A DNA stretch of 64,000 bases, taken from contig NZ_FOPV01000003.1 in the NCBI RefSeq assembly GCF_900113575.1, positions 1 through 64,000 of the forward strand, read 5' to 3'. The notes beneath the pieces are model-generated. The model saw only the letters and a list, made by a program, of their open reading frames with translations, made no database searches and was not told the origin of the DNA. The stretch comes from Nitrosospira sp. Nsp14. GTDB taxonomy: Bacteria > Pseudomonadota > Gammaproteobacteria > Burkholderiales > Nitrosomonadaceae. The position numbers and the translations under genes are program-made. Positions within the stretch are counted from its first letter, which is position 1, and the number at the start of each line of letters is the position of its first letter. Below, piece after piece: positions 1-64,000 of this stretch.

Positions 1-129
1 CCGGCTCAAGGATAAACGCAAAGCCGGGCATGTAAAGGTCAAGGCTTAGTAAAATTAAATGTCCGGGTGGGTCAGTTTTATTCCGGCCAAATAACCAAAA
101 AGTGGGTCAGTTTTAAACCGGCGTTGACA
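1..129. mobile_element. Terminal end of an IS21-like insertion sequence
   Basis: The left edge carries two copies of a direct repeat (GTGGGTCAGTTTTA followed by two bases and CCGGC) at 67-87 and 102-122. The outer end, read on the minus strand from 129, begins TGTCAACGCCGG. A TGT tip with repeated internal terminal sequences is the usual layout of IS21-family ends. The transposase genes would lie left of the window. The end interrupts the phage-like reading frame that starts at 278. Family assignment rests on end structure only. Confidence 0.55.
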
Positions 130-278
130 CCTCTTGCCTCGCGATACACGCGCGCTGTCTCACGGCGCACATCGTCCAGCGTGTTCAGCTTTATCTTCGG
201 GGGGGTAGGGCTATACGTACCCCTTGTCCCATCAATGGTTACAGGCTGATGTTTTGCGCTTTCTATTTGCTGTTTCAT
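130..278 (-). pseudogene. Truncated phage/island hypothetical protein cut by an IS end
   Basis: About 50 residues remain from the ATG at 278. The stretch TLDDVRRETARVYREAR resembles small proteins found beside terminase genes in prophages and satellites, whose usual continuation is lost here. After residue 50 the frame runs straight into the IS end and continues as non-homologous residues to a stop at 78. I see this as a gene interrupted by insertion. Its function in intact elements is not established. Confidence 0.5.
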
Positions 279-334
279 TTGGCTTCCAATCGAAAGTTGA
301 CCACCAGATCGCGTATGGCAAGCTGCCTTCTCGT

Positions 335-467
335 CTAATCCACGGGCTTCAGTTTAGTTGCCTTGGCGCTATAGACAGCACGTCTGTATGCAGCAGTAGC
401 ATTTAGATCAACGCAATATCTGCTGCAAAGCGTTGCTGTTTTAGCGTGAGTTCAGTTCCAGTACTTG
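335..467 (-). pseudogene. Frameshifted remnant of a phage terminase small subunit
   Basis: One minus-strand frame reads ELTLKQQRFAADIALI then stops. A one-base shift continues as DLNATAAYRRAVYSAKAT and stops again at 335. Together these match the start of terminase small subunits (LTxKQQxFxxEYxxDLNATxAxxRAGYSxK), which bind packaging sites on phage DNA. Only about 45 residues of an expected 140-170 remain, and no start codon is seen in frame. It is clearly a pseudogene, and its place after the replication gene fits a packaging-satellite layout. Confidence 0.65.
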
Positions 468-487
468 TTCAACTCCGCTACTCCCCG

Positions 488-961
488 CTATTGTTCCGCC
501 AATCCAATGAAAAAATCTCTCGCATCCTGATCGGTTTGGCACTGATGTAGCATTGCGTTGATTAGTACCTCATCCGTTTCGCCTATACGCCCCAGCCAAT
601 CCAGTAGGATGGCTTCCTCTTCTTGGCTTAACGGCGCGCGTGGCTGCCGGAGCAGCGGCTCAAATGGTTCTGCCTTTATTGCATCTGGTTCCCCAGACAT
701 TGCCTCTGCATGAGTAGCTGCGGGACTATAGGAAGCTTCCTTCGAATCGCCTTGGGCGTAATGAAACCGCCACCACTGCGATGTTGTTCCTTGATTTGGC
801 ACCACAACTTCTGCACTGATGTGTTGCCGGGTATCAGGGGTATCAGGGGTGCAAACGCCTGTTTGTGCGGCTTTCGCTGATACCTGTACCAAGTTGCCTG
901 GTGTATCAGGGGTATCACCTCCCCTCCTTTCCAATGATGTTAGGAGCTCATCAAGCGTCAT
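488..961 (-). CDS. Hypothetical protein downstream of satellite primase
   Basis: A protein of 157 aa if it starts at the ATG at 961 (MTLDELLTSLERR). A second in-frame ATG lies at 967. Both overlap the end of the primase gene (stop at 951), which suggests translational coupling. Residues 15-50 contain TPDTPG and TPDTPDT, produced by the GTATCAGG octamers in the DNA. The C-terminal 60 residues (LSQEEEAILLDWLGRIGETD) look like an acidic helical domain. I recognise no family. Proteins in this position are common in integrative elements but undescribed. Confidence 0.6.
   Translation of the reverse strand: MTLDELLTSLERRGGDTPDTPGNLVQVSAKAAQTGVCTPDTPDTRQHISAEVVVPNQGTTSQWWRFHYAQGDSKEASYSPAATHAEAMSGEPDAIKAEPFEPLLRQPRAPLSQEEEAILLDWLGRIGETDEVLINAMLHQCQTDQDARDFFIGLAEQ
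831..918. repeat. GTATCAGG repeat cluster A
   Basis: The octamer GTATCAGG occurs on the plus strand at 831, 840 and 903, with a near copy at 912 (GTATCACC). An inverted copy, CTGATACC, is at 877. The cluster lies inside the gene after the primase, where it encodes threonine-proline-aspartate repeats. A second cluster of mostly opposite orientation lies at 2699-2787. The repeat layout is seen directly. A role as iterons is inference. Confidence 0.6.
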
Positions 962-3746
962 GATCATCTTCCAGCTTATCTGGTCGGATGGGATAATACT
1001 TTCCTCCTTTCCCACCTGGTCGCCTGAATTTTGATTTTCTACCGCTTGCATCGGACTTAGGCAAAGCCCCGGCTTCCTGCAAGACATTCAGCGCCCGCTT
1101 GTAGTCGAAGCCCTTCAAGGCTTCCTGCAGCCCTGTTGCAGAAAAAAGATAAATCCTGCCTTCGGGAGACTCCTCCCACCATCCCGCGCGATTATAGGTT
1201 TGACTTTCGTCGGTCGAATCCCCATCCGAAAAACGAGAATCCCCGTGCCGTTCTATAAAGGCCGAGACCTGCTCAAGGATCTGCTGGCGCTCATTATTGC
1301 CACTTCCCCGCGAAGCTTGCCAAGCCTTAAAGCCCTCCGCCGCCGCCTTGGTTGCAGCACCTGCGGGCCACCCTGTTATCCCATATTCGGTCGCCAGCTC
1401 ACCGGCCAGCGCCAATAGGGCAAAACGTGCTGCTGTACGTTTCTCCTGCCCCTCACCCCCCTCTGCCGCAAACTCAGGCAATGACCTGACGCGTTCGAGA
1501 TACGCACAGAAATCCCGCTCGTCACGCGTCAGTTTTTCAAGAAAGGTTCGACCTGCATGTCCATGATGTGTAACTGCCGCGCGTTTGATTGCGTCCGAAA
1601 AGGCGGTGCCACTAGGCAGGTTGTGCAAATCATCCCATGCACCGAAGGGCCGCGCCACGGATAGATCCAACAATCGCACTGCCTGTCCAGCCTTTGGTCG
1701 ATGTCCAGCTTCCTGCATTGTCGTTTCAATACTGCGCTCCCCGCTGGAGAGGACGAAACACCGCCAGCGTGTTACAGCACGAGCATTGCCAGCCCTGCCC
1801 GCTCTTTGCTTGCCGCGACCGTTACTCAAGGCATAGATGATTGCACCGACTTCATGAGGATTGCACTCGCTGATTTCATCCACGGCTAGCAGACAGTCAT
1901 TGAATAGTGCGGCCGCGCCTTCCATGCCGTTGGCTGTCGCACGCCAGCTTCTGCGGTAATTGGGTCCACCCCAGACGGAACAGGCCGCTTCGAGCAAGGT
2001 CGTTTTGCCAGTGGAGGAGTCGCCGACAAAGTGCATGCCCCCACCCTCAACGTTACACAATGCCAGCATTGGTCCCGTAAACGCCGCTGACAAAGCCAGC
2101 AGTAAAAGCGGATTACGCACTGCTTTTGACGATATTTCCTCCTGCCACCCGGCCAGCGTTCCAGCCACAGTGTGTTCGTCATTCCCGCACACGCTGCTTT
2201 GGAAAATTACATCCGACGCCTTAGGCCCAATTACCGTATCGGGCAATATGAAAGAACCCCCGCACCAACCCACTTGCAAGGCGCACCGCATCTGACGGGA
2301 AGGTGGCTCGGCCTGAAGGTAGGTGGAGAGCAGACGCCGAGCCCCCAAGCCAGGTTCGATTTCCACTCCCATTGCCAGCAGTTCGCCGCGTAAGTCATCC
2401 CCTGCCCCGCGCAACATCTCCATTGGCATTGCCCATTCTCGCCAGTGCCCAAGGGTATTCCGCAAGCGGAGCAAGCGCCCGAAGTTATGTTGGTGGCCGT
2501 CAGAGGTCACGGCGACAACGTGCAGAGGGGAACATACCCGTGTGTGGGTCAGGTTGTCATCCTTGTCGGTATCGAAGTACCACACGCCAGGCTTGAATTC
2601 CTGGTCGCCGTCCTTCAACCCCTCATCAAAGACGCGGAAAGTAGGACGCGTATCTCCGTCAGGAATCGCGTTTGGAGGGCCTGACGCATCCGGTCCGTCT
2701 GATACACCTGATACCCTAGTAGGAGCAGCAGGGGTAACAGCGAAATATCCGTCTTTACCGGCTTGCACCCCTGATACCTGTGATACCTCAGCATCCTCCT
2801 CGATCTCGTTTTTCTCGCCTTGATGATCGTCTATCTGGGCAGCGGCCGCGCTCACTATTGCATGCTTGACTGCCTCAATCCCGCAATGCGCTCCCATATC
2901 GTTGAAGTCTGTTGCTCCCTCCGGTCTGTCTAGGCCAAAGTCTGGAACCGCCACCGCTCCACCCACGGCCTGCGCCGCTTCAGTTGCCGCTGTCAATCCT
3001 GGGTTCCCGGGAGTCGCGTAGTCATCGTCAGCGCAGATGACCAGCGATGCATGCGGAAATCTTTCACTCATGACTTTTGCGACCGCACTGAGGTTGGCCG
3101 CGCCAAAGGCTACAACTACCGGATACCCCGTCGCTTCATGGACACTGGCGCCCGTTGAGAAGCTTTCGGCGATACATAGGACCGTAGCGCCGGTGGGGTC
3201 GCCCATTATGAAATAGCAACCTCTCACCCGTCCGCCAAGCAAAAACTTCTTGTTGCCATCCGCATTGATGAATTGCAGGGAATGAATTACGTCGTCCGCC
3301 CACAGGGGGACTACAAGCACATCTTTGTATTGCCGTGCTCCGCATGCTCGGATGTGCTTAGAGGTAAGGTAGGGGTGATCGAAGCAGGGGACGGCCTTCG
3401 CCCAGATTTGTTCGGCCCTTTCACGTGCCTGTTTCCTGCGCTGGGTTGTCTCCGCTTCGCGTTGCTCATGCATGGCATCCAACCTGGCCCGATGTTCACG
3501 CTGCTCAGCCGGAGTTAGGGGACGGCCGATGTCTGCTCGCCAAGTTTGGTTAACCCCGCTGCGCCAGTCACCCAAGGCGCCGGACGCGGGAACGACATTA
3601 CCGTGATATACGTACCATCCGGCATCATCGTCCGGCCTGCCATTAGTCGAAAAGCGATGCAACTTTCCGTCTGCTTCAATTACATCTGGGGGGTTCAGCC
3701 CTGCCGTTTGAATTGCCGTTCGGAACTGCTCCATAGGACTAAGCAT
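951..3746 (-). CDS. Toprim/DUF927 primase-helicase of a phage satellite
   Basis: A 931-aa replication protein. The N-terminal part (WYVYHGNVVPASGALGDWR) resembles the front region of P4/ICE-type primases. A Toprim domain follows around residues 185-290 (LCIAESFSTGASVHEATGYP, then VICADDDYATPGNPG with acidic metal ligands). A linker carries VSGV repeats at about 315-350. The DUF927-type ATPase domain has Walker A HFVGDSSTGKTTLL near residue 570. Such proteins prime and unwind the element's own origin. The start at 3746 has GGAGGG seven bases upstream and overlaps the preceding 57-aa gene by 8 bp. No frameshift is seen, so it may still be functional although the element is degraded. Confidence 0.85.
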   Translation of the reverse strand: MLSPMEQFRTAIQTAGLNPPDVIEADGKLHRFSTNGRPDDDAGWYVYHGNVVPASGALGDWRSGVNQTWRADIGRPLTPAEQREHRARLDAMHEQREAETTQRRKQARERAEQIWAKAVPCFDHPYLTSKHIRACGARQYKDVLVVPLWADDVIHSLQFINADGNKKFLLGGRVRGCYFIMGDPTGATVLCIAESFSTGASVHEATGYPVVVAFGAANLSAVAKVMSERFPHASLVICADDDYATPGNPGLTAATEAAQAVGGAVAVPDFGLDRPEGATDFNDMGAHCGIEAVKHAIVSAAAAQIDDHQGEKNEIEEDAEVSQVSGVQAGKDGYFAVTPAAPTRVSGVSDGPDASGPPNAIPDGDTRPTFRVFDEGLKDGDQEFKPGVWYFDTDKDDNLTHTRVCSPLHVVAVTSDGHQHNFGRLLRLRNTLGHWREWAMPMEMLRGAGDDLRGELLAMGVEIEPGLGARRLLSTYLQAEPPSRQMRCALQVGWCGGSFILPDTVIGPKASDVIFQSSVCGNDEHTVAGTLAGWQEEISSKAVRNPLLLLALSAAFTGPMLALCNVEGGGMHFVGDSSTGKTTLLEAACSVWGGPNYRRSWRATANGMEGAAALFNDCLLAVDEISECNPHEVGAIIYALSNGRGKQRAGRAGNARAVTRWRCFVLSSGERSIETTMQEAGHRPKAGQAVRLLDLSVARPFGAWDDLHNLPSGTAFSDAIKRAAVTHHGHAGRTFLEKLTRDERDFCAYLERVRSLPEFAAEGGEGQEKRTAARFALLALAGELATEYGITGWPAGAATKAAAEGFKAWQASRGSGNNERQQILEQVSAFIERHGDSRFSDGDSTDESQTYNRAGWWEESPEGRIYLFSATGLQEALKGFDYKRALNVLQEAGALPKSDASGRKSKFRRPGGKGGKYYPIRPDKLEDDHDA
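2699..2787. repeat. GTATCAGG repeat cluster B
   Basis: CTGATAC(A/C) occurs at 2699, 2708 and 2771, with a partial copy near 2780. These are GTATCAG on the minus strand. The sequence GGTATCAGGGGTGCAA is found here on the minus strand and in cluster A on the plus strand, making a long-range inverted repeat about 1.9 kb apart. The cluster is inside the linker of the primase gene between Toprim and DUF927 and encodes VSQVSGVQ and RVSGVSDG. Confidence 0.6.
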
Positions 3747-3912
3747 TGCGTAGCCCTCCGCGCTGGATAAGCCAGTCGGCCAGCTTGAAGGGAATTAAGC
3801 CACGGCACGCAGCGCCAACAATGAGGGATTTGATTACTGCTGAGACGGATTTTCGGGCGTGACTTCCCCTTACCGCCGGGACGTCCCCGGAGGTTTCGCG
3901 TAGTGTAGCCAT
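3739..3912 (-). CDS. 57-aa satellite protein between alpA and primase
   Basis: A short intact frame: ATG at 3912 preceded by GGGGGA, stop TAG at 3739-3741 overlapping the primase start by 8 bp. It begins three bases after the alpA stop, so the three genes form one coupled operon. The C-terminal half (IPFKLADWLIQRGGLRNA) has a form I recall from small proteins found between regulator and primase genes in betaproteobacterial islands. The N-terminal half is basic. It is a probable real gene of unknown function, easily missed because it is short. Confidence 0.65.
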   Translation of the reverse strand: MATLRETSGDVPAVRGSHARKSVSAVIKSLIVGAACRGLIPFKLADWLIQRGGLRNA

Positions 3913-3915
3913 GAC

Positions 3916-4347
3916 TTATTCCCCCACGCGACTGAGTAGTTCCCTTATGGAATCCACCGACCAGGCGGTAACTCTGGCGGAAAGTTTCACAGGGGGCGGA
4001 TAGATACCCTCCTTAACACCATTTAGGAAATGCGATCTGCTAACCGGGAAAACCCCAACCACTGGAGGGTTGGCTCTAGGATTACCGATAATTGCAGTCA
4101 GACGAACGTACCCCTCCTGCGGAAGTTGGGTTAGCGAGCCCGCGAACTGCGCCCGGGGCTTGGTCACGCATGGGTGGTCGTCTTCGTCGTCGCTTTCTCC
4201 TACTTTCGCAGCTGTGCTCTTCCCTTTTGGCTTCCGTTGCGTTCTGGTTGCCCTCTCATCAGAGCGGACCTTTTTCCTTAGAAGGTCGCGAAGGTTGTCC
4301 GCTCCCGGATTTTGAATTTTTTGCAATTTGCTGTTTCCTCTTTTCAT
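3916..4347 (-). CDS. AlpA-family phage transcriptional regulator
   Basis: A 143-aa protein. Residues 80-143 form an AlpA/excisionase-like winged HTH: YVRLTAIIGNPRANPPVVG, then the recognition-helix region PVSRSHFLNGVKEG, then YPPPVKLSARVTAW. AlpA proteins activate excision or integrase genes and replication operons of P4-like elements. The first 78 residues are a basic then acidic extension (KKVRSDERATRTQRKPKGK, ESDDEDDH), longer than the usual ~70-aa AlpA, so the true start could lie downstream. No strong Shine-Dalgarno is seen before 4347. It heads the minus-strand operon with the 57-aa gene and the primase. Confidence 0.7.
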   Translation of the reverse strand: MKRGNSKLQKIQNPGADNLRDLLRKKVRSDERATRTQRKPKGKSTAAKVGESDDEDDHPCVTKPRAQFAGSLTQLPQEGYVRLTAIIGNPRANPPVVGVFPVSRSHFLNGVKEGIYPPPVKLSARVTAWSVDSIRELLSRVGE

Positions 4348-4373
4348 CAGATCAAAAAAGGAAACCCGGTCAT

Positions 4374-4405
4374 ACGAACATTAAGAACACACGAACACTG
4401 TTCGT
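4374..4405. promoter_or_regulatory. Palindromic candidate operator upstream of alpA
   Basis: ACGAACACTGTTCGT at 4391-4405 is a perfect 15-bp dyad with one central base. A further direct half-site ACGAACA lies at 4374-4380 and a partial one (GAACAC) at 4385. The group sits 27-58 bp upstream of the alpA start, the expected place for the element's repressor or a LexA-like protein. The spacing differs from the betaproteobacterial LexA consensus CTGT-N8-ACAG. Confidence 0.5.
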
Positions 4406-4538
4406 ATTTATTTTCATTGCACTTTCTGTATTCATCATTGAGAATACAGATGTCGCAGTTTTTTTGCGACAAATTAAGGGTTCTATTAGAGACGGACCTG
4501 TAATTTAAAATGCATCCGGGTTTCCACTCGTGTTGCAG

Positions 4539-4577
4539 AATGGCCTGAGACGTTACAGCGTCTCGGGCCATTTTATT
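4539..4577 (+). terminator. Rho-independent terminator without a visible upstream gene
   Basis: A 14-bp stem pairs AATGGCC/GGCCATT (4539-4545 with 4566-4572) and GAGACG/CGTCTC (4547-4552 with 4559-4564). The loop is six bases and TTTTATT follows on the plus strand. No plus-strand gene is recognisable before it, so it may be what is left of a deleted gene of the element, or it may insulate the alpA promoter region. Confidence 0.6.
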
Positions 4578-5219
4578 ACTAGACCTGCCACCTCAACATT
4601 TTGTGGTTGCCGGGTTAGCTACGTCCAGCGTTGACGAATAATATACAGAAACGTTCTGAAAAATCAATGCGTTCCCAATACGAAAACGTACAAGAGGACG
4701 CGCACGTATTGTCGCAGATGGAAAAATAGGTGGAGTTATTGCTAGCTGTCTCGCCTGTGGGAGGAGGGATCAGCTGCTATTTTCATATCGGGGAATTATT
4801 TCTGTCCCGGTCTTGCTGCTGATGAGGTAGCCGTCGTACCGGTTGGCCTGTGGCCCGTAGCGCACAACATATGCCTACCTCCTGCTTCGCAAACTCGATT
4901 CAAAATTTCATCGATCCGCTGCAAATGGCATTTTTAGCCCTTGGGCTTAACTAGTAGATGTTGATTTACTGATGAGCTCGCCAATGGGCGGTCATGCCAG
5001 CAATGACCTACGCTCCGGCCTGACTCACATCATTGACGCATTCGTTAACTTACGATCCGGGAATCCGGGAAAGAGGGCTAAAGCCGCGAGGGACGTCACG
5101 TAATCTAGCCAATTGAGGCTTGCAATACATTGCCACCATTTCTAGCGCAAGCAAGAGAGAACGAGACAACCATCGGGTACAGAAAATTCAGGAGTTGTGC
5201 AGCGCCCAACATTTTTCTA
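4578..5219. other. Gene-free stretch where an integrase would be expected
   Basis: This 640-bp stretch between the alpA region and tRNA-Arg shows no tyrosine-recombinase motif in any frame I read. The only frame with protein-like character is a 39-codon plus-strand ORF at 4984-5103 (containing GLTHIIDAFVNLRSGNPGKR). It has no good ribosome-binding site, and I do not call it a gene. The stretch is most easily read as the site from which the element's integrase was lost. Confidence 0.4.
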
Positions 5220-5241
5220 GTTTACCCATAAGTTTACCCAT
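5220..5241. repeat. Tandem GTTTACCCAT repeats beside tRNA-Arg
   Basis: Two identical decamers, GTTTACCCAT, start at 5220 and 5232, 12 bp apart and about 55 bp from the tRNA 3' end. Short direct repeats at this position are typical of arm-type recombinase sites beside tRNA-borne attachment sites. That role is inferred from position only. Confidence 0.4.
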
Positions 5242-5250
5242 GGATAGCCG

Positions 5251-5289
5251 AAATAAAAATGGCTTACAAGAAAAGACATGTAAGCCATT
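5251..5289 (-). terminator. Terminator of tRNA-Arg
   Basis: On the minus strand AATGGCTTAC (5289-5280) pairs with GTAAGCCATT (5267-5258) across a 12-base loop, followed by a T-rich run (5259-5251). It begins eight bases beyond the tRNA 3' CCA. If an attachment core lies at the tRNA 3' end, this hairpin belongs to the element side. Confidence 0.75.
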
Positions 5290-5296
5290 GAATTTT

Positions 5297-5373
5297 TGGC
5301 GCGCCCGGCAGGATTCGAACCCACGACCCCTTGGTTCGTAGCCAAGTACTCTATCCAACTGAGCTACGGGCGC
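5297..5373 (-). tRNA. tRNA-Arg (anticodon ACG)
   Basis: The acceptor stem pairs GCGCCCG with CGGGCGC. The anticodon loop CTACGAA is closed by CTTGG/CCAAG, and the T-arm reads GGTTCGAATCC. The 3' CCA is encoded (5299-5297). ACG is read as ICG after deamination by TadA and decodes CGU/CGC/CGA. tRNA-Arg genes are common integration sites, and the element remnant lies directly 3' of this gene. Confidence 0.96.
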
Positions 5374-5419
5374 TAAGACGGGGCAACATTGCTCGGTATT
5401 TTTGAGATTGCCGGGCGCA

Positions 5420-5450
5420 ATTATATCAGACTGGCACGGCATCGAGTCAA
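5420..5450 (-). promoter_or_regulatory. Sigma-70-type promoter for tRNA-Arg
   Basis: On the minus strand TTGACT (5450-5445) and TATAAT (5425-5420) are separated by 19 bp, slightly longer than optimal. The -10 lies about 46 bp upstream of the mature tRNA 5' end, which implies a 5' leader removed by RNase P. Confidence 0.6.
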
Positions 5451-5642
5451 AGCAATTCCGCAGCTGCTCCTGCCTGGGCCTGTTTAGCAAATCGTTGGCC
5501 TATGACGCCAGCGATACGCATCCCTGTTTCGGAATCTCCTATAATTCTCCGGATACATCTCAATCTGGTACACGGATGGATGTGCCGCTTCAGTTCATGC
5601 CTTTGCCCGCCATTTGAATCACTTTTCATAAAGGATACCACC

Positions 5643-5999
5643 ATGCAATTCATCATCTCCGGCAGCAGGGGAACGAACGACCCAACCATGGCCACCCTGC
5701 CCTTCATGGCGGCAAAGGTCGCGCGTGAGCAAGGCCACGACGTGGTTCTGTTCCTCTGGAATGAGGCTGTCACGCTGGCCCGGCCCGGCATAGGCGACAA
5801 TGTGGTTGGAGTTAACCTCCCGCCGCTCAAGGATCTCCTGGCCGCGATTCAGGCTGCCGGCATTCCGGTGTGGGTTTGCGGCGCTTGTGCGGTGGCAAGA
5901 AAAGTTGCAGAGCCCGATCTGATCGCGGGCGCCGTGATCAAGACCATGGGCGACTATATCAAGGCAGTGGCGGAACGGGAGAAGTGCGTGGCGTTCTGA
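5643..5999 (+). CDS. DsrE-family sulfur-relay-like protein
   Basis: A 118-aa soluble protein with the DsrE/DsrF-like Rossmann fold pattern: an early strand and loop MQFIISGSRGTNDPTMATLP, the helix AAKVAREQGHDVVLFLWNEAV, and VCGACAVARKV near residue 78 with two cysteines. In DsrE proteins a cysteine in this region can carry persulfide sulfur. The start ATG follows AAAGGA. It stands alone between tRNA-Arg and the convergent gal cassette. Whether it binds sulfur or another small ligand cannot be told. Confidence 0.75.
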   Translation: MQFIISGSRGTNDPTMATLPFMAAKVAREQGHDVVLFLWNEAVTLARPGIGDNVVGVNLPPLKDLLAAIQAAGIPVWVCGACAVARKVAEPDLIAGAVIKTMGDYIKAVAEREKCVAF

Positions 6000-6046
6000 G
6001 CGTCGGCCGATTTCGCGGCCCCGGCCATCGGGATTTGCACCCGGCT

Positions 6047-7069
6047 TTAATGTTGCGGAACGAGCACCGCCGCGCCAATGAGCCTTCCCTCGCGGAGCCG
6101 CGCCAGGGCGGTATTGGCGCAGCTTAACGGAAAGGTCTCGGTCGTCACCCTGACCGGGATCTGCGGCGCCAAGGTGAGAAATTCCTCGGCATCGCGCCGC
6201 GTAAGATTCGCCACCGAAACCAGGCGTTTTTCACGCCAGAGAATATCGTAAGGAAAAGCAGGGATTTCGCTCATGTGTATCCCTCCGCACACCACGATCC
6301 CGCCCGGACGGATAGCGCGCAGCGCGGCAGGCACCAATCCGCCCACCGGGGCAAAGATTACCGCTGCATCCAGCGGTTCCGGCGATGGCAGGTCGGACCC
6401 GCCTGCCCAGGCCGCGCCCATTTCGAGCGCAAATTCCTGCGCGGCCGTATCGCCTGGGGCGGTGAACGCGAACAATGTTCGTCCCTGGTGGCGCAGGACT
6501 TGAGCCACGATGTGGGCAGCAGCGCCAAAACCATAAATGCCAACCTTTTCGGCGTCACCCGCCATTTTCAGTGCTCTATAGCCGATCAGTCCGGCGCACA
6601 ATAAAGGCGCAGCTTCGACATCGCTGTAAGCGTCAGGGATACGGAAACAGTAGCGCGCGTCCGCGGTAGTAAATTCGGCATAGCCCCCGTCAATTTGGTA
6701 TCCCGTAAAGCGCGCGGCGGGGCATAAGTTTTCGTGGCCGCTGCGACAGTACCGGCACTTACCGCAGGTCCAGCCCAGCCAGGGAATACCGACCCGCTCG
6801 CCGACGGAAAAATTCCCGACATTGCTTCCCAGGGCTGCTATCCGGCCGACGATTTCATGGCCTGGAATTATGGGACATTTCGGATCAGGTAGCTCGCCAT
6901 CGACCACATGCAAGTCAGTGCGGCAAATAGCGCAGGCCGCGATTTTGACGAGCAACTCGCTTGCGGCAGGCTGGGGGCGAGGCAGGCAGCGTAGCTTGAC
7001 TGGCTCTCGTGGCGCGTCCAGCACCATGGCCCGCATGACCTTATTGAGCCCAGGCGAATTCATTTGCAT
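6047..7069 (-). CDS. Zinc-dependent alcohol dehydrogenase
   Basis: A 340-aa medium-chain dehydrogenase. Catalytic zinc ligands are Cys49 (CRTDLH) and His71-Glu72 (GHE). The structural zinc site is Cys102, 105, 108 and 116 (CGKCRYCRSGHENLC). The dinucleotide-binding loop is IYGFGAAAH near 177. It oxidises or reduces an alcohol/aldehyde pair with NAD(P). It is the last gene of the minus-strand cassette, nine bases after galK, so it may act on galactose-related sugars or simply be co-transcribed. No strong ribosome-binding site precedes it; an ATG at 7063 is an alternative start. Confidence 0.85.
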   Translation of the reverse strand: MQMNSPGLNKVMRAMVLDAPREPVKLRCLPRPQPAASELLVKIAACAICRTDLHVVDGELPDPKCPIIPGHEIVGRIAALGSNVGNFSVGERVGIPWLGWTCGKCRYCRSGHENLCPAARFTGYQIDGGYAEFTTADARYCFRIPDAYSDVEAAPLLCAGLIGYRALKMAGDAEKVGIYGFGAAAHIVAQVLRHQGRTLFAFTAPGDTAAQEFALEMGAAWAGGSDLPSPEPLDAAVIFAPVGGLVPAALRAIRPGGIVVCGGIHMSEIPAFPYDILWREKRLVSVANLTRRDAEEFLTLAPQIPVRVTTETFPLSCANTALARLREGRLIGAAVLVPQH

Positions 7070-7078
7070 GCTGGCGTG

Positions 7079-8182
7079 TCATGACCCGGCCTCTTGCGCA
7101 TCAATTGCCGCCTCAGCTGGCGCAGGGACGAGCAGGCGGCCCTCGAAACCGGCGAGTGCGTAGTCCCCCAGCACCGCCGCCGCAACTTCCTGCAATGTAT
7201 TTGATTCGCACAGTGCTACGCAGGCGCCGCCGAACCCTCCGCCGGTCAGCCGCGCCCCATACACATCGGGATGCCCCTGCAGCAATGAAACCAGATGATC
7301 GATCTCTGGCACCGACATCTGGAAATCGTCGCGCATGCTGGCGTGCGACTCATTCATGATCAGGCCAAAAACGCGCGCATTTGTGCAATCCACCGCCCGT
7401 AACACGCGTTCATTCTCGCTAATGACGTGGCGCGCCCTGCTACGCAAGGGCTCAGGCAGGGTATCGGTCGCTGTGATGTCCTTGACATCTCTCAAGGCGG
7501 GCACGCCCAACCGCTGTGCCGCTTCCTCGCATTCGGCGCGCCGCTGGTTGTAACCGGAACCGGCAAGCGTTCGCGCTACGCCGGAATCGATTACCAGCAC
7601 CGCGGACGCGGGTGGCAATGGAACCAGCCTTCGCTCTAGGGTCCGTGTATCGAGAAACAGGGCTCTGCGCGTTTCCGCAAGGCTCGACGCCATCTGATCC
7701 ATGATGCCGCAGCGGACCCCGGCGTATTCGATCTCTGCGCGCTGCCCCAGTCGCGCAAGATGCACATCGTCCAGTCGCGCCCCGGTAAGCGCCCGCAACG
7801 CGCGTAATGTCGCAACCTCGAGCGCGGCGCTGGAGGATAGCCCGACCCCTACGGGCACGTTCGACTGGACATGGATGTCCAACGACGGCGCTTCGATACC
7901 ATTCGCGCGCGCTTCCATCAGGCATCCATACACGTAGGTGGCAAAATGCTCGGCCGGGACATTATCGAGCGTAAAACGCACCACCCGGTCGAGCATCTCG
8001 GAATAAAGAACGTGCTCATCCTGGCCATTGGGCCGTATACGGACGCGCGTGCGCTGCTCGATCGCAATCGGCAGTACATAGCCATCGTTGTAATCGGTGT
8101 GCTCGCCCATCAGGTTGACCCGGCCTGGAGCCTCCGCCACCACTTCGGGCGCGCTTCCAAACACTTCCTCAAAGCTGCTCAT
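7079..8182 (-). CDS. galK: Galactokinase
   Basis: A 367-aa GHMP kinase that phosphorylates galactose at C1 with ATP, the entry step of the Leloir pathway. The galactokinase signature [15 protein letters not shown] is at residues 20-34. The GHMP ATP loop [11 protein letters not shown] is near 112, and the C-terminal glycine-rich motif [14 protein letters not shown] is near 310. Length is normal (E. coli 382 aa). It lies 70 bp after galT and 9 bp before the dehydrogenase on the same strand. Confidence 0.95.
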
Positions 8183-8252
8183 CGGCTGCTTCTCAGGTAG
8201 AAAAAAACCTCACGCATGCGCGCCGGATCGTGTCTATAGCCCAGGCAAGCAC

Positions 8253-9338
8253 TCATTCGAGTATGATCTCGACTTGCTGGAGTTCGCGTGCTTTTTCTTC
8301 AGGCAGCGCATCCATAGCAAAGAAGCCTGCGGCAATTTCTGTCCCCGCAAGATATTTAAGCCGGTCCCGCGTGCGATAAGGAGGATAAAACTCTGCGTGC
8401 AAATGCGACTCCGGATGGGCTCTGCCGTCGGTCGGGGCCTGATACCAGGCCATCAGATAGGGAAAGGGCCTTTGCCATAAACCGTCATACTTGAGCAAAA
8501 CCGTCTTCAACGCCCGTGCCAAGTCGGCACGCTGTTCTGCGCTAAGCTGATTAAAGTTTTCTACCGGTTCGATGGGCGCGACCCACACCTCATACGGATA
8601 CCGTGCGCAAACTGGTACAAAAGCCACGGAATGAGAACTTTTATAAATGATGCGCGTCCCGTCGCCCAGCTCTTTGGCGATGAGATCCTGAAGCACGCCC
8701 CGCCCCTCCTTGGCATAGTGCTGTTGTGCCTCCTGTTGCATTCGGACAGGCACGGGCGGTACAACCGGATAGGCGTAGATCTGGCCGTGGGGATGGTGAA
8801 GGGTCACGCCAACTTCGGCACCACGGTTTTCAAACGGTAGCACATACGCAACGCCGCCCCGACGGGCGAGCGTGGCCGTACGGTCGCCCCAGACCTGCAG
8901 CAGCAGATCGATGTGGGCCAAGGGCAGCTTCCCGAGGGAGGCTTGGGGATCCTGGGTAAACACGACTACCTCACAGTAGCCGGCAGCTGGAGCGGTGGGC
9001 ACGATCAGGTCGAGAGGCTGCGCGCTGGGTACAGCGAGAGACGGAAAACGGTTATCGAATACCGCCACGTCCCAGTCTCCGGCCGGCAGTTCTGTAGGAT
9101 GGGCCGGATCGGCCGTGACCGCCAGCGGGTTATATTCGGGGGGTGGAAGGAAGGTGCGCCCTTGCCGATACGCCGCGTAGGTGACCCATTCTCCGCGCAG
9201 CGGATGCCAGCGCAAATGCGGACTCCCGCTGAGCGGTTCGGCGAACGGACTCGGCGCGCTGATGTTGGGATCGATGGGCCGTCGAGAATAAAGAGTGAGA
9301 CCCCGACCATCCGGTTTGGTGAGTTCCAGCGAAAACAA
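8253..9338 (-). CDS. galT: Galactose-1-phosphate uridylyltransferase
   Basis: A 361-aa enzyme exchanging UMP between UDP-glucose and galactose-1-phosphate. The catalytic motif [10 protein letters not shown] is near residue 182 and the second histidine carries the uridylyl group. The metal-site motif [11 protein letters not shown] is near 315. The CxxC zinc pair of the E. coli enzyme is missing: the corresponding stretch [12 protein letters not shown] has no cysteine, as in some bacterial homologues. The start is TTG at 9338, directly after the GH2 stop codon, with GGAGGGG eight bases upstream. This points to translational coupling with GH2. Confidence 0.92.
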
Positions 9339-11120
9339 TCACACCCCTCCGGGTATATGGGTGGGCGAAGTGCGGGTAACCTTTGCGATATCTTCAATCG
9401 GGATTTTCGGCGTGCGGTCGGCGCAGAGCAGTCCGTTCGCTTCCTGAAAGGTATCGGCAAATTGAGTGTAGCAGAATCCGCTAAAAAGCGCCGTGTGTAT
9501 CACCGCCTCTATGAGTTCGGCATACATGCGCCCGAATTCGACATCGTCTCTCGCCATCGTGTAGCCCCAGGTCTGCTTGATGCCGGGCTGGGGGCATTTA
9601 TTGAATGCTATGCCTCCAAACTCGGAAAGCACGATCGGCTGGCCCCGGTGCGGGTAACCATCGAGGGTCAGGATACGCCCCCCCGGCCGGCGCCGGTCGA
9701 ATAGTTGCTCGGGCTTGATTTCGGCCCCATAGCGCTGACGCAGATGGTCTACGTTGGCGTCGTAATCATGGATGCCGATGATATCCGTGGCGCTGCTTTC
9801 CCAGCCGTCATTGCCAATCACTGGACGGGTGGCATCAAGCGTTTTAGTAAGGTGATACAGCGCTTCGACCGCATGCCGCTGCTTACCGATGGCAGTGAGT
9901 TCCGGCACGCCCCACGACTCATTGAACGTCACCCATACGATGACACAGGGGTGGCTATAGTCCCGCTCGATGACCTCGGTCCACTCGCGCACGGTTCGCT
10001 TGATTGCGCTGCGCGTGAACCGATAGGCGGATGGCATTTCCTCCCACACCATCAGTCCCAATTTGTCAGCCCAGTAGAGATAGCGCGGATCTTCGATCTT
10101 TTGATGCTTGCGAACGCCGTTGAAACCCATCGCCTTGGCAAGCTCCACATCACGCCGGAACGCGTCATCGCTCGGCGCCGTCATCAGCGTATCCGGCCAG
10201 TAGCCCTGGTCCAGCACGAGTCTAAGCAGGTAGGGCCTTCCGTTGAGCATGAAACGGTCTCGCAGTATGTGCACAGAGCGCAAAGCGGTATAGGAAGTAA
10301 ACTCGTCCACCACCTCCTCGTCGCGCATGAGCCGGACCGTCGCGTCAATCAGGGTTGGCCGCTCAGGACTCCATAGCAATTCATTGCGGAAATCATCAAT
10401 TCCGGGGTCTGACAGTATGATGAGGCGATCGACCTCCCGGTCCACCACCTGATAGCGGTCATGCGCGAGCAGCCGTTCTCCGTGCCGCAGCGAAATATCC
10501 AGGGTAAGCTCGTTTGCTAGAACGCCTATGACGCGCGCCTCGAATCCGATAGCGTAGGTATCGACGAGCGGGGTCCAACGTATTTTTTCAATATAGTTGT
10601 CCGGTACGCGTTCAAACCAGACCGACTGCCATATACCGGTTGTCCTTGGGTACCAGATCGCGTGAGGCTCGAGTTGCCAATCCTGTTTACCGCGCGGCTT
10701 GGCCAGCTCATGCGGGTCGTCTTCCACCCGCACGGTCACTTTCTGTTTGCCGGACGGATCGAGCATACTGGTTATGTCGGCCCAGAATGGTGTATGCCCA
10801 CCCTCGTGAGTCACCGCCAGGCAGCCATTGACCCATACGCGCGCCGCATAGTCGACCGCCCCAAAACGCAGGATCACGCGTCCGGAAGAGGATAAACACT
10901 CAAAGTCCCGCTCGTACCAGCACAACGGATGAAAGCCGCAATCGGCGATGCCGCTTGCCTTGGATTCGGGCGCGAAGGGCACCTCGATCTCCAGCGGCCA
11001 CGACTTGATGTTAGACGGAACCGCGAACTCGCAGGCATCGTCATAGCAAAAGCGCCATTTCCCGTTGAGCGAAGTCCAATTCGAGCGCTGCATCTGGGGC
11101 CTGGGATAGGCAAACTCCAA
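9339..11120 (-). CDS. Glycoside hydrolase family 2 (beta-galactosidase-like)
   Basis: A 593-aa GH2 enzyme with the usual sugar-binding, Ig-like and TIM-barrel domains. The sugar-binding domain begins with LNGKWRF near residue 18. The acid/base Glu is in VTFNESWG (about residue 401), and the nucleophile Glu is in IVLSEFGG (about residue 500). No signal peptide is seen, so it is probably cytoplasmic. Sequence alone does not separate beta-galactosidase from beta-glucuronidase, but the coupled galT and galK favour release of galactose. The start is TTG at 11120 with AAGGAGG seven bases upstream. An ATG four bases further upstream is out of frame and too near the ribosome-binding site. Confidence 0.88.
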   Translation of the reverse strand: MEFAYPRPQMQRSNWTSLNGKWRFCYDDACEFAVPSNIKSWPLEIEVPFAPESKASGIADCGFHPLCWYERDFECLSSSGRVILRFGAVDYAARVWVNGCLAVTHEGGHTPFWADITSMLDPSGKQKVTVRVEDDPHELAKPRGKQDWQLEPHAIWYPRTTGIWQSVWFERVPDNYIEKIRWTPLVDTYAIGFEARVIGVLANELTLDISLRHGERLLAHDRYQVVDREVDRLIILSDPGIDDFRNELLWSPERPTLIDATVRLMRDEEVVDEFTSYTALRSVHILRDRFMLNGRPYLLRLVLDQGYWPDTLMTAPSDDAFRRDVELAKAMGFNGVRKHQKIEDPRYLYWADKLGLMVWEEMPSAYRFTRSAIKRTVREWTEVIERDYSHPCVIVWVTFNESWGVPELTAIGKQRHAVEALYHLTKTLDATRPVIGNDGWESSATDIIGIHDYDANVDHLRQRYGAEIKPEQLFDRRRPGGRILTLDGYPHRGQPIVLSEFGGIAFNKCPQPGIKQTWGYTMARDDVEFGRMYAELIEAVIHTALFSGFCYTQFADTFQEANGLLCADRTPKIPIEDIAKVTRTSPTHIPGGV

Positions 11121-11201
11121 CGCATTTCCTCCTTATTGCGACATTACGTCCACTTACTCGGGCTGCTTTAACAGTATAGGGTCAAGGAAGCTAATCGACA
11201 C

Positions 11202-11220
11202 ACGTGACCTGATGTCACAT
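11202..11220. promoter_or_regulatory. Dyad upstream of the galactose cassette
   Basis: GTGACCTGATGTCAC (11204-11218) is an inverted repeat of GTGAC arms with a five-base centre. The arms extend to seven bases if one mismatch is allowed. It lies about 85 bp upstream of the GH2 start. It resembles a CRP site but its spacer is seven bases between TGTGA and TCACG, not six, so a LacI- or GntR-type regulator is as likely. Confidence 0.4.
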
Positions 11221-11315
11221 GCCGGCTAAAAGAATTTGAATTGAGAAACTGATAAACAGTCCAGCGCCAATGCCATACGCCGGAGATTGCGACTGCAACG
11301 CAGGTGGGCGGTGTG

Positions 11316-11408
11316 TGGCGGAGAGAGAGGGATTCGAACCCTCGATAAGCCTTTTGAGCCTATACTCCCTTAGCAGGGGAGCGCCTTCGACCACTCGGCC
11401 ATCTCTCC
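11316..11408 (-). tRNA. tRNA-Ser (anticodon GCT)
   Basis: The acceptor stem pairs GGAGAGA with TCTCTCC. The anticodon loop CTGCTAA (GCT) lies in a CTCCC/GGGAG stem. A long variable arm typical of serine tRNAs follows, and the T-loop reads GGTTCGAATCC. The 3' CCA is encoded. It decodes AGU/AGC. Confidence 0.96.
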
Positions 11409-11422
11409 ACAAAAGCCGCATT

Positions 11423-11451
11423 AGGATAGCGGTTTAAACCTTCCTGGTCAA
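11423..11451 (-). promoter_or_regulatory. Promoter of tRNA-Ser
   Basis: On the minus strand TTGACC (11451-11446), a 17-bp spacer and TATCCT (11428-11423) lie 14 bp upstream of the mature tRNA 5' end. This is a good sigma-70 match at the right place. Confidence 0.6.
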
Positions 11452-11502
11452 ACGACAGGAGAACTGACCAGACGCCGCGACGCGGCGCCTAGCATGCGAT
11501 TG

Positions 11503-12732
11503 TCACGACTCCTGATCCAGTTCAAATATCTTGTGCAACACGCGGACCGCGAGTTCCATGTATTTTTCGTCCACGACCACGGAAATCTTGATTTCAGAGG
11601 TCGAGATCATCTGAATATTGATCCCCTCTTCCGCCAGGGCGCGAAACATCCTGCTGGCGATGCCGACATGGGAACGCATCCCCACGCCGACGATGGATAC
11701 CTTGGCGATCCTGTCGCCTCCGATTACGCCGCGCGCACCGATGTGCGGCTGCACCTGATTCTTGAGTATGTCTACTGTTCTGGCGAAGTCGCTACGGTTT
11801 ACGGTAAACGAAAAATCGGTCATACCATCGTGACCAACGTTCTGGATAATCATATCCACATCAATATTTGCATCGGCTACGGGACCAAGAATTTGATAGG
11901 CGATACCCGGGCGATCCGGAACACCCTGCACAGTAATCTTGGCTTCGTCACGATTGAATGCGATACCCGATATGATCGCGCGTTCCATGTTTTCTTCTTC
12001 CTCGAAAGTAATCAGAGTCCCCTCGCCTTCTTCCTCGAAACTGGACAGCACCCGTAATTTAACCTTGTATTTACCGGCAAATTCCACTGATCGGATCTGC
12101 AGAACTTTTGAGCCGAGGCTCGCCATTTCCAGCATTTCCTCGAAGGTAATGGTCCGGAGTCTGCGGGCTTCAGGCACGATACGAGGGTCGGTGGTATAAA
12201 CACCATCGACATCGGTATAAATCTGGCATTCGTCCGCTTTGAGCGCTGCCGCTAACGCGACAGCAGTCGTGTCCGATCCGCCGCGGCCAAGTGTGGTTAT
12301 GCTACCCGCCTCATCCGCACCCTGAAATCCCGCCACGGCTACGACATATCCCGCATCCAGGTCCGCGCGTATCTTCTCCTCGTCGATTTTAAGGATGCGG
12401 GCTTTGGTATACGCATTGTCGGTCAGTATACGAACCTGTGATCCGGTATAGCTCTTCGCCTTAATGCCAAGATCAACGAGCGCCATCGATAACAACGCAA
12501 CCGAAACCTGCTCACCGGTTGACACCATTACGTCCAACTCTCTTGGCTCGGGATTCGCCTGAAATTCCTTGGCCAGGGCAATAAGACGATTTGTTTCCCC
12601 GCTCATGGCGGAAACCACGACTACGATCCGGTGACCGCGAGACTGAAATTTAGCGATACGGCGCGCGACATTTTTTATCCGCTCCGTGCTTCCAACTGAT
12701 GTGCCGCCGTATTTTTGAACAATAAGTGTCAC
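11503..12732 (-). CDS. lysC: Aspartate kinase
   Basis: A 409-aa aspartokinase that phosphorylates aspartate in the first step to lysine, threonine and methionine. The kinase motif KYGGTSVGSTERI is at residues 8-20 and the substrate loop LGRGGSDTTAVALAA is near 148. Two C-terminal ACT domains (about 265-405; VPDRPGIAYQIL, VGVGMRSHVGIASRMF) bind feedback inhibitors. The length fits the monofunctional lysC type. The internal start for a beta subunit was not examined. It stands alone on the minus strand. Confidence 0.95.
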   Translation of the reverse strand: MTLIVQKYGGTSVGSTERIKNVARRIAKFQSRGHRIVVVVSAMSGETNRLIALAKEFQANPEPRELDVMVSTGEQVSVALLSMALVDLGIKAKSYTGSQVRILTDNAYTKARILKIDEEKIRADLDAGYVVAVAGFQGADEAGSITTLGRGGSDTTAVALAAALKADECQIYTDVDGVYTTDPRIVPEARRLRTITFEEMLEMASLGSKVLQIRSVEFAGKYKVKLRVLSSFEEEGEGTLITFEEEENMERAIISGIAFNRDEAKITVQGVPDRPGIAYQILGPVADANIDVDMIIQNVGHDGMTDFSFTVNRSDFARTVDILKNQVQPHIGARGVIGGDRIAKVSIVGVGMRSHVGIASRMFRALAEEGINIQMISTSEIKISVVVDEKYMELAVRVLHKIFELDQES

Positions 12733-13241
12733 AAGTGTGCCAACGTTTCGACATTGAGGAGAAAGACCCCTGCCGTACGGATTATGTCAGATCAATTCGT
12801 GCTACCACGACCGTGGAATTTGACTCTAGTTAAACCGAATACAGGTATCTTGGATCGGAATTTTACCTGATTACCGAAAATAAAACTGGCAAAGATGGTT
12901 GGTATGCTCTAACCGAGTCCCGAAATATGGAATCTGCGCAAGCAACCTATACATTCCATGATCCTGACTGGATGCCCGCATGCGCACGTGCAAGCGCCCA
13001 TCGCTCATGCCCAAATGCATTCATAACAACAAGTTGCAAAAATTCTTCTAGGTCAGGGCGCTTAGCCTGGCCTGCGACGGCGCGCAACGGAAAACCAGGA
13101 TGGGGCATGCTCCGGAGCCCCCATTTGGCAGATCCCGCGACGCCGTTAGCGGACGTATTCGAAGCCCCAAAAAAATATGCAATACGATAAGCGCGGCTGT
13201 TTAAAAAAATCGAAATAAATCAAACTGAATGTAGTTAATAC
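12733..13241. other. Intergenic stretch, no gene seen
   Basis: About 510 bp between lysC and the promoter of the small HTH gene. An open frame at 12927-13190 (plus) has arginine/alanine-rich, low-complexity content and no ribosome-binding site, so I do not call it. The upstream promoter of lysC must lie in its left part. I found no RNA gene or repeat. Confidence 0.4.
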
Positions 13242-13270
13242 TTGCACAGAATAAAAAAACAAATTAAATT
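13242..13270 (+). promoter_or_regulatory. Promoter of the small HTH gene
   Basis: TTGCAC (13242-13247), a 17-bp A-rich spacer and TAAATT (13265-13270) precede the ATG at 13318 by about 48 bp. The surrounding region is strongly AT-rich compared with its neighbours, as is typical of a regulated upstream element. Confidence 0.5.
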
Positions 13271-13317
13271 TATGAATGTGCAATACTCCCTTAACATAAC
13301 CTGTAGAGAGCTGGCTT

Positions 13318-13602
13318 ATGAAACTCTTCGAAGAAATATCCAATCCCCGTGAAATACGCCGTAAATTGGGTCTTAATCAGCATGACTTCTGGAGCAAGGT
13401 CGGCGTCACCCAGAGTGGTGGCTCCCGTTATGAAAGTGAACGAAATATGCCGAGACCCGTACGGGAGCTGGTTCGGCTTGTGCATATCGAACACATTGAT
13501 CTCGGCAAGATCAAAAAGGATGATTTGGCCGTAGCCGCAATGCTTAAAAGCCAGAATCCCGATTTGTACAAGAGCCTGAAGAAAGCCGCCAAAGCGAAAT
13601 AA
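13318..13602 (+). CDS. Small XRE-like helix-turn-helix protein
   Basis: A 94-aa protein. The HTH region covers about residues 10-45: EIRRKLGLNQHDFWSKVGV, then a recognition-helix stretch TQSGGSRYESER that looks like the XRE family. The tail from 60 on is lysine/alanine rich and helical (KKDDLAVAAMLKSQ, KSLKKAAKAK). Proteins of this form are single-domain DNA-binding regulators common in Nitrosomonadaceae-like genomes. It has its own promoter and no operon partner, so its target is unknown. Confidence 0.75.
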   Translation: MKLFEEISNPREIRRKLGLNQHDFWSKVGVTQSGGSRYESERNMPRPVRELVRLVHIEHIDLGKIKKDDLAVAAMLKSQNPDLYKSLKKAAKAK

Positions 13603-13864
13603 GGCGAGCGCTTTGAGCGCGCACCGGGCTGGCTGAGACTCTTCATTCGGGACACCTGCCCCCAAGCGGCTTTAGCTATATCACCTCAGCAGAGAAGCTT
13701 CGTCGAGGTCTCGATGTTCTGGGGCATGGCCGGAGGCCGTTTTGCTGACAATAATAGCAGCAGATAAATAAGGCCGAATATATAGGCCCCTGTTCGCTAG
13801 AAGTCCCGGTCAATCTTTGCAGTCGCTGCCGCCGTTTCGTAGGAAATTTATCACGGGCCGTAAC

Positions 13865-14725
13865 TCAAGGATTAAGCCTGACTTCGACACCCAGAGCCTG
13901 AATTCTTGCTGAAAACGTTTCCATCCAGACCTGATCTACTTTTGTCAGCCTGGGCGCCTCCGGCTGCATGGAGGGACGGGCAAGACCATACAGCAGCACG
14001 CCTTTCAGTTTTTCGCCTTCGTTCAGAAAGCTCTCGAGAAAGCTCAGATACGCATCCGATTCCACAACAGGGGGTGCCATGCCATTGATCTGGAACACGC
14101 AGGTTTGCAGCCAGGTGGGACATAATCTCGTCGCCAGCCGTAAATTTTCTCGCATCCGCATCAAGCTCATCCGCGTGTTATTGATGCGCTGACGTCCTTC
14201 TCTAGTGACGCTGTCCAGCTTGAACCAGACCTCCCCATTCAACTCCGCCATCGCGCTCACGCCCGCCTGCACACCGGGGCGGTTGACCAGACTGCCATTG
14301 GTGATCAACACCAGTTTAAGGTTTTTGGGTAAATTGTAATCGGCTTTCACGCGCCCAATCAGCTCGATCACTTGCGCGAATTCGCGCGCGCTAGTGGGCT
14401 CGCCGTTGCCGGACAAGGCGATATCATTGATGCGGCGGGCCTCGGGAATGACGTGGGTCTGCATGAAATCGCCATGCACAATCTCGTGCAAAAATGTCCG
14501 CAACTCTGCTTCGAGCGTGACCAGATCAAGCTGGGGCGCGCTGCCGCGCTTGAGATCGGGGACCTGGCAATAAACGCAACGCCAGTTACAGGCATTGTTG
14601 GGATTCAGGTTGATGCCTATGGACACACCGCCCGCGCGGCGGGAAACCACCGGATAAACGTAAGTGAGTCCTGCAATATCGCGGCTGTGGTCGCCGATAT
14701 GCAATAGTTTAGAGGTCCGCTGCAA
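13865..14725 (-). CDS. Radical SAM protein next to queD
   Basis: A 286-aa radical SAM enzyme. The cluster motif CNWRCVYC (CxxxCxxC) is near residue 47, and the SAM-binding stretch ALSGNGEPTSA is near 108. It resembles the COG0731-like group (distant relatives of wyosine-pathway enzymes) rather than QueE, which is shorter and starts differently. It is divergent from queD with only 15 bp between the start codons, so a role in queuosine or other tRNA modification is plausible but unproven. The start is TTG at 14725 with GGGGAA eight bases upstream; no ATG start is available in frame. Confidence 0.75.
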   Translation of the reverse strand: MQRTSKLLHIGDHSRDIAGLTYVYPVVSRRAGGVSIGINLNPNNACNWRCVYCQVPDLKRGSAPQLDLVTLEAELRTFLHEIVHGDFMQTHVIPEARRINDIALSGNGEPTSAREFAQVIELIGRVKADYNLPKNLKLVLITNGSLVNRPGVQAGVSAMAELNGEVWFKLDSVTREGRQRINNTRMSLMRMRENLRLATRLCPTWLQTCVFQINGMAPPVVESDAYLSFLESFLNEGEKLKGVLLYGLARPSMQPEAPRLTKVDQVWMETFSARIQALGVEVRLNP

Positions 14726-14740
14726 TGTTACAATTCCCCA

Positions 14741-15190
14741 ATGTTAATTACACGCAGGCTGGAATTCGACGCTGGCCACCGCATCCCTTCGCACCACAGC
14801 AAATGCCGACACCTGCACGGCCACCGCTACGCTATCGAAGTTACCTTGTCGGGCAGCATTATCACTGAGGCAGGCGCCGCCGAGCAAGGAATGGTAATGG
14901 ATTATTCCGAAGTAAAGCGGATCGCCAATGTTGCCTTGGTGGATTTATGGGATCATGCATTTCTGGTTTATCGCCAGGACCTGGACGTGTTGCAATTTCT
15001 CCAATCGCTGGACGACCACAAAACGGTCGTGCTCGACACCCCACCCACGGCCGAAAATCTCGCGCTTACCGCATTTCGCATTCTCGATGCCGCCTATCGG
15101 GATACTTATGGCAACCACCTGAGGCTTGAGCAGGTGCGCCTGTTCGAAACGCCTAATTGCTGGGCGGACGCGATTCGGGATAAATTGTAA
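14741..15190 (+). CDS. queD: 6-carboxy-5,6,7,8-tetrahydropterin synthase (QueD-like)
   Basis: A 149-aa enzyme of the PTPS/QueD family that converts dihydroneopterin triphosphate to the 6-carboxypterin precursor of preQ0 and queuosine. Zinc ligands are His13 (FDAGHR), His26 and His28 (HLHGH), and the catalytic cysteine is Cys22 (SKCRH). The glutamate-containing C-terminal motif LRLEQVRLFETPNCWA is present. No queC or queE is nearby in the window. It is divergent from the radical SAM gene. Confidence 0.9.
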   Translation: MLITRRLEFDAGHRIPSHHSKCRHLHGHRYAIEVTLSGSIITEAGAAEQGMVMDYSEVKRIANVALVDLWDHAFLVYRQDLDVLQFLQSLDDHKTVVLDTPPTAENLALTAFRILDAAYRDTYGNHLRLEQVRLFETPNCWADAIRDKL

Positions 15191-15329
15191 CCGCTTCATC
15201 TCGAACAGTTCGACCGCGGCGCAATGGGCGGGTTCCGCTAACCGCAGTCAGAAGCGCGCTATCGCGCGTTGTGTCCGCAAGATGTTTTTTTGCGTCGAGC
15301 TTGCACCTCAAAACGCCAAGATAATTTCG

Positions 15330-15363
15330 TTGTTTCATGCAATTTTTTGTTAACATGAAACAA
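15330..15363. promoter_or_regulatory. Perfect 10-bp inverted repeat upstream of peroxiredoxin
   Basis: TTGTTTCATG (15330-15339) and CATGAAACAA (15354-15363) are exact inverted copies separated by a 14-base AT-rich loop. They end 22 bp before the bcp start codon. The arrangement could be a two-turn operator or a leader hairpin. It is not followed by a T-run, so it is not a terminator. Confidence 0.55.
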
Positions 15364-15385
15364 GTTCAATCTATATCTCCCACTC

Positions 15386-15862
15386 ATGTTAAATCAACCC
15401 ATTCCCGATTTTGAGCTTCCCTCGACTGGCAACAAGGTTTTCCATCTATCCGCAACCTCAGGAAAAAATCTGGTGATTTATTTTTATCCTAAAGACAATA
15501 CCCCGGGGTGTACGACGGAGGGTCAGGAGTTTCGTGACGCTTCTGGTGACTTTGCTACACTCGATTGCGATATCGTCGGTATCTCGCGCGACAGTATAAA
15601 ATCGCATGAGGGATTCAAAATGAAGATGGACTTTCCTTTCGAGCTGTTAAGCGACGCGGACGAAGCCGTATGCAAACTGTTCAATGTCATCAAGATGAAA
15701 AACATGTACGGCAAACAGGTCCGGGGGATAGAGCGTAGCACCTTCGTGCTGGACGGGCAGCAAATATTGCGAAGGGAATGGCGAGGAGTCAAGGTGGCAG
15801 GCCATGTTCAGGAAGTGCTGGAATTCGTCAAGACACTGCCGAGGGAGAGACATGGGTCCTAG
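15386..15862 (+). CDS. bcp: Thioredoxin-dependent peroxiredoxin, Bcp/PrxQ family
   Basis: A 158-aa cytoplasmic peroxidase that reduces hydrogen peroxide and alkyl peroxides. The peroxidatic Cys42 is in NTPGCTTEGQEFRD. The resolving cysteine that many PrxQ proteins have five residues later is absent (Gln47). It therefore works either as a 1-Cys enzyme or with Cys60 or the AVCKLF cysteine. The gene overlaps the start of the PhoH-family gene by 11 bp, so the two are co-expressed. Confidence 0.92.
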   Translation: MLNQPIPDFELPSTGNKVFHLSATSGKNLVIYFYPKDNTPGCTTEGQEFRDASGDFATLDCDIVGISRDSIKSHEGFKMKMDFPFELLSDADEAVCKLFNVIKMKNMYGKQVRGIERSTFVLDGQQILRREWRGVKVAGHVQEVLEFVKTLPRERHGS

Positions 15863-17297
15863 AAAAACCGCCTCCTCTCAGACTTCTTCCATTACTCCCG
15901 TTACCCGTTTGCGTGCCAATCCCAAGCTGTTCGTACTCGACAGCAACGTGCTGATGCACGATCCCACCAGCCTGTTCCGCTTTCAGGAGCACGACATCTA
16001 CATCACGATGATGACCCTGGAGGAACTCGACAATAACAAGAAAGGGATGTCTGAAGTGGCTCGGAACGCGAGACAAACCAGCCGTTTCCTGGATGAGATC
16101 GTGAACAGCGCGATCACCGACATTGACGAAGGCATACCGCTGCAACCGCACGGCAGCAAGAGTGCGACCGGGCGGCTGTTTCTCCAGACTCAGGCGATCA
16201 GTAGCGTTCTCCCCATGCGCCTGGCCAGCGGCAGCGCTGACAATCAGATTATTGGCGTAGTTAAGTTTTTGCATGAAACTCATCAAAACCGCACGGTCGT
16301 CCTGGTTTCCAAGGACATCAACATGCGCATCAAGTCCCGCGCGCTTGGACTGGCTGCGGAAGACTATTTCAATGACAAGGTCCTTGAGGATACCGATCTC
16401 CTATTCTCCGGAATACAAGAGCTCCCGGTGGATTTCTGGGATAACCACGGCAAGGACATGGAATCGTGGCAGCAGGGCGGCCAGACGTTTTATCGCGTCA
16501 ACGGGCCCCTGTGCGCGCATCTCATGGTCAACCAGTTCGTTTACCTTGAGCACGACAAGCCGTTCTATGCCCTGGTCAGGGAGCGCAACGGCGGAACCGC
16601 CGTTCTGCAAACGCTGAAGGACTACACACATAATAAAAATAACGTGTGGGGAATCACCGCACGTAACCGTGAGCAAAATTTCGCGCTCAATTTGCTGATG
16701 AATCCGGAGATCGATTTCGTCACGTTGCTGGGACAGGCAGGTACAGGCAAGACATTGCTCACTCTGGCGGCCGGCCTGATGCAGACACTGGAGCACAAGA
16801 TTTACTCCGAAATAATCATGACTCGCGTCACGGTGCCGGTAGGAGAAGACATCGGTTTTTTACCCGGCACCGAAGAAGAAAAGATGACACCGTGGATGGG
16901 CGCGCTGGAAGACAACCTCGACGTGCTCAACAAGACGGACAGCAGTGCCGGCGAATGGGGACGCGCCGCCACGCTTGATCTGATTCGCTCGCGCATCAAG
17001 ATAAAATCGCTCAATTTCATGCGCGGACGTACCTTCATCAACAAGTTTCTCATCATCGACGAGGCTCAGAACCTGACTCCCAAGCAGATGAAAACACTCA
17101 TTACCCGCGCCGGACCCGCCACGAAAGTTATCTGCCTAGGTAATATTGCCCAGATCGATACGCCATATTTGTCGGAAGGCAGCTCGGGGTTGACTTACGT
17201 CGTAGACCGGTTCAAAGGGTGGAACCACAGCGGACACGTGACGTTGCAGCGCGGTGAGCGCTCGCGCCTGGCGGATTATGCGGCGGAGGTGTTATAG
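15852..17297 (+). CDS. PIN domain plus PhoH ATPase protein
   Basis: A 481-aa fusion of an N-terminal PIN nuclease domain (about residues 22-150; LFVLDSNVLMHDPTSL with the first acidic residue, then TLEELDNNKKG) and a PhoH ATPase domain (Walker A GQAGTGKTLL near 293; Walker B FLIIDEAQN near 400). These PhoH2-like proteins are thought to couple RNA unwinding and cleavage. I start at 15852, where GGGAGAGA precedes the ATG. The longer frame from 15804 reads through bcp codons. Confidence 0.9.
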   Translation: MGPRKTASSQTSSITPVTRLRANPKLFVLDSNVLMHDPTSLFRFQEHDIYITMMTLEELDNNKKGMSEVARNARQTSRFLDEIVNSAITDIDEGIPLQPHGSKSATGRLFLQTQAISSVLPMRLASGSADNQIIGVVKFLHETHQNRTVVLVSKDINMRIKSRALGLAAEDYFNDKVLEDTDLLFSGIQELPVDFWDNHGKDMESWQQGGQTFYRVNGPLCAHLMVNQFVYLEHDKPFYALVRERNGGTAVLQTLKDYTHNKNNVWGITARNREQNFALNLLMNPEIDFVTLLGQAGTGKTLLTLAAGLMQTLEHKIYSEIIMTRVTVPVGEDIGFLPGTEEEKMTPWMGALEDNLDVLNKTDSSAGEWGRAATLDLIRSRIKIKSLNFMRGRTFINKFLIIDEAQNLTPKQMKTLITRAGPATKVICLGNIAQIDTPYLSEGSSGLTYVVDRFKGWNHSGHVTLQRGERSRLADYAAEVL

Positions 17298-17312
17298 CCG
17301 TATGGGTTTGAA

Positions 17313-17333
17313 ATCCGGTATGGAGAGCCGGAT
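17313..17333. terminator. Hairpin between convergent phoH-type gene and dnaB
   Basis: ATCCGG (17313-17318) pairs with CCGGAT (17328-17333) across a nine-base loop, in the 48-bp gap between convergent stops. It has no long T-run, so termination strength is doubtful. Confidence 0.35.
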
Positions 17334-17345
17334 AACTATCCTTGG

Positions 17346-18758
17346 CTAATAATGTCCGGTCTTGGCGTAGCTCTCGAATCGGGTGTATTCACCAAGAAAA
17401 GTCAGGTCGACCTTGCCTATCGGCCCGTTACGCTGCTTGCCTATGATGATCTCGGCAATCCCCTTATCCTGTGTCTCGGGGTTATAGACCTCATCCCGGT
17501 AGATGAAAAGAATCAGGTCTGCATCCTGTTCTATGGCGCCAGACTCACGTAGATCCGACATGACCGGACGCTTGTTGGGGCGCTGTTCCAGGCTACGGTT
17601 CAATTGTGACAATGCGACCACGGGCACGTTGAGTTCCTTTGCCAACGCCTTAAGCGAACGTGAAATCTCGGAAATCTCGGTGGCTCGATTCTCTCCCTGA
17701 CTGGAAGAGGACATGAGCTGCAAATAATCGACCACGATCAGTCCCAGTTCGCCGTGCTGGCGATGAAGTCGTCTCGCCCGCGCGCGCAATTCCAGCGCAT
17801 TCAATGCGGCACTTTCGTCTATGAAGAGGGGTGCATCGCTCAGCTTGCCCAATGCATGGGTCAACTTGGACCAATCCTCGTCCTCTAAACGACCCGTACG
17901 AACTTTGTGCTGATCCAGGCGCCCCACCGAGCCCAACATGCGCATCGCCAGCTGCGCGCCACCCATTTCCATGCTGAACACCGCGACGGCCTTCTCCAGC
18001 ATAAGCGCCACATGCTCCGCAATATTGAGGGCAAAAGCAGTTTTTCCCATTGACGGTCGACCAGCCACAATGACCAGGTCGCCTGGCTGCAAGCCGGAGG
18101 TTTTTTGGTCGAGATCGTGAAAGCCAGTGGCAATACCCGTTACATCGCTGGGATTATCCTGGTTGTATAGCGTTTCGATCCGCTCCACGACCTGCTTGAG
18201 GAGCGGCTGAATATCGACGAACCCCTGCTTTCCCCGTGCTCCCGCTTCAGCTATCTCGAATACCTTCGCCTCGGCTTCATCCAGCAGATTCGCTGCGGAA
18301 CGTCCCGCTGGGCTGTAGGCGGAGTCGGAGATTTCCGAGCCGACTTGCGCGAGCTTGCGCATTACTGACCGCTCCCGAACGATCTCCGCATAACGCCTAA
18401 TGTTGGCGGCCGATGGGGTATTCTGAACAATTACGCCCACATATGCCAGGCCGCCCACGTTTTGCAGTTCCGCCGACATTTCCAGCGACTCAGCCACAGT
18501 CACCACGTCCGCCGGTTTGCTATGCTCGACCAGCTTGCAGATGTGCCGGTAAATGAGGCGATGATCCTGCCGATAAAAATCATCCTCGGTAAGAACATCG
18601 GCCACCTTGTCCCATGCGTGGTTATCAAGCATCAACCCGCCCAGCACAGACTGCTCCGCTTCAACGGAATGCGGAGGCATTTTGTAGGTTTCAAGCAATT
18701 GATCGCTGGCGGGGACGGTGAGGAATTCAGGCATGGGATCACGTGAGCTTGGAGGCAT
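17346..18758 (-). CDS. dnaB: Replicative DNA helicase DnaB
   Basis: A 470-aa hexameric 5'-3' helicase of the replication fork. The N-terminal DnaB domain is at about 28-130 (PHSVEAEQSVLGGLMLDN). The RecA-like domain has Walker A GRPSMGKTAFALN near 232, Walker B LIVVDYLQLM near 340, and the C-terminal SDLRESGAIEQDADLI arginine-finger region. No intein is seen. The start at 18758 or an ATG at 18734 (MPEFLT) are both possible; neither has a strong ribosome-binding site. It follows the rpsF-rplI group on the same strand after a terminator. Confidence 0.95.
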   Translation of the reverse strand: MPPSSRDPMPEFLTVPASDQLLETYKMPPHSVEAEQSVLGGLMLDNHAWDKVADVLTEDDFYRQDHRLIYRHICKLVEHSKPADVVTVAESLEMSAELQNVGGLAYVGVIVQNTPSAANIRRYAEIVRERSVMRKLAQVGSEISDSAYSPAGRSAANLLDEAEAKVFEIAEAGARGKQGFVDIQPLLKQVVERIETLYNQDNPSDVTGIATGFHDLDQKTSGLQPGDLVIVAGRPSMGKTAFALNIAEHVALMLEKAVAVFSMEMGGAQLAMRMLGSVGRLDQHKVRTGRLEDEDWSKLTHALGKLSDAPLFIDESAALNALELRARARRLHRQHGELGLIVVDYLQLMSSSSQGENRATEISEISRSLKALAKELNVPVVALSQLNRSLEQRPNKRPVMSDLRESGAIEQDADLILFIYRDEVYNPETQDKGIAEIIIGKQRNGPIGKVDLTFLGEYTRFESYAKTGHY

Positions 18759-18785
18759 CGGAGAATTTTACCACCGTGCGACACC

Positions 18786-18817
18786 CCAAAAATAAAAAGG
18801 GCTGAACGACAGCCCTT
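18786..18817 (-). terminator. Terminator of the rpsF-priB-rpsR-rplI operon
   Basis: On the minus strand AAGGGCTG and CAGCCCTT form an 8-bp stem with a five-base loop, followed by TTTTTATTTTT. It is a strong intrinsic terminator between rplI and dnaB. Confidence 0.85.
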
Positions 18818-18822
18818 GATGA

Positions 18823-18861
18823 AGGAAACGCCGAGCCACCGCGTGGGTTTCGCGGCGTTTC
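18823..18861. repeat. Inverted repeat after rplI
   Basis: GGAAACGCCG (18823-18832) and CGGCGTTTCC (18852-18861) are exact 10-bp inverted copies around a 19-base loop. It lies between the rplI stop and the terminator, possibly protecting the transcript's 3' end. Confidence 0.55.
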
Positions 18862-18883
18862 CGTTAGTTGGGAGAGAACACGT

Positions 18884-19339
18884 TCAGGAAGTGGGCTCCC
18901 CGAGCACAGAAACAACGATATTCGCGATTACGTCGCTATGCAACGCGATCGCCACCGGATGGTCTCCAATCTGCTTTAAGGAGCCCTGTGGCATCCGTAT
19001 CATCGCGCGCTCGATCTCAAAGCCCTGAGCTTTCAGTGCTTCCTCGATATCAGCGTTGGTGACCGACCCAAACAGCTTGCCGTCCACCCCTGCTTTCCGG
19101 GTAATCTGCACCATCAAGCCGTCCAGTTTAGCTGCATGTGCCTGCGCAGCAGCCAGTACTTCTGCCTGGCTCTTTTCCAGTTCAGCGCGCCGCGCCTCGA
19201 ACTCGGCGATCGCGGTTGGCGTTGCCCGCTTAGCTTTGCCCTGCGGAATTAGGAAATTTCGCGCATAACCGTTTTTTACTTTGACAACGTCGCCCAATTG
19301 ACCGAGGTTGACCACCTTCTCCATCAGAATGATCTGCAT
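18884..19339 (-). CDS. rplI: 50S ribosomal protein L9
   Basis: A 151-aa protein binding 23S rRNA near the L1 stalk. The N-terminal signature [20 protein letters not shown] is at about 8-28, followed by the long connecting helix and the C-terminal domain. It is the last gene of the S6 operon, 12 bp after rpsR. Length is typical (149-151 aa). Confidence 0.97.
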
Positions 19340-19351
19340 GTTATCCGCTCC

Positions 19352-19636
19352 TTAGTGCAAGTCGGTGTAAGGAAGCAATGCAAGAAAGCGAGCACGCTCG
19401 ATGGCAATGCCCAACTGACGCTGATAGCGCGATTTGGTGCCGGTGATGCGGGCAGGGATGATCCTGCCATTTTCATTGATGAAATCTTTCAATAAGTCAA
19501 CGTCCTTGTAATCGACTGTCTTGATCCCCTCAGCGGTAAAGCGGCAGAATTTTCTGCGCTTGAAGAGCGGGCGGCTTGCCTTCTTGTCCTTATCCTTGTC
19601 CTTGCCATCTTTGCGTTTCGTCGTAAAACGAGCCAT
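19352..19636 (-). CDS. rpsR: 30S ribosomal protein S18
   Basis: A 94-aa protein. The S18 core [20 protein letters not shown] and [20 protein letters not shown] is clear. The start at 19636 (MARFTTKR) is chosen because the open frame continues upstream only through the priB end. The N-terminal tail has a [11 protein letters not shown] run, longer and more charged than in E. coli (75 aa). S18 pairs with S6 on the platform of the small subunit. Confidence 0.96.
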
Positions 19637-19667
19637 GATTTTTCCTGTTTCTCTCGAATAGGTGAAA

Positions 19668-19964
19668 TTAAATAAAGTCGATTTTGTTCGCATGCAACAC
19701 CAGCTGCAAGCTCATGCGGCTTTTTTTTGCCAGAAAACCGGCCACCTTCACCATGGTTCCGGGCATGAGCGCAGTTGCGGTTTCAGCCAATTGCGCCAGC
19801 GCCACCACGAGTATTTCGCATTCCACCTTGCGCGGTATACCTGCTTCGACCTGACGCGAGGCGTGACCGATCTTGAATTCGGTTACCGCGACTCCAGCTG
19901 GGGTGTAGCGCAAACTGCCAATTTCGATAATCTTGCCGCAAATGACAGTCTGGTTGCAGTCCAA
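19668..19964 (-). CDS. priB: Primosomal replication protein N
   Basis: A 98-aa single-stranded DNA-binding OB-fold protein that works with PriA in restart of stalled forks. The pattern [21 protein letters not shown] and the C-terminal [12 protein letters not shown] match PriB. The only workable start is TTG at 19964, 12 bp after the rpsF stop and in the same frame. An ATG just upstream (19969) is out of frame. Its position between rpsF and rpsR is the classic order. Confidence 0.92.
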
Positions 19965-19976
19965 TTCATTATCGGC

Positions 19977-20351
19977 CTATGTTGCCAGCGTGGTCTCTTT
20001 AGCGTCCTCGGCCGGCGCGGCGGCCCTTGGCTTCTCCTCGCGCATCATGGGCGAAGGTGTTGTGACCGCCCCATCCATTTTGATCGTGAGATGACGCAAT
20101 ATCGCGTCGTTGAACTTGAACGCATGATCCAGTTCATCCAGCGTTTCTTGATCACATTCGATATTCATCAGCACATAATGCGCTTTATGAACCTTCTGGA
20201 TCAGATAGCTAAGCTGCCGGCGCCCCCAGTCTTCCAGGCGATGAACCCTGCCATTTCTGGCAGTAACGATGCTGCGGTAGCGCTCGATCATCGCGGGCAC
20301 CTGCTCGCTCTGGTCGGGATGGACAATGAAAGCAATTTCGTAATGGCGCAT
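19977..20351 (-). CDS. rpsF: 30S ribosomal protein S6
   Basis: A 124-aa ribosomal protein: [20 protein letters not shown] at the start and [19 protein letters not shown] in the middle. The C-terminal tail (about 98-124) is alanine/glutamate rich. AAGGAGA precedes the ATG. It is the first gene of the S6-PriB-S18-L9 operon. Confidence 0.97.
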
Positions 20352-20518
20352 ATATTCTCCTTATGGGTAAAGCCACCCGTCATGCGGGAACGGTGAGGCA
20401 AGGTTGAAACCAAGCGCGGCATTTGGGACTACGCATTCAGCCAGCGGCCGCCAAAGCACTGTCAGGAGGCGGCCTATCTTCCGCTGAGCGCAACTGCTGC
20501 CGGATTCAGGTTGAAGAG
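20352..20518 (-). promoter_or_regulatory. 5' leader of the rpsF operon with hairpins
   Basis: About 167 nt lie between the predicted start of transcription and rpsF. Two stems are visible on the minus strand: GGCCGCC/GGCGGCC with a 15-base loop, and CCCG/CGGG close to the ribosome-binding site. S6:S18 complexes bind such leaders in many bacteria and repress translation. I see hairpins but cannot prove the S6:S18 fold. Confidence 0.35.
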
Positions 20519-20524
20519 GCCGGT

Positions 20525-20553
20525 ACTATACTGAATCAGCAATGAAATATCAA
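20525..20553 (-). promoter_or_regulatory. Promoter of the rpsF operon
   Basis: On the minus strand TTGATA (20553-20548), a 17-bp spacer and TATAGT (20530-20525) form a near-consensus sigma-70 promoter in the gap after rlmB. It makes the ribosomal protein operon independent of rlmB. Confidence 0.75.
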
Positions 20554-20609
20554 TCGGAAAGCACTCGCATGCAAGCCCCGCCATGCACCGCGACCGCTTG
20601 GGAATCCAA

Positions 20610-21350
20610 TCAACGCTTACTGCGCTGCCGGCGAGTCTCGAACAAACAGATGCCGGCGCTTACAGAAACATTAAGACTTTCGACACTGCCCAACATGGGA
20701 ATCGAAACAAGCCAGTCACATGTTTCGCGCGTCAGACGTCGCATTCCTTTCCCTTCCGCACCGAGCACCCATGCGATGGGCCCGCCGAGCTCGACAGTAT
20801 TGAGGTCGCTGTCGGCGTCTGCTGTCGCGCCGACTATTGATATACCGCGTTGTTTCAATCCCCGCAACGTACGCGCAAGGTTGGTGACGGAAATATAGGG
20901 CACGGCATCAGCTGCGCCGCTGGCGACTTTAAATACCGTAGCGGTTAATCCAACTGCACGGTCCTTGGGCGCGATTACGGCATGGACCCCAAACGCATCC
21001 GCAACCCGCAGGCAGGCGCCCAGGTTATGCGGGTCTTGGAGGCCGTCCAGCACCAGCAATAGAGCTGGCTCAGCAAGCGTATCGAGCACGTCTTCCACAT
21101 CTATATGGCTGCGCGTGGGGTCTATGGAAGCTGCGACCCCCTGATGGCGCGCGCCTTCGGCCATTCCCGCCAATCTGCTGCTATCGCACGATATAAGCTT
21201 GACGCCGCTATTTTCGGCGAGCAAAGTCAGATCCCGAGCGCGCGGGTCGCGCCGACTACTGTCAAGAAAAATTTCTTTGACGCTGGCTGGGTTCTGCCGC
21301 AGACGGCTGGTAATCGCGTGAAAACCGAACATGAGACGATTAGTGGGCAT
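20610..21350 (-). CDS. rlmB: 23S rRNA (guanosine(2251)-2'-O)-methyltransferase
   Basis: A 246-aa SPOUT-family methyltransferase that modifies G2251 in the peptidyl-transferase P-loop. The N-terminal substrate domain ([15 protein letters not shown]) is followed by the SPOUT domain with [38 protein letters not shown] and the knot motif [16 protein letters not shown] use the ATG at 21350; a TTG two codons upstream is possible. It lies 86 bp after rnr on the same strand, the usual pair. Confidence 0.93.
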
Positions 21351-21436
21351 CGGCAAACAGGACGATTAAAGAGGTAGAGTATAAGCGGACGAGCACAAGC
21401 TTGCTGCTCATCTCCACACACTTGCCTGATTCGAAC

Positions 21437-23614
21437 TCATGAATGGGCACCGCCAGTCAAAACGAAATCAATTTTGCTGGTTTCGAGATCGACTCTTGCT
21501 ACTTTGACACGAAGACGATCGCCAAGACGGTAGCGTTTGCCAGTGCGCTCACCCAGCAGCATGTGCTTCCCAGGATCGAAATGGAAATAATCGCTGGGCA
21601 ACTCGGAAATATGCACCAACCCTTCCACATAAATGCCGTCAAGCGCCACGAACAGGCCGAAGCCGGTCACCCCGCTGATAACGCCATCAAACGTTTCACC
21701 GATTTTATCCTGCATGTAATAACACTTGAGCCAGGACTCCACATCGCGGCTGGCATCGTCCGCGCGACGCTCGGTTAGCGAGCAGTGCTCGCCGAGTTCG
21801 TGCCAGTTGCCCGGCGTATAGACCGTGCCGTTCAGCACTGCCTTGATGGCACGGTGCACCAGCAGGTCCGGATAACGCCTGATGGGGGAGGTAAAGTGGG
21901 TATAGGATTCATAGGCGAGCCCAAAGTGGCCTACGTTATCGGGACTATAAACCGCCTGCCGTAGGGATCGCAGCATTACGGTCTGTAAGAGCTGCGCATC
22001 GGGCCTGTCCTTGATTTTTGCCAGTGTTCCTGCGTAATCCTTCGCATGTGGTTCATCGCCCCCACGCAGTTGCAATCCGAATTCCTTAAGAAAGTCGCGC
22101 AGGGCAAGCAGTTTTTCAGGCGTAGGACCCTCGTGAATGCGATAGAGAGTTGGCTGTTTATGCTGTTGCAGAAAATCCGAAGCGCATACGTTTGCCGCCA
22201 GCATGCATTCTTCGATGAGACGATGAGCATCATTGCGCTTCACCGGGAGAATACGCTCGATTTTACCCTGGTCGTTAAAAACCATCTGCGTTTCGATGGT
22301 TTCAAAATCGATTGCGCCCCGCTTCCCGCGGGCTTTCAGTAATACCTTGAATAATTTATAGAGCAACTGAATATGGGGCAGGAGCTTATCGTACTGCTTT
22401 GCATCCTCCCCTTTGGGATCTTCCAGCATCGCCGCCACCTTGGTATAGGTAAGCCGCGCGTGGGAAAACATTACCGCCGGATAAAAACGGTATGCGCTGA
22501 AATCGCCATGACTGTCGATATTCATCTCACATACCACGCATAAACGCTCGACCTGCGGGTTAAGCGAACATAATCCGTTGGAGAGCACTTCCGGCAACAT
22601 CGGGATAACACGTCGCGGGAAATAAACCGAATTGCCGCGATTGAGCGCTTCCTGATCGAGCGCGTCCTGTGGGGACACATAATGACTGACATCCGCGATC
22701 GCGACATACAACTTGTATCCCTTTCCGTCGCGGGCGCAATACACGGCGTCATCAAAGTCGCGTGCAGTTTCGCCGTCGATAGTGACCAGAGGCAGATGGC
22801 GAAGATCCTCGCGATCCCCCGCCTCGCCTTCTGTCACCTTGTCCGGAAATTTCCCCGAAAGCTTTTTTACCGGTGGAGGAAACTGATAAGGCAGATCATA
22901 TTTACGCAAGGCGATTTCGATCTCCATTCCCGGGGCCGTATAATCTCCCAGGATCTCGACGATCCGCCCAATAGGCTGAGCATGTTTGCTTGGCTGTTGG
23001 ATAATTTCGACCATGACCACCTGACCTGCTCTGGCGGCCATCGATTCTTCCCGCGGTATCAGAATATCCTGGCTGATACGCCTGTTCTCCGCCTCCACGA
23101 ACAAGATGCCGTGATCGGTGTGCAATCGCCCAACCAGTTGCGTCACCGCGCGCTCCAGCACCTCGACGATGGCGCCTTCTTTACGTCCGCGCCGGTCGAT
23201 GCCGATCTCACGCACCATTACGCGGTCACCGTGTAGCGCCTTATGCATTTCTTTGGCGCTTAAAAATAAATCCGGACTGCCGTCATCGGGTATGAGGAAG
23301 CCAAAACCATCGGGGTGGCCCTGTACCCTTCCCTTGATAAGATCGAGCTTCTCGACGACGCAGATATCCCCCTTGCGGTTACGCATGATCTGACCCTCGC
23401 GCAACATCGCAGAAATACGGCGGCTGAAAATTTCTTCTTCTTCTTCTGTAATATCAAGAAGGCTCTGCAATGCCTTTTCATTCACGGGAATACCCTGTTC
23501 GTCCAGGATTTGCAGCATGAACTCGCGACTGGGCAGCGCATGTCCATATCGCTCTTTCTCCCGCTGAAGATAAGGATCTAGCTCACGGACGTGGCGTGGT
23601 TTCTTGATTGACAA
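21437..23614 (-). CDS. rnr: Ribonuclease R
   Basis: A 725-aa 3'-5' exoribonuclease of the RNB family that degrades structured RNA. The N-terminal winged-helix and cold-shock domains are followed by the catalytic domain (TIDGETARDFDDAVYC with active-site aspartates near 280; RYPDLLVHRAIK later) and an S1 domain at about 640-720. It ends soon after S1 and lacks the lysine-rich tail of the 813-aa E. coli enzyme. The start is TTG at 23614 with AGGAAA upstream; no ATG is available before the next in-frame stop. Confidence 0.93.
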   Translation of the reverse strand: MSIKKPRHVRELDPYLQREKERYGHALPSREFMLQILDEQGIPVNEKALQSLLDITEEEEEIFSRRISAMLREGQIMRNRKGDICVVEKLDLIKGRVQGHPDGFGFLIPDDGSPDLFLSAKEMHKALHGDRVMVREIGIDRRGRKEGAIVEVLERAVTQLVGRLHTDHGILFVEAENRRISQDILIPREESMAARAGQVVMVEIIQQPSKHAQPIGRIVEILGDYTAPGMEIEIALRKYDLPYQFPPPVKKLSGKFPDKVTEGEAGDREDLRHLPLVTIDGETARDFDDAVYCARDGKGYKLYVAIADVSHYVSPQDALDQEALNRGNSVYFPRRVIPMLPEVLSNGLCSLNPQVERLCVVCEMNIDSHGDFSAYRFYPAVMFSHARLTYTKVAAMLEDPKGEDAKQYDKLLPHIQLLYKLFKVLLKARGKRGAIDFETIETQMVFNDQGKIERILPVKRNDAHRLIEECMLAANVCASDFLQQHKQPTLYRIHEGPTPEKLLALRDFLKEFGLQLRGGDEPHAKDYAGTLAKIKDRPDAQLLQTVMLRSLRQAVYSPDNVGHFGLAYESYTHFTSPIRRYPDLLVHRAIKAVLNGTVYTPGNWHELGEHCSLTERRADDASRDVESWLKCYYMQDKIGETFDGVISGVTGFGLFVALDGIYVEGLVHISELPSDYFHFDPGKHMLLGERTGKRYRLGDRLRVKVARVDLETSKIDFVLTGGAHS

Positions 23615-23635
23615 AGCAATGGTTTCCTATAAAAT
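23608..23635 (+). promoter_or_regulatory. Promoter of tRNA-Leu
   Basis: TTGACA (23608-23613), 16 bp and TAAAAT (23630-23635) give a near-consensus promoter about 50 bp before the tRNA. Its -35 overlaps the first codons of the divergent rnr gene. Confidence 0.7.
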
Positions 23636-23687
23636 TGCGCGTCTATCCTGCGCCCCTGTCCCGCTAGCCGGACAGGATGCAAACATT

Positions 23688-23774
23688 GCCCAGATGGCGG
23701 AATTGGTAGACGCACTAGGTTCAGGTCCTAGCGGTGGCAACACTGTGGAGGTTCGAGTCCTCTTCTGGGCACCA
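23688..23774 (+). tRNA. tRNA-Leu (anticodon CAG)
   Basis: The acceptor stem pairs GCCCAGA with TCTGGGC. The anticodon loop TTCAGGT lies in a CTAGG/CCTAG stem, and a long variable arm (CGGTGGCAACACTG) is characteristic of leucine tRNAs. The T-arm GGTTCGAGTCC and an encoded CCA end it. It decodes CUG. Confidence 0.97.
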
Positions 23775-24591
23775 TTCATTATTTTTCGTCGAAGCGCATG
23801 TCCAGCATATCCAGCAGTAAAACCTGCTCGGGTTTGTCGGCAACCGGAACACTCAAGCGGATCATTCTGAAGTACCGAAAGTATAGCAGTGGCACGAGTG
23901 CGGCGCGGTTGGGATGAGCATGCAATATCAAGAAAGCGTTCCATACCGTATGTAAAATTTGCACAGACGGGCATAAACGTCGGTCACAAACGTGAAACTC
24001 TCGTCGTAGTCATGCAAGTCCGAGCGTCACAATCTTTCAGGCGCGACCACTCAGAAAAGGTATACGAATCACTGAATCAGCCGCGGCTTAATCGGTTGGG
24101 GTCCGGCAAGGAATAGCTAGCTGTAAAATCTTACAGCTATTCATACGACTCAATCCGTTGTCTTATAACGCACTCCTTCACGTAAATCAATATTGGATGG
24201 CTGAACATTATTCGCACGCAAGGCGAAAGTAGCGACATCAGACGCTGAATTACCATTCGATTCGACCAGCCCGAACGCCGGGCCGGCGGCGGTCCTTCAG
24301 ATTATCGTTCTGTTAAGGTCGGCTCGTACTGCGCGACACCGAACATACAAAAGAAAAACGACTATTCATCAGTGCGTCAGCGCCAATCAAGTGAAGCCGA
24401 TTCCCGCCGTTAAAAGTTCAACCATCGGAACTGATCCGCTTGCGACGCCGCGCGGACAACCTTGCCGGGGACCGGGTCAAGCCGCCCCGGTAATCAGTTG
24501 TATGAGCCGATTCCCCTTAACGGAACATGGAACAAAACGAAGCAATTTCATAATTCACCAATTTCCATTAAAGTTACTTGAACTCATTCTG
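23775..24591. other. Long intergenic region with one hairpin
   Basis: About 815 bp without a convincing gene. A hairpin at 24111-24142 pairs GAATAG with CTATTC and CTGTAA with TTACAG, with a four-base bulge. An in-frame extension of the next gene back to 24391 has poor protein character. The promoter of the acyltransferase must lie here. Confidence 0.4.
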
Positions 24592-25374
24592 ATGAACGAC
24601 TTGGTGGCCGCTTTTAACGAATACTTTGAAGTCATCGATGCCAATTCGCCCGAATTGCTGCGCGATGTGTTCCGCGTTCGCTATCAAGTCCTGTGCGTTG
24701 AACAACGCGCACCGGGTTTTGACCCATCCCGCTATCCCGAAGAGATGGAAAGCGATGATTATGATCGTCACTCGTCCCATATACTGCTGGTGCATCGTCC
24801 CTCCGGGGCCTATGTCGGAACGTCCCGTTTGATCCTCCCCGATCCGCTCGACACGCACAAACCATTTCCCACCGAGCGGCATATGTTGCTCGATCCCGCT
24901 CTCATAGATATGAGCAAACTACCCCGGCAACGAGTAGGGGAAATATCGCGGCTGTTTGTTCTTCGCCAGTTCTGCCGAAGAAGCGAGGAGCTTGAGGGTC
25001 AGTCGGGATTGACCGACATTAAAAGCGCGGCTGTACAACACCGGCGCCGCTTCCCCCATCCAGTTCTCGCGCTTGCCGTCGGCATTATCCGTATGTCGGT
25101 CAAACACAACGTCAATCACTGGCTATCGGTAATGGAACCTGCTTTAAACAGATTACTCGGGCTTTACGGGTTACAACTCGATCCTGTCGGGCCCTTGACG
25201 GAGCATCACGGTAGACGCCGCCCTTACTACGTCAATCTGACCAGCATGCTGGATCGCATGCATAAAGATCACAACCAGATTTGGGAACTTGTTACTGATT
25301 ACGGCAGGGTCAGGCCGAAATATGCGGAGCACGTGCAGTCGATACCGGCAAGTAGCGTTCTAGCTGATCGCTGA
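24592..25374 (+). CDS. PEP-CTERM/exosortase-associated acyltransferase
   Basis: A 260-aa protein of the GNAT-related family that resembles acyl-homoserine-lactone synthases and is found with PEP-CTERM/exosortase loci (TIGR03694 type). Key stretches are LLRDVFRVRYQVLCVEQRAPGF near residue 23, YVGTSRLILPDP near 75, and VGEISRLFVLRQFCRR near 113. The family makes N-acyl amino acids or similar lipids. No exosortase or PEP-CTERM gene is in this window, so it is separated from its usual partners. I use the ATG at 24592; the frame runs on upstream to 24391 without family-like sequence. Confidence 0.75.
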   Translation: MNDLVAAFNEYFEVIDANSPELLRDVFRVRYQVLCVEQRAPGFDPSRYPEEMESDDYDRHSSHILLVHRPSGAYVGTSRLILPDPLDTHKPFPTERHMLLDPALIDMSKLPRQRVGEISRLFVLRQFCRRSEELEGQSGLTDIKSAAVQHRRRFPHPVLALAVGIIRMSVKHNVNHWLSVMEPALNRLLGLYGLQLDPVGPLTEHHGRRRPYYVNLTSMLDRMHKDHNQIWELVTDYGRVRPKYAEHVQSIPASSVLADR

Positions 25375-25519
25375 AATAATAGGCGGTGGACAGTCCAATC
25401 ACTGCGCCGGCACAACCGTGTTTTACGATTAACCTTTATATCGTCCATTATATCTTTCATTCCGGCGGCCTATCTCAGCCCGGCTTCTGCTTATCGGACC
25501 AGCCGGACGAACATTAATC

Positions 25520-25969
25520 GTGACAATTAAAATAAAAATCCGGCGGCTCATCCTGTTCGTCTGTTTGCTGTTCAGCATGACGCCGGCGATAGCCATTGCT
25601 GGGGCAACCGAACCCTATGAGGTAATAACTCATCCGGGTATCAATGAAAAATCTCTTCCCAGAAGCACCTTGCGCGCTATTTTCGGGATGCGGCTGCATA
25701 CGTGGCCGGATGGCACTGGCATCAAAGTGTTCGTCATGCCCGACGAAGCACCCTTACATGCGGTTTTTTCCAAAGAAAAGCTGAATGTGTTTCCCTACCA
25801 GTTGCGTGCCGCTTGGGACCGGCTGGTATTTTCCGGCACGGGCCAGGCACCCGAAACCGTAACGTCGCCGGAAGAGATGCTGGCCAAGGTCGCCGGCACA
25901 CCTGGAGCAATCGGCTACTTAACCAAATCCCGGATGGACGGCAGAGTCAATGTACTCCAGATCAAATAA
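25520..25969 (+). CDS. Short periplasmic phosphate-binding-like protein
   Basis: A 149-aa protein with an N-terminal signal peptide (KIRRLILFVCLLFSMTPAIAIA, cleaved near 27). The rest matches one lobe of PstS-like binding proteins: LPRSTLRAIFGMRLHTWPDG near 47 and GTPGAIGYLTKSRMDG near 126. It is about half the usual length, as in small periplasmic PBP-like proteins found before outer-membrane proteins or sensors. The start is GTG. The next gene overlaps its end by 20 bp, so this gene, the porin and the GGDEF-EAL gene form one unit. Confidence 0.75.
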   Translation: MTIKIKIRRLILFVCLLFSMTPAIAIAGATEPYEVITHPGINEKSLPRSTLRAIFGMRLHTWPDGTGIKVFVMPDEAPLHAVFSKEKLNVFPYQLRAAWDRLVFSGTGQAPETVTSPEEMLAKVAGTPGAIGYLTKSRMDGRVNVLQIK

Positions 25970-27257
25970 CCCGGCTCGCCCCCACGTAAACTGGGCTATC
26001 AGATTGATGGTCTTGCCGGCTTTACTATTGGGAGCCCCTGCCCATGCTGACAAGCTGCCTGAACTGCCGAAGTTATCAGAAATAAGGCTGCCCAAGCTGC
26101 CCGAGATGCCAAAACTGCCGCACAACCTGCAAATACACGGTTTCGCGAGCCAGGGATGGCTGAAAAGCTCGGACAACAATAATGTGTTTGGTCCCAGTTC
26201 TTCCAGTAGCGGAAGCTTCGACTTCAGGGAGATCGGGTTGAACGCCTCGATGCGGCCCCTTACCAATCTGCAGTTTTCCGTCCAGGGACTTTCCCGAACG
26301 GCCGGAAACGGCAGCCCAGGCAATATCCGGCTGGATTATGGCTTTATCGATTACACATTTTCCAACCGCGAGAACAGCCAGCTGGGCATACGCTTGGGTA
26401 GAATGAAAAATCCGCTCGGTTTCTATAATGACACCCGGGACGTGCCCTTCACCAGGCCCAGCATCCTGTTGCCACAATCCATCTACTTCGACCGCACGCG
26501 CAAGCTGGCAATCGCTGCGGATGGGGTGCATTTATATGGGGAATACCGCTCCGATTACGGCGACGTTTCCTTCCAGGCGGGCGTGGTAAGGCCGCTGGTG
26601 CGAGGTGATGAGGCCGAGGCCGCCGTGTTTGGAGTGCTACTTCCCGGGCATCTGGCCCCTGAAATATCCTATGTCAGCCGTGTAAACTATGAACTCGAAG
26701 GGGGGCGGGTTCGTCTTGGCATAAGCGCAACCCAGCTGAACATGAGTTACTCCCCAGCCCCTGGGGTAACGCAAGACCTGCAGGCAGGGTCATTCCATTT
26801 CGTCCCCCTCGTCTTCTCCGCTCAATACAACGCCGAGCGCTGGAGCCTCACGTCGGAATATGCGATTCGCTACCTGGAAAACAAAAACCTTGCCCCGATA
26901 AAAGACCAGAGCTATGCCGGGGAGAGCTATTATTTCCAGGGTGTCTACCGCTTTACGCCGGAGTGGGAGGGAATTGTTCGTTACGATGCTTATTTCGCCG
27001 ATCGCGATGACCATAATGGAACGATATGGGCTGCCACTGACGCTGGGCGCAGGACGGGACGCCCAGCCCATAGCCGGTTCGCGAAGGATATCACCGTAGG
27101 TCTGCGCTGGAATATCACGTCGCAATTCATGCTTCGGGCCGAATATCACCATGTGAATGGCACCGGCTGGCTCTCGGCGCTTGATAATCATGATTCCAGC
27201 CACCCACCGGCTCAGCACTGGGATCTTTTCTCCATTCTTGGCTCCTACCGGTTCTAA
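25950..27257 (+). CDS. Outer-membrane porin-like protein
   Basis: A 435-aa protein with a signal peptide ending near residue 34 (LLLGAPAHA). A short proline segment repeats LPxLPK (KLPELPKLSEIRLPKLPEMP). Then comes a series of alternating beta strands with aromatic girdles, ending in the terminal Phe of outer-membrane beta-barrels (SILGSYRF). It is a probable passive channel or ligand receptor. It is translationally coupled to the binding-like protein before it and lies 10 bp before the GGDEF-EAL gene. The substrate cannot be told. Confidence 0.8.
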   Translation: MYSRSNNPARPHVNWAIRLMVLPALLLGAPAHADKLPELPKLSEIRLPKLPEMPKLPHNLQIHGFASQGWLKSSDNNNVFGPSSSSSGSFDFREIGLNASMRPLTNLQFSVQGLSRTAGNGSPGNIRLDYGFIDYTFSNRENSQLGIRLGRMKNPLGFYNDTRDVPFTRPSILLPQSIYFDRTRKLAIAADGVHLYGEYRSDYGDVSFQAGVVRPLVRGDEAEAAVFGVLLPGHLAPEISYVSRVNYELEGGRVRLGISATQLNMSYSPAPGVTQDLQAGSFHFVPLVFSAQYNAERWSLTSEYAIRYLENKNLAPIKDQSYAGESYYFQGVYRFTPEWEGIVRYDAYFADRDDHNGTIWAATDAGRRTGRPAHSRFAKDITVGLRWNITSQFMLRAEYHHVNGTGWLSALDNHDSSHPPAQHWDLFSILGSYRF

Positions 27258-27267
27258 CGAATACTCG

Positions 27268-30183
27268 ATGCGGAAGAATCTTCACAAGGGCCTGGTTCAG
27301 CTTGACGGTACTACCGGTCCCGCACGCCGGTTTCTGGGCCTGAAGTGGAAAGTGCTGTTGCTGAGCAGCCTGATCCTGATCGCTATCGTCGTTTCATTCA
27401 CCAGCATTACTTACGTGAGCTTAATGGATGATTTCGAGAGCCAGAGAGATGCGCAACATCAGCGTTATGCGAGTGAAGTCGAAGGCCTGATCGATCAGAT
27501 CGCAAATAACCTGCATCAGCTTGCCGAGCTGATCCCTTTTATGGAAGGGATGGGCATCGATCTGCTCAAAGGTAATGGGACAAGGATTACTGAAACATTC
27601 GACCCGCATTGGGCATTGCTGCAGCTTAACAAGGGTATAGAACTGGTGCGTTTTTACGATAATTCGCATCAGCTGCTGGCAAGCTGGGGTATTCTTGAAG
27701 CGGATACGCATGAAGGCCCGATGTTGGACTGGGTGCGCGATGTTAATGCGAGAGAACACCCGATCAGCCCGTTGCGCTGCAAAAAAAACTGCACCCAGTT
27801 CGCGGTAGCACCACTGCTGGTTGAAGGAAACAAGGTCGGCGTTGTTGTCATCGGCGCACCCCTGGTAGACGCGATTTTGGGGTTCAAGAATATTTCCGGG
27901 GCGGACATCGGGTTGTTGATTAAAGAACCAGGCGATGTAGCCCGCAGTAACGATACGAGAATCGCACAATGGAAAGTACGCGTTGCCGCTCTCACCAGCA
28001 GCGAAAAAATCCGGCCTATTCTCAATGCCGTGGCCGAGAAATACCCTGATTTCAGAAATCTTGAGCAAGGGGTGCAGGGTTTCTGGGACAATCGTTATCA
28101 GCAACTTAAACTGCTCCCTCTTGAGCGAATAGATCCGTCGGACAAGGCGCAGTTGATCGTTGTCACCGATACCACCTCTACTGTCCGCACCATTCAAAGC
28201 TCCACCCAGCAGAACATGATCATCGGTCTGGTTGGGCTCGTGCTTTCTGAGATTCTGCTATTTGTAATACTGACGAAACCCCTTTCCCGGCTCAAACACA
28301 TCGTATTTACGTTGCCGCTTTTAGCCCGCAGCAGCTTTCAGGATTTTCGTGCTTCACTGCGTTACGCCGGTCAGAAACAATGGCTGAAGGATGAAATCGA
28401 CATGCTCGATGAAACCGCCGTCGCCCTGTCTCATCAGCTTGAACAGCTGGAAGATCAGGTCGCGGACCGGACACGGATATTGGCGAGGAAAATGGAGGAG
28501 TTGAGCACGGAAAGGGATTTCATCAACAATCTGCTCGATATCGCGCAGGTGATCGTGATTACCCAAAACGCGAACGGCCAGATTCTCACGCTGAACGCGC
28601 ACGGTGAAACGCTTATCCAGTTCACCGAAAATGAACTTCAGGGGAGGCCCTTTATCGACATGCTGGCGCTGGAAAACGATTCGCAGGATCTGCCAGCGCG
28701 ACTTGAGGAAGTGCGTTCGGCGCGGCGGGAACAATTGCGCCATGAGGCGAATATTCTATGCAAGGACACATCCCTACGACATATTCTGTGGCTGCATTCA
28801 CGGTTGACGAGGCATGCTGCTGATGACCCGGCCATGTTATCGGTCGGTCTTGACATGACCGAACACAAGCGTACCCAAGGCAGACTTGCCTGGCTGGCCG
28901 ATCACGATCCGCTGACCGATCTGTTCAACCGCCGCCGCTTTCAGGAAGAGCTGGAACAGATGCTTAACCTTGCGGCCCGCTATAAACACTCTGGCGCGTT
29001 GCTGTTTTTTGATCTTGACCAGTTCAAGTATATCAACGATACCAGTGGCCATCAGGCAGGGGACGCCCTTCTGAAGATGGTTGCCCGTATGTTGCTGGGC
29101 AGCATTCGCAGCGTGGACATACTCGGGCGCCTGGGAGGCGATGAATTCGCGGTAATCCTGCCCCAAACGACGGCCGAGGGCGCAATAGAAGTGGCAAAAA
29201 ACGCCCTGGCCTGCCTTAACCAGGGGAGGATCATGGTGAACGGACGTACGCATACGGCATCGGCCAGCGTCGGCATCGCGCTTTTTCCCGAACATGGAAA
29301 CAATGTACATGACCTCTTGGCCGCGGCTGATCTCGCTATGTATCAGGCCAAGGAGGCCGGGCGCGGCAGCTGGCACCTGTTTTCAGATGAGGAAAAAACC
29401 CGGGAACGCATGCATACGCTGGTCTATTGGAAGGAAAAAATTGAACATGCACTCGCGCATGACCGGTTCCTGTTCTACTTTCAGCCCATCATGCATATTG
29501 CCGACAAAACGATTGATCATTACGAAGTGTTGCTGCGCATGCTCGACGATGATGGAACAATACTCGTTCCACATTTTTTCATACCCGCAGCAGAGCAGAC
29601 CGGCCTTATTCATGCCATTGACCACATGGTATTGAGGAAGGCCATCGCTCAGTCAGCGGAGGTCCGGCGCCGGGGGCATTGCATTCGCTTCTCCATCAAC
29701 TTGTCTGCTCATGCATTTCACGACCCTGAACTGTTGCCGATCCTGAAGGAAACGTTCGCCCGATACGACGCTGACCCCTCCACCTTTATGTTCGAGATCA
29801 CCGAGACAGCGGCGCTGGAAGACCTGTCCGCTGCCCGCACACTGATGGAGACGATCAAAATGCTCGGCTGCAGTTTTACGCTGGATGATTTTGGAGTCGG
29901 CTTTTCGTCCTTCTACTACATACGACAGCTACCAATCGATGTGGTAAAGATCGACGGCTCCTTTATCCGAAACCTCGCCGACAGTCCGGATGACCAGATT
30001 CTGGTCAAAGCATTATGTGAGGTAGCGAGAGGATTCGGGAAGAAAACAACTGCAGAGTTCGTAGAGACCGCAGCGACCCTCGCGGTATTGGAGAAAATGG
30101 GAATCGACTATGCTCAAGGTTTTCTGATCGGAACGCCTGCGCCCGCCCACGACTCGCCCTTCAAAGACGTCCTGGAAGCGTAA
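27268..30183 (+). CDS. Membrane GGDEF-EAL c-di-GMP protein with periplasmic sensor
   Basis: A 971-aa inner-membrane protein. TM1 is at about 27-51. A periplasmic sensor spans about 52-315 and contains a CKKNC cysteine pair. TM2 is at about 316-336, followed by a HAMP/coiled linker, a PAS domain near 425-530, GGDEF near 541-700 and EAL near 721-967. The cyclase motif GGDEF is intact (near 621) with an inhibitory-site RSVD just before it. The phosphodiesterase motifs are nearly complete (EVL in place of EAL, DDFGVGFSSF, NLSAH, KIDGSF). It can plausibly both make and degrade c-di-GMP under control of the periplasmic signal. I start at 27268; an upstream extension would read through the porin. 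Confidence 0.9.
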   Translation: MRKNLHKGLVQLDGTTGPARRFLGLKWKVLLLSSLILIAIVVSFTSITYVSLMDDFESQRDAQHQRYASEVEGLIDQIANNLHQLAELIPFMEGMGIDLLKGNGTRITETFDPHWALLQLNKGIELVRFYDNSHQLLASWGILEADTHEGPMLDWVRDVNAREHPISPLRCKKNCTQFAVAPLLVEGNKVGVVVIGAPLVDAILGFKNISGADIGLLIKEPGDVARSNDTRIAQWKVRVAALTSSEKIRPILNAVAEKYPDFRNLEQGVQGFWDNRYQQLKLLPLERIDPSDKAQLIVVTDTTSTVRTIQSSTQQNMIIGLVGLVLSEILLFVILTKPLSRLKHIVFTLPLLARSSFQDFRASLRYAGQKQWLKDEIDMLDETAVALSHQLEQLEDQVADRTRILARKMEELSTERDFINNLLDIAQVIVITQNANGQILTLNAHGETLIQFTENELQGRPFIDMLALENDSQDLPARLEEVRSARREQLRHEANILCKDTSLRHILWLHSRLTRHAADDPAMLSVGLDMTEHKRTQGRLAWLADHDPLTDLFNRRRFQEELEQMLNLAARYKHSGALLFFDLDQFKYINDTSGHQAGDALLKMVARMLLGSIRSVDILGRLGGDEFAVILPQTTAEGAIEVAKNALACLNQGRIMVNGRTHTASASVGIALFPEHGNNVHDLLAAADLAMYQAKEAGRGSWHLFSDEEKTRERMHTLVYWKEKIEHALAHDRFLFYFQPIMHIADKTIDHYEVLLRMLDDDGTILVPHFFIPAAEQTGLIHAIDHMVLRKAIAQSAEVRRRGHCIRFSINLSAHAFHDPELLPILKETFARYDADPSTFMFEITETAALEDLSAARTLMETIKMLGCSFTLDDFGVGFSSFYYIRQLPIDVVKIDGSFIRNLADSPDDQILVKALCEVARGFGKKTTAEFVETAATLAVLEKMGIDYAQGFLIGTPAPAHDSPFKDVLEA

Positions 30184-30264
30184 ATCTCACAGCCATTCTT
30201 TGTCCCCACTCACGCGTAAGCGTGAGCAAGAGTCCTCGGGGAGTCGATCCCTCGGGCTTGAGAA

Positions 30265-31440
30265 TTATGGCTCATCGGGGTCGGTATCTTCTACCGCCTC
30301 ACCTACCTTCGGGTGGTCACCCGATGCGGACACTTCGTCCCAGCTCCTCATTCCTGCAATTTTCGGGGTGGAACAAACGACATCAGCGTTTTGAGCGCGA
30401 TGGCGCAGGGCATGATCGATCAGTACCAGCGCCAGCATTGCTTCAGCAATGGGCGTGGCGCGAATGCCCACGCAGGGATCGTGTCTGCCATGCGTCTCCA
30501 CTACCACCGGCAGACCAGCCTTATCTATTGAGCGCCTCCCCAGCCGGATGCTGGAAGTCGGTTTGACCGCAATATTCACAACAATATCCTGCCCGGTAGA
30601 AATTCCACCCAGTATGCCGCCCGCATTGTTGCTGACGAATCCCTCGGGGGTCATTTCGTCGGAGTGCTCGGTCCCTCTCTGGCCAACAGCCGCGAATCCG
30701 GCGCCTATTTCCACGCCTTTTACCGCATTGATACTCATCATCGCGTACGCAATTTCCGCGTCCAGCCGATCATACACCGGCTCACCCCAGCCCACCGGCA
30801 CGCCTTCCGCGATCACGCAGATCTTCGCGCCTACCGAGTCGCCAGATTTTCGCAGCGTGTCCATGAATGCTTCCAGGCTGGAGACCATATCGGGGTCAGC
30901 GGCAAAAAACGGATTGTGATTAACTGCGTCCCACTGTTTGAACCGAACCTGCACGGGTCCGAGCTGCGCCATATAGCCGCGTATAACCACACCGTATTTC
31001 GCACGCAGCCATTTCCTGGCGATGGCGGCTGCCGCCACCCGGACGGCCGTCTCGCGCGCGGAAGAGCGCCCTCCGCCCCGATAATCCCGGATGCCATATT
31101 TCTGCCAGTAGACATAATCCGCATGTCCGGGCCGAAACGTATCCATGATTTTAGTGTAATCCTTGCTGCGCTGATCTTCGTTACGGATCAGCAGCGCAAT
31201 GGGGGTTCCCGTAGTCTTCCCCTCGAACACGCCGGAAAGAATTTCCACCGTATCGGACTCGCGCCGCTGGGTCACGTACCGGGAAGTACCCGGCTTGCGC
31301 CGGTCCAGATCGCGTTGGATATCTTCCGTTGACAATTCCAACCCGGGGGGACAGCCATCGACGACACAGCCGATAGCGGGACCATGGGATTCGCCAAAGG
31401 ACGTCACGCAAAAAATCTTGCCGAAAGTATTGCCGGACAT
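30265..31440 (-). CDS. aroC: Chorismate synthase
   Basis: A 391-aa FMN-dependent enzyme forming chorismate, the last step of the shikimate pathway. The signatures are [18 protein letters not shown] at about 15-32, [19 protein letters not shown] near 128 and [12 protein letters not shown] near 340. It carries about 30 extra residues at the C terminus (ending VEDTDPDEP), a common betaproteobacterial tail. I use the ATG at 31440 (MSGNTFGK). It stands divergent from the next gene. Confidence 0.95.
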
Positions 31441-31524
31441 TTTTGTTGTTCTCGCAAAAACAAGCATCGAAGTTTAACATATCTCGCTTAGTCCACTATT
31501 TTGGCTGCATGCCGACGAAAGCCG

Positions 31525-31710
31525 ATGGAAGAACTTGACCCTGATAAATTAAAAGGTCCCGGCGGGTTGACCTTGCGCCAGATCCACCAGCAGGTAAAAC
31601 TCAGTACCGCTCGCGACGACGTGGATCGGACACAGAACAGCTCCGCCCCAACAGTGGGGTGGTGGCGGCGATTTGTGCGCTCCATCCGCAATACAAAGGT
31701 AAAGTCATGA
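31525..31710 (+). CDS. Possible 61-aa protein before a quinone reductase-like gene
   Basis: A 61-aa frame (MEELDPDKLKGPGGLTLRQI at its start; GWWRRFVRSIRN near its end). Its stop overlaps the following ATG as ATGA, which supports a coupled gene pair. It lacks a clear ribosome-binding site. I recognise no family. The tail is basic and aromatic. Confidence 0.4.
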   Translation: MEELDPDKLKGPGGLTLRQIHQQVKLSTARDDVDRTQNSSAPTVGWWRRFVRSIRNTKVKS

Positions 31711-32708
31711 GGGCCGTGCTGATGAATGCGGCGGGCGGTCCGGAGGTGTTGGAGGCCGCCGACATCGCCACGCCGGCCTTGACTGACTCGTCCAGCGCGC
31801 TGGTGAAGCTGCACGCGGCGGGGGTGAATCCCATAGACGTAAAAGTGCGCAAACACAATATGTACTACCCGGATAAATTGCCCTCAATTCTCGGGTGTGA
31901 TGGGGCGGGGGTCGTGGAAGCGGTTGGCGATTCAGTGACGCGGGTGCGCCCAGGGGATGAAGTCTATTTCTTCAACAATGGCTTAGGCGGACAACCCGGT
32001 ACCTATGCCGAGTACGCCGTGGTGCCGGAAGAGTATCTGGCACTTAAACCAAGGAACCTTTCCATGCTTGAAGCCGCGGCCTTGCCAGTGCCGGTGCTAA
32101 CGGCGTGGGAAGCACTGGTGAATCGTGGACACCTGCAGGAAGGAGAGCCGACGCTGATCCATGCAGGCGCGGGAGGTGTCGGCCACATTGCGATCCAGCT
32201 TGCGCAATACTTGAATGCGCCTGTCGCCACGACCATTTCAAGTCCTGAAAAGGCCCGGTTTGTGCAAGCGCTCGGGGCGGAACTTGCAATCGACTACACC
32301 CGACAAGACTTCGTTGACGCCACCAGGAATTGGACGGATGGGGAGGGCGTGAGATTGGTGATGGATACGGTTGGGGGTGAAACGTTTTGCAAGTCATTTG
32401 CCGCGACCCGGCATTATGGGCGAGTCGTGACACTGCTCTCAACAGCATGCGAGATAAGCCACATCAATATTGCGCGGCTACGCAACCTTAGCATCGGTTA
32501 TGTGCAGGTAGCCGCTCCGCTCTATTTCGGGCTGCAATCTGCCCGCCTCGCACAAACACGCCTACTTGAACGCTGCGCGACCTTGTTCGAGCAAGGCGCG
32601 CTCAAGGTTCACATAAGCCATGTCCTGCCGCTCGAAAAAGCAGCCGACGCGCACCGCCTGATTGAAGCCGGCCATACCAGGGGCAAGATCGTGCTGGAGA
32701 TCCCGTAG
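31707..32708 (+). CDS. NADPH:quinone reductase-like oxidoreductase
   Basis: A 333-aa zinc-free medium-chain dehydrogenase of the quinone-reductase (zeta-crystallin) group. The N-terminal domain has AAGVNPIDVKVR near 36 and LGCDGAGVVEAVGD near 60. The nucleotide-binding domain has HAGAGGVGHIAIQLAQYLNA near 152. Zinc-binding cysteines are absent. I start at 31707 with AAAGG upstream. It may detoxify quinones or aldehydes; the substrate is not clear. Confidence 0.85.
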   Translation: MRAVLMNAAGGPEVLEAADIATPALTDSSSALVKLHAAGVNPIDVKVRKHNMYYPDKLPSILGCDGAGVVEAVGDSVTRVRPGDEVYFFNNGLGGQPGTYAEYAVVPEEYLALKPRNLSMLEAAALPVPVLTAWEALVNRGHLQEGEPTLIHAGAGGVGHIAIQLAQYLNAPVATTISSPEKARFVQALGAELAIDYTRQDFVDATRNWTDGEGVRLVMDTVGGETFCKSFAATRHYGRVVTLLSTACEISHINIARLRNLSIGYVQVAAPLYFGLQSARLAQTRLLERCATLFEQGALKVHISHVLPLEKAADAHRLIEAGHTRGKIVLEIP

Positions 32709-32763
32709 CAAGGGGAACAGTGAATACACGGGTCTCACTCGAACGTCCCCCTCACCGAACTGT

Positions 32764-34248
32764 TTACAGCCGCTGCAACATCTCGACCCCCCACGCCACC
32801 CCAAACCCGGTGACATCGGTGCCCACGGCTCCCAATCCACCTTTATTATTGCTGCCGGAAAGATCCATATGGAGCCAGGGCGTCTCCCCCACGAACCGGC
32901 CAAGGAAGCGAGCTGCGAGGATATGATCCGCTTCGCCGTCCAGGGTACACTGCTTGACGTCGGCGATCTTGCTCTCCAAGTCCGTCTCGTAATCGGCATC
33001 CATGGGGAATGCGCAGATCCGCTCGCCACTTGATTGCCCGGCGGCGAGGGCCTTTTCCGATAGATCCTCCCGGTTGCTGAAAATGCCGCTGTAACGTGAT
33101 CCGAGCGCCACATGCATGCTCCCAGTCAATGTGGAGAAATCAAATATCACATCAGGTTTCTGTTTCGCTGCCAGCGTTAGTGCGTCCGCCAGCACCAGCC
33201 GTCCTTCGGCATCGGTATGGACGATCTCGATTGTCGTGCCATTCAGAGCCGTTATCACGTCATTCTGTTTATAGGCGGTTGGGCTGATGTGATTCTGGGC
33301 GATGGCCAGCCAGCAATCGATATTTACCGGCAGCCTGGCGCGGGTCGCGGCCAGCAATAAACCTACAGCGACGGCGGAACCATTCATGTCCTCGTGCATA
33401 CCCTGCATGTATCGAGCGGGCTTCAGGTTGTGCCCCCCGGTATCAAAACAGATGCCTTTACCCACTAGGGCGACCATGTTGCGCGGGTTTTCTACTCGTC
33501 GCTGCAAATGCACTATCGCGGCATCCTCCTGGGCGCTGCCTTGCGCAACCGCGACAAAGGCGCCCGCGCCCATCTCGCGCAGCTTTCTTAGATCGAACTC
33601 TTCATATTCCCAGTGTTCGGCCTCCGCCAACTGCTTGAGACGCTCGCGATAAAGCGCTGGAGTCAGCTCGTTAGCGGGAAGCACTGTAAGTTCGCGTACA
33701 AGCAAATTCCCCTCAGCTTTTGCATGCTGCAATTGGAAATCGTTTGCTCCACTGTATCCATGCAGAGTGATCTTTTCGAGTGGTTGCTTGTGCGTGTCTT
33801 TTTTACCGGTTTTTCGGGAAGGCAAGGGCGGGCCGTTGACCCATGCCACGTAGATCGCAAGTTGCGCCAGAACCGCCCTCTCCTGCTCATTACCATAGAC
33901 CGCAACGTTTATCTCAGCCGGGCTTTCCTCCATCAGCAACTGCACTGCTTTTCGCATCAGGGTTTGCTGTTCAAACGAAGATTTGCCAAGCTCCACCGCC
34001 ACCCAAACATATAATGTGCCGCTCTCTGAATTGGCGGAGACCGGCGTTTCCCCGATCTGGTCAAGTTCCATCTTGCGCCGCGACAAGAGCGCTTCCAGCA
34101 CGCTTCTACCCAAAAAATCGGGCTTGCTCTGCGGAGTGTCCGTTACTTTACTCGTTGCTGCAACCTGCTGAGGCAGCACAACGAGCACGTGAGACCCCTT
34201 TATGGGAGGGCTGATCGATGAAGCGAATTGCGTTAGCGAGGCGAGCAT
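32764..34248 (-). CDS. M17 leucyl aminopeptidase family protein
   Basis: A 494-aa dimetal exopeptidase. The active-site residues of the family are kept: VGKGICFDTGGHNLKP (Lys, Asp, Lys), HEDMNGSA (Asp), HTDAEGRLVLADAL (Asp, Glu, Arg). The last motif has His instead of the usual Asn, and MHEDMNGSA differs from the usual MKxDMxGA form, so it is not a close PepA. The N-terminal regulatory domain is divergent. It is divergent from thyA with an 83-bp gap. Confidence 0.85.
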   Translation of the reverse strand: MLASLTQFASSISPPIKGSHVLVVLPQQVAATSKVTDTPQSKPDFLGRSVLEALLSRRKMELDQIGETPVSANSESGTLYVWVAVELGKSSFEQQTLMRKAVQLLMEESPAEINVAVYGNEQERAVLAQLAIYVAWVNGPPLPSRKTGKKDTHKQPLEKITLHGYSGANDFQLQHAKAEGNLLVRELTVLPANELTPALYRERLKQLAEAEHWEYEEFDLRKLREMGAGAFVAVAQGSAQEDAAIVHLQRRVENPRNMVALVGKGICFDTGGHNLKPARYMQGMHEDMNGSAVAVGLLLAATRARLPVNIDCWLAIAQNHISPTAYKQNDVITALNGTTIEIVHTDAEGRLVLADALTLAAKQKPDVIFDFSTLTGSMHVALGSRYSGIFSNREDLSEKALAAGQSSGERICAFPMDADYETDLESKIADVKQCTLDGEADHILAARFLGRFVGETPWLHMDLSGSNNKGGLGAVGTDVTGFGVAWGVEMLQRL

Positions 34249-34331
34249 TGGAGACCGACCTTAAAGACTGGAAATACGTTATTATACCTTGTTGACCGCA
34301 AGCCGGACTGACTCGGCTTTGCTCCTCTGCC

Positions 34332-35126
34332 ATGCGCCAATATCTTGACCTTATGCGACACGTGCTGAACCACGGACACAAAAAGTCCGATCGCACCGGC
34401 ACCGGCACGCTCTCGGTATTTGGTCACCAGATGCGTTTCGACCTGTCGGAGGGTTTCCCCTTGGTCACCACCAAGAAATGCCATCTGAAATCCATTATCC
34501 ATGAGCTGTTATGGTTTTTACGGGGCGATACCAACGTCAAGTACCTGCACGATAACGGGGTGACCATCTGGGACGAGTGGGCCGACGAGAACGGAGATCT
34601 GGGTCCCATCTACGGTCGTCAGTTACGGTACTGGCCTGCCCCGGATGGGGCTTCGATTGACCAGATGTCGCGTGTAGTCGAGCAGATCAGAAACACGCCT
34701 GATTCGAGGCGCATGGTCGTTTCTTCCTGGAACGTAGGTGAACTGGACCAGATGAAACTGTCGCCTTGTCATGCGCTGTTCCAGTTCTACGTGGCCGACG
34801 GCAAGCTGTCGTGCCAGCTTTATCAGCGCAGCGCCGATATATTTCTCGGTGTTCCGTTCAACATCGCATCCTACGCGTTGCTTACCCTCATGGTCGCGCA
34901 AAGCTGCAATCTGAAGCCTGGAGATTTCGTGCACACTCTCGGTGATGCCCACCTCTACCTCAACCATCTGACGCAGGCGCGGGAACAATTAAGTCGTGAA
35001 CCGAAAAAGCTGCCAGTGATGAAATTGAATCCGGCCGTTCGCAGTATTTTCGATTTCGGGTATGAGGATTTCGTGCTGGAAGGCTATGACCCATACCCTG
35101 CCATCAAGGCTCCGGTTGCGGTATGA
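34332..35126 (+). CDS. thyA: Thymidylate synthase
   Basis: A 264-aa enzyme converting dUMP to dTMP with methylene-tetrahydrofolate. The catalytic cysteine is in [12 protein letters not shown] near 146. The conserved [19 protein letters not shown] is near 175 and [10 protein letters not shown]-like [12 protein letters not shown] near 207. Length equals E. coli ThyA (264 aa). Its stop overlaps the folA start (ATGA), which fits the linked need to recycle dihydrofolate. Confidence 0.97.
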
Positions 35127-35698
35127 AATCGCGCGTCTCCGCACTGGTGGCGATGGCAAGGAATCGCGTCATCGGTCGTAACAACGCGTTACCGTGGCAT
35201 TTGCCGCCGGATCTGAAACGCTTCAAGTCGCTCACGATGGGGCACCCCATCATTATGGGGCGCAAAACATACGAATCCATCGGGCGGCCGCTGCCCGGGC
35301 GTACCTGTATCATAGTCACGCATCGAGCCGGTTATGAGGTGCCTGGTGCCGTCGTAGTTGATTCGCTGGCTGAAGCGTTGCGAGCAGCCGATGCCAAAGC
35401 CCAGGAATCTTTTAGCAACGGTTCAATAGCAGTTAGGGAAGTTTTCGTTATTGGCGGCGCCGATGTCTTTCCTCAGGCTTTGCCATTATGCGACAGGATT
35501 TATCTTACTGAGATTCAGGCCGATTTCGAGGGCGATGCACTGTTCCCAGAATTTGATCGTGACGAATGGGTTGAAACGTCGCGCGAGAGATGTCGATGGG
35601 ACGGTGAAGGGGACGACGGGTTCGACTACCAGTTTGTGGTACTCGACCGGAAAAGCGACAAAAAAAACAGGGGCCCATCTGAGCCCCCGTTATTCTGA
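35123..35698 (+). CDS. folA: Dihydrofolate reductase
   Basis: A 191-aa NADPH-dependent enzyme. Motifs are [20 protein letters not shown] at about 9-28, [20 protein letters not shown] near 45, and [15 protein letters not shown] near 110. It is longer than the usual 160 aa because of an insertion (about 85-105) and a charged tail ([17 protein letters not shown]). The last codons overlap an intrinsic terminator. It is coupled to thyA. Confidence 0.93.
35660..35691 (-). terminator. Terminator of the decarboxylase gene within the folA 3' end
   Basis: On the minus strand AACGGGGGC and GCCCCTGTT form a 9-bp stem with one mismatch and an eight-base loop, followed by eight T residues. It lies 46 bp past the decarboxylase stop and inside the last codons of convergent folA. 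The stem may also serve folA on the plus strand. Confidence 0.75.
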
Positions 35699-35737
35699 AG
35701 TTTACTGATTCGTCCGACGCTGTAACCCGCACCGAGG

Positions 35738-36913
35738 CTACAAAACGACTACATCCGGTAGAGGGAAGCCGTTGAAGTTGCTGGCGTAGGCGGTTGTGTA
35801 CGCGCCCGCATTGGGAATATAGATAAAATCCCCCTCCTGAATATCTTCGGGCAGCATTTCGTCCCGCATTAGAATGTCTACTGAGTCACATGTGGGTCCT
35901 GCAATGGACCACGGAATATCCTGTGCCTTGCGGTCGGAAAGAATTTCATAGCGTAGCCCTTCCGTCACCTCAATCACGCCACCAAACATGCCCGCGTCCC
36001 AATACATCCAGCGTTTGCCATTGCGAGTTGCGGTCCCCACCACCCGGCAAACAAAATAGGCAGCATCAGAAACCAGATAACGCCCGGGCTCGGCCATAAT
36101 GCGGATATTCTTGGGCAAGTCGGCGATAGCGGCGTTCACAATATCTCCTATCACTTCTATCGACGGTATTGGCTTGACGTGGCGCACCGGATAACCGCCG
36201 CCGATATTGAGCAAGCGCGGACTCAACCCGGCCTGGCGCATGTCGGCAAAAACTTTCTTCGCCCGTTCGATTCCTACTCGCCAGTTCTGCGGATTGCGGC
36301 ACTGCGAACCCACATGGAAAGTTACCCCGGCGAGGTCAGCCTTAATCGCTGCCGCCTCATTTATGATCTCCTTGATTTCCGCCGCGTGGGTGCCGAACTT
36401 TCCCGCCAAGGGCCAGTCGCTGCCGATGTTGGGCGTATCTATGCGTAAGTACAATTTTGCGTCCGCCTTGACGCTGGCAATCTTGCGAAGCTCCTCGACA
36501 CTATCAAGCACATACCACTCCACGCCCTTGGCGGCTGCATACTCAAGGTAGGCACGCGACTTCATCGGATTACTGTAATAAATGTCCGCGGCAGAAACAC
36601 CCAGCTCAAGCAGGAGGTCCAGTTCGGAGATCGACGCGATCTCAAATCCCACGCCTTCTTCGATCATGGTTCTGAGTACGCGAGGATCGGGATTGGCCTT
36701 GACCGCATAATGCGGCTGCACCTGCGGCATGGCGGCTTTGAAGCGGCGGGCCTTATTACGGATGATGTCGCTGTCAACTAGCAGAAACGGTCTGCTGTAG
36801 CCCTTTTCAAGAGCTGCCTGAACATGTTTGAAATCCAGGCTGATTTCGGGATGGGTATCGAATACTTCTTCGAGCTCTACTTCCTGGCGCAGAGCGGCGG
36901 TACGCATTTGCAT
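35738..36913 (-). CDS. Ornithine/lysine-type PLP decarboxylase (alanine-racemase fold)
   Basis: A 391-aa fold-III PLP enzyme. PLP-lysine is in HYAVKANPDPRVLRTM near 69. GFEIASISELDLLLELGV is near 90. The glycine-rich phosphate site is LLNIGGGYPVRHVKP near 235, AEPGRYLVSDAAYFVC near 278, and the active-site cysteine stretch is GPTCDSVDILMRDE near 340. This pattern is that of eukaryotic-type ornithine decarboxylases, which make putrescine; lysine or both can also be substrates. A short ORF with a strong ribosome-binding site lies 20 bp upstream. Confidence 0.88.
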   Translation of the reverse strand: MQMRTAALRQEVELEEVFDTHPEISLDFKHVQAALEKGYSRPFLLVDSDIIRNKARRFKAAMPQVQPHYAVKANPDPRVLRTMIEEGVGFEIASISELDLLLELGVSAADIYYSNPMKSRAYLEYAAAKGVEWYVLDSVEELRKIASVKADAKLYLRIDTPNIGSDWPLAGKFGTHAAEIKEIINEAAAIKADLAGVTFHVGSQCRNPQNWRVGIERAKKVFADMRQAGLSPRLLNIGGGYPVRHVKPIPSIEVIGDIVNAAIADLPKNIRIMAEPGRYLVSDAAYFVCRVVGTATRNGKRWMYWDAGMFGGVIEVTEGLRYEILSDRKAQDIPWSIAGPTCDSVDILMRDEMLPEDIQEGDFIYIPNAGAYTTAYASNFNGFPLPDVVVL

Positions 36914-36933
36914 GAGAGTGTCCTTTTGCGAGG

Positions 36934-36999
36934 CTACGTGACGGGAATATGGATGTTTACCAGATCAGCCGAAATTAAATAGTTTGCTTTGCTTGTCAT
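36934..36999 (-). CDS. 21-codon leader-type ORF before the decarboxylase
   Basis: ATG at 36999 with a perfect AGGAGGT four bases upstream; 21 codons ending in TAG at 36934, 20 bp before the decarboxylase start. The peptide begins MTSKANYLIS and ends IHIPVT. The ribosome-binding site is much better than that of the decarboxylase itself (AAAGGA). Short ORFs before ornithine decarboxylase genes act as sensing leaders in enterobacteria (speFL); this one has no visible sequence similarity to that peptide. Confidence 0.55.
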   Translation of the reverse strand: MTSKANYLISADLVNIHIPVT

Positions 37000-37010
37000 G
37001 ATGACCTCCT

Positions 37011-37411
37011 GTTGTTCAACTGAAATGCCGGGTAAAAAATTAAGTGCGGATTATAGACCCCACTGTGTTGAAATCAAGCGTTTTTTGCACGGTGTTAAAA
37101 ATTTACAACTCCTCCGCATTGTGCGCTGGTTCCGGGGAAATATGGACGCCGCCGCGCTGTCGCCTTCCCCAAATAAACGATCACGCCAAGGGAAGATATT
37201 AGGGTAAAAAAAGCAAAAACAACCACAAATTGTGGGTATTTTCCGTAACAGGAAGACTTACTTGCGTCGGACTGGGGGGCCGAACAATACAGAGTGGGGA
37301 CTGGAAGCTTAGGGGCAGCGAAGAAAATGAATTTTAATTCATCCCTCAATGCAGCGCTGGCGGGCAGAAACCGGCTTCCAGTCAGGACGAGAACGACGGC
37401 ATCAAGAAAGA
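37011..37411. other. Upstream region of the decarboxylase, no gene called
   Basis: About 400 bp between the leader-type ORF and dcd. A minus-strand frame here contains a hydrophobic stretch (VVVFAFFTLISSLGVIVYLG) but overlaps dcd and has no good start, so I do not call it. A run of AT-rich sequence near 37070-37110 is where the decarboxylase promoter is expected. Confidence 0.35.
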
Positions 37412-37978
37412 TTAGATCTTTGGCAGGGTTACTCCATGCTGCCCTTGGTATTTCCCGCCACGATCCTTGTAGGAGATTTCGCACACTTCGTCCGACTCAA
37501 AGAAAATCACCTGGGCCACGCCTTCGTTGGCATATATTTTTGCCGGCAACGGCGTGGTATTGGAAAACTCCAGCGTTACATACCCCTCCCACTCCGGCTC
37601 AAAGGGCGTGACATTAACGATGATTCCACAGCGGGCATAAGTGGATTTTCCCAGGCAGATGGTCAGGATATTTCGCGGAATGCGAAAATACTCCACAGTG
37701 CGCGCAAGCGCGAAGGAATTAGGTGGGATGAGACACACATCGCCCTTCACATCTACAAATGAGTTTGAGTCGAAATTCTTGGGGTCCACAATTGCGGAGT
37801 TTATATTCGTGAACAGCTTGAATTCGTCCGAGCAGCGGATATCGTAGCCGTAGCTCGACGTCCCATACGACACGATCTTGTTGCCGTTGGCGTACCTGAT
37901 CTGGCTGGATTCGAAGGGCTCGATCATGCGATGTTCGGTCGCCATGCGGCGAATCCATTTATCGGACTTAATGGTCAT
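37412..37978 (-). CDS. dcd: dCTP deaminase
   Basis: A 188-aa trimeric enzyme that deaminates dCTP to dUTP, feeding thymidylate synthesis (thyA is 2.3 kb away). Motifs are [16 protein letters not shown] near 41, [29 protein letters not shown] (split here: [10 protein letters not shown] near 109, then [13 protein letters not shown] with the catalytic Glu near 138) and [14 protein letters not shown] near 147. Length is normal. Confidence 0.95.
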
Positions 37979-38063
37979 ATTTAATAGAAGGACGTAGGAA
38001 ACGTTATCGGGCCGATTTCTCTTGGCGCATCACACTGTGTTACATGGTGCCTTGACACGCTGA

Positions 38064-38095
38064 CAGGAAGCGCCAGTGATAATGGCGGCTTCCTG
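38064..38095. terminator. Stem-loop after apbC
   Basis: CAGGAAG/CTTCCTG and CGCCA/TGGCG make a 12-bp stem with one bulged base and a seven-base loop. It lies 24 bp past the apbC stop. It has no T-run, so it may act as a 3' end stabiliser. Confidence 0.45.
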
Positions 38096-38118
38096 TGCAG
38101 GTGCGGTATATCGAGAGT

Positions 38119-39207
38119 TCAAGTGTCCTCAATTACGATCTTTGCCAGCAGCGCCGAATGGTCGAGTGCGATTTCATCGACTTTGACCGCCACGCGGCGT
38201 GCGATCGCGCGATAAATCTCTGCAATGCGCCCGTACGGCTCAGCCACCACGGTTGGAGTGCCAGAGTCGGTATGCTCACGGATCCTAATGTCCAGCGGTA
38301 ATCCTCCCAGGAACTCGACATCGTAATCCTTGCACATCTTCTCTCCGCCCCCGACACCAAAAATATGTTCCTCGTGCCCACATTGGGAACAGACGTGAGT
38401 ACTCATGTTTTCAACAATACCAAGTATCGGAATCCCGACCTTCTGGAACATCCTGAGACCCTTGCGCGCGTCAAGCAAGGCGATATCCTGAGGTGTGGTG
38501 ATGATAACGGCACCGGTAACCGGCACCTTCTGCGCGAGTGTCAGTTGGATGTCCCCCGTACCAGGCGGCATATCAACGACAAGGTAATCCACGTCATCCC
38601 AACGCGTATCAGTCAATAGCTGCTGCAAAGCCTGTGTAACCATCGGCCCCCGCCATACCATCGGCGTTTCCACGTCAATCAGAAAACCGATGGACATGGC
38701 CTGAAGGCCATGCGCCGTCATCGGCAGCATGCTCTTGCCGTCCGGCGATTCGGGACGCCCCGTGAGGCCCAGCATCTGCGGCTGAGACGGACCATAAATG
38801 TCCGCGTCCAACAGGCCGACGCGTGCACCCTCCGCAACCAGCGCCAACGCCAGATTTACCGCAGTGGCGGACTTCCCGACCCCACCCTTGCCTGACGCAA
38901 CTGCTATTATGTTCTTCACGCCGGGTATGAGCTTTACCCCGCGCTGCACGCTATGAGGAACGATTTTGCTGGTGATGTTGACCTGCACCCCGCCAATACC
39001 CGGTATGCTTTTGAGCTTGTCGATCACCTGCTGCTGGATGGTCGCTATCACGCTTTTTGCCGGGTATCCGAGCACGATGTCCAGCGATAGATCGTTGCCG
39101 TCGATGTTGATGTTGCGTGCTTCATTGCTGGTTACATAATCCCGGCCGGTGCTAAGATCAGTAATCTCCTCAAGGGCAGACTTTACTTGCTGTTCGGTGA
39201 TAGCCAC
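38119..39207 (-). CDS. apbC: Iron-sulfur cluster carrier protein ApbC (Mrp)
   Basis: A 362-aa P-loop ATPase that carries Fe-S clusters. The N-terminal DUF59/MIP18 domain spans about 5-80. The Walker motif is ASGKGGVGKSATAVNLALAL near 105 and the cluster-binding CxxC is in VCSQCGHEEHIFG near 280. The start is GTG at 39207 with AAGGAG ten bases upstream; the frame continues 125 codons further without homologous sequence. It is divergent from metG, a common neighbour pair. Confidence 0.93.
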   Translation of the reverse strand: MAITEQQVKSALEEITDLSTGRDYVTSNEARNINIDGNDLSLDIVLGYPAKSVIATIQQQVIDKLKSIPGIGGVQVNITSKIVPHSVQRGVKLIPGVKNIIAVASGKGGVGKSATAVNLALALVAEGARVGLLDADIYGPSQPQMLGLTGRPESPDGKSMLPMTAHGLQAMSIGFLIDVETPMVWRGPMVTQALQQLLTDTRWDDVDYLVVDMPPGTGDIQLTLAQKVPVTGAVIITTPQDIALLDARKGLRMFQKVGIPILGIVENMSTHVCSQCGHEEHIFGVGGGEKMCKDYDVEFLGGLPLDIRIREHTDSGTPTVVAEPYGRIAEIYRAIARRVAVKVDEIALDHSALLAKIVIEDT

Positions 39208-39526
39208 TTTTTGCACTCTCCTTATCTGCGGGCACAAACAACCCGGGATATTAACAAATATCGTGCACAAGAGTCTTGCAAGGTGACACTTTCGAGGGAA
39301 TTTGTGGCAAGGCATCTGGGCAACCTCGCCGCGTCCCTTACCTGATCTATGCCCAATGAGTTTACAGTTGCACGCATCGCAATAAGCCGGCTCCCCGGCC
39401 GCCAGTCGAACCGGGGGAGGCGGATGTGGCCGCGCAACAACGCCCGCTGCAACGGAGCGCGTGTTCAAATGACCGCCGCACCACAGTTTGCTACAATCCA
39501 CGCTGGTCCATTTCCATAGGCAATTG

Positions 39527-41641
39527 ATGAACAAGCGAAAAATTCTGATTACCTCCGCCTTGCCGTATGCTAACGGCAGCATTCATCTTGGCCATCTGGT
39601 GGAGTACGTTCAGACCGACATCTGGGTACGCTTCCAGAAAATGCAGGGACACGAAGTATATTACGTATGTGCCGACGACACGCACGGCACCCCCATCATG
39701 CTGCGCGCGGAAAAAGAAGGCATCACGCCTGAAGCCCTGATTGAGCGGGTCCATGGCGAACATCTACGCGATTTCAGCGGTTTTCATGTCGAATTCGACA
39801 ATTATTACACCACTCACTCGCCCGAAACCCGCCAGTATTCCGAGGAAATTTATAGGAAGCTCCAGTCCGCCGGACTGATCGTCGTTCGCGCCATCGAGCA
39901 GCTCTACGATCCCATCAAGCATATGTTCCTGCCGGATCGCTTCATAAAAGGCGAGTGCCCGAAATGCGGCGCAAAAGATCAATACGGCGATAACTGCGAA
40001 GCATGTGGCGCGGCCTATACCCCAACCGACTTAAGGAATCCCTATTCCGCGGTATCGGGCGCGGCTCCGGTGAAAAAAACCACGGAGCATTTCTTTTTCA
40101 AACTCTCGGATCCGCGCTGCGTGGACTTTCTGCGCGAATGGACAACCTCGGGGACGCTGCAACCGGAGGCCGCCAATAAAATGCACGAGTGGCTGGGTGC
40201 GCCAGGAGAAAATAAATTGGCAGACTGGGACATTTCTCGTGACGCGCCCTACTTCGGATTTGAAATTCCGGATGTGCCCGGGAAATATTTTTACGTCTGG
40301 CTGGATGCGCCGGTGGGCTATATCGGCAGCTTCAAAAACCTTTGTGACCGTCGGGACATCGACTTCGATAATTTCTGGAAGACGGGTACGGCTACCGAGC
40401 TTTATCACTTCATCGGGAAAGATATACTTTATTTTCATGCGCTGTTTTGGCCAGCCATGCTGCACTATGCGGATTACCGCACGCCCACCCGAGTTTTTGC
40501 CCACGGTTTTCTAACCGTGAATGGCGAAAAAATGAGCAAATCGCGTGGCACATTCATTACGGCGGGGAGTTATCTCGACAAAGGGCTTGACCCCGAATGG
40601 CTCCGCTACTACTACGCGACCAAGCTGAATGGCACCATGGAGGATGTCGACCTCAACCTGGAAGATTTCCTGATGCGGGTGAATAGCGACTTGGTGGGAA
40701 AATACATCAACATTGCGAGCCGGTGCGCCGGATTCATCACCAGACACTTCGACGGCAGGCTGTGCGATCGGATTTGCGGCCCAAACGGGAATTCATATTT
40801 GCCCTTGAATGATGCCTGGGTGGATGGCTGCGCCCTAATCAAGAAGCTGCAGGATGCCGCCGCCCAAATCGCGGGCCTCTACGAGAAACGCGAGTATTTA
40901 AAGGCGGCTAAAGCAATCATGGGACTGGCTGACGAAGCAAACCAGTACGTCAACGACATGAGACCGTGGGAGCTCGTAAAACAGGAAGAGGAAGCGTCAA
41001 AAACGAGGCTGCATGAGGTTTGCACAATCGCACTCAATCTGTTTCGTCTGTTGACCCTATATCTCAAGCCTGTCCTGCCGCGACTCGCCAACAACGTTGA
41101 AACGTTTCTTGATATTCCCCCCTTGCAATGGCGCGATGCGGAGACGTTGCTGCTGGGTCATGGCATTCGTCCTTACAAACACCTGATGACGCGCATCGAG
41201 CAAAAACAGATTGATGCCATGATCGAAGCCAACAAGCAAGCCCCCGCCCCCACAGCAGACGCGCACTCCCCTGCGCGCCATGCCGAGGCACAACAACATC
41301 TGGGAGCGACACTCGGGGCAACCATATCGATCGACGATTTCAGCAAAGTCGACCTGAGGGTAGCGAAAATTGTCAATGCCGAGCATGTACAAGGCGCTGA
41401 CAAGCTGCTGAAGCTCACGCTCGACATCGGCTCGGAACAGCGTACGGTGTTCGCGGGAATAAAATCAGCCTATGATCCGGAGCAGCTCAGGGGACGCCTG
41501 ACGGTAATGGTTGCCAACCTTGCGCCCCGCAAGATGAAGTTTGGCGTATCGGAGGGAATGGTGCTGGCCGCGGGCGACGGTGATGGACCTTATCTGCTTG
41601 CCCCCGATGCGGGCGCGCGTCCGGGGATGAAAATCAAATAA
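39527..41641 (+). CDS. metG: Methionyl-tRNA synthetase
   Basis: A 704-aa class I synthetase. The HIGH motif appears as [10 protein letters not shown] near 17, and the KMSKS motif as [11 protein letters not shown] near 333. A zinc knuckle [18 protein letters not shown] is near 144. A C-terminal tRNA-binding Trbp111-like domain spans about 600-704 ([37 protein letters not shown]). The start is the ATG at 39527 ([18 protein letters not shown]). Confidence 0.97.
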
Positions 41642-41741
41642 GCTGAGCCTGGAGCACGTCGGACGCGTACCCCTCCTGCTGACTCTGGCAGCCCCATATG
41701 TTCAGGCATTTGCCGTGGTGATTCATGCAATCTTCAGCCAC

Positions 41742-44700
41742 TCAGGTAGAAGTCGCCGCCCGTTCAGGCAGCTCCAGCTTGAGTGGTCCACTGCCTGAAA
41801 ACCGATTCAGGTAAAGATAGATCACCGGCGTAATAAACAGGGTAATTACCTGCGAGAATAAAAGTCCCCCGACCACGGCAAGACCCAGGGGCTGGCGCAG
41901 CTCGGCACCTGCTCCCAGGCCCAGCGCGATAGGCAGCGCACCCATCAACGCAGCCAGCGTAGTCATCATGATCGGGCGGAAGCGTAGCAGGCAGGCGGTC
42001 CTGATCGCTTCTTGCGGCGGCAAGGCACCGTTGCGTTCTGCGTCCAGTGCGAAATCGATCATCATGATCGCATTCTTCTTGACGATACCGATCAGCATCA
42101 GGATACCGATCATGGCGATAATCGATAGTTCCATATTGAACAACCATAACACAGCCAATGCCCCCGCCGCGGCCGACGGCAGGCCCGAGAGAATGGTCAG
42201 CGGATGAATATAGCTCTCGTACAGCACGCCCAGCAATATGTAGATAACAAGCAGCGCTGCGATGATAAGTACGAATTGGCTCGCCTGCGAAGACTGAAAG
42301 GCCGCGGCATCTCCCGCATAGTTTGTCAGTATGCTCTCAGGCAAGTTCAACTCGCGTTTGAACTGTTCTATACGTGTCGAAGCCTCACCCAGGGCTGCCC
42401 CCGGGGCGAGATTGAAAGAGATCGTCACCGCCTCGAGCTGTCCCGCGTGATTGATCGCAATCGGTCCCACCTCGCGTTCGACCGATGCGACGCTTGATAA
42501 CGGCACCAGTGCGCCGTTCTTCGCGCGCAAATATATCTTGTCAAACGCGCGCTCATCTGCCCGGTCTGCGGGCGTGACCTGGAGGATAACCTGATAGCTG
42601 TCACTGGAAGTGTAGATGGTAGAGACCTGGCGTTCGCCAAACGCGCTATAGAGCGCGGAACGGATGTCAGCCATTTGCACACCCAACAGATTGACCTTGT
42701 CCCGATTGATGTTTAACCGCGCCTGCAGACCTTTCAATTGCGAGTCGCTTGTCACATCACGAAAGACGGCATCTTCCCGCATGCGCGACATCAGCGCGTC
42801 TGCGGCGCCGCGCAACTCTTCGGCCCGTACGCTCCGCATGACATATTGATATCGGCTCTTGCTGGTGCGGCCCCCCAACCTCAGATTCTGGATGGGGTTG
42901 ATGAAAACGTTTACCCCTGGGACTTTACGCACGTCCCGACGCAGGTCTTCCATTATTTTATCCAGCGGGGGCCGCTCGCCGCGCGGCTTGAGCGTCATGA
43001 ATAGCCGGGCGCTGTTGCTTTCCGTGGCGTTAACAATCAGCGTGTCGACCGCGGGATTGGACCGGATCACTTGGTCCGTGCGCTGCAACAGCTCCGCCAT
43101 GGCAGGAAAGGAAATATCCTCGACTGCTTCCACGGTTATCAGTGCCTGACCGATGTCCTCGCTCGGAAAAAAACCTTTCGGCAAAAGCACGAACAGCACG
43201 CCGGTCGCAATGAAGGTTCCCACCGCAATTCCCATGACCGTTCGCCTATGGTGCAACGCCCAGTCCAGCATACGTTCGTAGCCCGCCAGAACCCATGTAA
43301 AGCCGTGCTCAAACCATGCCGTCCACTTCAGGCTGAGCGCCTCCGTTTCCTGTCCCGTTGCCTTTGGGCGGAGGTAACGGCTCGTCATAACCGGCACCAA
43401 TGTAAGCGATACCACCGCCGACATCAGCACCGCGATGCCTACCACCGCAGCAAATTCATGAAAGAGCAGTCCAATTACGCCGGGCATGAAAAAAATCGGG
43501 ATAAAGACCGCAACCAGCGAGAGCGAAATGGAGATAATGGTAAAACTGACCTCTCGCGAACCTTGCAAGGCTGCCTGTAGCGGCGAAAGCCCTTCATCGA
43601 TATGACGCACGATATTCTCGAGCATGACGATAGCGTCGTCGACCACGAGCCCTACTGCAAGGGTAATCGCCAGCAAGGAAATGTTGTCCAGGCTGTAGCC
43701 GAGAACGCGCATCAGCGCCACAGTTCCAAGCAACGAGATCGGGAGCGACAGCGCCGGGATCAATGTCGCGGAAGCTTTGCGCAGAAACAGAAAAATCACC
43801 AGCAATACCAACACAATGGTTATCGCGAGCGTTACCTGGACATCATGAATCGCCTCGCGTATCGAGACGGAACGATCACTCGTCAACTTGAGCTGCACAG
43901 ATGAAGGCATCTGGGCAACCAGTACCGGTATGACAGTCTTGATCGCATCCACCGTCGCGACGGTATTGGCGCCGGGCTGGCGCTGCACAGAGAGTGTGAT
44001 TGCCCGTTCGCCGTTCACCCAGCTTGCAGTCTTGATTGACTCCACGCTGTCCTCGACCTGCGCCACGTCCGACAGTCGGACCGGATTTCCGCTGTCAGAT
44101 GTGGCGACAATCAGGTTCGCGAACGCGGCTGCATTGCTAAGCTGGCGATTGGCCTGGATAGTCAGCGTCTGCCGTGGTCCTTCCAGCGTGCCGATCGGTG
44201 TGTTGGCATTCGCGGTGCGCAGCGCGCTGGCGATATCATCAAGCGTCAAATTCCGCATTGCCAACACTTCCGGATTCGTCAGCACCCGAACCGCATACTT
44301 TTTCTGACCGTTTATTTGAACCTGTGCCACGCCCGGCAGTGTCGATAACGTCGGCGAAATGAGATCTTCGGCATAACTATTCAGGTCCGACAATGACATG
44401 GAAGGCGATGTCAAGGCAAGAAAGATAACGGGCGCGTCAGCGGGATTGATCTTGCGATAGGAAGGAGGCGTGGTCATTTCCACCGGCAACGCACGCTGCG
44501 CCCGGAGTAGCGCCGCTTGCACGTCTATGGATGCGCTGTCTATATCCCGATCCTGATCGAATTCCAGCGTGACTGAGGTATTGCCGAGGGTACTGGTAGA
44601 GCTGATTACCGACAATCCGGAAATAGTGGAAAACTGGCGTTCAAGTTGCGTTGCTACCGACGAGGCCATGGTTTCTGCGCTCGCGCCCGGCAACACAGCA

Positions 44701-44843
44701 GTAACCGAAATGGTGGGCGCGTCATAGCTCGGTAGCGCGGCGATGGGTAAATCATTGTAGGCGATGAAACCAGCCACGACTGCGGAGGCCGATAACAGAA
44801 CTGTCATTACTGGCCGCCGGATACACAACTCGGAAATGTTCAT
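41742..44843 (-). CDS. RND multidrug efflux permease
   Basis: A 1033-aa inner-membrane proton antiporter of the HAE1/MdtBC-like group. Twelve membrane segments are expected, with two large periplasmic loops. The start (LCIRRPVMTVLLSASAVVAG) and the proton-relay helix LAVGLVVDDAIVMLENIVRH near 400 are typical. It lies 62 bp after the adaptor gene on the same strand. No outer-membrane factor is in the window, so a TolC-like protein encoded elsewhere must complete it. It is convergent with metG. Confidence 0.92.
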   Translation of the reverse strand: MNISELCIRRPVMTVLLSASAVVAGFIAYNDLPIAALPSYDAPTISVTAVLPGASAETMASSVATQLERQFSTISGLSVISSTSTLGNTSVTLEFDQDRDIDSASIDVQAALLRAQRALPVEMTTPPSYRKINPADAPVIFLALTSPSMSLSDLNSYAEDLISPTLSTLPGVAQVQINGQKKYAVRVLTNPEVLAMRNLTLDDIASALRTANANTPIGTLEGPRQTLTIQANRQLSNAAAFANLIVATSDSGNPVRLSDVAQVEDSVESIKTASWVNGERAITLSVQRQPGANTVATVDAIKTVIPVLVAQMPSSVQLKLTSDRSVSIREAIHDVQVTLAITIVLVLLVIFLFLRKASATLIPALSLPISLLGTVALMRVLGYSLDNISLLAITLAVGLVVDDAIVMLENIVRHIDEGLSPLQAALQGSREVSFTIISISLSLVAVFIPIFFMPGVIGLLFHEFAAVVGIAVLMSAVVSLTLVPVMTSRYLRPKATGQETEALSLKWTAWFEHGFTWVLAGYERMLDWALHHRRTVMGIAVGTFIATGVLFVLLPKGFFPSEDIGQALITVEAVEDISFPAMAELLQRTDQVIRSNPAVDTLIVNATESNSARLFMTLKPRGERPPLDKIMEDLRRDVRKVPGVNVFINPIQNLRLGGRTSKSRYQYVMRSVRAEELRGAADALMSRMREDAVFRDVTSDSQLKGLQARLNINRDKVNLLGVQMADIRSALYSAFGERQVSTIYTSSDSYQVILQVTPADRADERAFDKIYLRAKNGALVPLSSVASVEREVGPIAINHAGQLEAVTISFNLAPGAALGEASTRIEQFKRELNLPESILTNYAGDAAAFQSSQASQFVLIIAALLVIYILLGVLYESYIHPLTILSGLPSAAAGALAVLWLFNMELSIIAMIGILMLIGIVKKNAIMMIDFALDAERNGALPPQEAIRTACLLRFRPIMMTTLAALMGALPIALGLGAGAELRQPLGLAVVGGLLFSQVITLFITPVIYLYLNRFSGSGPLKLELPERAATST

Positions 44844-44905
44844 TGCACTCGCCGCTGGAGATGCTGAATATAGTGGATATGCCGGATCTTACAGAATGGA
44901 ATCGC

Positions 44906-46081
44906 TCATCCAGCCCGCGGCGCCAGACCCGGCCTGGCCTCCATTATGACACTGCCAGGCCGGAGATTCTGTGCGCCTTCCACGACTACGCGCATGCCTT
45001 GCATAATGCCTTCGCCGTTGATAACCGCAACGCCCTCCTGGATCAGGAGCACATTGACTGGAAGAGAATGCACCTGACTATTGTCGCCGACCACGTAAAG
45101 AAATTTCCTTTCCGGGCCATTTTGCACCGCCTGCACCGGAACACTAAGCGTGTCCTCAATGGTTCTGGGCACGAGCGTCACAGTGACGAACATGCCTGGC
45201 CAAAGACGGCTATCCGCATTCGGAAACTCTGCCTTGAGAAGAATGGTGCCGCTCGCCGTATCAACGACATTATCGATAAATATCAGCTTCCCCTTCCGCG
45301 TTTGTTTTTGCCCGGCGTTGAGCGCCACCTCAACGGGGACGTCACCGCTCGCCAGCGCCTGTTGCAGGGGTACGAACTCCCGTTCCGGTAAGGTAAAGCT
45401 GACATTGATGGGATCGATCTGGGTGATGTTTACCAAAGCATCATTCGGCTGCACCAAGCTCCCCTGATGCACCGTAATGGCGCCCGTGCGTCCGGCTATA
45501 GGTGCTTTGATCTCACTGAAGCCGCGAGCGATACGGTTCGCCTCCACGGTAGCCTGATCGACCGCAAGTTGCGCGCGCAGAGAATCTACCTGGTTCTGCG
45601 CGACATCCAGCGCCGCTTGCGAAATGAAGTGCTGCTCAAACAATTCACGCTGCCGGTCCAGGTTGCGCTCGGCATTTCTCAGTTCGGCACGGGATTTGGC
45701 CAATAGTCCCTCTGTGCGACTGACGTTGGCATCCTCGGTGCGGGCGTCAAGGGTAAACAGCTTCTCCCCGCTTTGAACGAATTGCCCTTCCCTGATATGT
45801 ACGCTGCGAATCATCGCGCTTAGCTGCGGCCGCACCGCGACTGTCTGTTGCGCCGATACGGTTCCGTTTGCCGTAAGCCTGACGGGTACATCGCTGCGGG
45901 CAATCAGGGTGGTCACAACCTGGATTGCCTCGGGGATCTTTTTCCCGATATCGGTCGCGGCACTATGATTGCGCCAAACCCAAGCGCCCCCTGCGAGTGC
46001 GGCAAGCACGATGCCAGTCATGGTAAGGCGTAGGCTGCGCCGCATGCCCGGCACCGGCTTTATTCGAGAAATAGGTTCCAT
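44906..46081 (-). CDS. RND efflux periplasmic adaptor
   Basis: A 391-aa membrane-fusion protein. One N-terminal TM helix (TMTGIVLAALAGGAWVW) is followed by a lipoyl-like half (VRLTANGTVSAQQTVAVRPQ), a helical hairpin near 115-175 (KSRAELRNAERNLDRQRELF), the second half-motif IKAPIAGRTGAITVHQGSLV near 195 and a C-terminal barrel. It links the permease to an outer-membrane channel. It starts 26 bp after the ABC ATPase stop on the same strand. Confidence 0.9.
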   Translation of the reverse strand: MEPISRIKPVPGMRRSLRLTMTGIVLAALAGGAWVWRNHSAATDIGKKIPEAIQVVTTLIARSDVPVRLTANGTVSAQQTVAVRPQLSAMIRSVHIREGQFVQSGEKLFTLDARTEDANVSRTEGLLAKSRAELRNAERNLDRQRELFEQHFISQAALDVAQNQVDSLRAQLAVDQATVEANRIARGFSEIKAPIAGRTGAITVHQGSLVQPNDALVNITQIDPINVSFTLPEREFVPLQQALASGDVPVEVALNAGQKQTRKGKLIFIDNVVDTASGTILLKAEFPNADSRLWPGMFVTVTLVPRTIEDTLSVPVQAVQNGPERKFLYVVGDNSQVHSLPVNVLLIQEGVAVINGEGIMQGMRVVVEGAQNLRPGSVIMEARPGLAPRAG

Positions 46082-46107
46082 CGACCGGTCTTACCCATGT
46101 TAACGAC

Positions 46108-46794
46108 TCATCCGACAACTCGCCCGCCAGCCAGCCGTATTCGCCATGCACAACGGCTGGAAATGGCCTCATCATGAGTCACCAGAACCAGGGTGGTACC
46201 GCGCTCGCGGTTCAGTTCGAACATGAGTTCTATGATCTGCGCACCCGTGGCCGAATCCAGGTTGCCGGTGGGTTCGTCGGCCAGCAGTAGTTGCGGTTGC
46301 GTAACAAACGCACGCGCAATGGCGACACGCTGTTGCTCACCGCCCGACAGTTGCCTGGGATAATGCTTAAGACGCATGCCAAGCCCCACCCGTTCAAGCA
46401 ATTCCAGCGCAGCGCCATGGGCATCGCTGGCACCGATAAGCTCCAGCGGCAGCATGACGTTCTCGATTGCAGTCAACGCCGGCAACAACTGGAATGACTG
46501 GAATACGAAGCCGAGCACGCGCCCGCGCAATGCTGCGCGCGCATCCTCGTCCAAAGAGAAAATATCTTCTCCATCCAGATGAACCTTGCCGGCTGAAGGA
46601 GTATCTAAACCTGCCAGAAGCCCTAGCAGGGTTGACTTGCCCGAGCCCGATGCTCCTACCACGGCAACGGAGTCGCCCGCATTTATTTCCAGATTGATGT
46701 TGTCCAGAATTGTAAGCAGTTCATTACCCGTGCTCACTTGCTTGGTTAATCCTACTGCTTGCACAATGGGCCGCATCTCAACGTGATCTGCCAT
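46108..46794 (-). CDS. ABC transporter ATP-binding protein (YbbA-like)
   Basis: A 228-aa MacB/LolD-type ATPase. Walker A is [16 protein letters not shown] near 44, the signature [15 protein letters not shown] near 147, and Walker [13 protein letters not shown] near 167. In many bacteria YbbA is followed by the permease YbbP and is divergent from tesA. The divergence is kept, but no permease gene follows: the next genes are the RND adaptor and permease. The start ATG at 46794 overlaps the tesA start codon on the other strand. Confidence 0.88.
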
Positions 46795-47473
46795 GAAAAA
46801 ATTCCTGATAATCCTTCTCTCTTTTGTCTTAAGTGCAGCCGCCGTCAACTCGCACGCTACCGCTGCGCCGGGGACGGCAACCACTACGATTATGGTATTC
46901 GGCGACAGCCTGTCCGCTGGCTATGGCCTGCCGCAGGATGCGGGATGGGTCAGCCTGCTTAAGAGGCGACTGCAAACGCAATCGCAGGCATATCTGATCA
47001 ATAACAGCGTCAGTGGCGAAACGGCGCACGGCGGGCGCAAACGCATCGAGCAAGCGCTCAAAACTTATCGCCCGGATATCGTCATCGTCGAACTCGGCGG
47101 TAATGATGGACTGAGAGGCGCCTCCATTGAGGCTATTCGAAACGATCTGGAAGCCATCATAGAAGCCTGCCTGCGAAACAAAGCAACTGTGCTGTTGGCT
47201 GGAATGCAATTGCCGCCCAATTATGGCATAACATACACGCAAAAGTTTCAGGATATATACCCTCAGCTGGCAAAACTCCATGGAGTGAGGCTGGTACCGT
47301 TTCTTTTGGATGGCTTTGGCGACAAGCGTGAGTTTTTTCAGGCCGACGGAATACATCCTAACGCCCAGGCGCAAGCAAAGATCGTGGAAAATGTCTGGAA
47401 AATTCTAAGAACAATGCTTGCGAGCGCTCCGAACAGGCTCCCCGCGGCACCGGTCGCTGCAAAATCGGGATGA
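46793..47473 (+). CDS. tesA: Periplasmic esterase/thioesterase I (SGNH hydrolase)
   Basis: A 226-aa lipase/esterase. A signal peptide (KKFLIILLSFVLSAAAVNSHA) is cleaved near 24. The SGNH blocks are GDSLSAGYGLP (Ser near 39), SVSGETAHGG, VELGGNDGLRG and DGIHPN with the catalytic Asp-His. The protein hydrolyses acyl-CoA or ester substrates in the periplasm. The C-terminal tail (about 205-226) is alanine/proline rich. The start codon overlaps the divergent ABC ATPase start by two bases. Confidence 0.92.
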   Translation: MKKFLIILLSFVLSAAAVNSHATAAPGTATTTIMVFGDSLSAGYGLPQDAGWVSLLKRRLQTQSQAYLINNSVSGETAHGGRKRIEQALKTYRPDIVIVELGGNDGLRGASIEAIRNDLEAIIEACLRNKATVLLAGMQLPPNYGITYTQKFQDIYPQLAKLHGVRLVPFLLDGFGDKREFFQADGIHPNAQAQAKIVENVWKILRTMLASAPNRLPAAPVAAKSG

Positions 47474-47515
47474 TTCACCAACAATCGACTAAACCGCATC
47501 AGCTAGCAGAAAAAA

Positions 47516-48007
47516 ATGGAAACCTATAAACATATATTACTTGCGCTGGATTTTTCAGAGCCCGACAGTTACGTTATTCAAAAAGCAAGACACCTGGCCG
47601 AAATGTTTCGGGCAAGATTAAGCATTATCCATGTTCTTGACAATATCCCGATGCCCGACATGGCTTATGGAACGAAAATTCGACTGGATGAAAACTCCGG
47701 CGACGATCTGCTGGAAACTGAAAAATCAAAGTTGAAGCAAATTGGCGACGAGCTCGGGGTAGGCCCCGCCTGCCGATGGATGGTTTGGGGTGTACCTGGA
47801 CCTGAAATTGTCCGGCTTGCGGAGGAGGAGGATATCGATCTGGTCATTGTCGGCTCCCACGGCCGTCATGGGCTTGCCTTGCTGCTGGGGTCAACGGCGA
47901 ATAGCGTTCTGCATCACGCCAAATGTGATGTCATGGCAATCCGCCTGCCTGATGAAGTGACGAGCGATGAGCCGTTAGGAGAAATTGCAGCGCGCATGTC
48001 CGGCTAG
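47516..48007 (+). CDS. Universal stress protein (UspA family)
   Basis: A 163-aa single-domain UspA protein. The ATP-binding motif IVGSHGRHGLALLLGS (GxxG-x9-GS) is near 115. The N-terminal strand ILLALDFSEPDS and ARLSIIHVLDNIP complete the fold. It probably binds ATP and acts in stress survival; it lies 42 bp after tesA. Confidence 0.9.
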   Translation: METYKHILLALDFSEPDSYVIQKARHLAEMFRARLSIIHVLDNIPMPDMAYGTKIRLDENSGDDLLETEKSKLKQIGDELGVGPACRWMVWGVPGPEIVRLAEEEDIDLVIVGSHGRHGLALLLGSTANSVLHHAKCDVMAIRLPDEVTSDEPLGEIAARMSG

Positions 48008-48053
48008 CTTGGCGGCACAAATGGTGAGGTCCTACCGTCCCAGCTAACTTTCG

Positions 48054-48854
48054 CTACCAGAATTTCCACCACGGTTCGGCGTCCACGCCCGTCGAGTCGG
48101 CAAAAAACCGGCTCTCCGGGAAGTTCTTTTTCATCACACGCCCTGCGTCATCGCGCAAGTCGGTCATTCCCAGCGCATCGTAGGCTTTTATCATGATGAA
48201 TAGCGCCTCTTCCGTGGCTGGTGTTTGAGGGTATTCTTTCAGCGCGTACTGAGCGCGATTGACGGCTGCAATATAACCCCCGCGCTTCATGTAATAGCGC
48301 GCCACCTGTACTTCATTCAGGGCCACCACATTAACCAGGTGCTTCATTCGTTGCACTGCGTCAGGCGTATATTTGCTCTTGGGAAAACGGGTAACCAGTT
48401 CCTTGAAATTTTCAAATGACTCCCGCGAAGCCTTGGGATCGCGTTCGCTCATGTCCTGATTGAGGATTTTTTCGGTTACGATCCCCATCAGCCCAAGATC
48501 GTCATTGAAATTCGCCAGACCCTTCAGGTAATACGCATAATCAACATTCGCGTGATTGGGATGCAGCTTGATAAAACGGTCCGCCGCGGCAATGGCCGAA
48601 GCCTGCTCGGCGTCTTTATAATACGCATAGGCAACCTCGAGTTGCGCCTGTTGTGCATAGCGTCCGTAGGGATACCGCGCTTCCAGTTGCTCGAACAGCT
48701 TGATCGCTCCGGCATAATTGCCTTCGTTCAATTCCGTTTTCGCCTCTGAATAGTATTTGCTGGCCGACCAGTTCTTGGAGTCCTCCACCTTCTTCGGCAG
48801 CAAACCGCAGGCTGACAGCAGCAATATCAAAAATAAAGTTACACTACGCCACAT
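48054..48854 (-). CDS. bamD: Outer-membrane assembly lipoprotein BamD
   Basis: A 266-aa lipoprotein. Signal peptide II with lipobox LLLSACGLLPKK (Cys near 17). TPR repeats follow: KTELNEGNYAGAIKLFEQLE near 40, FIKLHPNHANVDYAYYLKG near 90. It is part of the BAM complex that inserts beta-barrels. The long frame continuing to 49742 is antisense to rluD and I reject it. It is divergent from rluD with a 51-bp gap. Confidence 0.95.
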   Translation of the reverse strand: MWRSVTLFLILLLSACGLLPKKVEDSKNWSASKYYSEAKTELNEGNYAGAIKLFEQLEARYPYGRYAQQAQLEVAYAYYKDAEQASAIAAADRFIKLHPNHANVDYAYYLKGLANFNDDLGLMGIVTEKILNQDMSERDPKASRESFENFKELVTRFPKSKYTPDAVQRMKHLVNVVALNEVQVARYYMKRGGYIAAVNRAQYALKEYPQTPATEEALFIMIKAYDALGMTDLRDDAGRVMKKNFPESRFFADSTGVDAEPWWKFW

Positions 48855-48905
48855 AATGTTGGTGTGAGAAGACCAGTTAGGACTTCCATTATAACGCAAG
48901 GCTCC

Positions 48906-49883
48906 ATGGTATCTGAACCGCTTGAAACCATTATTGAAGTCACCATTCCCGCGGATTTCGCCGGGGTTCGGCTCGACCAGGCTCTGGCTCGGCTGCTGCC
49001 GGATTGGTCGCGCAGCCGCTTGCAAACGTGGATACGGGAAAAACGGATAAGCGTTGACGGAGCGGCAGCGATTCCCAAACAAAAGGTATGGAGTGGAGAA
49101 AAGGTCGAGGTAAGGCCCTCCGGCCATCCCGCCGAGGCTATGCATGCGCCCGAGCCGATTTCGCTCGATATTGTTTACGAAGATGATTCGCTCATCGTAA
49201 TCAACAAACCTGCAGGGCTGGTGGTCCACCCAGGCAGCGGGAACTGGCAGGGCACCATGCTGAATGCCCTGCTGCATCACGCGGCTAAACTCAATACCGT
49301 TCCGCGTGCTGGTATCGTTCATCGCCTGGACAAGGATACCAGCGGGCTGCTGGTAGTGGCAAAAACGCTCGAAGCCCAGACCCACCTGGTGCGGCAACTG
49401 CAAAAACACACCGTCAACCGCGATTATCTGGCGCTCGTCCTGGGGAGCGTTTCGACGGGAGGATCGGTCGATGCCCCAGTGGGACGACATCCGGTTGAAC
49501 GCACCAAAATGGCGGTTACTCCAGGTGGAAAACCGGCGCGCACTTTCTATCAAGTGCTGGAAAAGCTCCAAGGATGCACGCTGCTTGGATGCAGTCTGGA
49601 AACTGGCCGTACGCACCAGATTCGCGTGCACATGCACTCGATTGGACACCCGCTTTTGGGAGACCCCGTATATGGGGGCAAATCGGGAAGGAACATTCAG
49701 GACGCCACACGGCTGACAGGTTTTTGCAGGCAGGCCCTTCATGCGTACCGGCTCGAATTAACCCATCCGCAACATGGGGCGAGAATGGCGTGGCACGCGC
49801 CGTTACCCGACGATATGAAAAACCTCCTGCTGGCGCTAGGGCATCAGAATAGTAGCTCTGCGGCCTTTTCGATATGGACATGA
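48906..49883 (+). CDS. rluD: 23S rRNA pseudouridine synthase RluD
   Basis: A 325-aa pseudouridine synthase. An N-terminal S4 RNA-binding domain (DQALARLLPDWSRSRLQTWI) precedes the catalytic domain with HRLDKDTSGLLVVAKT (catalytic Asp near 143) and GRTHQIRVHMHSIGHPLLGD near 240. It modifies U1911, 1915 and 1917 of helix 69. The ATG at 48906 is preferred to 48864. Its end overlaps the pgeF start by 10 bp. Confidence 0.94.
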   Translation: MVSEPLETIIEVTIPADFAGVRLDQALARLLPDWSRSRLQTWIREKRISVDGAAAIPKQKVWSGEKVEVRPSGHPAEAMHAPEPISLDIVYEDDSLIVINKPAGLVVHPGSGNWQGTMLNALLHHAAKLNTVPRAGIVHRLDKDTSGLLVVAKTLEAQTHLVRQLQKHTVNRDYLALVLGSVSTGGSVDAPVGRHPVERTKMAVTPGGKPARTFYQVLEKLQGCTLLGCSLETGRTHQIRVHMHSIGHPLLGDPVYGGKSGRNIQDATRLTGFCRQALHAYRLELTHPQHGARMAWHAPLPDDMKNLLLALGHQNSSSAAFSIWT

Positions 49884-50620
49884 GCGATTGCATTGTTCCC
49901 GATTGGCCAGCGCCGCGCAATGTCAAGGCACTATTTACCACGCGTAATGGCGGGACAGGTCGCTCAAGGTATGCCACCTTCAACCTGGGCGATCATGTAG
50001 GCGACGACCCGTTGACCGTGAAACAGAACCGCGCCTTGCTGCGGCGTCTTCTCCCCAACGAACCCTGCTGGCTGAAGCAGGTACACGGTACGGCTGCCTT
50101 CGGCATGGATGGGCATGGTTGCTCAACTCCACCGGATGCCGACGCCGTCTTCAGCGGGCAGCCGGGTAATGTATGCGCAGTGCTGGTCGCAGACTGCCTT
50201 CCCGTACTCTTATGCGACCGGGCTGGCACTATGGTTGCCGTGATTCACGCCGGCTGGCGTGGAATGGCCGCGGGTGTGATCGAACGCACGGTAGCAGCGA
50301 TCGGCCCGAGCGCCACGCCGCTGATCGCATGGCTCGGCCCCGCAATCGGACCCAACCATTTCGAGGTCGGCAACGAAGTACGTCAAGCCTTTATTACCAA
50401 TGACAGGCGGGCCGTCACCGCATTTGTTTCGCATGACGAGCGCAGCGGCAAATGGTTCGCCGATCTTTTTCTGCTGGCACGACTGCGATTGCTGAAAGCG
50501 GGCGTGAACGAAGTTTATGGCGGGGATGTATGCACGTTCAGCGACCCGGCAAGATTCTTTTCTTATCGCCGCGATGGCGCCACCGGACGAATGGCTGGAC
50601 TGATCTGGCTAGCGGGTTGA
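49874..50620 (+). CDS. pgeF: Peptidoglycan editing factor PgeF (YfiH family)
   Basis: A 248-aa protein of the laccase-domain/DUF152 family. Metal-site residues lie in LKQVHGTAAF near 63, VLVADCLPVLLCD near 104 and VIHAGWRGMAAGVIERT near 122. PgeF removes wrongly incorporated L-Ser from peptidoglycan precursors in E. coli. The coupling with rluD is the usual arrangement. Confidence 0.9.
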   Translation: MDMSDCIVPDWPAPRNVKALFTTRNGGTGRSRYATFNLGDHVGDDPLTVKQNRALLRRLLPNEPCWLKQVHGTAAFGMDGHGCSTPPDADAVFSGQPGNVCAVLVADCLPVLLCDRAGTMVAVIHAGWRGMAAGVIERTVAAIGPSATPLIAWLGPAIGPNHFEVGNEVRQAFITNDRRAVTAFVSHDERSGKWFADLFLLARLRLLKAGVNEVYGGDVCTFSDPARFFSYRRDGATGRMAGLIWLAG

Positions 50621-50742
50621 AAAATAATCGGATCGCCGAGGCAGGACGAAAACCGGTCCTCTGATAAAAGTGATGCTTGATTGCTCTCGTCGCCTCCCGG
50701 CAAGAGCGTATAATCGCGCATTTTTCCCACCGCGCGCCTTAA

Positions 50743-51549
50743 ATGTCCGTTCTCGCCTGGATCATTGTCACCAGCCTGCTTGGGGGCACGTTAAGCGTGC
50801 TGTTTGCCGCCGCCCTCACGCTCAACACGCGGGCTTCATGGGTACAGATGCTGATCTCGTACGCCATCGGCGCGCTCTTGGGGGCAGCATTCCTGAATGC
50901 ATTACCCGAGGCGCTGGAGCTGTCTAAAAATCCGGCGCAAATGACCGGCACAGTTCTGTTCGGCATTCTGTTGTTTTTCATTCTGGAAAAGCTTGTGCTG
51001 TGGCGTCACTGCCACACCGAGGAGTGTGAAGCCCACGATGCCCTCCCGGGCGCGCCTCGGATGCGGGCAACGGGCCACGTCCAGCATGATCATGGACGCA
51101 GCGGGATGATGATCATGCTGGGCGACACATTTCATAACTTCGTGGACGGCATTCTTATCGCCGCCGCCTTCATGGTGGATGTACAGCTCGGGATTGTGAC
51201 CGCTATTGCCATTATCGCCCATGAAATTCCGCAGGAAGCCGGCGACTTTCTGATTCTGCTCAATTCCGGCTATACTCGCCGGCAGGCGCTGCTCTTCAAT
51301 CTAATATCCAGCGGAGCGATGCTGCTAGGGGGGCTGGCGGCATATTTCATGCTACAGGACATGAATCACCTCATCCCATCGCTGCTGGGCCTCGCCGCAG
51401 CCAGCATGATCTATGTCGCAATGTCCGATTTGATTCCTGGGCTGCACAAGCGTCCGGAAATCGGCGCTACCGTTCAACAGGTGGCGCTCATAACGCTCGG
51501 CATCAGCTCCATCTGGCTGGCGGGTAGCCTGTTTACTCACCCGGGATAA
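50743..51549 (+). CDS. ZIP-family metal transporter
   Basis: A 268-aa membrane protein with about eight helices. The metal-transport helix pair is [17 protein letters not shown] near 127 and [18 protein letters not shown] near 160, holding the His/Asp/Glu ligands. A histidine/cysteine loop ([12 protein letters not shown]) near 88 and VQHDHGRSG may bind metal in the cytoplasm. It probably imports zinc or another divalent metal. Confidence 0.9.
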
Positions 51550-51662
51550 GACGTGGAGAACTTCGGGATTTTCACGTCAGCAGCATACGTTTTCTGCTGC
51601 CAAACCTTTCAGACTTGTTTATTCATCCAGATTATTCATTTCATCGCCAGCCAACATTCGTT

Positions 51663-53006
51663 ATGTCATCTCCCAAGCAATCCGCTCCAAAAATAGGATT
51701 TGTCTCGCTCGGATGCCCCAAGGCCCTAGTTGACTCCGAACAAATCCTCACGCAACTCCGCGCCGAGGGATATGAAACCTCGTCAACCTACGAGGACGCC
51801 GACTTGGTAGTTGTCAACACGTGCGGTTTTATCGACAGCGCGGTAGAGGAATCGCTAGACGCCATTGGCGAGGCGCTGGCAGAAAATGGCAAGGTGATCG
51901 TCACCGGCTGCCTCGGCGCAAAAGAAGGCGGCGATGTGATCCGGCACGCGCATCCCCAGGTCCTGGCGGTGACCGGGCCACAGGCCTTGCCTGAAGTTAT
52001 GGCGGCGGTGCACCTGCATCTGCCGCAACCGCACGACCCTTTCACGAGCCTGGTGCCACCCCAGGGAATACGGCTCACACCCAGGCACTACGCATATGTC
52101 AAGATCTCCGAGGGCTGCAATCACCGCTGCACCTTCTGCATCATCCCGTCCATGCGCGGTGATCTAGTCAGCCGTCCCGTCAACCAGATCATGCAAGAGG
52201 CTGAAAATCTGGTAAATGCCGGCGTGAAGGAGTTGTTGATCATTTCGCAAGACACCAGCGCTTATGGCGTGGACGTGAAATATCGCACGGGATTCTGGCA
52301 AGGCAAACCGCTGAAAACGCGTTTGACGGAGCTCGCGCGCGCTTTGGGGGAGCTGGGGGTATGGGTGCGGCTGCATTATGTTTACCCTTACCCGCATGTC
52401 GACGATGTGATCCCGCTCATGGCGGAGGGGAAGATTCTGCCGTATCTTGATGTACCGTTTCAGCATGCGAGTCCGCGCGTTCTGAAAGCCATGAAGCGCC
52501 CGGCAAGTTCTGAAAATAATCTGGCACGGATCGGGCGCTGGCGGGAGATATGCCCTGATATGACGCTGCGCAGCACCTTTATTGTAGGGTTTCCCGGAGA
52601 GACTGAAGCTGATTTTGAGCAGCTCTTGGAATTCCTTGAGGAGGCGAAACTGGATCGCGTCGGCTGCTTCGCCTACTCCGCGGTAGGTGGCGCAGCGGCC
52701 AATGGTCTGCCCGATCAGGTTCCGGAAGAAGTGAAACAGGAACGTCGCGCGCGGTTCATGGCGGTGCAGGAAAGAATAAGTGCCGCGCAACTTGTAAAAA
52801 AAGTTGGCAAACGCATGACCGTGCTCGTGGACGATGTACATACATCCAGGGCTGTCGCCCGCAGCCCCGCCGATGCCCCAGAAATCGACGGTCTCGTTTA
52901 TATCGCAGGTGCAAAAAAAACGAAACCGGGGGACTTGGTGGAGGTGGAAATTGTCGGCTCTGATGAGCATGATCTCCACGCCAGACCGATACCACTAAAA
53001 TACTGA
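51663..53006 (+). CDS. rimO: Ribosomal protein S12 methylthiotransferase RimO
   Basis: A 447-aa radical SAM methylthiotransferase that modifies Asp88 of S12. The N-terminal cluster cysteines are in [22 protein letters not shown] and [10 protein letters not shown]. The radical SAM motif is [19 protein letters not shown] near 150, and a C-terminal TRAM domain follows. I use the ATG at 51663. Confidence 0.94.
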
Positions 53007-53098
53007 TGCGCGCATTCACAAGCGCTTGCGTTTGGGCTCGTTTAAAAAAGCTGGATAGGGCAGATTATCAAATTAACTAATTGATTCGGGAGCTAGAG

Positions 53099-53605
53099 TT
53101 GAAAAATATGCCCGCGTTTAGAAACATATTTGGCGCCGCGCTGTTCCTTTTTATGGCTGCTGCGGCAGCGAATGAAGTTGATAAACGCCAAGTCATCCCA
53201 CTTTCCGAGCATCAACGCGACCATGTGCTTACGGAAATGCGAGCGCTGCTATCGGGAACACGAAATATTCTGGACGCGCTTTCCAGGGACGAAATGGCTG
53301 CGGTGGCGCGCGAGGCTGACTCACTAGGCCTGGGCATGGCGGGAAAAGGCGAAAACCATCTCGATTCGATATTGCCTGGGGAATTCATGCGGCTCGGTAT
53401 GTCGGTACACCAGGACTTCGATAACATTGCGCGCGATGCGCGATCTATCAAGGATCCCAAGCACACACTACGGCAGCTCAGTGAAGCCATGAAAAAATGC
53501 GATTCCTGTCATGCCGGCTATCAGATTCGCGTCAAGGAGCGCTCACCAGGGGTGGAAACCTCACCTGCGCATGGTCACCAGCACCACCATCAACACCAGC
53601 ATTAG
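53099..53605 (+). CDS. Cytochrome c'-like protein with histidine-rich tail
   Basis: A 168-aa secreted protein. The signal peptide (FRNIFGAALFLFMAAAAANE) is cleaved near 29. The helical body (MRALLSGTRNILDALSRDEM) ends with a single haem-binding CDSCHAGYQIR near 141, the C-terminal position typical of cytochromes c'. The last 15 residues hold a histidine run (GHQHHHQHQH) that may bind metal. I start at TTG 53099, where GGAG lies six bases upstream; ATG 53108 is an alternative. Confidence 0.75.
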   Translation: MKNMPAFRNIFGAALFLFMAAAAANEVDKRQVIPLSEHQRDHVLTEMRALLSGTRNILDALSRDEMAAVAREADSLGLGMAGKGENHLDSILPGEFMRLGMSVHQDFDNIARDARSIKDPKHTLRQLSEAMKKCDSCHAGYQIRVKERSPGVETSPAHGHQHHHQHQH

Positions 53606-54534
53606 GATTGCGTTCTTGCACGCCCAAGGTAATTTATCTAGCGTGGCCTCCGCGGATAAAGCCACGTGGTGTGTAGTATAGTCCTGAGATATGGATCGGG
53701 TCAGCAATGCCGGGCCGGTAGGCAGGGATTTTCGTCCCCGCGCACGAATGGTGGGACGAGCAGTGGCGGTGGTGATTCGAGCAAAAAAAATCAGAGCTGG
53801 AACATGTCTATTGAAGATACATTCCTGCCCTGATTATGCAGTTGTTATTATTGTCTCGTTATTGTTATTATCCTTCCCTGCCACTTCAACTTCACTCTCT
53901 TGACTTAATATTTCCAGGCATCTCAGGAAAAACGGTGCTGGATACCTGAGTTGAGCGCGTCCGCCGCTCTGGATCCCATACGAAGGGAGATGCGGTGGAA
54001 ATTCCTGCGCACCCCACACCCCGTACCAACGCGCCCCTCATAATCAACTTCTTCATTATTCTTATTTCCGTCACCCAGGACCGAAAATTGTTTAACTTCA
54101 AGACTTGGTAAGCAATCTTTATGCCTGTCTTAAAATGACTAACAAAATAGGAACTTGACTCACTATTTCAAGATCACGCTCCATCGTTGTAAAAATTTCC
54201 GTCACACGGGAGAACGGTGACGGTCTAAGAAACGTTAAGCATTCGGTTACACGACAGACTCGCGGTGTACCCTTAACGCGGCCGGGGAATGGTATGCTGG
54301 TATTGGTAGAAAGCATGTTCCGCTCCTTGTCATCGGCATTACATTCCATGCTTGACCTCGAAACCTCGAATGGGTTCTACTAGCGGAATTGCCCGACAGT
54401 AACGACTCTAACGACCCAGCCAACCCGTGTTTGATCAATTCATGCTAACTATCCGCTTGCGGTATCCGTTCAACCTGACAGTGGTCAAGAGGAAAGCCCC
54501 TATACGATGAGCATTGCGCAAGGATAGCCTACTC
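53606..54534. other. 930-bp gene-free region with hairpins
   Basis: No convincing gene. A minus-strand frame near 53834-54101 begins MKKLIMRGALVRGVGCAG but lacks protein-like continuation. The sequence TTTCCGTCAC occurs twice (near 54065 and 54197). The second copy forms a stem CCGTCAC/GTGACGG at 54199-54223, followed on the minus strand by AAATTTTT. Confidence 0.4.
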
Positions 54535-55665
54535 ATGCAGGAGGACCAGGACATCAATCCGATAGTATTGCGCCGTGAAACGGGTGATGACGGCGCGCCC
54601 CGCCTGGTGCTTTCCGGACGTTGCACGTTGACCTCGCTTGGGGGGCGCATGCGGTCGCTATCGGCCGAACTTGCCGGATACGCGGCGGATCCAGTGCTGC
54701 AGTGGGATATAACTGAAATAGCGCAAATGGATGATGTCGGCGCGGTACTGCTGTGGCGCGCATGGGGCGAACGCCGGCCTGCGCATTTGCTGCTGCGGCC
54801 CGAGCAGGAAAGGCTGCTTGACCGCCTGCAGACACCGCCCGGGCCGCCACCTCCTGCACGCGATTGGCTATGGCCGGTCAAGGTTCTCGGTCGGGGTGCT
54901 TTTTTGCTATGGGAACATCTGCTCAGCTTGCTGATTTTGTCCGGCCAATTGTTGTTGGATGCGTTGTATCTGGTCGGACATCCGCAGCGTATTCCATGGC
55001 GCGAGATTTCCGCCAACTTGTATCGTACTGGAGCCCAGGCGTTGGGTATCACCGCGCTGGTCGGATTTCTGATCGGCATTGTGCTGAGTTATCTTTCATC
55101 CCGACAATTACAGACGTTAGGCGCCGATATCTTCATCATAAATATTCTCGGCGTATCTATCATTCGCGAACTCGGCCCGGTGCTAGCGGCAATACTTGTC
55201 GCCGGGCGCTCCGGTTCATCAATGACTGCCCAACTAGGCGTAATGAGGGTAACAGAGGAGCTAGATGCGCTGACGGTAATGGGCATACCGCACAGTCTTC
55301 GATTGGTGCTTCCAAAAGTCCTGGCATTGGGTATCGCAATGCCGCTAGTTGTGTTGTGGACCAGCGCTACTGCCTTGATCGGTGGAATGGTCGTGGCCGA
55401 GATCCAACTGGGACTGGGTCATCAGTTTTTTTTTAGAAAACTCGCGGACGTCGTACCTGTCGCCAATCTATGGCTCGGGCTGGGGAAGGGCGTCGTATGC
55501 GGTATGGTGATTGCGCTCATTTCCTGCCATTTCGGCCTGAGAATCAAGTCGAACACCGAGAGTTTGGGAGAAGGCACGACCAATTCGGTCGTTACCTCGA
55601 TTACGGTCGTCATCATCATCGACGCTATTTTTGCAGTCGTTTTTTCCAACGTCGGATTAAAGTAA
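54535..55665 (+). CDS. MlaE-family permease with N-terminal STAS domain
   Basis: A 376-aa membrane protein. Residues 1-100 form a STAS-like domain (LVLSGRCTLTSLGGRMRSL). The rest is an MlaE permease: VGFLIGIVLSYLSSRQLQ, IRELGPVLAAILVAGRSGSSM and EELDALTVMGIPHSLRLVLP. It belongs to an intermembrane lipid transporter. In E. coli the STAS partner MlaB is separate; here it is fused. I start at the ATG at 54535, with AAGGA ten bases upstream. It is first in a four-gene operon. Confidence 0.85.
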   Translation: MQEDQDINPIVLRRETGDDGAPRLVLSGRCTLTSLGGRMRSLSAELAGYAADPVLQWDITEIAQMDDVGAVLLWRAWGERRPAHLLLRPEQERLLDRLQTPPGPPPPARDWLWPVKVLGRGAFLLWEHLLSLLILSGQLLLDALYLVGHPQRIPWREISANLYRTGAQALGITALVGFLIGIVLSYLSSRQLQTLGADIFIINILGVSIIRELGPVLAAILVAGRSGSSMTAQLGVMRVTEELDALTVMGIPHSLRLVLPKVLALGIAMPLVVLWTSATALIGGMVVAEIQLGLGHQFFFRKLADVVPVANLWLGLGKGVVCGMVIALISCHFGLRIKSNTESLGEGTTNSVVTSITVVIIIDAIFAVVFSNVGLK

Positions 55666-55677
55666 GGCGATATCTCC

Positions 55678-56460
55678 ATGACCGGCGAAGAGTGCATTGT
55701 CGAGGTCAAGGGATTACATACCCGGTTCGGCAGTCATGTTGTACACGAAGACATCAACCTTTGTGTGCACCACGGGGAAGTACTGGGATTGGTAGGAGGG
55801 TCGGGTAGCGGCAAGACGGTGTTAATGCGGCAAATGCTCGGCCTCGACGCTCCGGCTGCGGGCGAGGTCCGTATTTGCGGCCTTCCCTTGCGGAGTCACA
55901 ACCCTGGAGAGTTGCGACAAATTCGTACCCGTTGCGGGGTGTTGTTCCAGAAAGGGGCATTATTCAGCGCGTTAAATGTATACGACAATATCGCGTTGCC
56001 AATGCGGGAATTGCGCACATTGGATGAGGACATGATACGTCGTTTGGTTATGGTCAAACTAAAAATGGTGGAAATCGAACCGAAGCATGTTAACAAGATG
56101 CCCGCCGAACTTTCAGGCGGAATGATCAAACGTATTGCCCTCGCACGTGCGATGGCGTTGGACCCCGAACTCCTGTTTCTGGATGAGCCTACCGCCGGTC
56201 TTGACCCAGAGCTCAGCGACGCGTTCGTGCAGCTCATTCAGACGATACGCCGCGAAACCACACTGACCATTGTTATGGCAACGCATGACCTGGATACACT
56301 GGTGGCGCTTTCCGATCGTATAGCCGTACTGGCCGATCAGCATATTGTGGCGCTGGGTTCGCTGAGGGACGTGTTACATACCGACCATCCCTTTATCACA
56401 AACTTTTTCCATGGCGATCGCGGCAAGCGAGTATTGGAAAACAATCTCGATAATTTATAG
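55678..56460 (+). CDS. MlaF-family ATP-binding protein
   Basis: A 260-aa ABC ATPase. Walker A GGSGSGKTVLMRQMLGL near 39, signature LSGGMIKRIALARAM near 144, Walker B LLFLDEPTAGLD near 164, and the MlaF-type region VGGSGSG and NMPAELSGG-like KMPAELSGG. It energises the MlaE permease. It starts 12 bp after mlaE. Confidence 0.9.
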   Translation: MTGEECIVEVKGLHTRFGSHVVHEDINLCVHHGEVLGLVGGSGSGKTVLMRQMLGLDAPAAGEVRICGLPLRSHNPGELRQIRTRCGVLFQKGALFSALNVYDNIALPMRELRTLDEDMIRRLVMVKLKMVEIEPKHVNKMPAELSGGMIKRIALARAMALDPELLFLDEPTAGLDPELSDAFVQLIQTIRRETTLTIVMATHDLDTLVALSDRIAVLADQHIVALGSLRDVLHTDHPFITNFFHGDRGKRVLENNLDNL

Positions 56461-56469
56461 GGGATAATT

Positions 56470-57372
56470 ATGGAAAACCGTGCCCATGCCCTTGCGGCGG
56501 GTTTATTCGTAATTTTTCTTGGTGCAGCAGCAGCAGTCGCAGCCATGTGGTTTACTGGAGGAACAGCCGCGCGCGACATCTATCTTCTGGTGTCGGATTC
56601 TCCTGTTACCGGCCTTAATCCTCAAGCCATGGTGCGGTACCGTGGCGTGAGCGTCGGCAAAGTAGAGAACATCCGCCTTGATCCAAAAGATTCGCACACT
56701 ATTCTCATCCGCATAGCCGTGGACCGTAACCTGCCTCTGACAAAAGATGCCTATGCGCAGCTTGGCTATCAGGGTTTGACTGGGCTTGCATTTGTGCAAT
56801 TGAACGATGAAGGTGGAGAAGCCGAAAAATTGCAAACCGACTCGGACGATCCCGCCCGCATCCCCTTGCGCCCCTCTGCGCTTGACAGCATTACCAATTC
56901 CGGGCAGCGATTGCTCAGTAATGCAAATGTGTTGATGGAGCGCTTGAATCTGCTTCTTGAAGACCAGAACCGGGAACGATTCGCGCAAATATTGGAAAAT
57001 ACGGAAGGCGCCACCGGGCGCTTACGTGGCCTCATCGGGCAGCTGGAGCCCGGCCTCAAAGCCCTGCCCGGAGTCGCGGCGGACGCCAGCTCGCTGCTCA
57101 GGCATACCGATCAACTGATAATCGACCTGAACCAGATGACTACCAGGATAAACCAGGGTGGGGCAATCGATAGCCTGGCGCAGACCGCCGGCGAGCTTAG
57201 CGAAACGATGCAGAAACTACGCGACGTCACTGAGGGAATTGCGCGCAACTCCAGAAGTGTCGACCGCGTCCTGCTGCAACTGGAAGAGCAGCCCCGAAGT
57301 TTGCTGTTTGGAAGAACGCCACCGTTGCCCGGGCCAGGAGAAGATGGATTTGTGCCACCGGGGAAAAAATGA
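56470..57372 (+). CDS. MlaD/MCE-domain protein
   Basis: A 300-aa single-pass protein. One TM helix near 6-30 (ALAAGLFVIFLGAAAAVAAM) is followed by an MCE domain (VTGLNPQAMVRYRGVSVGKV near 45, GLTGLAFVQLND near 100) and a long helical tail with heptad-like leucines to residue 285. It binds lipid on the periplasmic side. It is longer than E. coli MlaD (183 aa), more like PqiB/YebT-type single-MCE proteins. Confidence 0.88.
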   Translation: MENRAHALAAGLFVIFLGAAAAVAAMWFTGGTAARDIYLLVSDSPVTGLNPQAMVRYRGVSVGKVENIRLDPKDSHTILIRIAVDRNLPLTKDAYAQLGYQGLTGLAFVQLNDEGGEAEKLQTDSDDPARIPLRPSALDSITNSGQRLLSNANVLMERLNLLLEDQNRERFAQILENTEGATGRLRGLIGQLEPGLKALPGVAADASSLLRHTDQLIIDLNQMTTRINQGGAIDSLAQTAGELSETMQKLRDVTEGIARNSRSVDRVLLQLEEQPRSLLFGRTPPLPGPGEDGFVPPGKK

Positions 57373-57373
57373 A

Positions 57374-58006
57374 ATGAAAAAATTTTTGGTTGTCGCAGCC
57401 ATTACGCTGATCGGATGTGCCGGACCACGAACCGTGGCGCCAGTAGCTGTATATGATTTCGGATCACAACGCTTCTCGGCTGACGTTAATAGTAGTGAGA
57501 CAGCAGAGCGTCTACGGCTGCCAGCGAGCCTGCTGGTAGCGGAAGCCACAGCACCCGCCTGGCTTGAAAGTACCGCAATCCAGTACCGTCTGGCGTATGA
57601 TGACCTCGCGCAGTCGCATGCATACGCCAGCCACCGCTGGGCCGCCTCGCCGGCAACCCTGCTGACCCAACGGATCAGAAACCGCATCGCCCGCGCCAGC
57701 CAGGGTGCAGTGGTAAGCACTGCTGATGGCGCTCGAACTGATCACATGCTGCGTCTGGAGCTGGGAGAATTCACCCAGGTATTCGACACTCCCGATCAAA
57801 GCCGGGTAGTAGTGAGATTTCGCGCCAGCCTTATCGATCGCGCCACGCGTTCCGTACTCGCGCAGCGCAGTTTCAGCATGGAGCAACCAGCGCCTTCTCC
57901 AAACGCAAAAGGAGCTGTACATGGCTTGACCAATTTGAGCGACAAGCTGATCGCGGACTTGATTGGCTGGCTAGCGCGGGAAATCGGGGAAAAAGGCGGA
58001 ACTTGA
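57374..58006 (+). CDS. PqiC-like transport-auxiliary lipoprotein
   Basis: A 210-aa lipoprotein. Signal peptide II ends at GCAGP (MKKFLVVAAITLIGCAGP, Cys near 15). The body has WLESTAIQYRLAYDD near 58 and LRLELGEFTQVFDTP near 125, the pattern of the ABC-type transport auxiliary (PqiC/DUF330) family. It is the outer-membrane end of the lipid bridge. It starts at 57374, one base after the mlaD-type stop codon (57370-57372). No MlaC-like periplasmic shuttle gene is present in the operon. Confidence 0.82.
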   Translation: MKKFLVVAAITLIGCAGPRTVAPVAVYDFGSQRFSADVNSSETAERLRLPASLLVAEATAPAWLESTAIQYRLAYDDLAQSHAYASHRWAASPATLLTQRIRNRIARASQGAVVSTADGARTDHMLRLELGEFTQVFDTPDQSRVVVRFRASLIDRATRSVLAQRSFSMEQPAPSPNAKGAVHGLTNLSDKLIADLIGWLAREIGEKGGT

Positions 58007-58194
58007 TAACGCCAAGCGGCAACCTACCAGTAATAATCGACCGCGAGAATATCGCCTAGCACTACCTGATCACAGCCGGAATTGCGAGCAGCAGAACGTT
58101 GCACCCGGGGCGGGGCGTCTTGCGTCTCTTACAATCCTGGCCGGCGGGCAACGGGGCCCGCGCTCGAAATATAAGGACTTGCTTGGTTGTACCA

Positions 58195-58875
58195 CTACTT
58201 CGTGAACCCTAACACTTTCTGCAACAGCATGTTGTCTCGACCCACGGGATCGTTGCGTATGGCCCGTTCCTCCTCGGCCATTATAAGAAAGATGCCATCA
58301 AGTGTTTTTTGCGTAACGTAATTTTCGATGTTGGCATGTTTCCCCGGTACGATCCCAAATTTCGCGCCCTTGCCGGCAAATTCATTATATCTTTTGAGCA
58401 GATCGGCTTGATCGGTGGCATTTTTCACGATCGGTAAAAATTTTTTTGACAGCTCCTCTGCTGAGGTGACGCGAAAATATTGCGTCACAGACCCGTCGCC
58501 GCCTGTAAGGATACCTGTCGCGTCACTTATTGACATATTTTGCATGGCTTCCATCAGAACGGGTTTTGCTTCGGCCGTCGCAGTTTCGGCCGCCCGGTTC
58601 ATCGCCAGGATCAAATTATCCGCGTGCTTGCTTCCGCCCAGACTGCGCATCAATCCCTCAGCTTTTTGCAGCGACCTCGGAAGCGCGATTTTTACCTTGG
58701 GATTATCGAGAAAGCCGTTCGTTACGCCGAGCCTGTCCACCGCCGCGTCAATACTTTGCGTGAGTGCTTGTGTTAAAGCTCCAGTCGCGTCCTCGGCCGG
58801 TAGAGCATCGGTTTCTGCCGCTAATGCAGCGCATGAAGCCCAAAACCAGATAGCCAAGACAGTAATGGTGCGCAT
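58195..58875 (-). CDS. DUF4197 protein
   Basis: A 226-aa secreted protein with a signal peptide (TVLAIWFWASCAALAAE). The body matches DUF4197: GALTQALTQSIDAAVDRLG near 32, VKIALPRSLQKAEGLMRSLG near 60, and the C-terminal NDPVGRDNMLLQKVLG. I start at the ATG at 58875 (GAGGAAG nine bases upstream) rather than 58905. Function is unknown. Confidence 0.85.
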   Translation of the reverse strand: MRTITVLAIWFWASCAALAAETDALPAEDATGALTQALTQSIDAAVDRLGVTNGFLDNPKVKIALPRSLQKAEGLMRSLGGSKHADNLILAMNRAAETATAEAKPVLMEAMQNMSISDATGILTGGDGSVTQYFRVTSAEELSKKFLPIVKNATDQADLLKRYNEFAGKGAKFGIVPGKHANIENYVTQKTLDGIFLIMAEEERAIRNDPVGRDNMLLQKVLGFTK

Positions 58876-58954
58876 GAAAGTACTTCCTCTTTTAGTGGTT
58901 ACCAAATAGCATAAGGAACCTATGCGTTTCCGCTATCGCTACTTGTTTCAGCGG

Positions 58955-59899
58955 CTATCTGATACCCGCCTCATGCGCTTGCTGATCGGCATGGTAGCTG
59001 GAACGCACCATAGGACCACACGCTGCATTGCTAAAACCCATCTCGACAGCGGCGCGTTCGAAATTCCTGAACGCTTCGGGCGTTACGTAGCGCATGACCG
59101 GCAAGTGCCCCGTACTAGGCTGAAGATACTGCCCAATGGTCAGCATCTCGACATCGTTTTTGCGCAGATCGCGCATCACCTCCAGAATTTCACCATCGGT
59201 TTCGCCCAAACCCAGCATCAAGCCTGACTTGGTGGGAATATCGGGAAAACGCGCTTTGAAGGCTTTCAGTAATCTAAGCGAGTGAGCGTAATCGGCCCCC
59301 GGTCGGCATTGCTTGTAGAGCCGCGGAACAGTTTCCAGGTTATGGTTCAGCACATCCGGCGGGCCCGCGAATAATTTCTCCAGGGCGATTTCAAGCCTAC
59401 CTCGAAAATCCGGCACGAGAATTTCTATTTTCGTACGCGGGGAATGGGCCCGCACCTCCCGAATGCAATCGACGAAGTGCTGAGCGCCGCCATCGCGGAG
59501 ATCATCACGATCAACGCTGGTGATGACGACATACTTCAATTTCATGGCAGCTATGGACTGTGCAAGGTGCAGAGGCTCGTCAGCATCCGGGGCAAATGGC
59601 CTGCCGTGCGCCACGTCGCAAAACGGGCAGCGCCGGGTGCAGAGATCGCCCAAAATCATAAACGTTGCGGTACCTTTGCCGAAACACTCGCCGATGTTGG
59701 GGCAGGACGCCTCTTCGCACACGGTGTGGAGCTTCTGTTCTCGCAGGATCCGCTTGACTTCATAAAACTCCTGGCTGTTCGATGAGCGCACCCGGATCCA
59801 TGAGGGTTTGCGCAGCACTTCGCCGGGAGATTGCGGCACAATTTTGACGGGGTTGCGTGCGGTTTTAGCCGCACCTTTCTCGCGGTTAGGGATGGTCAT
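58955..59899 (-). CDS. lipA: Lipoyl synthase
   Basis: A 314-aa radical SAM enzyme inserting two sulfurs into octanoyl groups. The auxiliary cluster is [12 protein letters not shown] near 59 and the radical SAM cluster [15 protein letters not shown] near 88. The C-terminal serine ligand region [13 protein letters not shown] is intact. It follows lipB in the same direction. Confidence 0.96.
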
Positions 59900-60070
59900 G
59901 AAAAAAGCGTCTTATTCTCGATCAGGTTGTAACGAAAAATTATACTTGGGCAGGATTTCCCTGCGGAATCTCACGTGTGGCATCTTGTGACGTAGGCTTG
60001 AGCTATCGGAACCAGTAAAAAGATCGAACTATGGATGGTCCCATCCACGGCTCTTCCCCGAAAAATTTCG

Positions 60071-60721
60071 TTAACCGATACTGCCCAGCCTGGTTCGCAA
60101 CTGTTCGCCAAGCCGCAAACTGAGCACCTCAAGCCCATCGGTCACGCCAAGGTCACTTGCCTGGGTCACCTGCAGCCCGGAATATCCGCAGGGGTTAATT
60201 GCGGCAAACGGAAACAGATCCATGTTTACGTTAAGCGCTAGGCCATGATAGCAACAACCATTTTTTATTTTCAGCCCCAGCGCTGCGATTTTTGCGCCCT
60301 CCACGTACACACCCGGAGCGTCCGCCGACCCAGATGCGCGGATACCATAATCCTGGAGCAAGTCTACCACGGCGCCTTCCATTTTTCTGACCAGCTCGCG
60401 TACTCCAAGTTTGAGACGGCGCAGATCCAGCATCAGATAGGCGACGACTTGCCCCGGACCGTGATAAGTAATTTGACCGCCCCTATCTGTCCGGATCACG
60501 AGAATGCCATTATTGTGCAGCAGGTGTTCCGATCTGCCCGCGATGCCCTGCGTGTAAACCGGGGGATGCTGCAATAGCCAGATCTCATCCGCAGTAAGCG
60601 GGGTGCGGGAGGCGGTAAAGTCTTTCATCGCTTGCCACGTGGAAAGATAGTCCAGCGGCCCGGCATGTCTTATTCTTATGTCCGAGCCCCAGGCTCGCGG
60701 TTCAAGGCGTAAAGCATCCAT
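60071..60721 (-). CDS. lipB: Octanoyltransferase
   Basis: A 216-aa enzyme moving octanoate from ACP to lipoyl domains. Motifs are QGIAGRSEHLL, RTDRGGQITYHGPGQ near 80, and GAKIAALGLKIKNGCCYHG with the catalytic Lys and Cys near 150-162. It lies 33 bp after the ybeD-type gene and 171 bp before lipA. Confidence 0.95.
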   Translation of the reverse strand: MDALRLEPRAWGSDIRIRHAGPLDYLSTWQAMKDFTASRTPLTADEIWLLQHPPVYTQGIAGRSEHLLHNNGILVIRTDRGGQITYHGPGQVVAYLMLDLRRLKLGVRELVRKMEGAVVDLLQDYGIRASGSADAPGVYVEGAKIAALGLKIKNGCCYHGLALNVNMDLFPFAAINPCGYSGLQVTQASDLGVTDGLEVLSLRLGEQLRTRLGSIG

Positions 60722-60754
60722 TATCGGAAGAGGATCAGGAATTTCCCGTTCTCC

Positions 60755-61159
60755 TCAAAGCACCATTACTACCATCGGATGATCGCAAAGCTCCTGGTAT
60801 AGGGCGTCCAGCTGCGCACGGGACACAGCGCGAATAGTACAGGTAAGGCTCAGATAGGTATTTTTCCTGCTGATCCTGGCCTCCAGGCTTGCCTCATCGA
60901 AGTCCGGGGCGTGGCGTTTGACGATTGTCAGTACGCCCTGGGTGAATTCCTGCCGGCGCTGCTCCAACACTGCTGCGCTCACCCCCCCAAGTACAGGGAC
61001 TGCCGCAAAAGTCGTATCATCGGGATCGAGCGGTCCATCTGGCGGCGTAGCCGGCGGTTTCATCGCGACGGAATCCGGTGCGCGACCAACCCGTCCCATT
61101 ATTTTGATGGGGAAGTCGCAGGGATATTCGATTAAGGAGGCCTCGTCGGAGGAATTCAT
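60755..61159 (-). CDS. ybeD: DUF493/YbeD protein with an inserted segment
   Basis: A 134-aa protein. Residues 1-25 (LIEYPCDFPIKIMGRVG) and 65-134 (EFTQGVLTIVKRHAPDFDEA, KNTYLSLTCTIRA) match YbeD, usually about 90 aa. Between them (about 32-62) lies a proline-rich insertion (KPPATPPDGPLDPDDT). It is the usual neighbour of lipB. The start overlaps the stop of the dat-type gene by four bases. Confidence 0.85.
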   Translation of the reverse strand: MNSSDEASLIEYPCDFPIKIMGRVGRAPDSVAMKPPATPPDGPLDPDDTTFAAVPVLGGVSAAVLEQRRQEFTQGVLTIVKRHAPDFDEASLEARISRKNTYLSLTCTIRAVSRAQLDALYQELCDHPMVVMVL

Positions 61160-62019
61160 AAGGTATTGATAGCGCCTCCACGCATTACCTTATCTTTATA
61201 TTCCTGGTAGAGGCGGTATAGGCGCGAGAACATTATGCCTGGCCTCCCATCCCCTACCTGTCTGCCATCAAGACGGGTGATCGGCATGATTTCCTTGGTC
61301 GAAGAAGTAAGCAACAGTTCATCGGCAGTGCGCACTTCGTGCTCGGCGATTGCTCTGACTTCATGCGTGATCCCGTGTTCCTTTGCAAGTTCGAGCACGA
61401 CGTCGTAAGTAATACCCGGCAGCATCAGATGGTTTTTCGGAGGAGCCAACAAGAGATCCTTTTTCACCACGAATATATTGCTGGCAGCGCCCTCTGTCAT
61501 GAAACCGCTCCGCAACAGTACCGTCTCCATTGCGCCCACGTCAATCGCCATCTGGCGCAGCAATACGTTCGGCAAAAGAGAAATACCCTTGATGTCGCAC
61601 CGCAGCCAACGGTTGTCTTCGGCAGTGATCGCGGTGGCGCCCGTCGTAAGCAGCTCGGCAGGCGGCGGCAGCAAGGGGTTGCTCATGATGAATACTGTCG
61701 GCGATACGCCTTTTGGGAATGCATGGTCACGCCTGGCCACCCCCCGCGTGACATGCAAGTAGAGATATTGGTCATCACTATGGTTGCGGGCAATAATTTG
61801 TTCCAGCAGCCCGCCCCATTCACTGTCCGTATGCGGATTTCGAAGACGAATCCCGTCAAGGCTGTGCTGCAAGCGGAGCAGATGTTCAGGCAAACGAAAA
61901 GGCCTGCGGGAATACACGGGTATGACTTCGTATACGCCATCGCCAAAAATGAAACCTCGGTCCAGTACCGGAATGCGCGCTTCCTCGATCGGCATGAAGG
62001 CACCGTTAAGATAAATCAT
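61156..62019 (-). CDS. D-amino-acid aminotransferase-like enzyme
   Basis: A 287-aa class IV PLP transaminase. The entry loop is FIFGDGVYEVIPVYSRRPF near 24, the PLP lysine is in RCDIKGISLLPNVLLRQMA near 145, and TEGAASNIFVVK is near 176. Length is typical for D-alanine transaminase, which makes D-glutamate and other D-amino acids, but branched-chain transaminases are relatives. It lies between dacC and ybeD, in cell-wall context. Confidence 0.85.
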   Translation of the reverse strand: MIYLNGAFMPIEEARIPVLDRGFIFGDGVYEVIPVYSRRPFRLPEHLLRLQHSLDGIRLRNPHTDSEWGGLLEQIIARNHSDDQYLYLHVTRGVARRDHAFPKGVSPTVFIMSNPLLPPPAELLTTGATAITAEDNRWLRCDIKGISLLPNVLLRQMAIDVGAMETVLLRSGFMTEGAASNIFVVKKDLLLAPPKNHLMLPGITYDVVLELAKEHGITHEVRAIAEHEVRTADELLLTSSTKEIMPITRLDGRQVGDGRPGIMFSRLYRLYQEYKDKVMRGGAINTL

Positions 62020-62069
62020 GATGGACCTTGCAAATAAATTGGCAGTAGATGGCTTGCGTGTAATTCGTG

Positions 62070-63218
62070 CTAATTGAACATCAACCGCACGCTATCCCAG
62101 GCGCGGCCAAAAAAATTCCCGGCGCTCACGGTCTCAAGCGCCACCAGCGGATGTTGGGCCATGAGTTTGCCGCCGAGCGTAAATTTCACCACGCCCACTT
62201 TTTGGCCAGCGCTGATAGGCGCTAAAAGCGGCTGTTTATATTCCATTTTGGCTTCCAGCTTACCGGCCTGGTCTCTTGGGAGCGAAAAGTAAATATCTTG
62301 GCCGAATCCGGTCTTCAGCTTATCCTGTGCGCCTTTCCACAGCTGGATCGCAATCACCTCATGTTCCTTCGGGTACAGACGAACCGTGTCGTAAAACTGA
62401 AAACCATGGTTCAACAAGCGTTGGCTTTCCACTGTACGCGCGCTATCAGAAGCGGTACCGACCACGACCGAGATCAGGCGTCGCTCACCCCGTTTGGCTG
62501 AAGTAATCAGGCAATAACCTGCAGCTTCGGTGTGCCCCGTCTTGATCCCATCCACGTTGGGGTCGAGCCACAGCAGGCGATTCCGGTTTGGCTGGGTGAT
62601 CTTGTTGTACGTATACTCCCGCAACGAATAAAGCGGATAGTATTCCGGAAAATCCCGGATAACGGCCGTCGCAAGCAAGGCGAGATCATGCGCGGTACTA
62701 TAATGCTCGGGATGCGGTAAACCGGTTGAATTGGCGAAACGGGTGTTCCTCATTCCCAGACGGGCGGCTTCCTTGTTCATGATCTGGGCAAACGCACCTT
62801 CCGTACCCGCTATCGCCTCTGCCAGCGCGATAGATGCATCGTTACCCGACTGCACAATCATACCGCGTATCAATTCATCCACTGTGACTACTTTGCTCGG
62901 CTCGATGAACATGCGCGATCCCTGCGTCCGCCAAGCACGGTCTGACACTGGAACAGCCTGAGTCAGGGAGATGCGCTTCTGATAAAGCGAAGAGAACGCG
63001 ATATAGGCAGTCATCAGCTTGGTAAGCGATGCGGGTTCCACCCGTTCGTGAACGTTCTGGCTGATTAGCGTCTGGCCGCTCTGGAAATCCCTAAGTACGT
63101 ACGACTTGGCGGCAAGGGACAGCGCTTCCGGCGGCCTTGACAAGCGGGATTCCTGGGCGGCTGTGGGCAAGGCGAATAAACACAGCCACAATGCAATTAG
63201 CGGAAATGAGCGTTTCAT
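62070..63218 (-). CDS. dacC: D-alanyl-D-alanine carboxypeptidase (PBP5/6 type)
   Basis: A 382-aa low-mass penicillin-binding protein. The signal peptide is cleaved near 22. The active-site motifs are SLTK near 60 (ASLTKLMTAYIAF), SGN (VQSGNDASIALAEAIAG) and KTG (DGIKTGHTEAAGYC). A C-terminal domain ends in an amphipathic membrane anchor (GRAWDSVRLMFN). It trims pentapeptide stems. I start at 63218 (MKRSFPLIALW). Confidence 0.94.
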   Translation of the reverse strand: MKRSFPLIALWLCLFALPTAAQESRLSRPPEALSLAAKSYVLRDFQSGQTLISQNVHERVEPASLTKLMTAYIAFSSLYQKRISLTQAVPVSDRAWRTQGSRMFIEPSKVVTVDELIRGMIVQSGNDASIALAEAIAGTEGAFAQIMNKEAARLGMRNTRFANSTGLPHPEHYSTAHDLALLATAVIRDFPEYYPLYSLREYTYNKITQPNRNRLLWLDPNVDGIKTGHTEAAGYCLITSAKRGERRLISVVVGTASDSARTVESQRLLNHGFQFYDTVRLYPKEHEVIAIQLWKGAQDKLKTGFGQDIYFSLPRDQAGKLEAKMEYKQPLLAPISAGQKVGVVKFTLGGKLMAQHPLVALETVSAGNFFGRAWDSVRLMFN

Positions 63219-63520
63219 GGGGAGCGGTAAAAGAAGCAATTATATCGCAGCCCAGCGGAACAAATTGAGGAACCTCCGGATAGTCTCCCGACATGTGTCC
63301 GCAGAGTCCCAACACTGGGTAGAAAAGAATACGTATCGAGAACGGAACGAGACCTCATGCTGCCCTTCGCCTTTTAGTCTCGAGCCGCGCATCGCCGCAC
63401 ATTCCATGGCCGTGCCCATATACGCAGGACGCCGCAAACCTCCGCCATTGCCTCGTATTCAACGGCAGGCAGCGTTGGTATCGTCGTACCCTTTTGACAT
63501 TTTCCGGGCGAGCGCTGTTG
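63219..63520. other. Intergenic stretch upstream of dacC, no gene seen
   Basis: About 300 bp between the lipoprotein gene and dacC. I see no gene or clear RNA signal. The dacC promoter is expected here. Confidence 0.3.
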
Positions 63521-63820
63521 CTACTTTCGACGACATAGGCTGAAGCCGTCATTCCACCCGAGGCGATATTGTGTATCGGCAGACATGCGGCGCGCGTCCT
63601 TGGCGCCGTAGGCAGATTTTTTTGCCGTCTCGCAACCATCAATATAGCCATCCTTGAAGGCGGGCGAATAACCGGTGAGGTTGTAGACCGGGCGCGCGCT
63701 TACAGGCGGCGGGCCCGCTGGACGCTGATTTGGCGCTGCTGACGGTCCTGTTGACGGTCCTGTTGACGCGCAGCCGCTCACCACCGCGATCAGCAAAATT
63801 GCTGGGATTGGACGTATCAC
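63521..63820 (-). CDS. Small lipoprotein with tandem GPST repeats
   Basis: A 99-aa lipoprotein. The lipobox is VVSGCAS (Cys near 17). A 12-bp tandem repeat in the DNA (GACGGTCCTGTT, near 63741-63764) gives STGPSTGPS. The mature part has YSPAFKDGYIDGCETAKK near 51 and TQYRLGWNDGFSLCRRK at the end, with two cysteines that may pair. I recognise similar small lipoproteins but no described function. Confidence 0.7.
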   Translation of the reverse strand: MIRPIPAILLIAVVSGCASTGPSTGPSAAPNQRPAGPPPVSARPVYNLTGYSPAFKDGYIDGCETAKKSAYGAKDARRMSADTQYRLGWNDGFSLCRRK

Positions 63821-63854
63821 GTTATCCTCTGGCGGATGCGGTATATTCTCAACT

Positions 63855-63910
63855 TGTTACCACTCACTTGTTACCGCTCTACTGTTACCGCTCTACTGTT
63901 ACCGATATGA
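63855..63910. repeat. Four 14-bp tandem repeats
   Basis: The unit TGTTACCGCTCTAC occurs at 63869 and 63883. Diverged copies lie at 63855 (TGTTACCACTCACT) and 63897 (TGTTACCGATATGA). They lie just upstream of the lipoprotein gene start (63820). The period of 14 bp does not put the copies on one face of the helix. Confidence 0.6.
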
Positions 63911-64000
63911 CACGCGCGGCGTGAGAGAATTCCCGGGTTTTCAGCGCAGCCTTCCCACTTACAACCCCTCGGCGTTCCGTCGAAACAAAATGCCCTAATC

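What the first reader, a model, noticed from the sequence alone, without database searches (positions are those of the whole stretch)
25520..30183. Binding-like protein, porin and GGDEF-EAL enzyme in one operon
A half-size PstS-like secreted protein overlaps an outer-membrane barrel gene, followed after 10 bp by a membrane c-di-GMP enzyme with a periplasmic sensor. The unit could be a complete surface-to-cytoplasm signalling route: an anion or nutrient enters by the porin, is sensed by the binding-like protein, and is passed to the sensor domain. Cyclase, inhibitory site and phosphodiesterase motifs all appear intact.
Basis: partly seen in the sequence, partly recalled or inferred. Interest (0 to 1): 0.65.

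Follow-up and report, generated by a model that had tools for sequence, protein, structure and literature searches.

The report
VpvABC-like barrel-to-c-di-GMP sensing operon
An ammonia-oxidising soil bacterium carries a conserved gene set that probably senses something at the outer membrane and relays it, through a small periplasmic protein, to an inner-membrane enzyme that makes or destroys the signal molecule c-di-GMP; it is a variant of a system known from the cholera bacterium, and its front end is also found beside chemotaxis receptors and histidine kinases.

Summary
In a Nitrosospira-type genome, a 149-aa exported half-size PstS-like protein (25520-25969) overlaps a porin-type barrel gene (25950-27257) by 20 bp; 10 bp later comes a dCache_3-PAS-GGDEF-EAL protein (27268-30183). 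The order is kept in all 45 Nitrosomonadaceae genomes with enough sequence to judge, with a PEP-CTERM/exosortase acyltransferase gene (24391-25374) as constant upstream neighbour. The closest known system is Vibrio cholerae VpvABC (porin, periplasmic binding protein, membrane cyclase), for which the same route had already been proposed. The idea is therefore not new, but this is a distinct variant: different gene order, bifunctional enzyme with dCache_3 sensor, acyltransferase partner. Across the class, 75 of 83 half-PBP genes have a barrel gene adjacent, and about half have a membrane transducer close by: c-di-GMP enzyme, chemoreceptor or hybrid histidine kinase. In one MAG the same sensor domain is fused to a histidine kinase. 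The barrel plus half-PBP thus looks like a portable sensory front end. The phosphate/anion part is not supported: the PstS SGT anion motif is absent at the aligned position in 46 of 47 relatives. Physical contact, ligand and direction of regulation remain untested.

The parts
24391..25374 (+). PEP-CTERM/exosortase-associated acyltransferase (GNAT fold); conserved first gene of the block, 145 bp before the half-PBP. The listed GTG start is the longest reading; the family match covers residues 73-307
   Evidence: TIGR03694 271.6 bits against cut-off 111.95; same-strand upstream neighbour in 45/45 family genomes with room
25520..25969 (+). half-size PstS-like exported protein (149 aa), VpvB-like
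   Evidence: PF12849 24.8 bits; profile of 47 relatives matches one lobe of PstS structures, best E 1.6e-12; signal peptide by inspection (KIKIRRLILFVCLLF...AIAIAGA); single copy in own genome
25814..25852 (+). WDRLVFSGTGQAP, the family signature W-x-[RK]-x2-F-[ST]-G-[KT]-G-x2-P of the half-PBP (residues 99-111); candidate ligand or docking loop
   Evidence: W99 and G106 47/47, P111 46/47, F104 43/47
25950..27257 (+). outer-membrane 16-strand porin-type barrel (435 aa), VpvA-like
   Evidence: PF07396 31 bits; low-confidence AF2 model with 16 strands matches DcaP, Omp32, OprO, OprP at E 1e-10 to 1e-8; C-terminal Phe
27268..30183 (+). membrane dCache_3-PAS-GGDEF-EAL c-di-GMP enzyme (971 aa)
   Evidence: Pfam hits; hydrophobic stretches 22-54 and 315-342 flank the sensor; catalytic motifs intact
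27451..28173 (+). periplasmic dCache_3 sensor domain (residues 62-302)
   Evidence: PF14827 79.1 bits
28528..28869 (+). PAS domain (residues 421-534)
   Evidence: PF08448 and PF00989 over cut-off
28897..29367 (+). GGDEF domain with I-site
29434..30138 (+). EAL domain with catalytic motifs intact

Best explanation
A VpvABC-type envelope signalling unit. The outer-membrane barrel and the exported half-PBP form a sensory front end that acts on the periplasmic dCache_3 domain of a bifunctional c-di-GMP enzyme and shifts its balance of synthesis and breakdown. I think the half-PBP most likely works as a docking or relay protein, or as a binder of a ligand other than phosphate, because it has one lobe only and lacks PstS's anion contacts. 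The neighbouring exosortase-associated acyltransferase suggests that the output concerns surface or exopolymer and biofilm functions. Shown here: gene order and its conservation, protein families, loss of the PstS anion motif, intact catalytic motifs, and reuse of the barrel + half-PBP pair with other transducers. Inferred: physical contact, signal flow, ligand, direction of regulation and output.
For: Order acylT, half-PBP, barrel, dCache_3-GGDEF-EAL in 45/45 family genomes with room; the same first three genes and sensor in a MAG labelled Deltaproteobacteria; the three-gene core also on a Halomonas replicon. In the class sample 75/83 half-PBPs have a same-strand barrel adjacent and 42/83 a transducer within 2.2 kb; transducer density is 0.166 per kb within 1.6 kb against 0.014 at 3-4.5 kb. 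Output swap with sensor kept: L042 dCache_3-PAS-HisKA-REC, sensor 35% identical. VpvABC described as porin + periplasmic binding protein + membrane cyclase acting as one module (PMC12456836).
Against: No interaction data; no complex could be predicted; models of the half-PBP and barrel are low confidence (pLDDT 58). VpvB's own sequence could not be fetched, so direct homology to it is untested. About half of the sampled barrel + half-PBP pairs have no recognisable transducer nearby. In the V. cholerae work VpvA and VpvB have weaker effects than VpvC.
Confidence: 0.6

Rival explanations
1. One reading: phosphate or another anion enters by the porin, is bound by the PstS-like protein and is handed to the sensor.
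For: PstS ancestry; Porin_O_P family hit; PstS-mediated phosphate taxis through the CtpL chemoreceptor in P. aeruginosa is a precedent (PMC4926252). The near clade carries R101-x3-S-G-T at another position, which might form a new anion loop.
Against: The position of PstS Arg135 is Q or L in 39/47 relatives and Arg in none of the 46 listed, and SGT is present at the aligned position in only 1/47. Only one lobe is present. The barrel matches DcaP and Omp32 as well as OprO/OprP.
Confidence: 0.12
2. The barrel and half-PBP form a nutrient-uptake or envelope pair that is merely co-transcribed with the enzyme, which regulates them; there is no signal relay.
For: Many barrel + half-PBP pairs have no transducer gene nearby; PMC12456836 also reports vpvAB pairs without vpvC.
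Against: Transducer enrichment is local (12-fold) and spans three output types; no ABC transporter was noticed beside the pairs that were read.
Confidence: 0.18
3. The half-PBP is a periplasmic repressor, like YfiR in YfiBNR: it holds the enzyme inactive until the barrel or an envelope stress removes it.
For: Same three-compartment logic (outer-membrane protein, small periplasmic protein, membrane cyclase), as in PMC2837407.
Against: No family match to YfiR or YfiB; the sign of the effect is unknown.
Confidence: 0.1

Closest known systems
Vibrio cholerae VpvABC (PMC12456836)
   Same: Operon of a porin, a periplasmic binding protein and a membrane c-di-GMP enzyme; proposed flow porin, binding protein, cyclase; vpvAB pair widespread in Gamma- and Betaproteobacteria
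   Different: Here the order is PBP-barrel-enzyme (not barrel-PBP-enzyme), the enzyme has EAL as well as GGDEF and a dCache_3 + PAS input, and an exosortase-type acyltransferase is attached; other copies are linked to chemoreceptors and histidine kinases
P. aeruginosa YfiBNR (PMC2837407)
   Same: Outer-membrane and small periplasmic proteins control a membrane cyclase
   Different: Unrelated protein families (no YfiR or YfiB match)
PstS-CtpL phosphate chemotaxis, P. aeruginosa (PMC4926252)
   Same: A PstS-type protein acts through a membrane receptor
   Different: Full-size phosphate-binding PstS, no dedicated barrel; here one lobe without the anion motif
Porin_O_P family (OprP/OprO)
   Same: Pfam family and 16-strand barrel
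   Different: Phosphate selectivity not shown; other porins match the model as well

Membership tests
VpvABC-type module | barrel/porin, small periplasmic binding protein and membrane cyclase in one tight gene cluster | tested here: met
   definition from PMC12456836
VpvABC-type module | gene order porin, binding protein, cyclase | tested here: not met
   the window has binding protein, porin, enzyme; the VpvABC order occurs in related copies L066, L140, L143
VpvABC-type module | sequence homology of the small protein to VpvB itself | not testable with these tools
   no V. cholerae chromosome or Vibrio genome handle could be obtained; Vibrio and Photobacterium half-PBPs of the same family were found with histidine kinases
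VpvABC-type module | module changes c-di-GMP and biofilm | not testable with these tools
   needs mutants
PstS phosphate-binding proteins | two lobes | tested here: not met
   profile matches one lobe only, chain residues about 77-187 of 252
PstS phosphate-binding proteins | R...SGT anion contacts | tested here: not met
   Arg position is mostly Q/L; SGT at the aligned position in 1/47
Porin_O_P barrels | Pfam PF07396 over cut-off | tested here: met
   31 bits against 20.9
Porin_O_P barrels | phosphate selectivity | not tested
   no electrophysiology; arginine ladder not examined
Bifunctional GGDEF-EAL enzymes | intact catalytic and I-site motifs | tested here: met
YfiBNR | YfiR-type periplasmic protein and OmpA-type lipoprotein | tested here: not met
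   no such Pfam or NCBIfam match
PEP-CTERM/exosortase acyltransferase | TIGR03694 over cut-off | tested here: met
   271.6 against 111.95 bits; exosortases on another contig, C8

The most novel reading that the evidence does not exclude
Barrel + half-PBP is a general, exchangeable trans-envelope sensing cassette that relays outer-membrane events to any of three classes of inner-membrane transducer (c-di-GMP enzymes, chemoreceptors, hybrid histidine kinases), with the half-PBP evolved from a phosphate-binding lobe into a protein relay that no longer binds phosphate.
Probability: 0.35. Interest if true: 0.8.

Novelty: new variant of a known kind. Interest (0 to 1): 0.5.

Why it matters
How events at the outer membrane reach inner-membrane sensors is known for few systems. 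If the pair is a portable front end, one mechanism would explain inputs to many orphan cyclases, chemoreceptors and kinases, and the unknown VpvABC signal could be sought in many hosts, including ammonia oxidisers, where this is one of 16 GGDEF genes.

Tried and rejected
The AF2 model of the half-PBP from 13 near relatives was poor (pLDDT 58.5) and its fold search inconclusive (best 1twy, a PstS-type protein, E 0.27); not used. The barrel model is also low in confidence and used only for barrel class. Attempts to reach a Vibrio genome for VpvB failed. Promoter scan was uninformative: fewer sites than in shuffles. Literature searches for half-PBP + porin + chemoreceptor operons found nothing relevant in the held library. 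YfiBNR and canonical PstS considered and rejected. In the half-PBP tree one row (L193) was extracted in a wrong frame and should be ignored.

Full report
Observation. The half-PBP (25520-25969) overlaps the barrel gene (25950-27257) by 20 bp, and the enzyme starts at 27268, 10 bp after the barrel stop. Pfam gives PBP_like_2 just under its cut-off, Porin_O_P over its cut-off, and dCache_3, PAS, GGDEF and EAL. I-site, A-site and EAL motifs are intact in the window protein; across 35 relatives most motifs are found in nearly all, and the last one (QGFL) in 25 by my pattern.

Where it comes from. The closest named relatives are Nitrosospira and Nitrosovibrio. The half-PBP occurs once in the window's genome and in 109 of 125 genomes of the family.

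Conservation. I read the surroundings of the half-PBP in 46 family genomes. In 45 the sequence is long enough, and all 45 have acyltransferase, half-PBP, barrel, sensor enzyme on one strand in this order; the other (G109) ends at the contig edge. Two further genomes (G015, G089) end at contig edges after keeping part of the block. One copy has a half-PBP in two frames (L055) and one an interrupted enzyme (L056).

The acyltransferase. The upstream gene is the exosortase-associated acyltransferase family TIGR03694. It belongs to the conserved block, and an acyltransferase lies on one side or the other in several distant loci, including after the enzyme in Halomonas. Exosortases are on another contig of the genome. 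This hints at a surface or exopolymer output; it is inference.

The wider family. A profile of the half-PBP finds copies in 77 of 276 genomes drawn across the class. Around 83 copies in 80 fetched loci, 75 have a same-strand barrel gene within 600 bp. These barrels form one homologous cluster, 67 of 70 ending in Phe. Transducers recognised by motif lie within 2.2 kb of 42 copies, and their density falls from 0.166 to 0.014 per kb away from the half-PBP. Pfam confirms c-di-GMP enzymes with dCache_3 or dCache_1, chemoreceptors, and hybrid histidine kinases. Annotated records show MCP-porin-PBP on a Pseudomonas aeruginosa plasmid and, in Massilia, a hypothetical protein of barrel size, PBP, MCP and DGC. 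The sample took mostly the best-scoring places, so the fractions are not unbiased; motif classes are approximate.

Output swap. L042, a MAG contig labelled Deltaproteobacteria, has acyltransferase, half-PBP, barrel and then dCache_3-PAS-PAS-HisKA-HATPase-REC. Its sensor half is 35% identical to the window's. In the half-PBP tree it sits inside the mostly c-di-GMP-linked clade. Input kept, output exchanged, is what a sensory front end predicts.

The small protein. A profile of 47 relatives matches PstS structures at E 1.6e-12, over one lobe. At the positions of PstS Arg135 and Ser139-Gly140-Thr141 the family has mostly Q/L and no SGT, which is present in 1 of 47. Instead W-x-[RK]-x2-F-[ST]-G-[KT]-G-x2-P is nearly invariant. 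So the canonical phosphate site is gone; a different ligand site or a protein-docking loop is possible. The PstS contact residues and their numbering are from general knowledge.

Known system. V. cholerae VpvABC is described as porin, periplasmic binding protein and membrane cyclase, with the signal thought to enter by VpvA and be sensed by VpvB and VpvC, and vpvAB is reported as a conserved pair in many Gamma- and Betaproteobacteria (PMC12456836). The window unit works like this by anatomy. It is not the same arrangement: order, EAL domain, dCache_3 sensor and acyltransferase differ, and homology to VpvB itself was not tested. The link of the pair to chemoreceptors and histidine kinases is not in the passages of that paper that I read.

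Verdict. A real, conserved signalling unit; new variant of a known kind; the route is plausible, the anion is not supported, and physical contact is untested.

Noticed in passing
L042:1194-6060: MAG labelled Deltaproteobacteria with the same block but the sensor fused to a hybrid histidine kinase instead of GGDEF-EAL.
   Followed up: partly
L066:862-4116 and L061:957-2649: Second, divergent barrel + half-PBP pair in some genomes of the family, in VpvABC order; in L066 followed by a PAS-GGDEF cyclase.
   Followed up: partly
L124:1529-7456: Tandem half-PBP-barrel-half-PBP-barrel followed by one GGDEF-EAL enzyme.
   Followed up: no
L197:3914-8318: Half-PBP with a 386-aa hypothetical protein (barrel-sized) next to type IV CRISPR genes (csf1-csf3) on an Alteromonas mediterranea plasmid.
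   Followed up: no
window 25950-26130: Barrel N-terminus carries a Pro/Leu repeat (LPKLPEMPKLP) whose length varies among Nitrosospira species and is absent in some.
   Followed up: no
L056:3488-5183 and L055:6892-7283: Interrupted enzyme gene in one family genome and a half-PBP split over two frames in another; may be decay or sequencing error.
   Followed up: no
L207:1180-4405: MCP-porin-half-PBP cluster on a large Pseudomonas aeruginosa plasmid.
   Followed up: no
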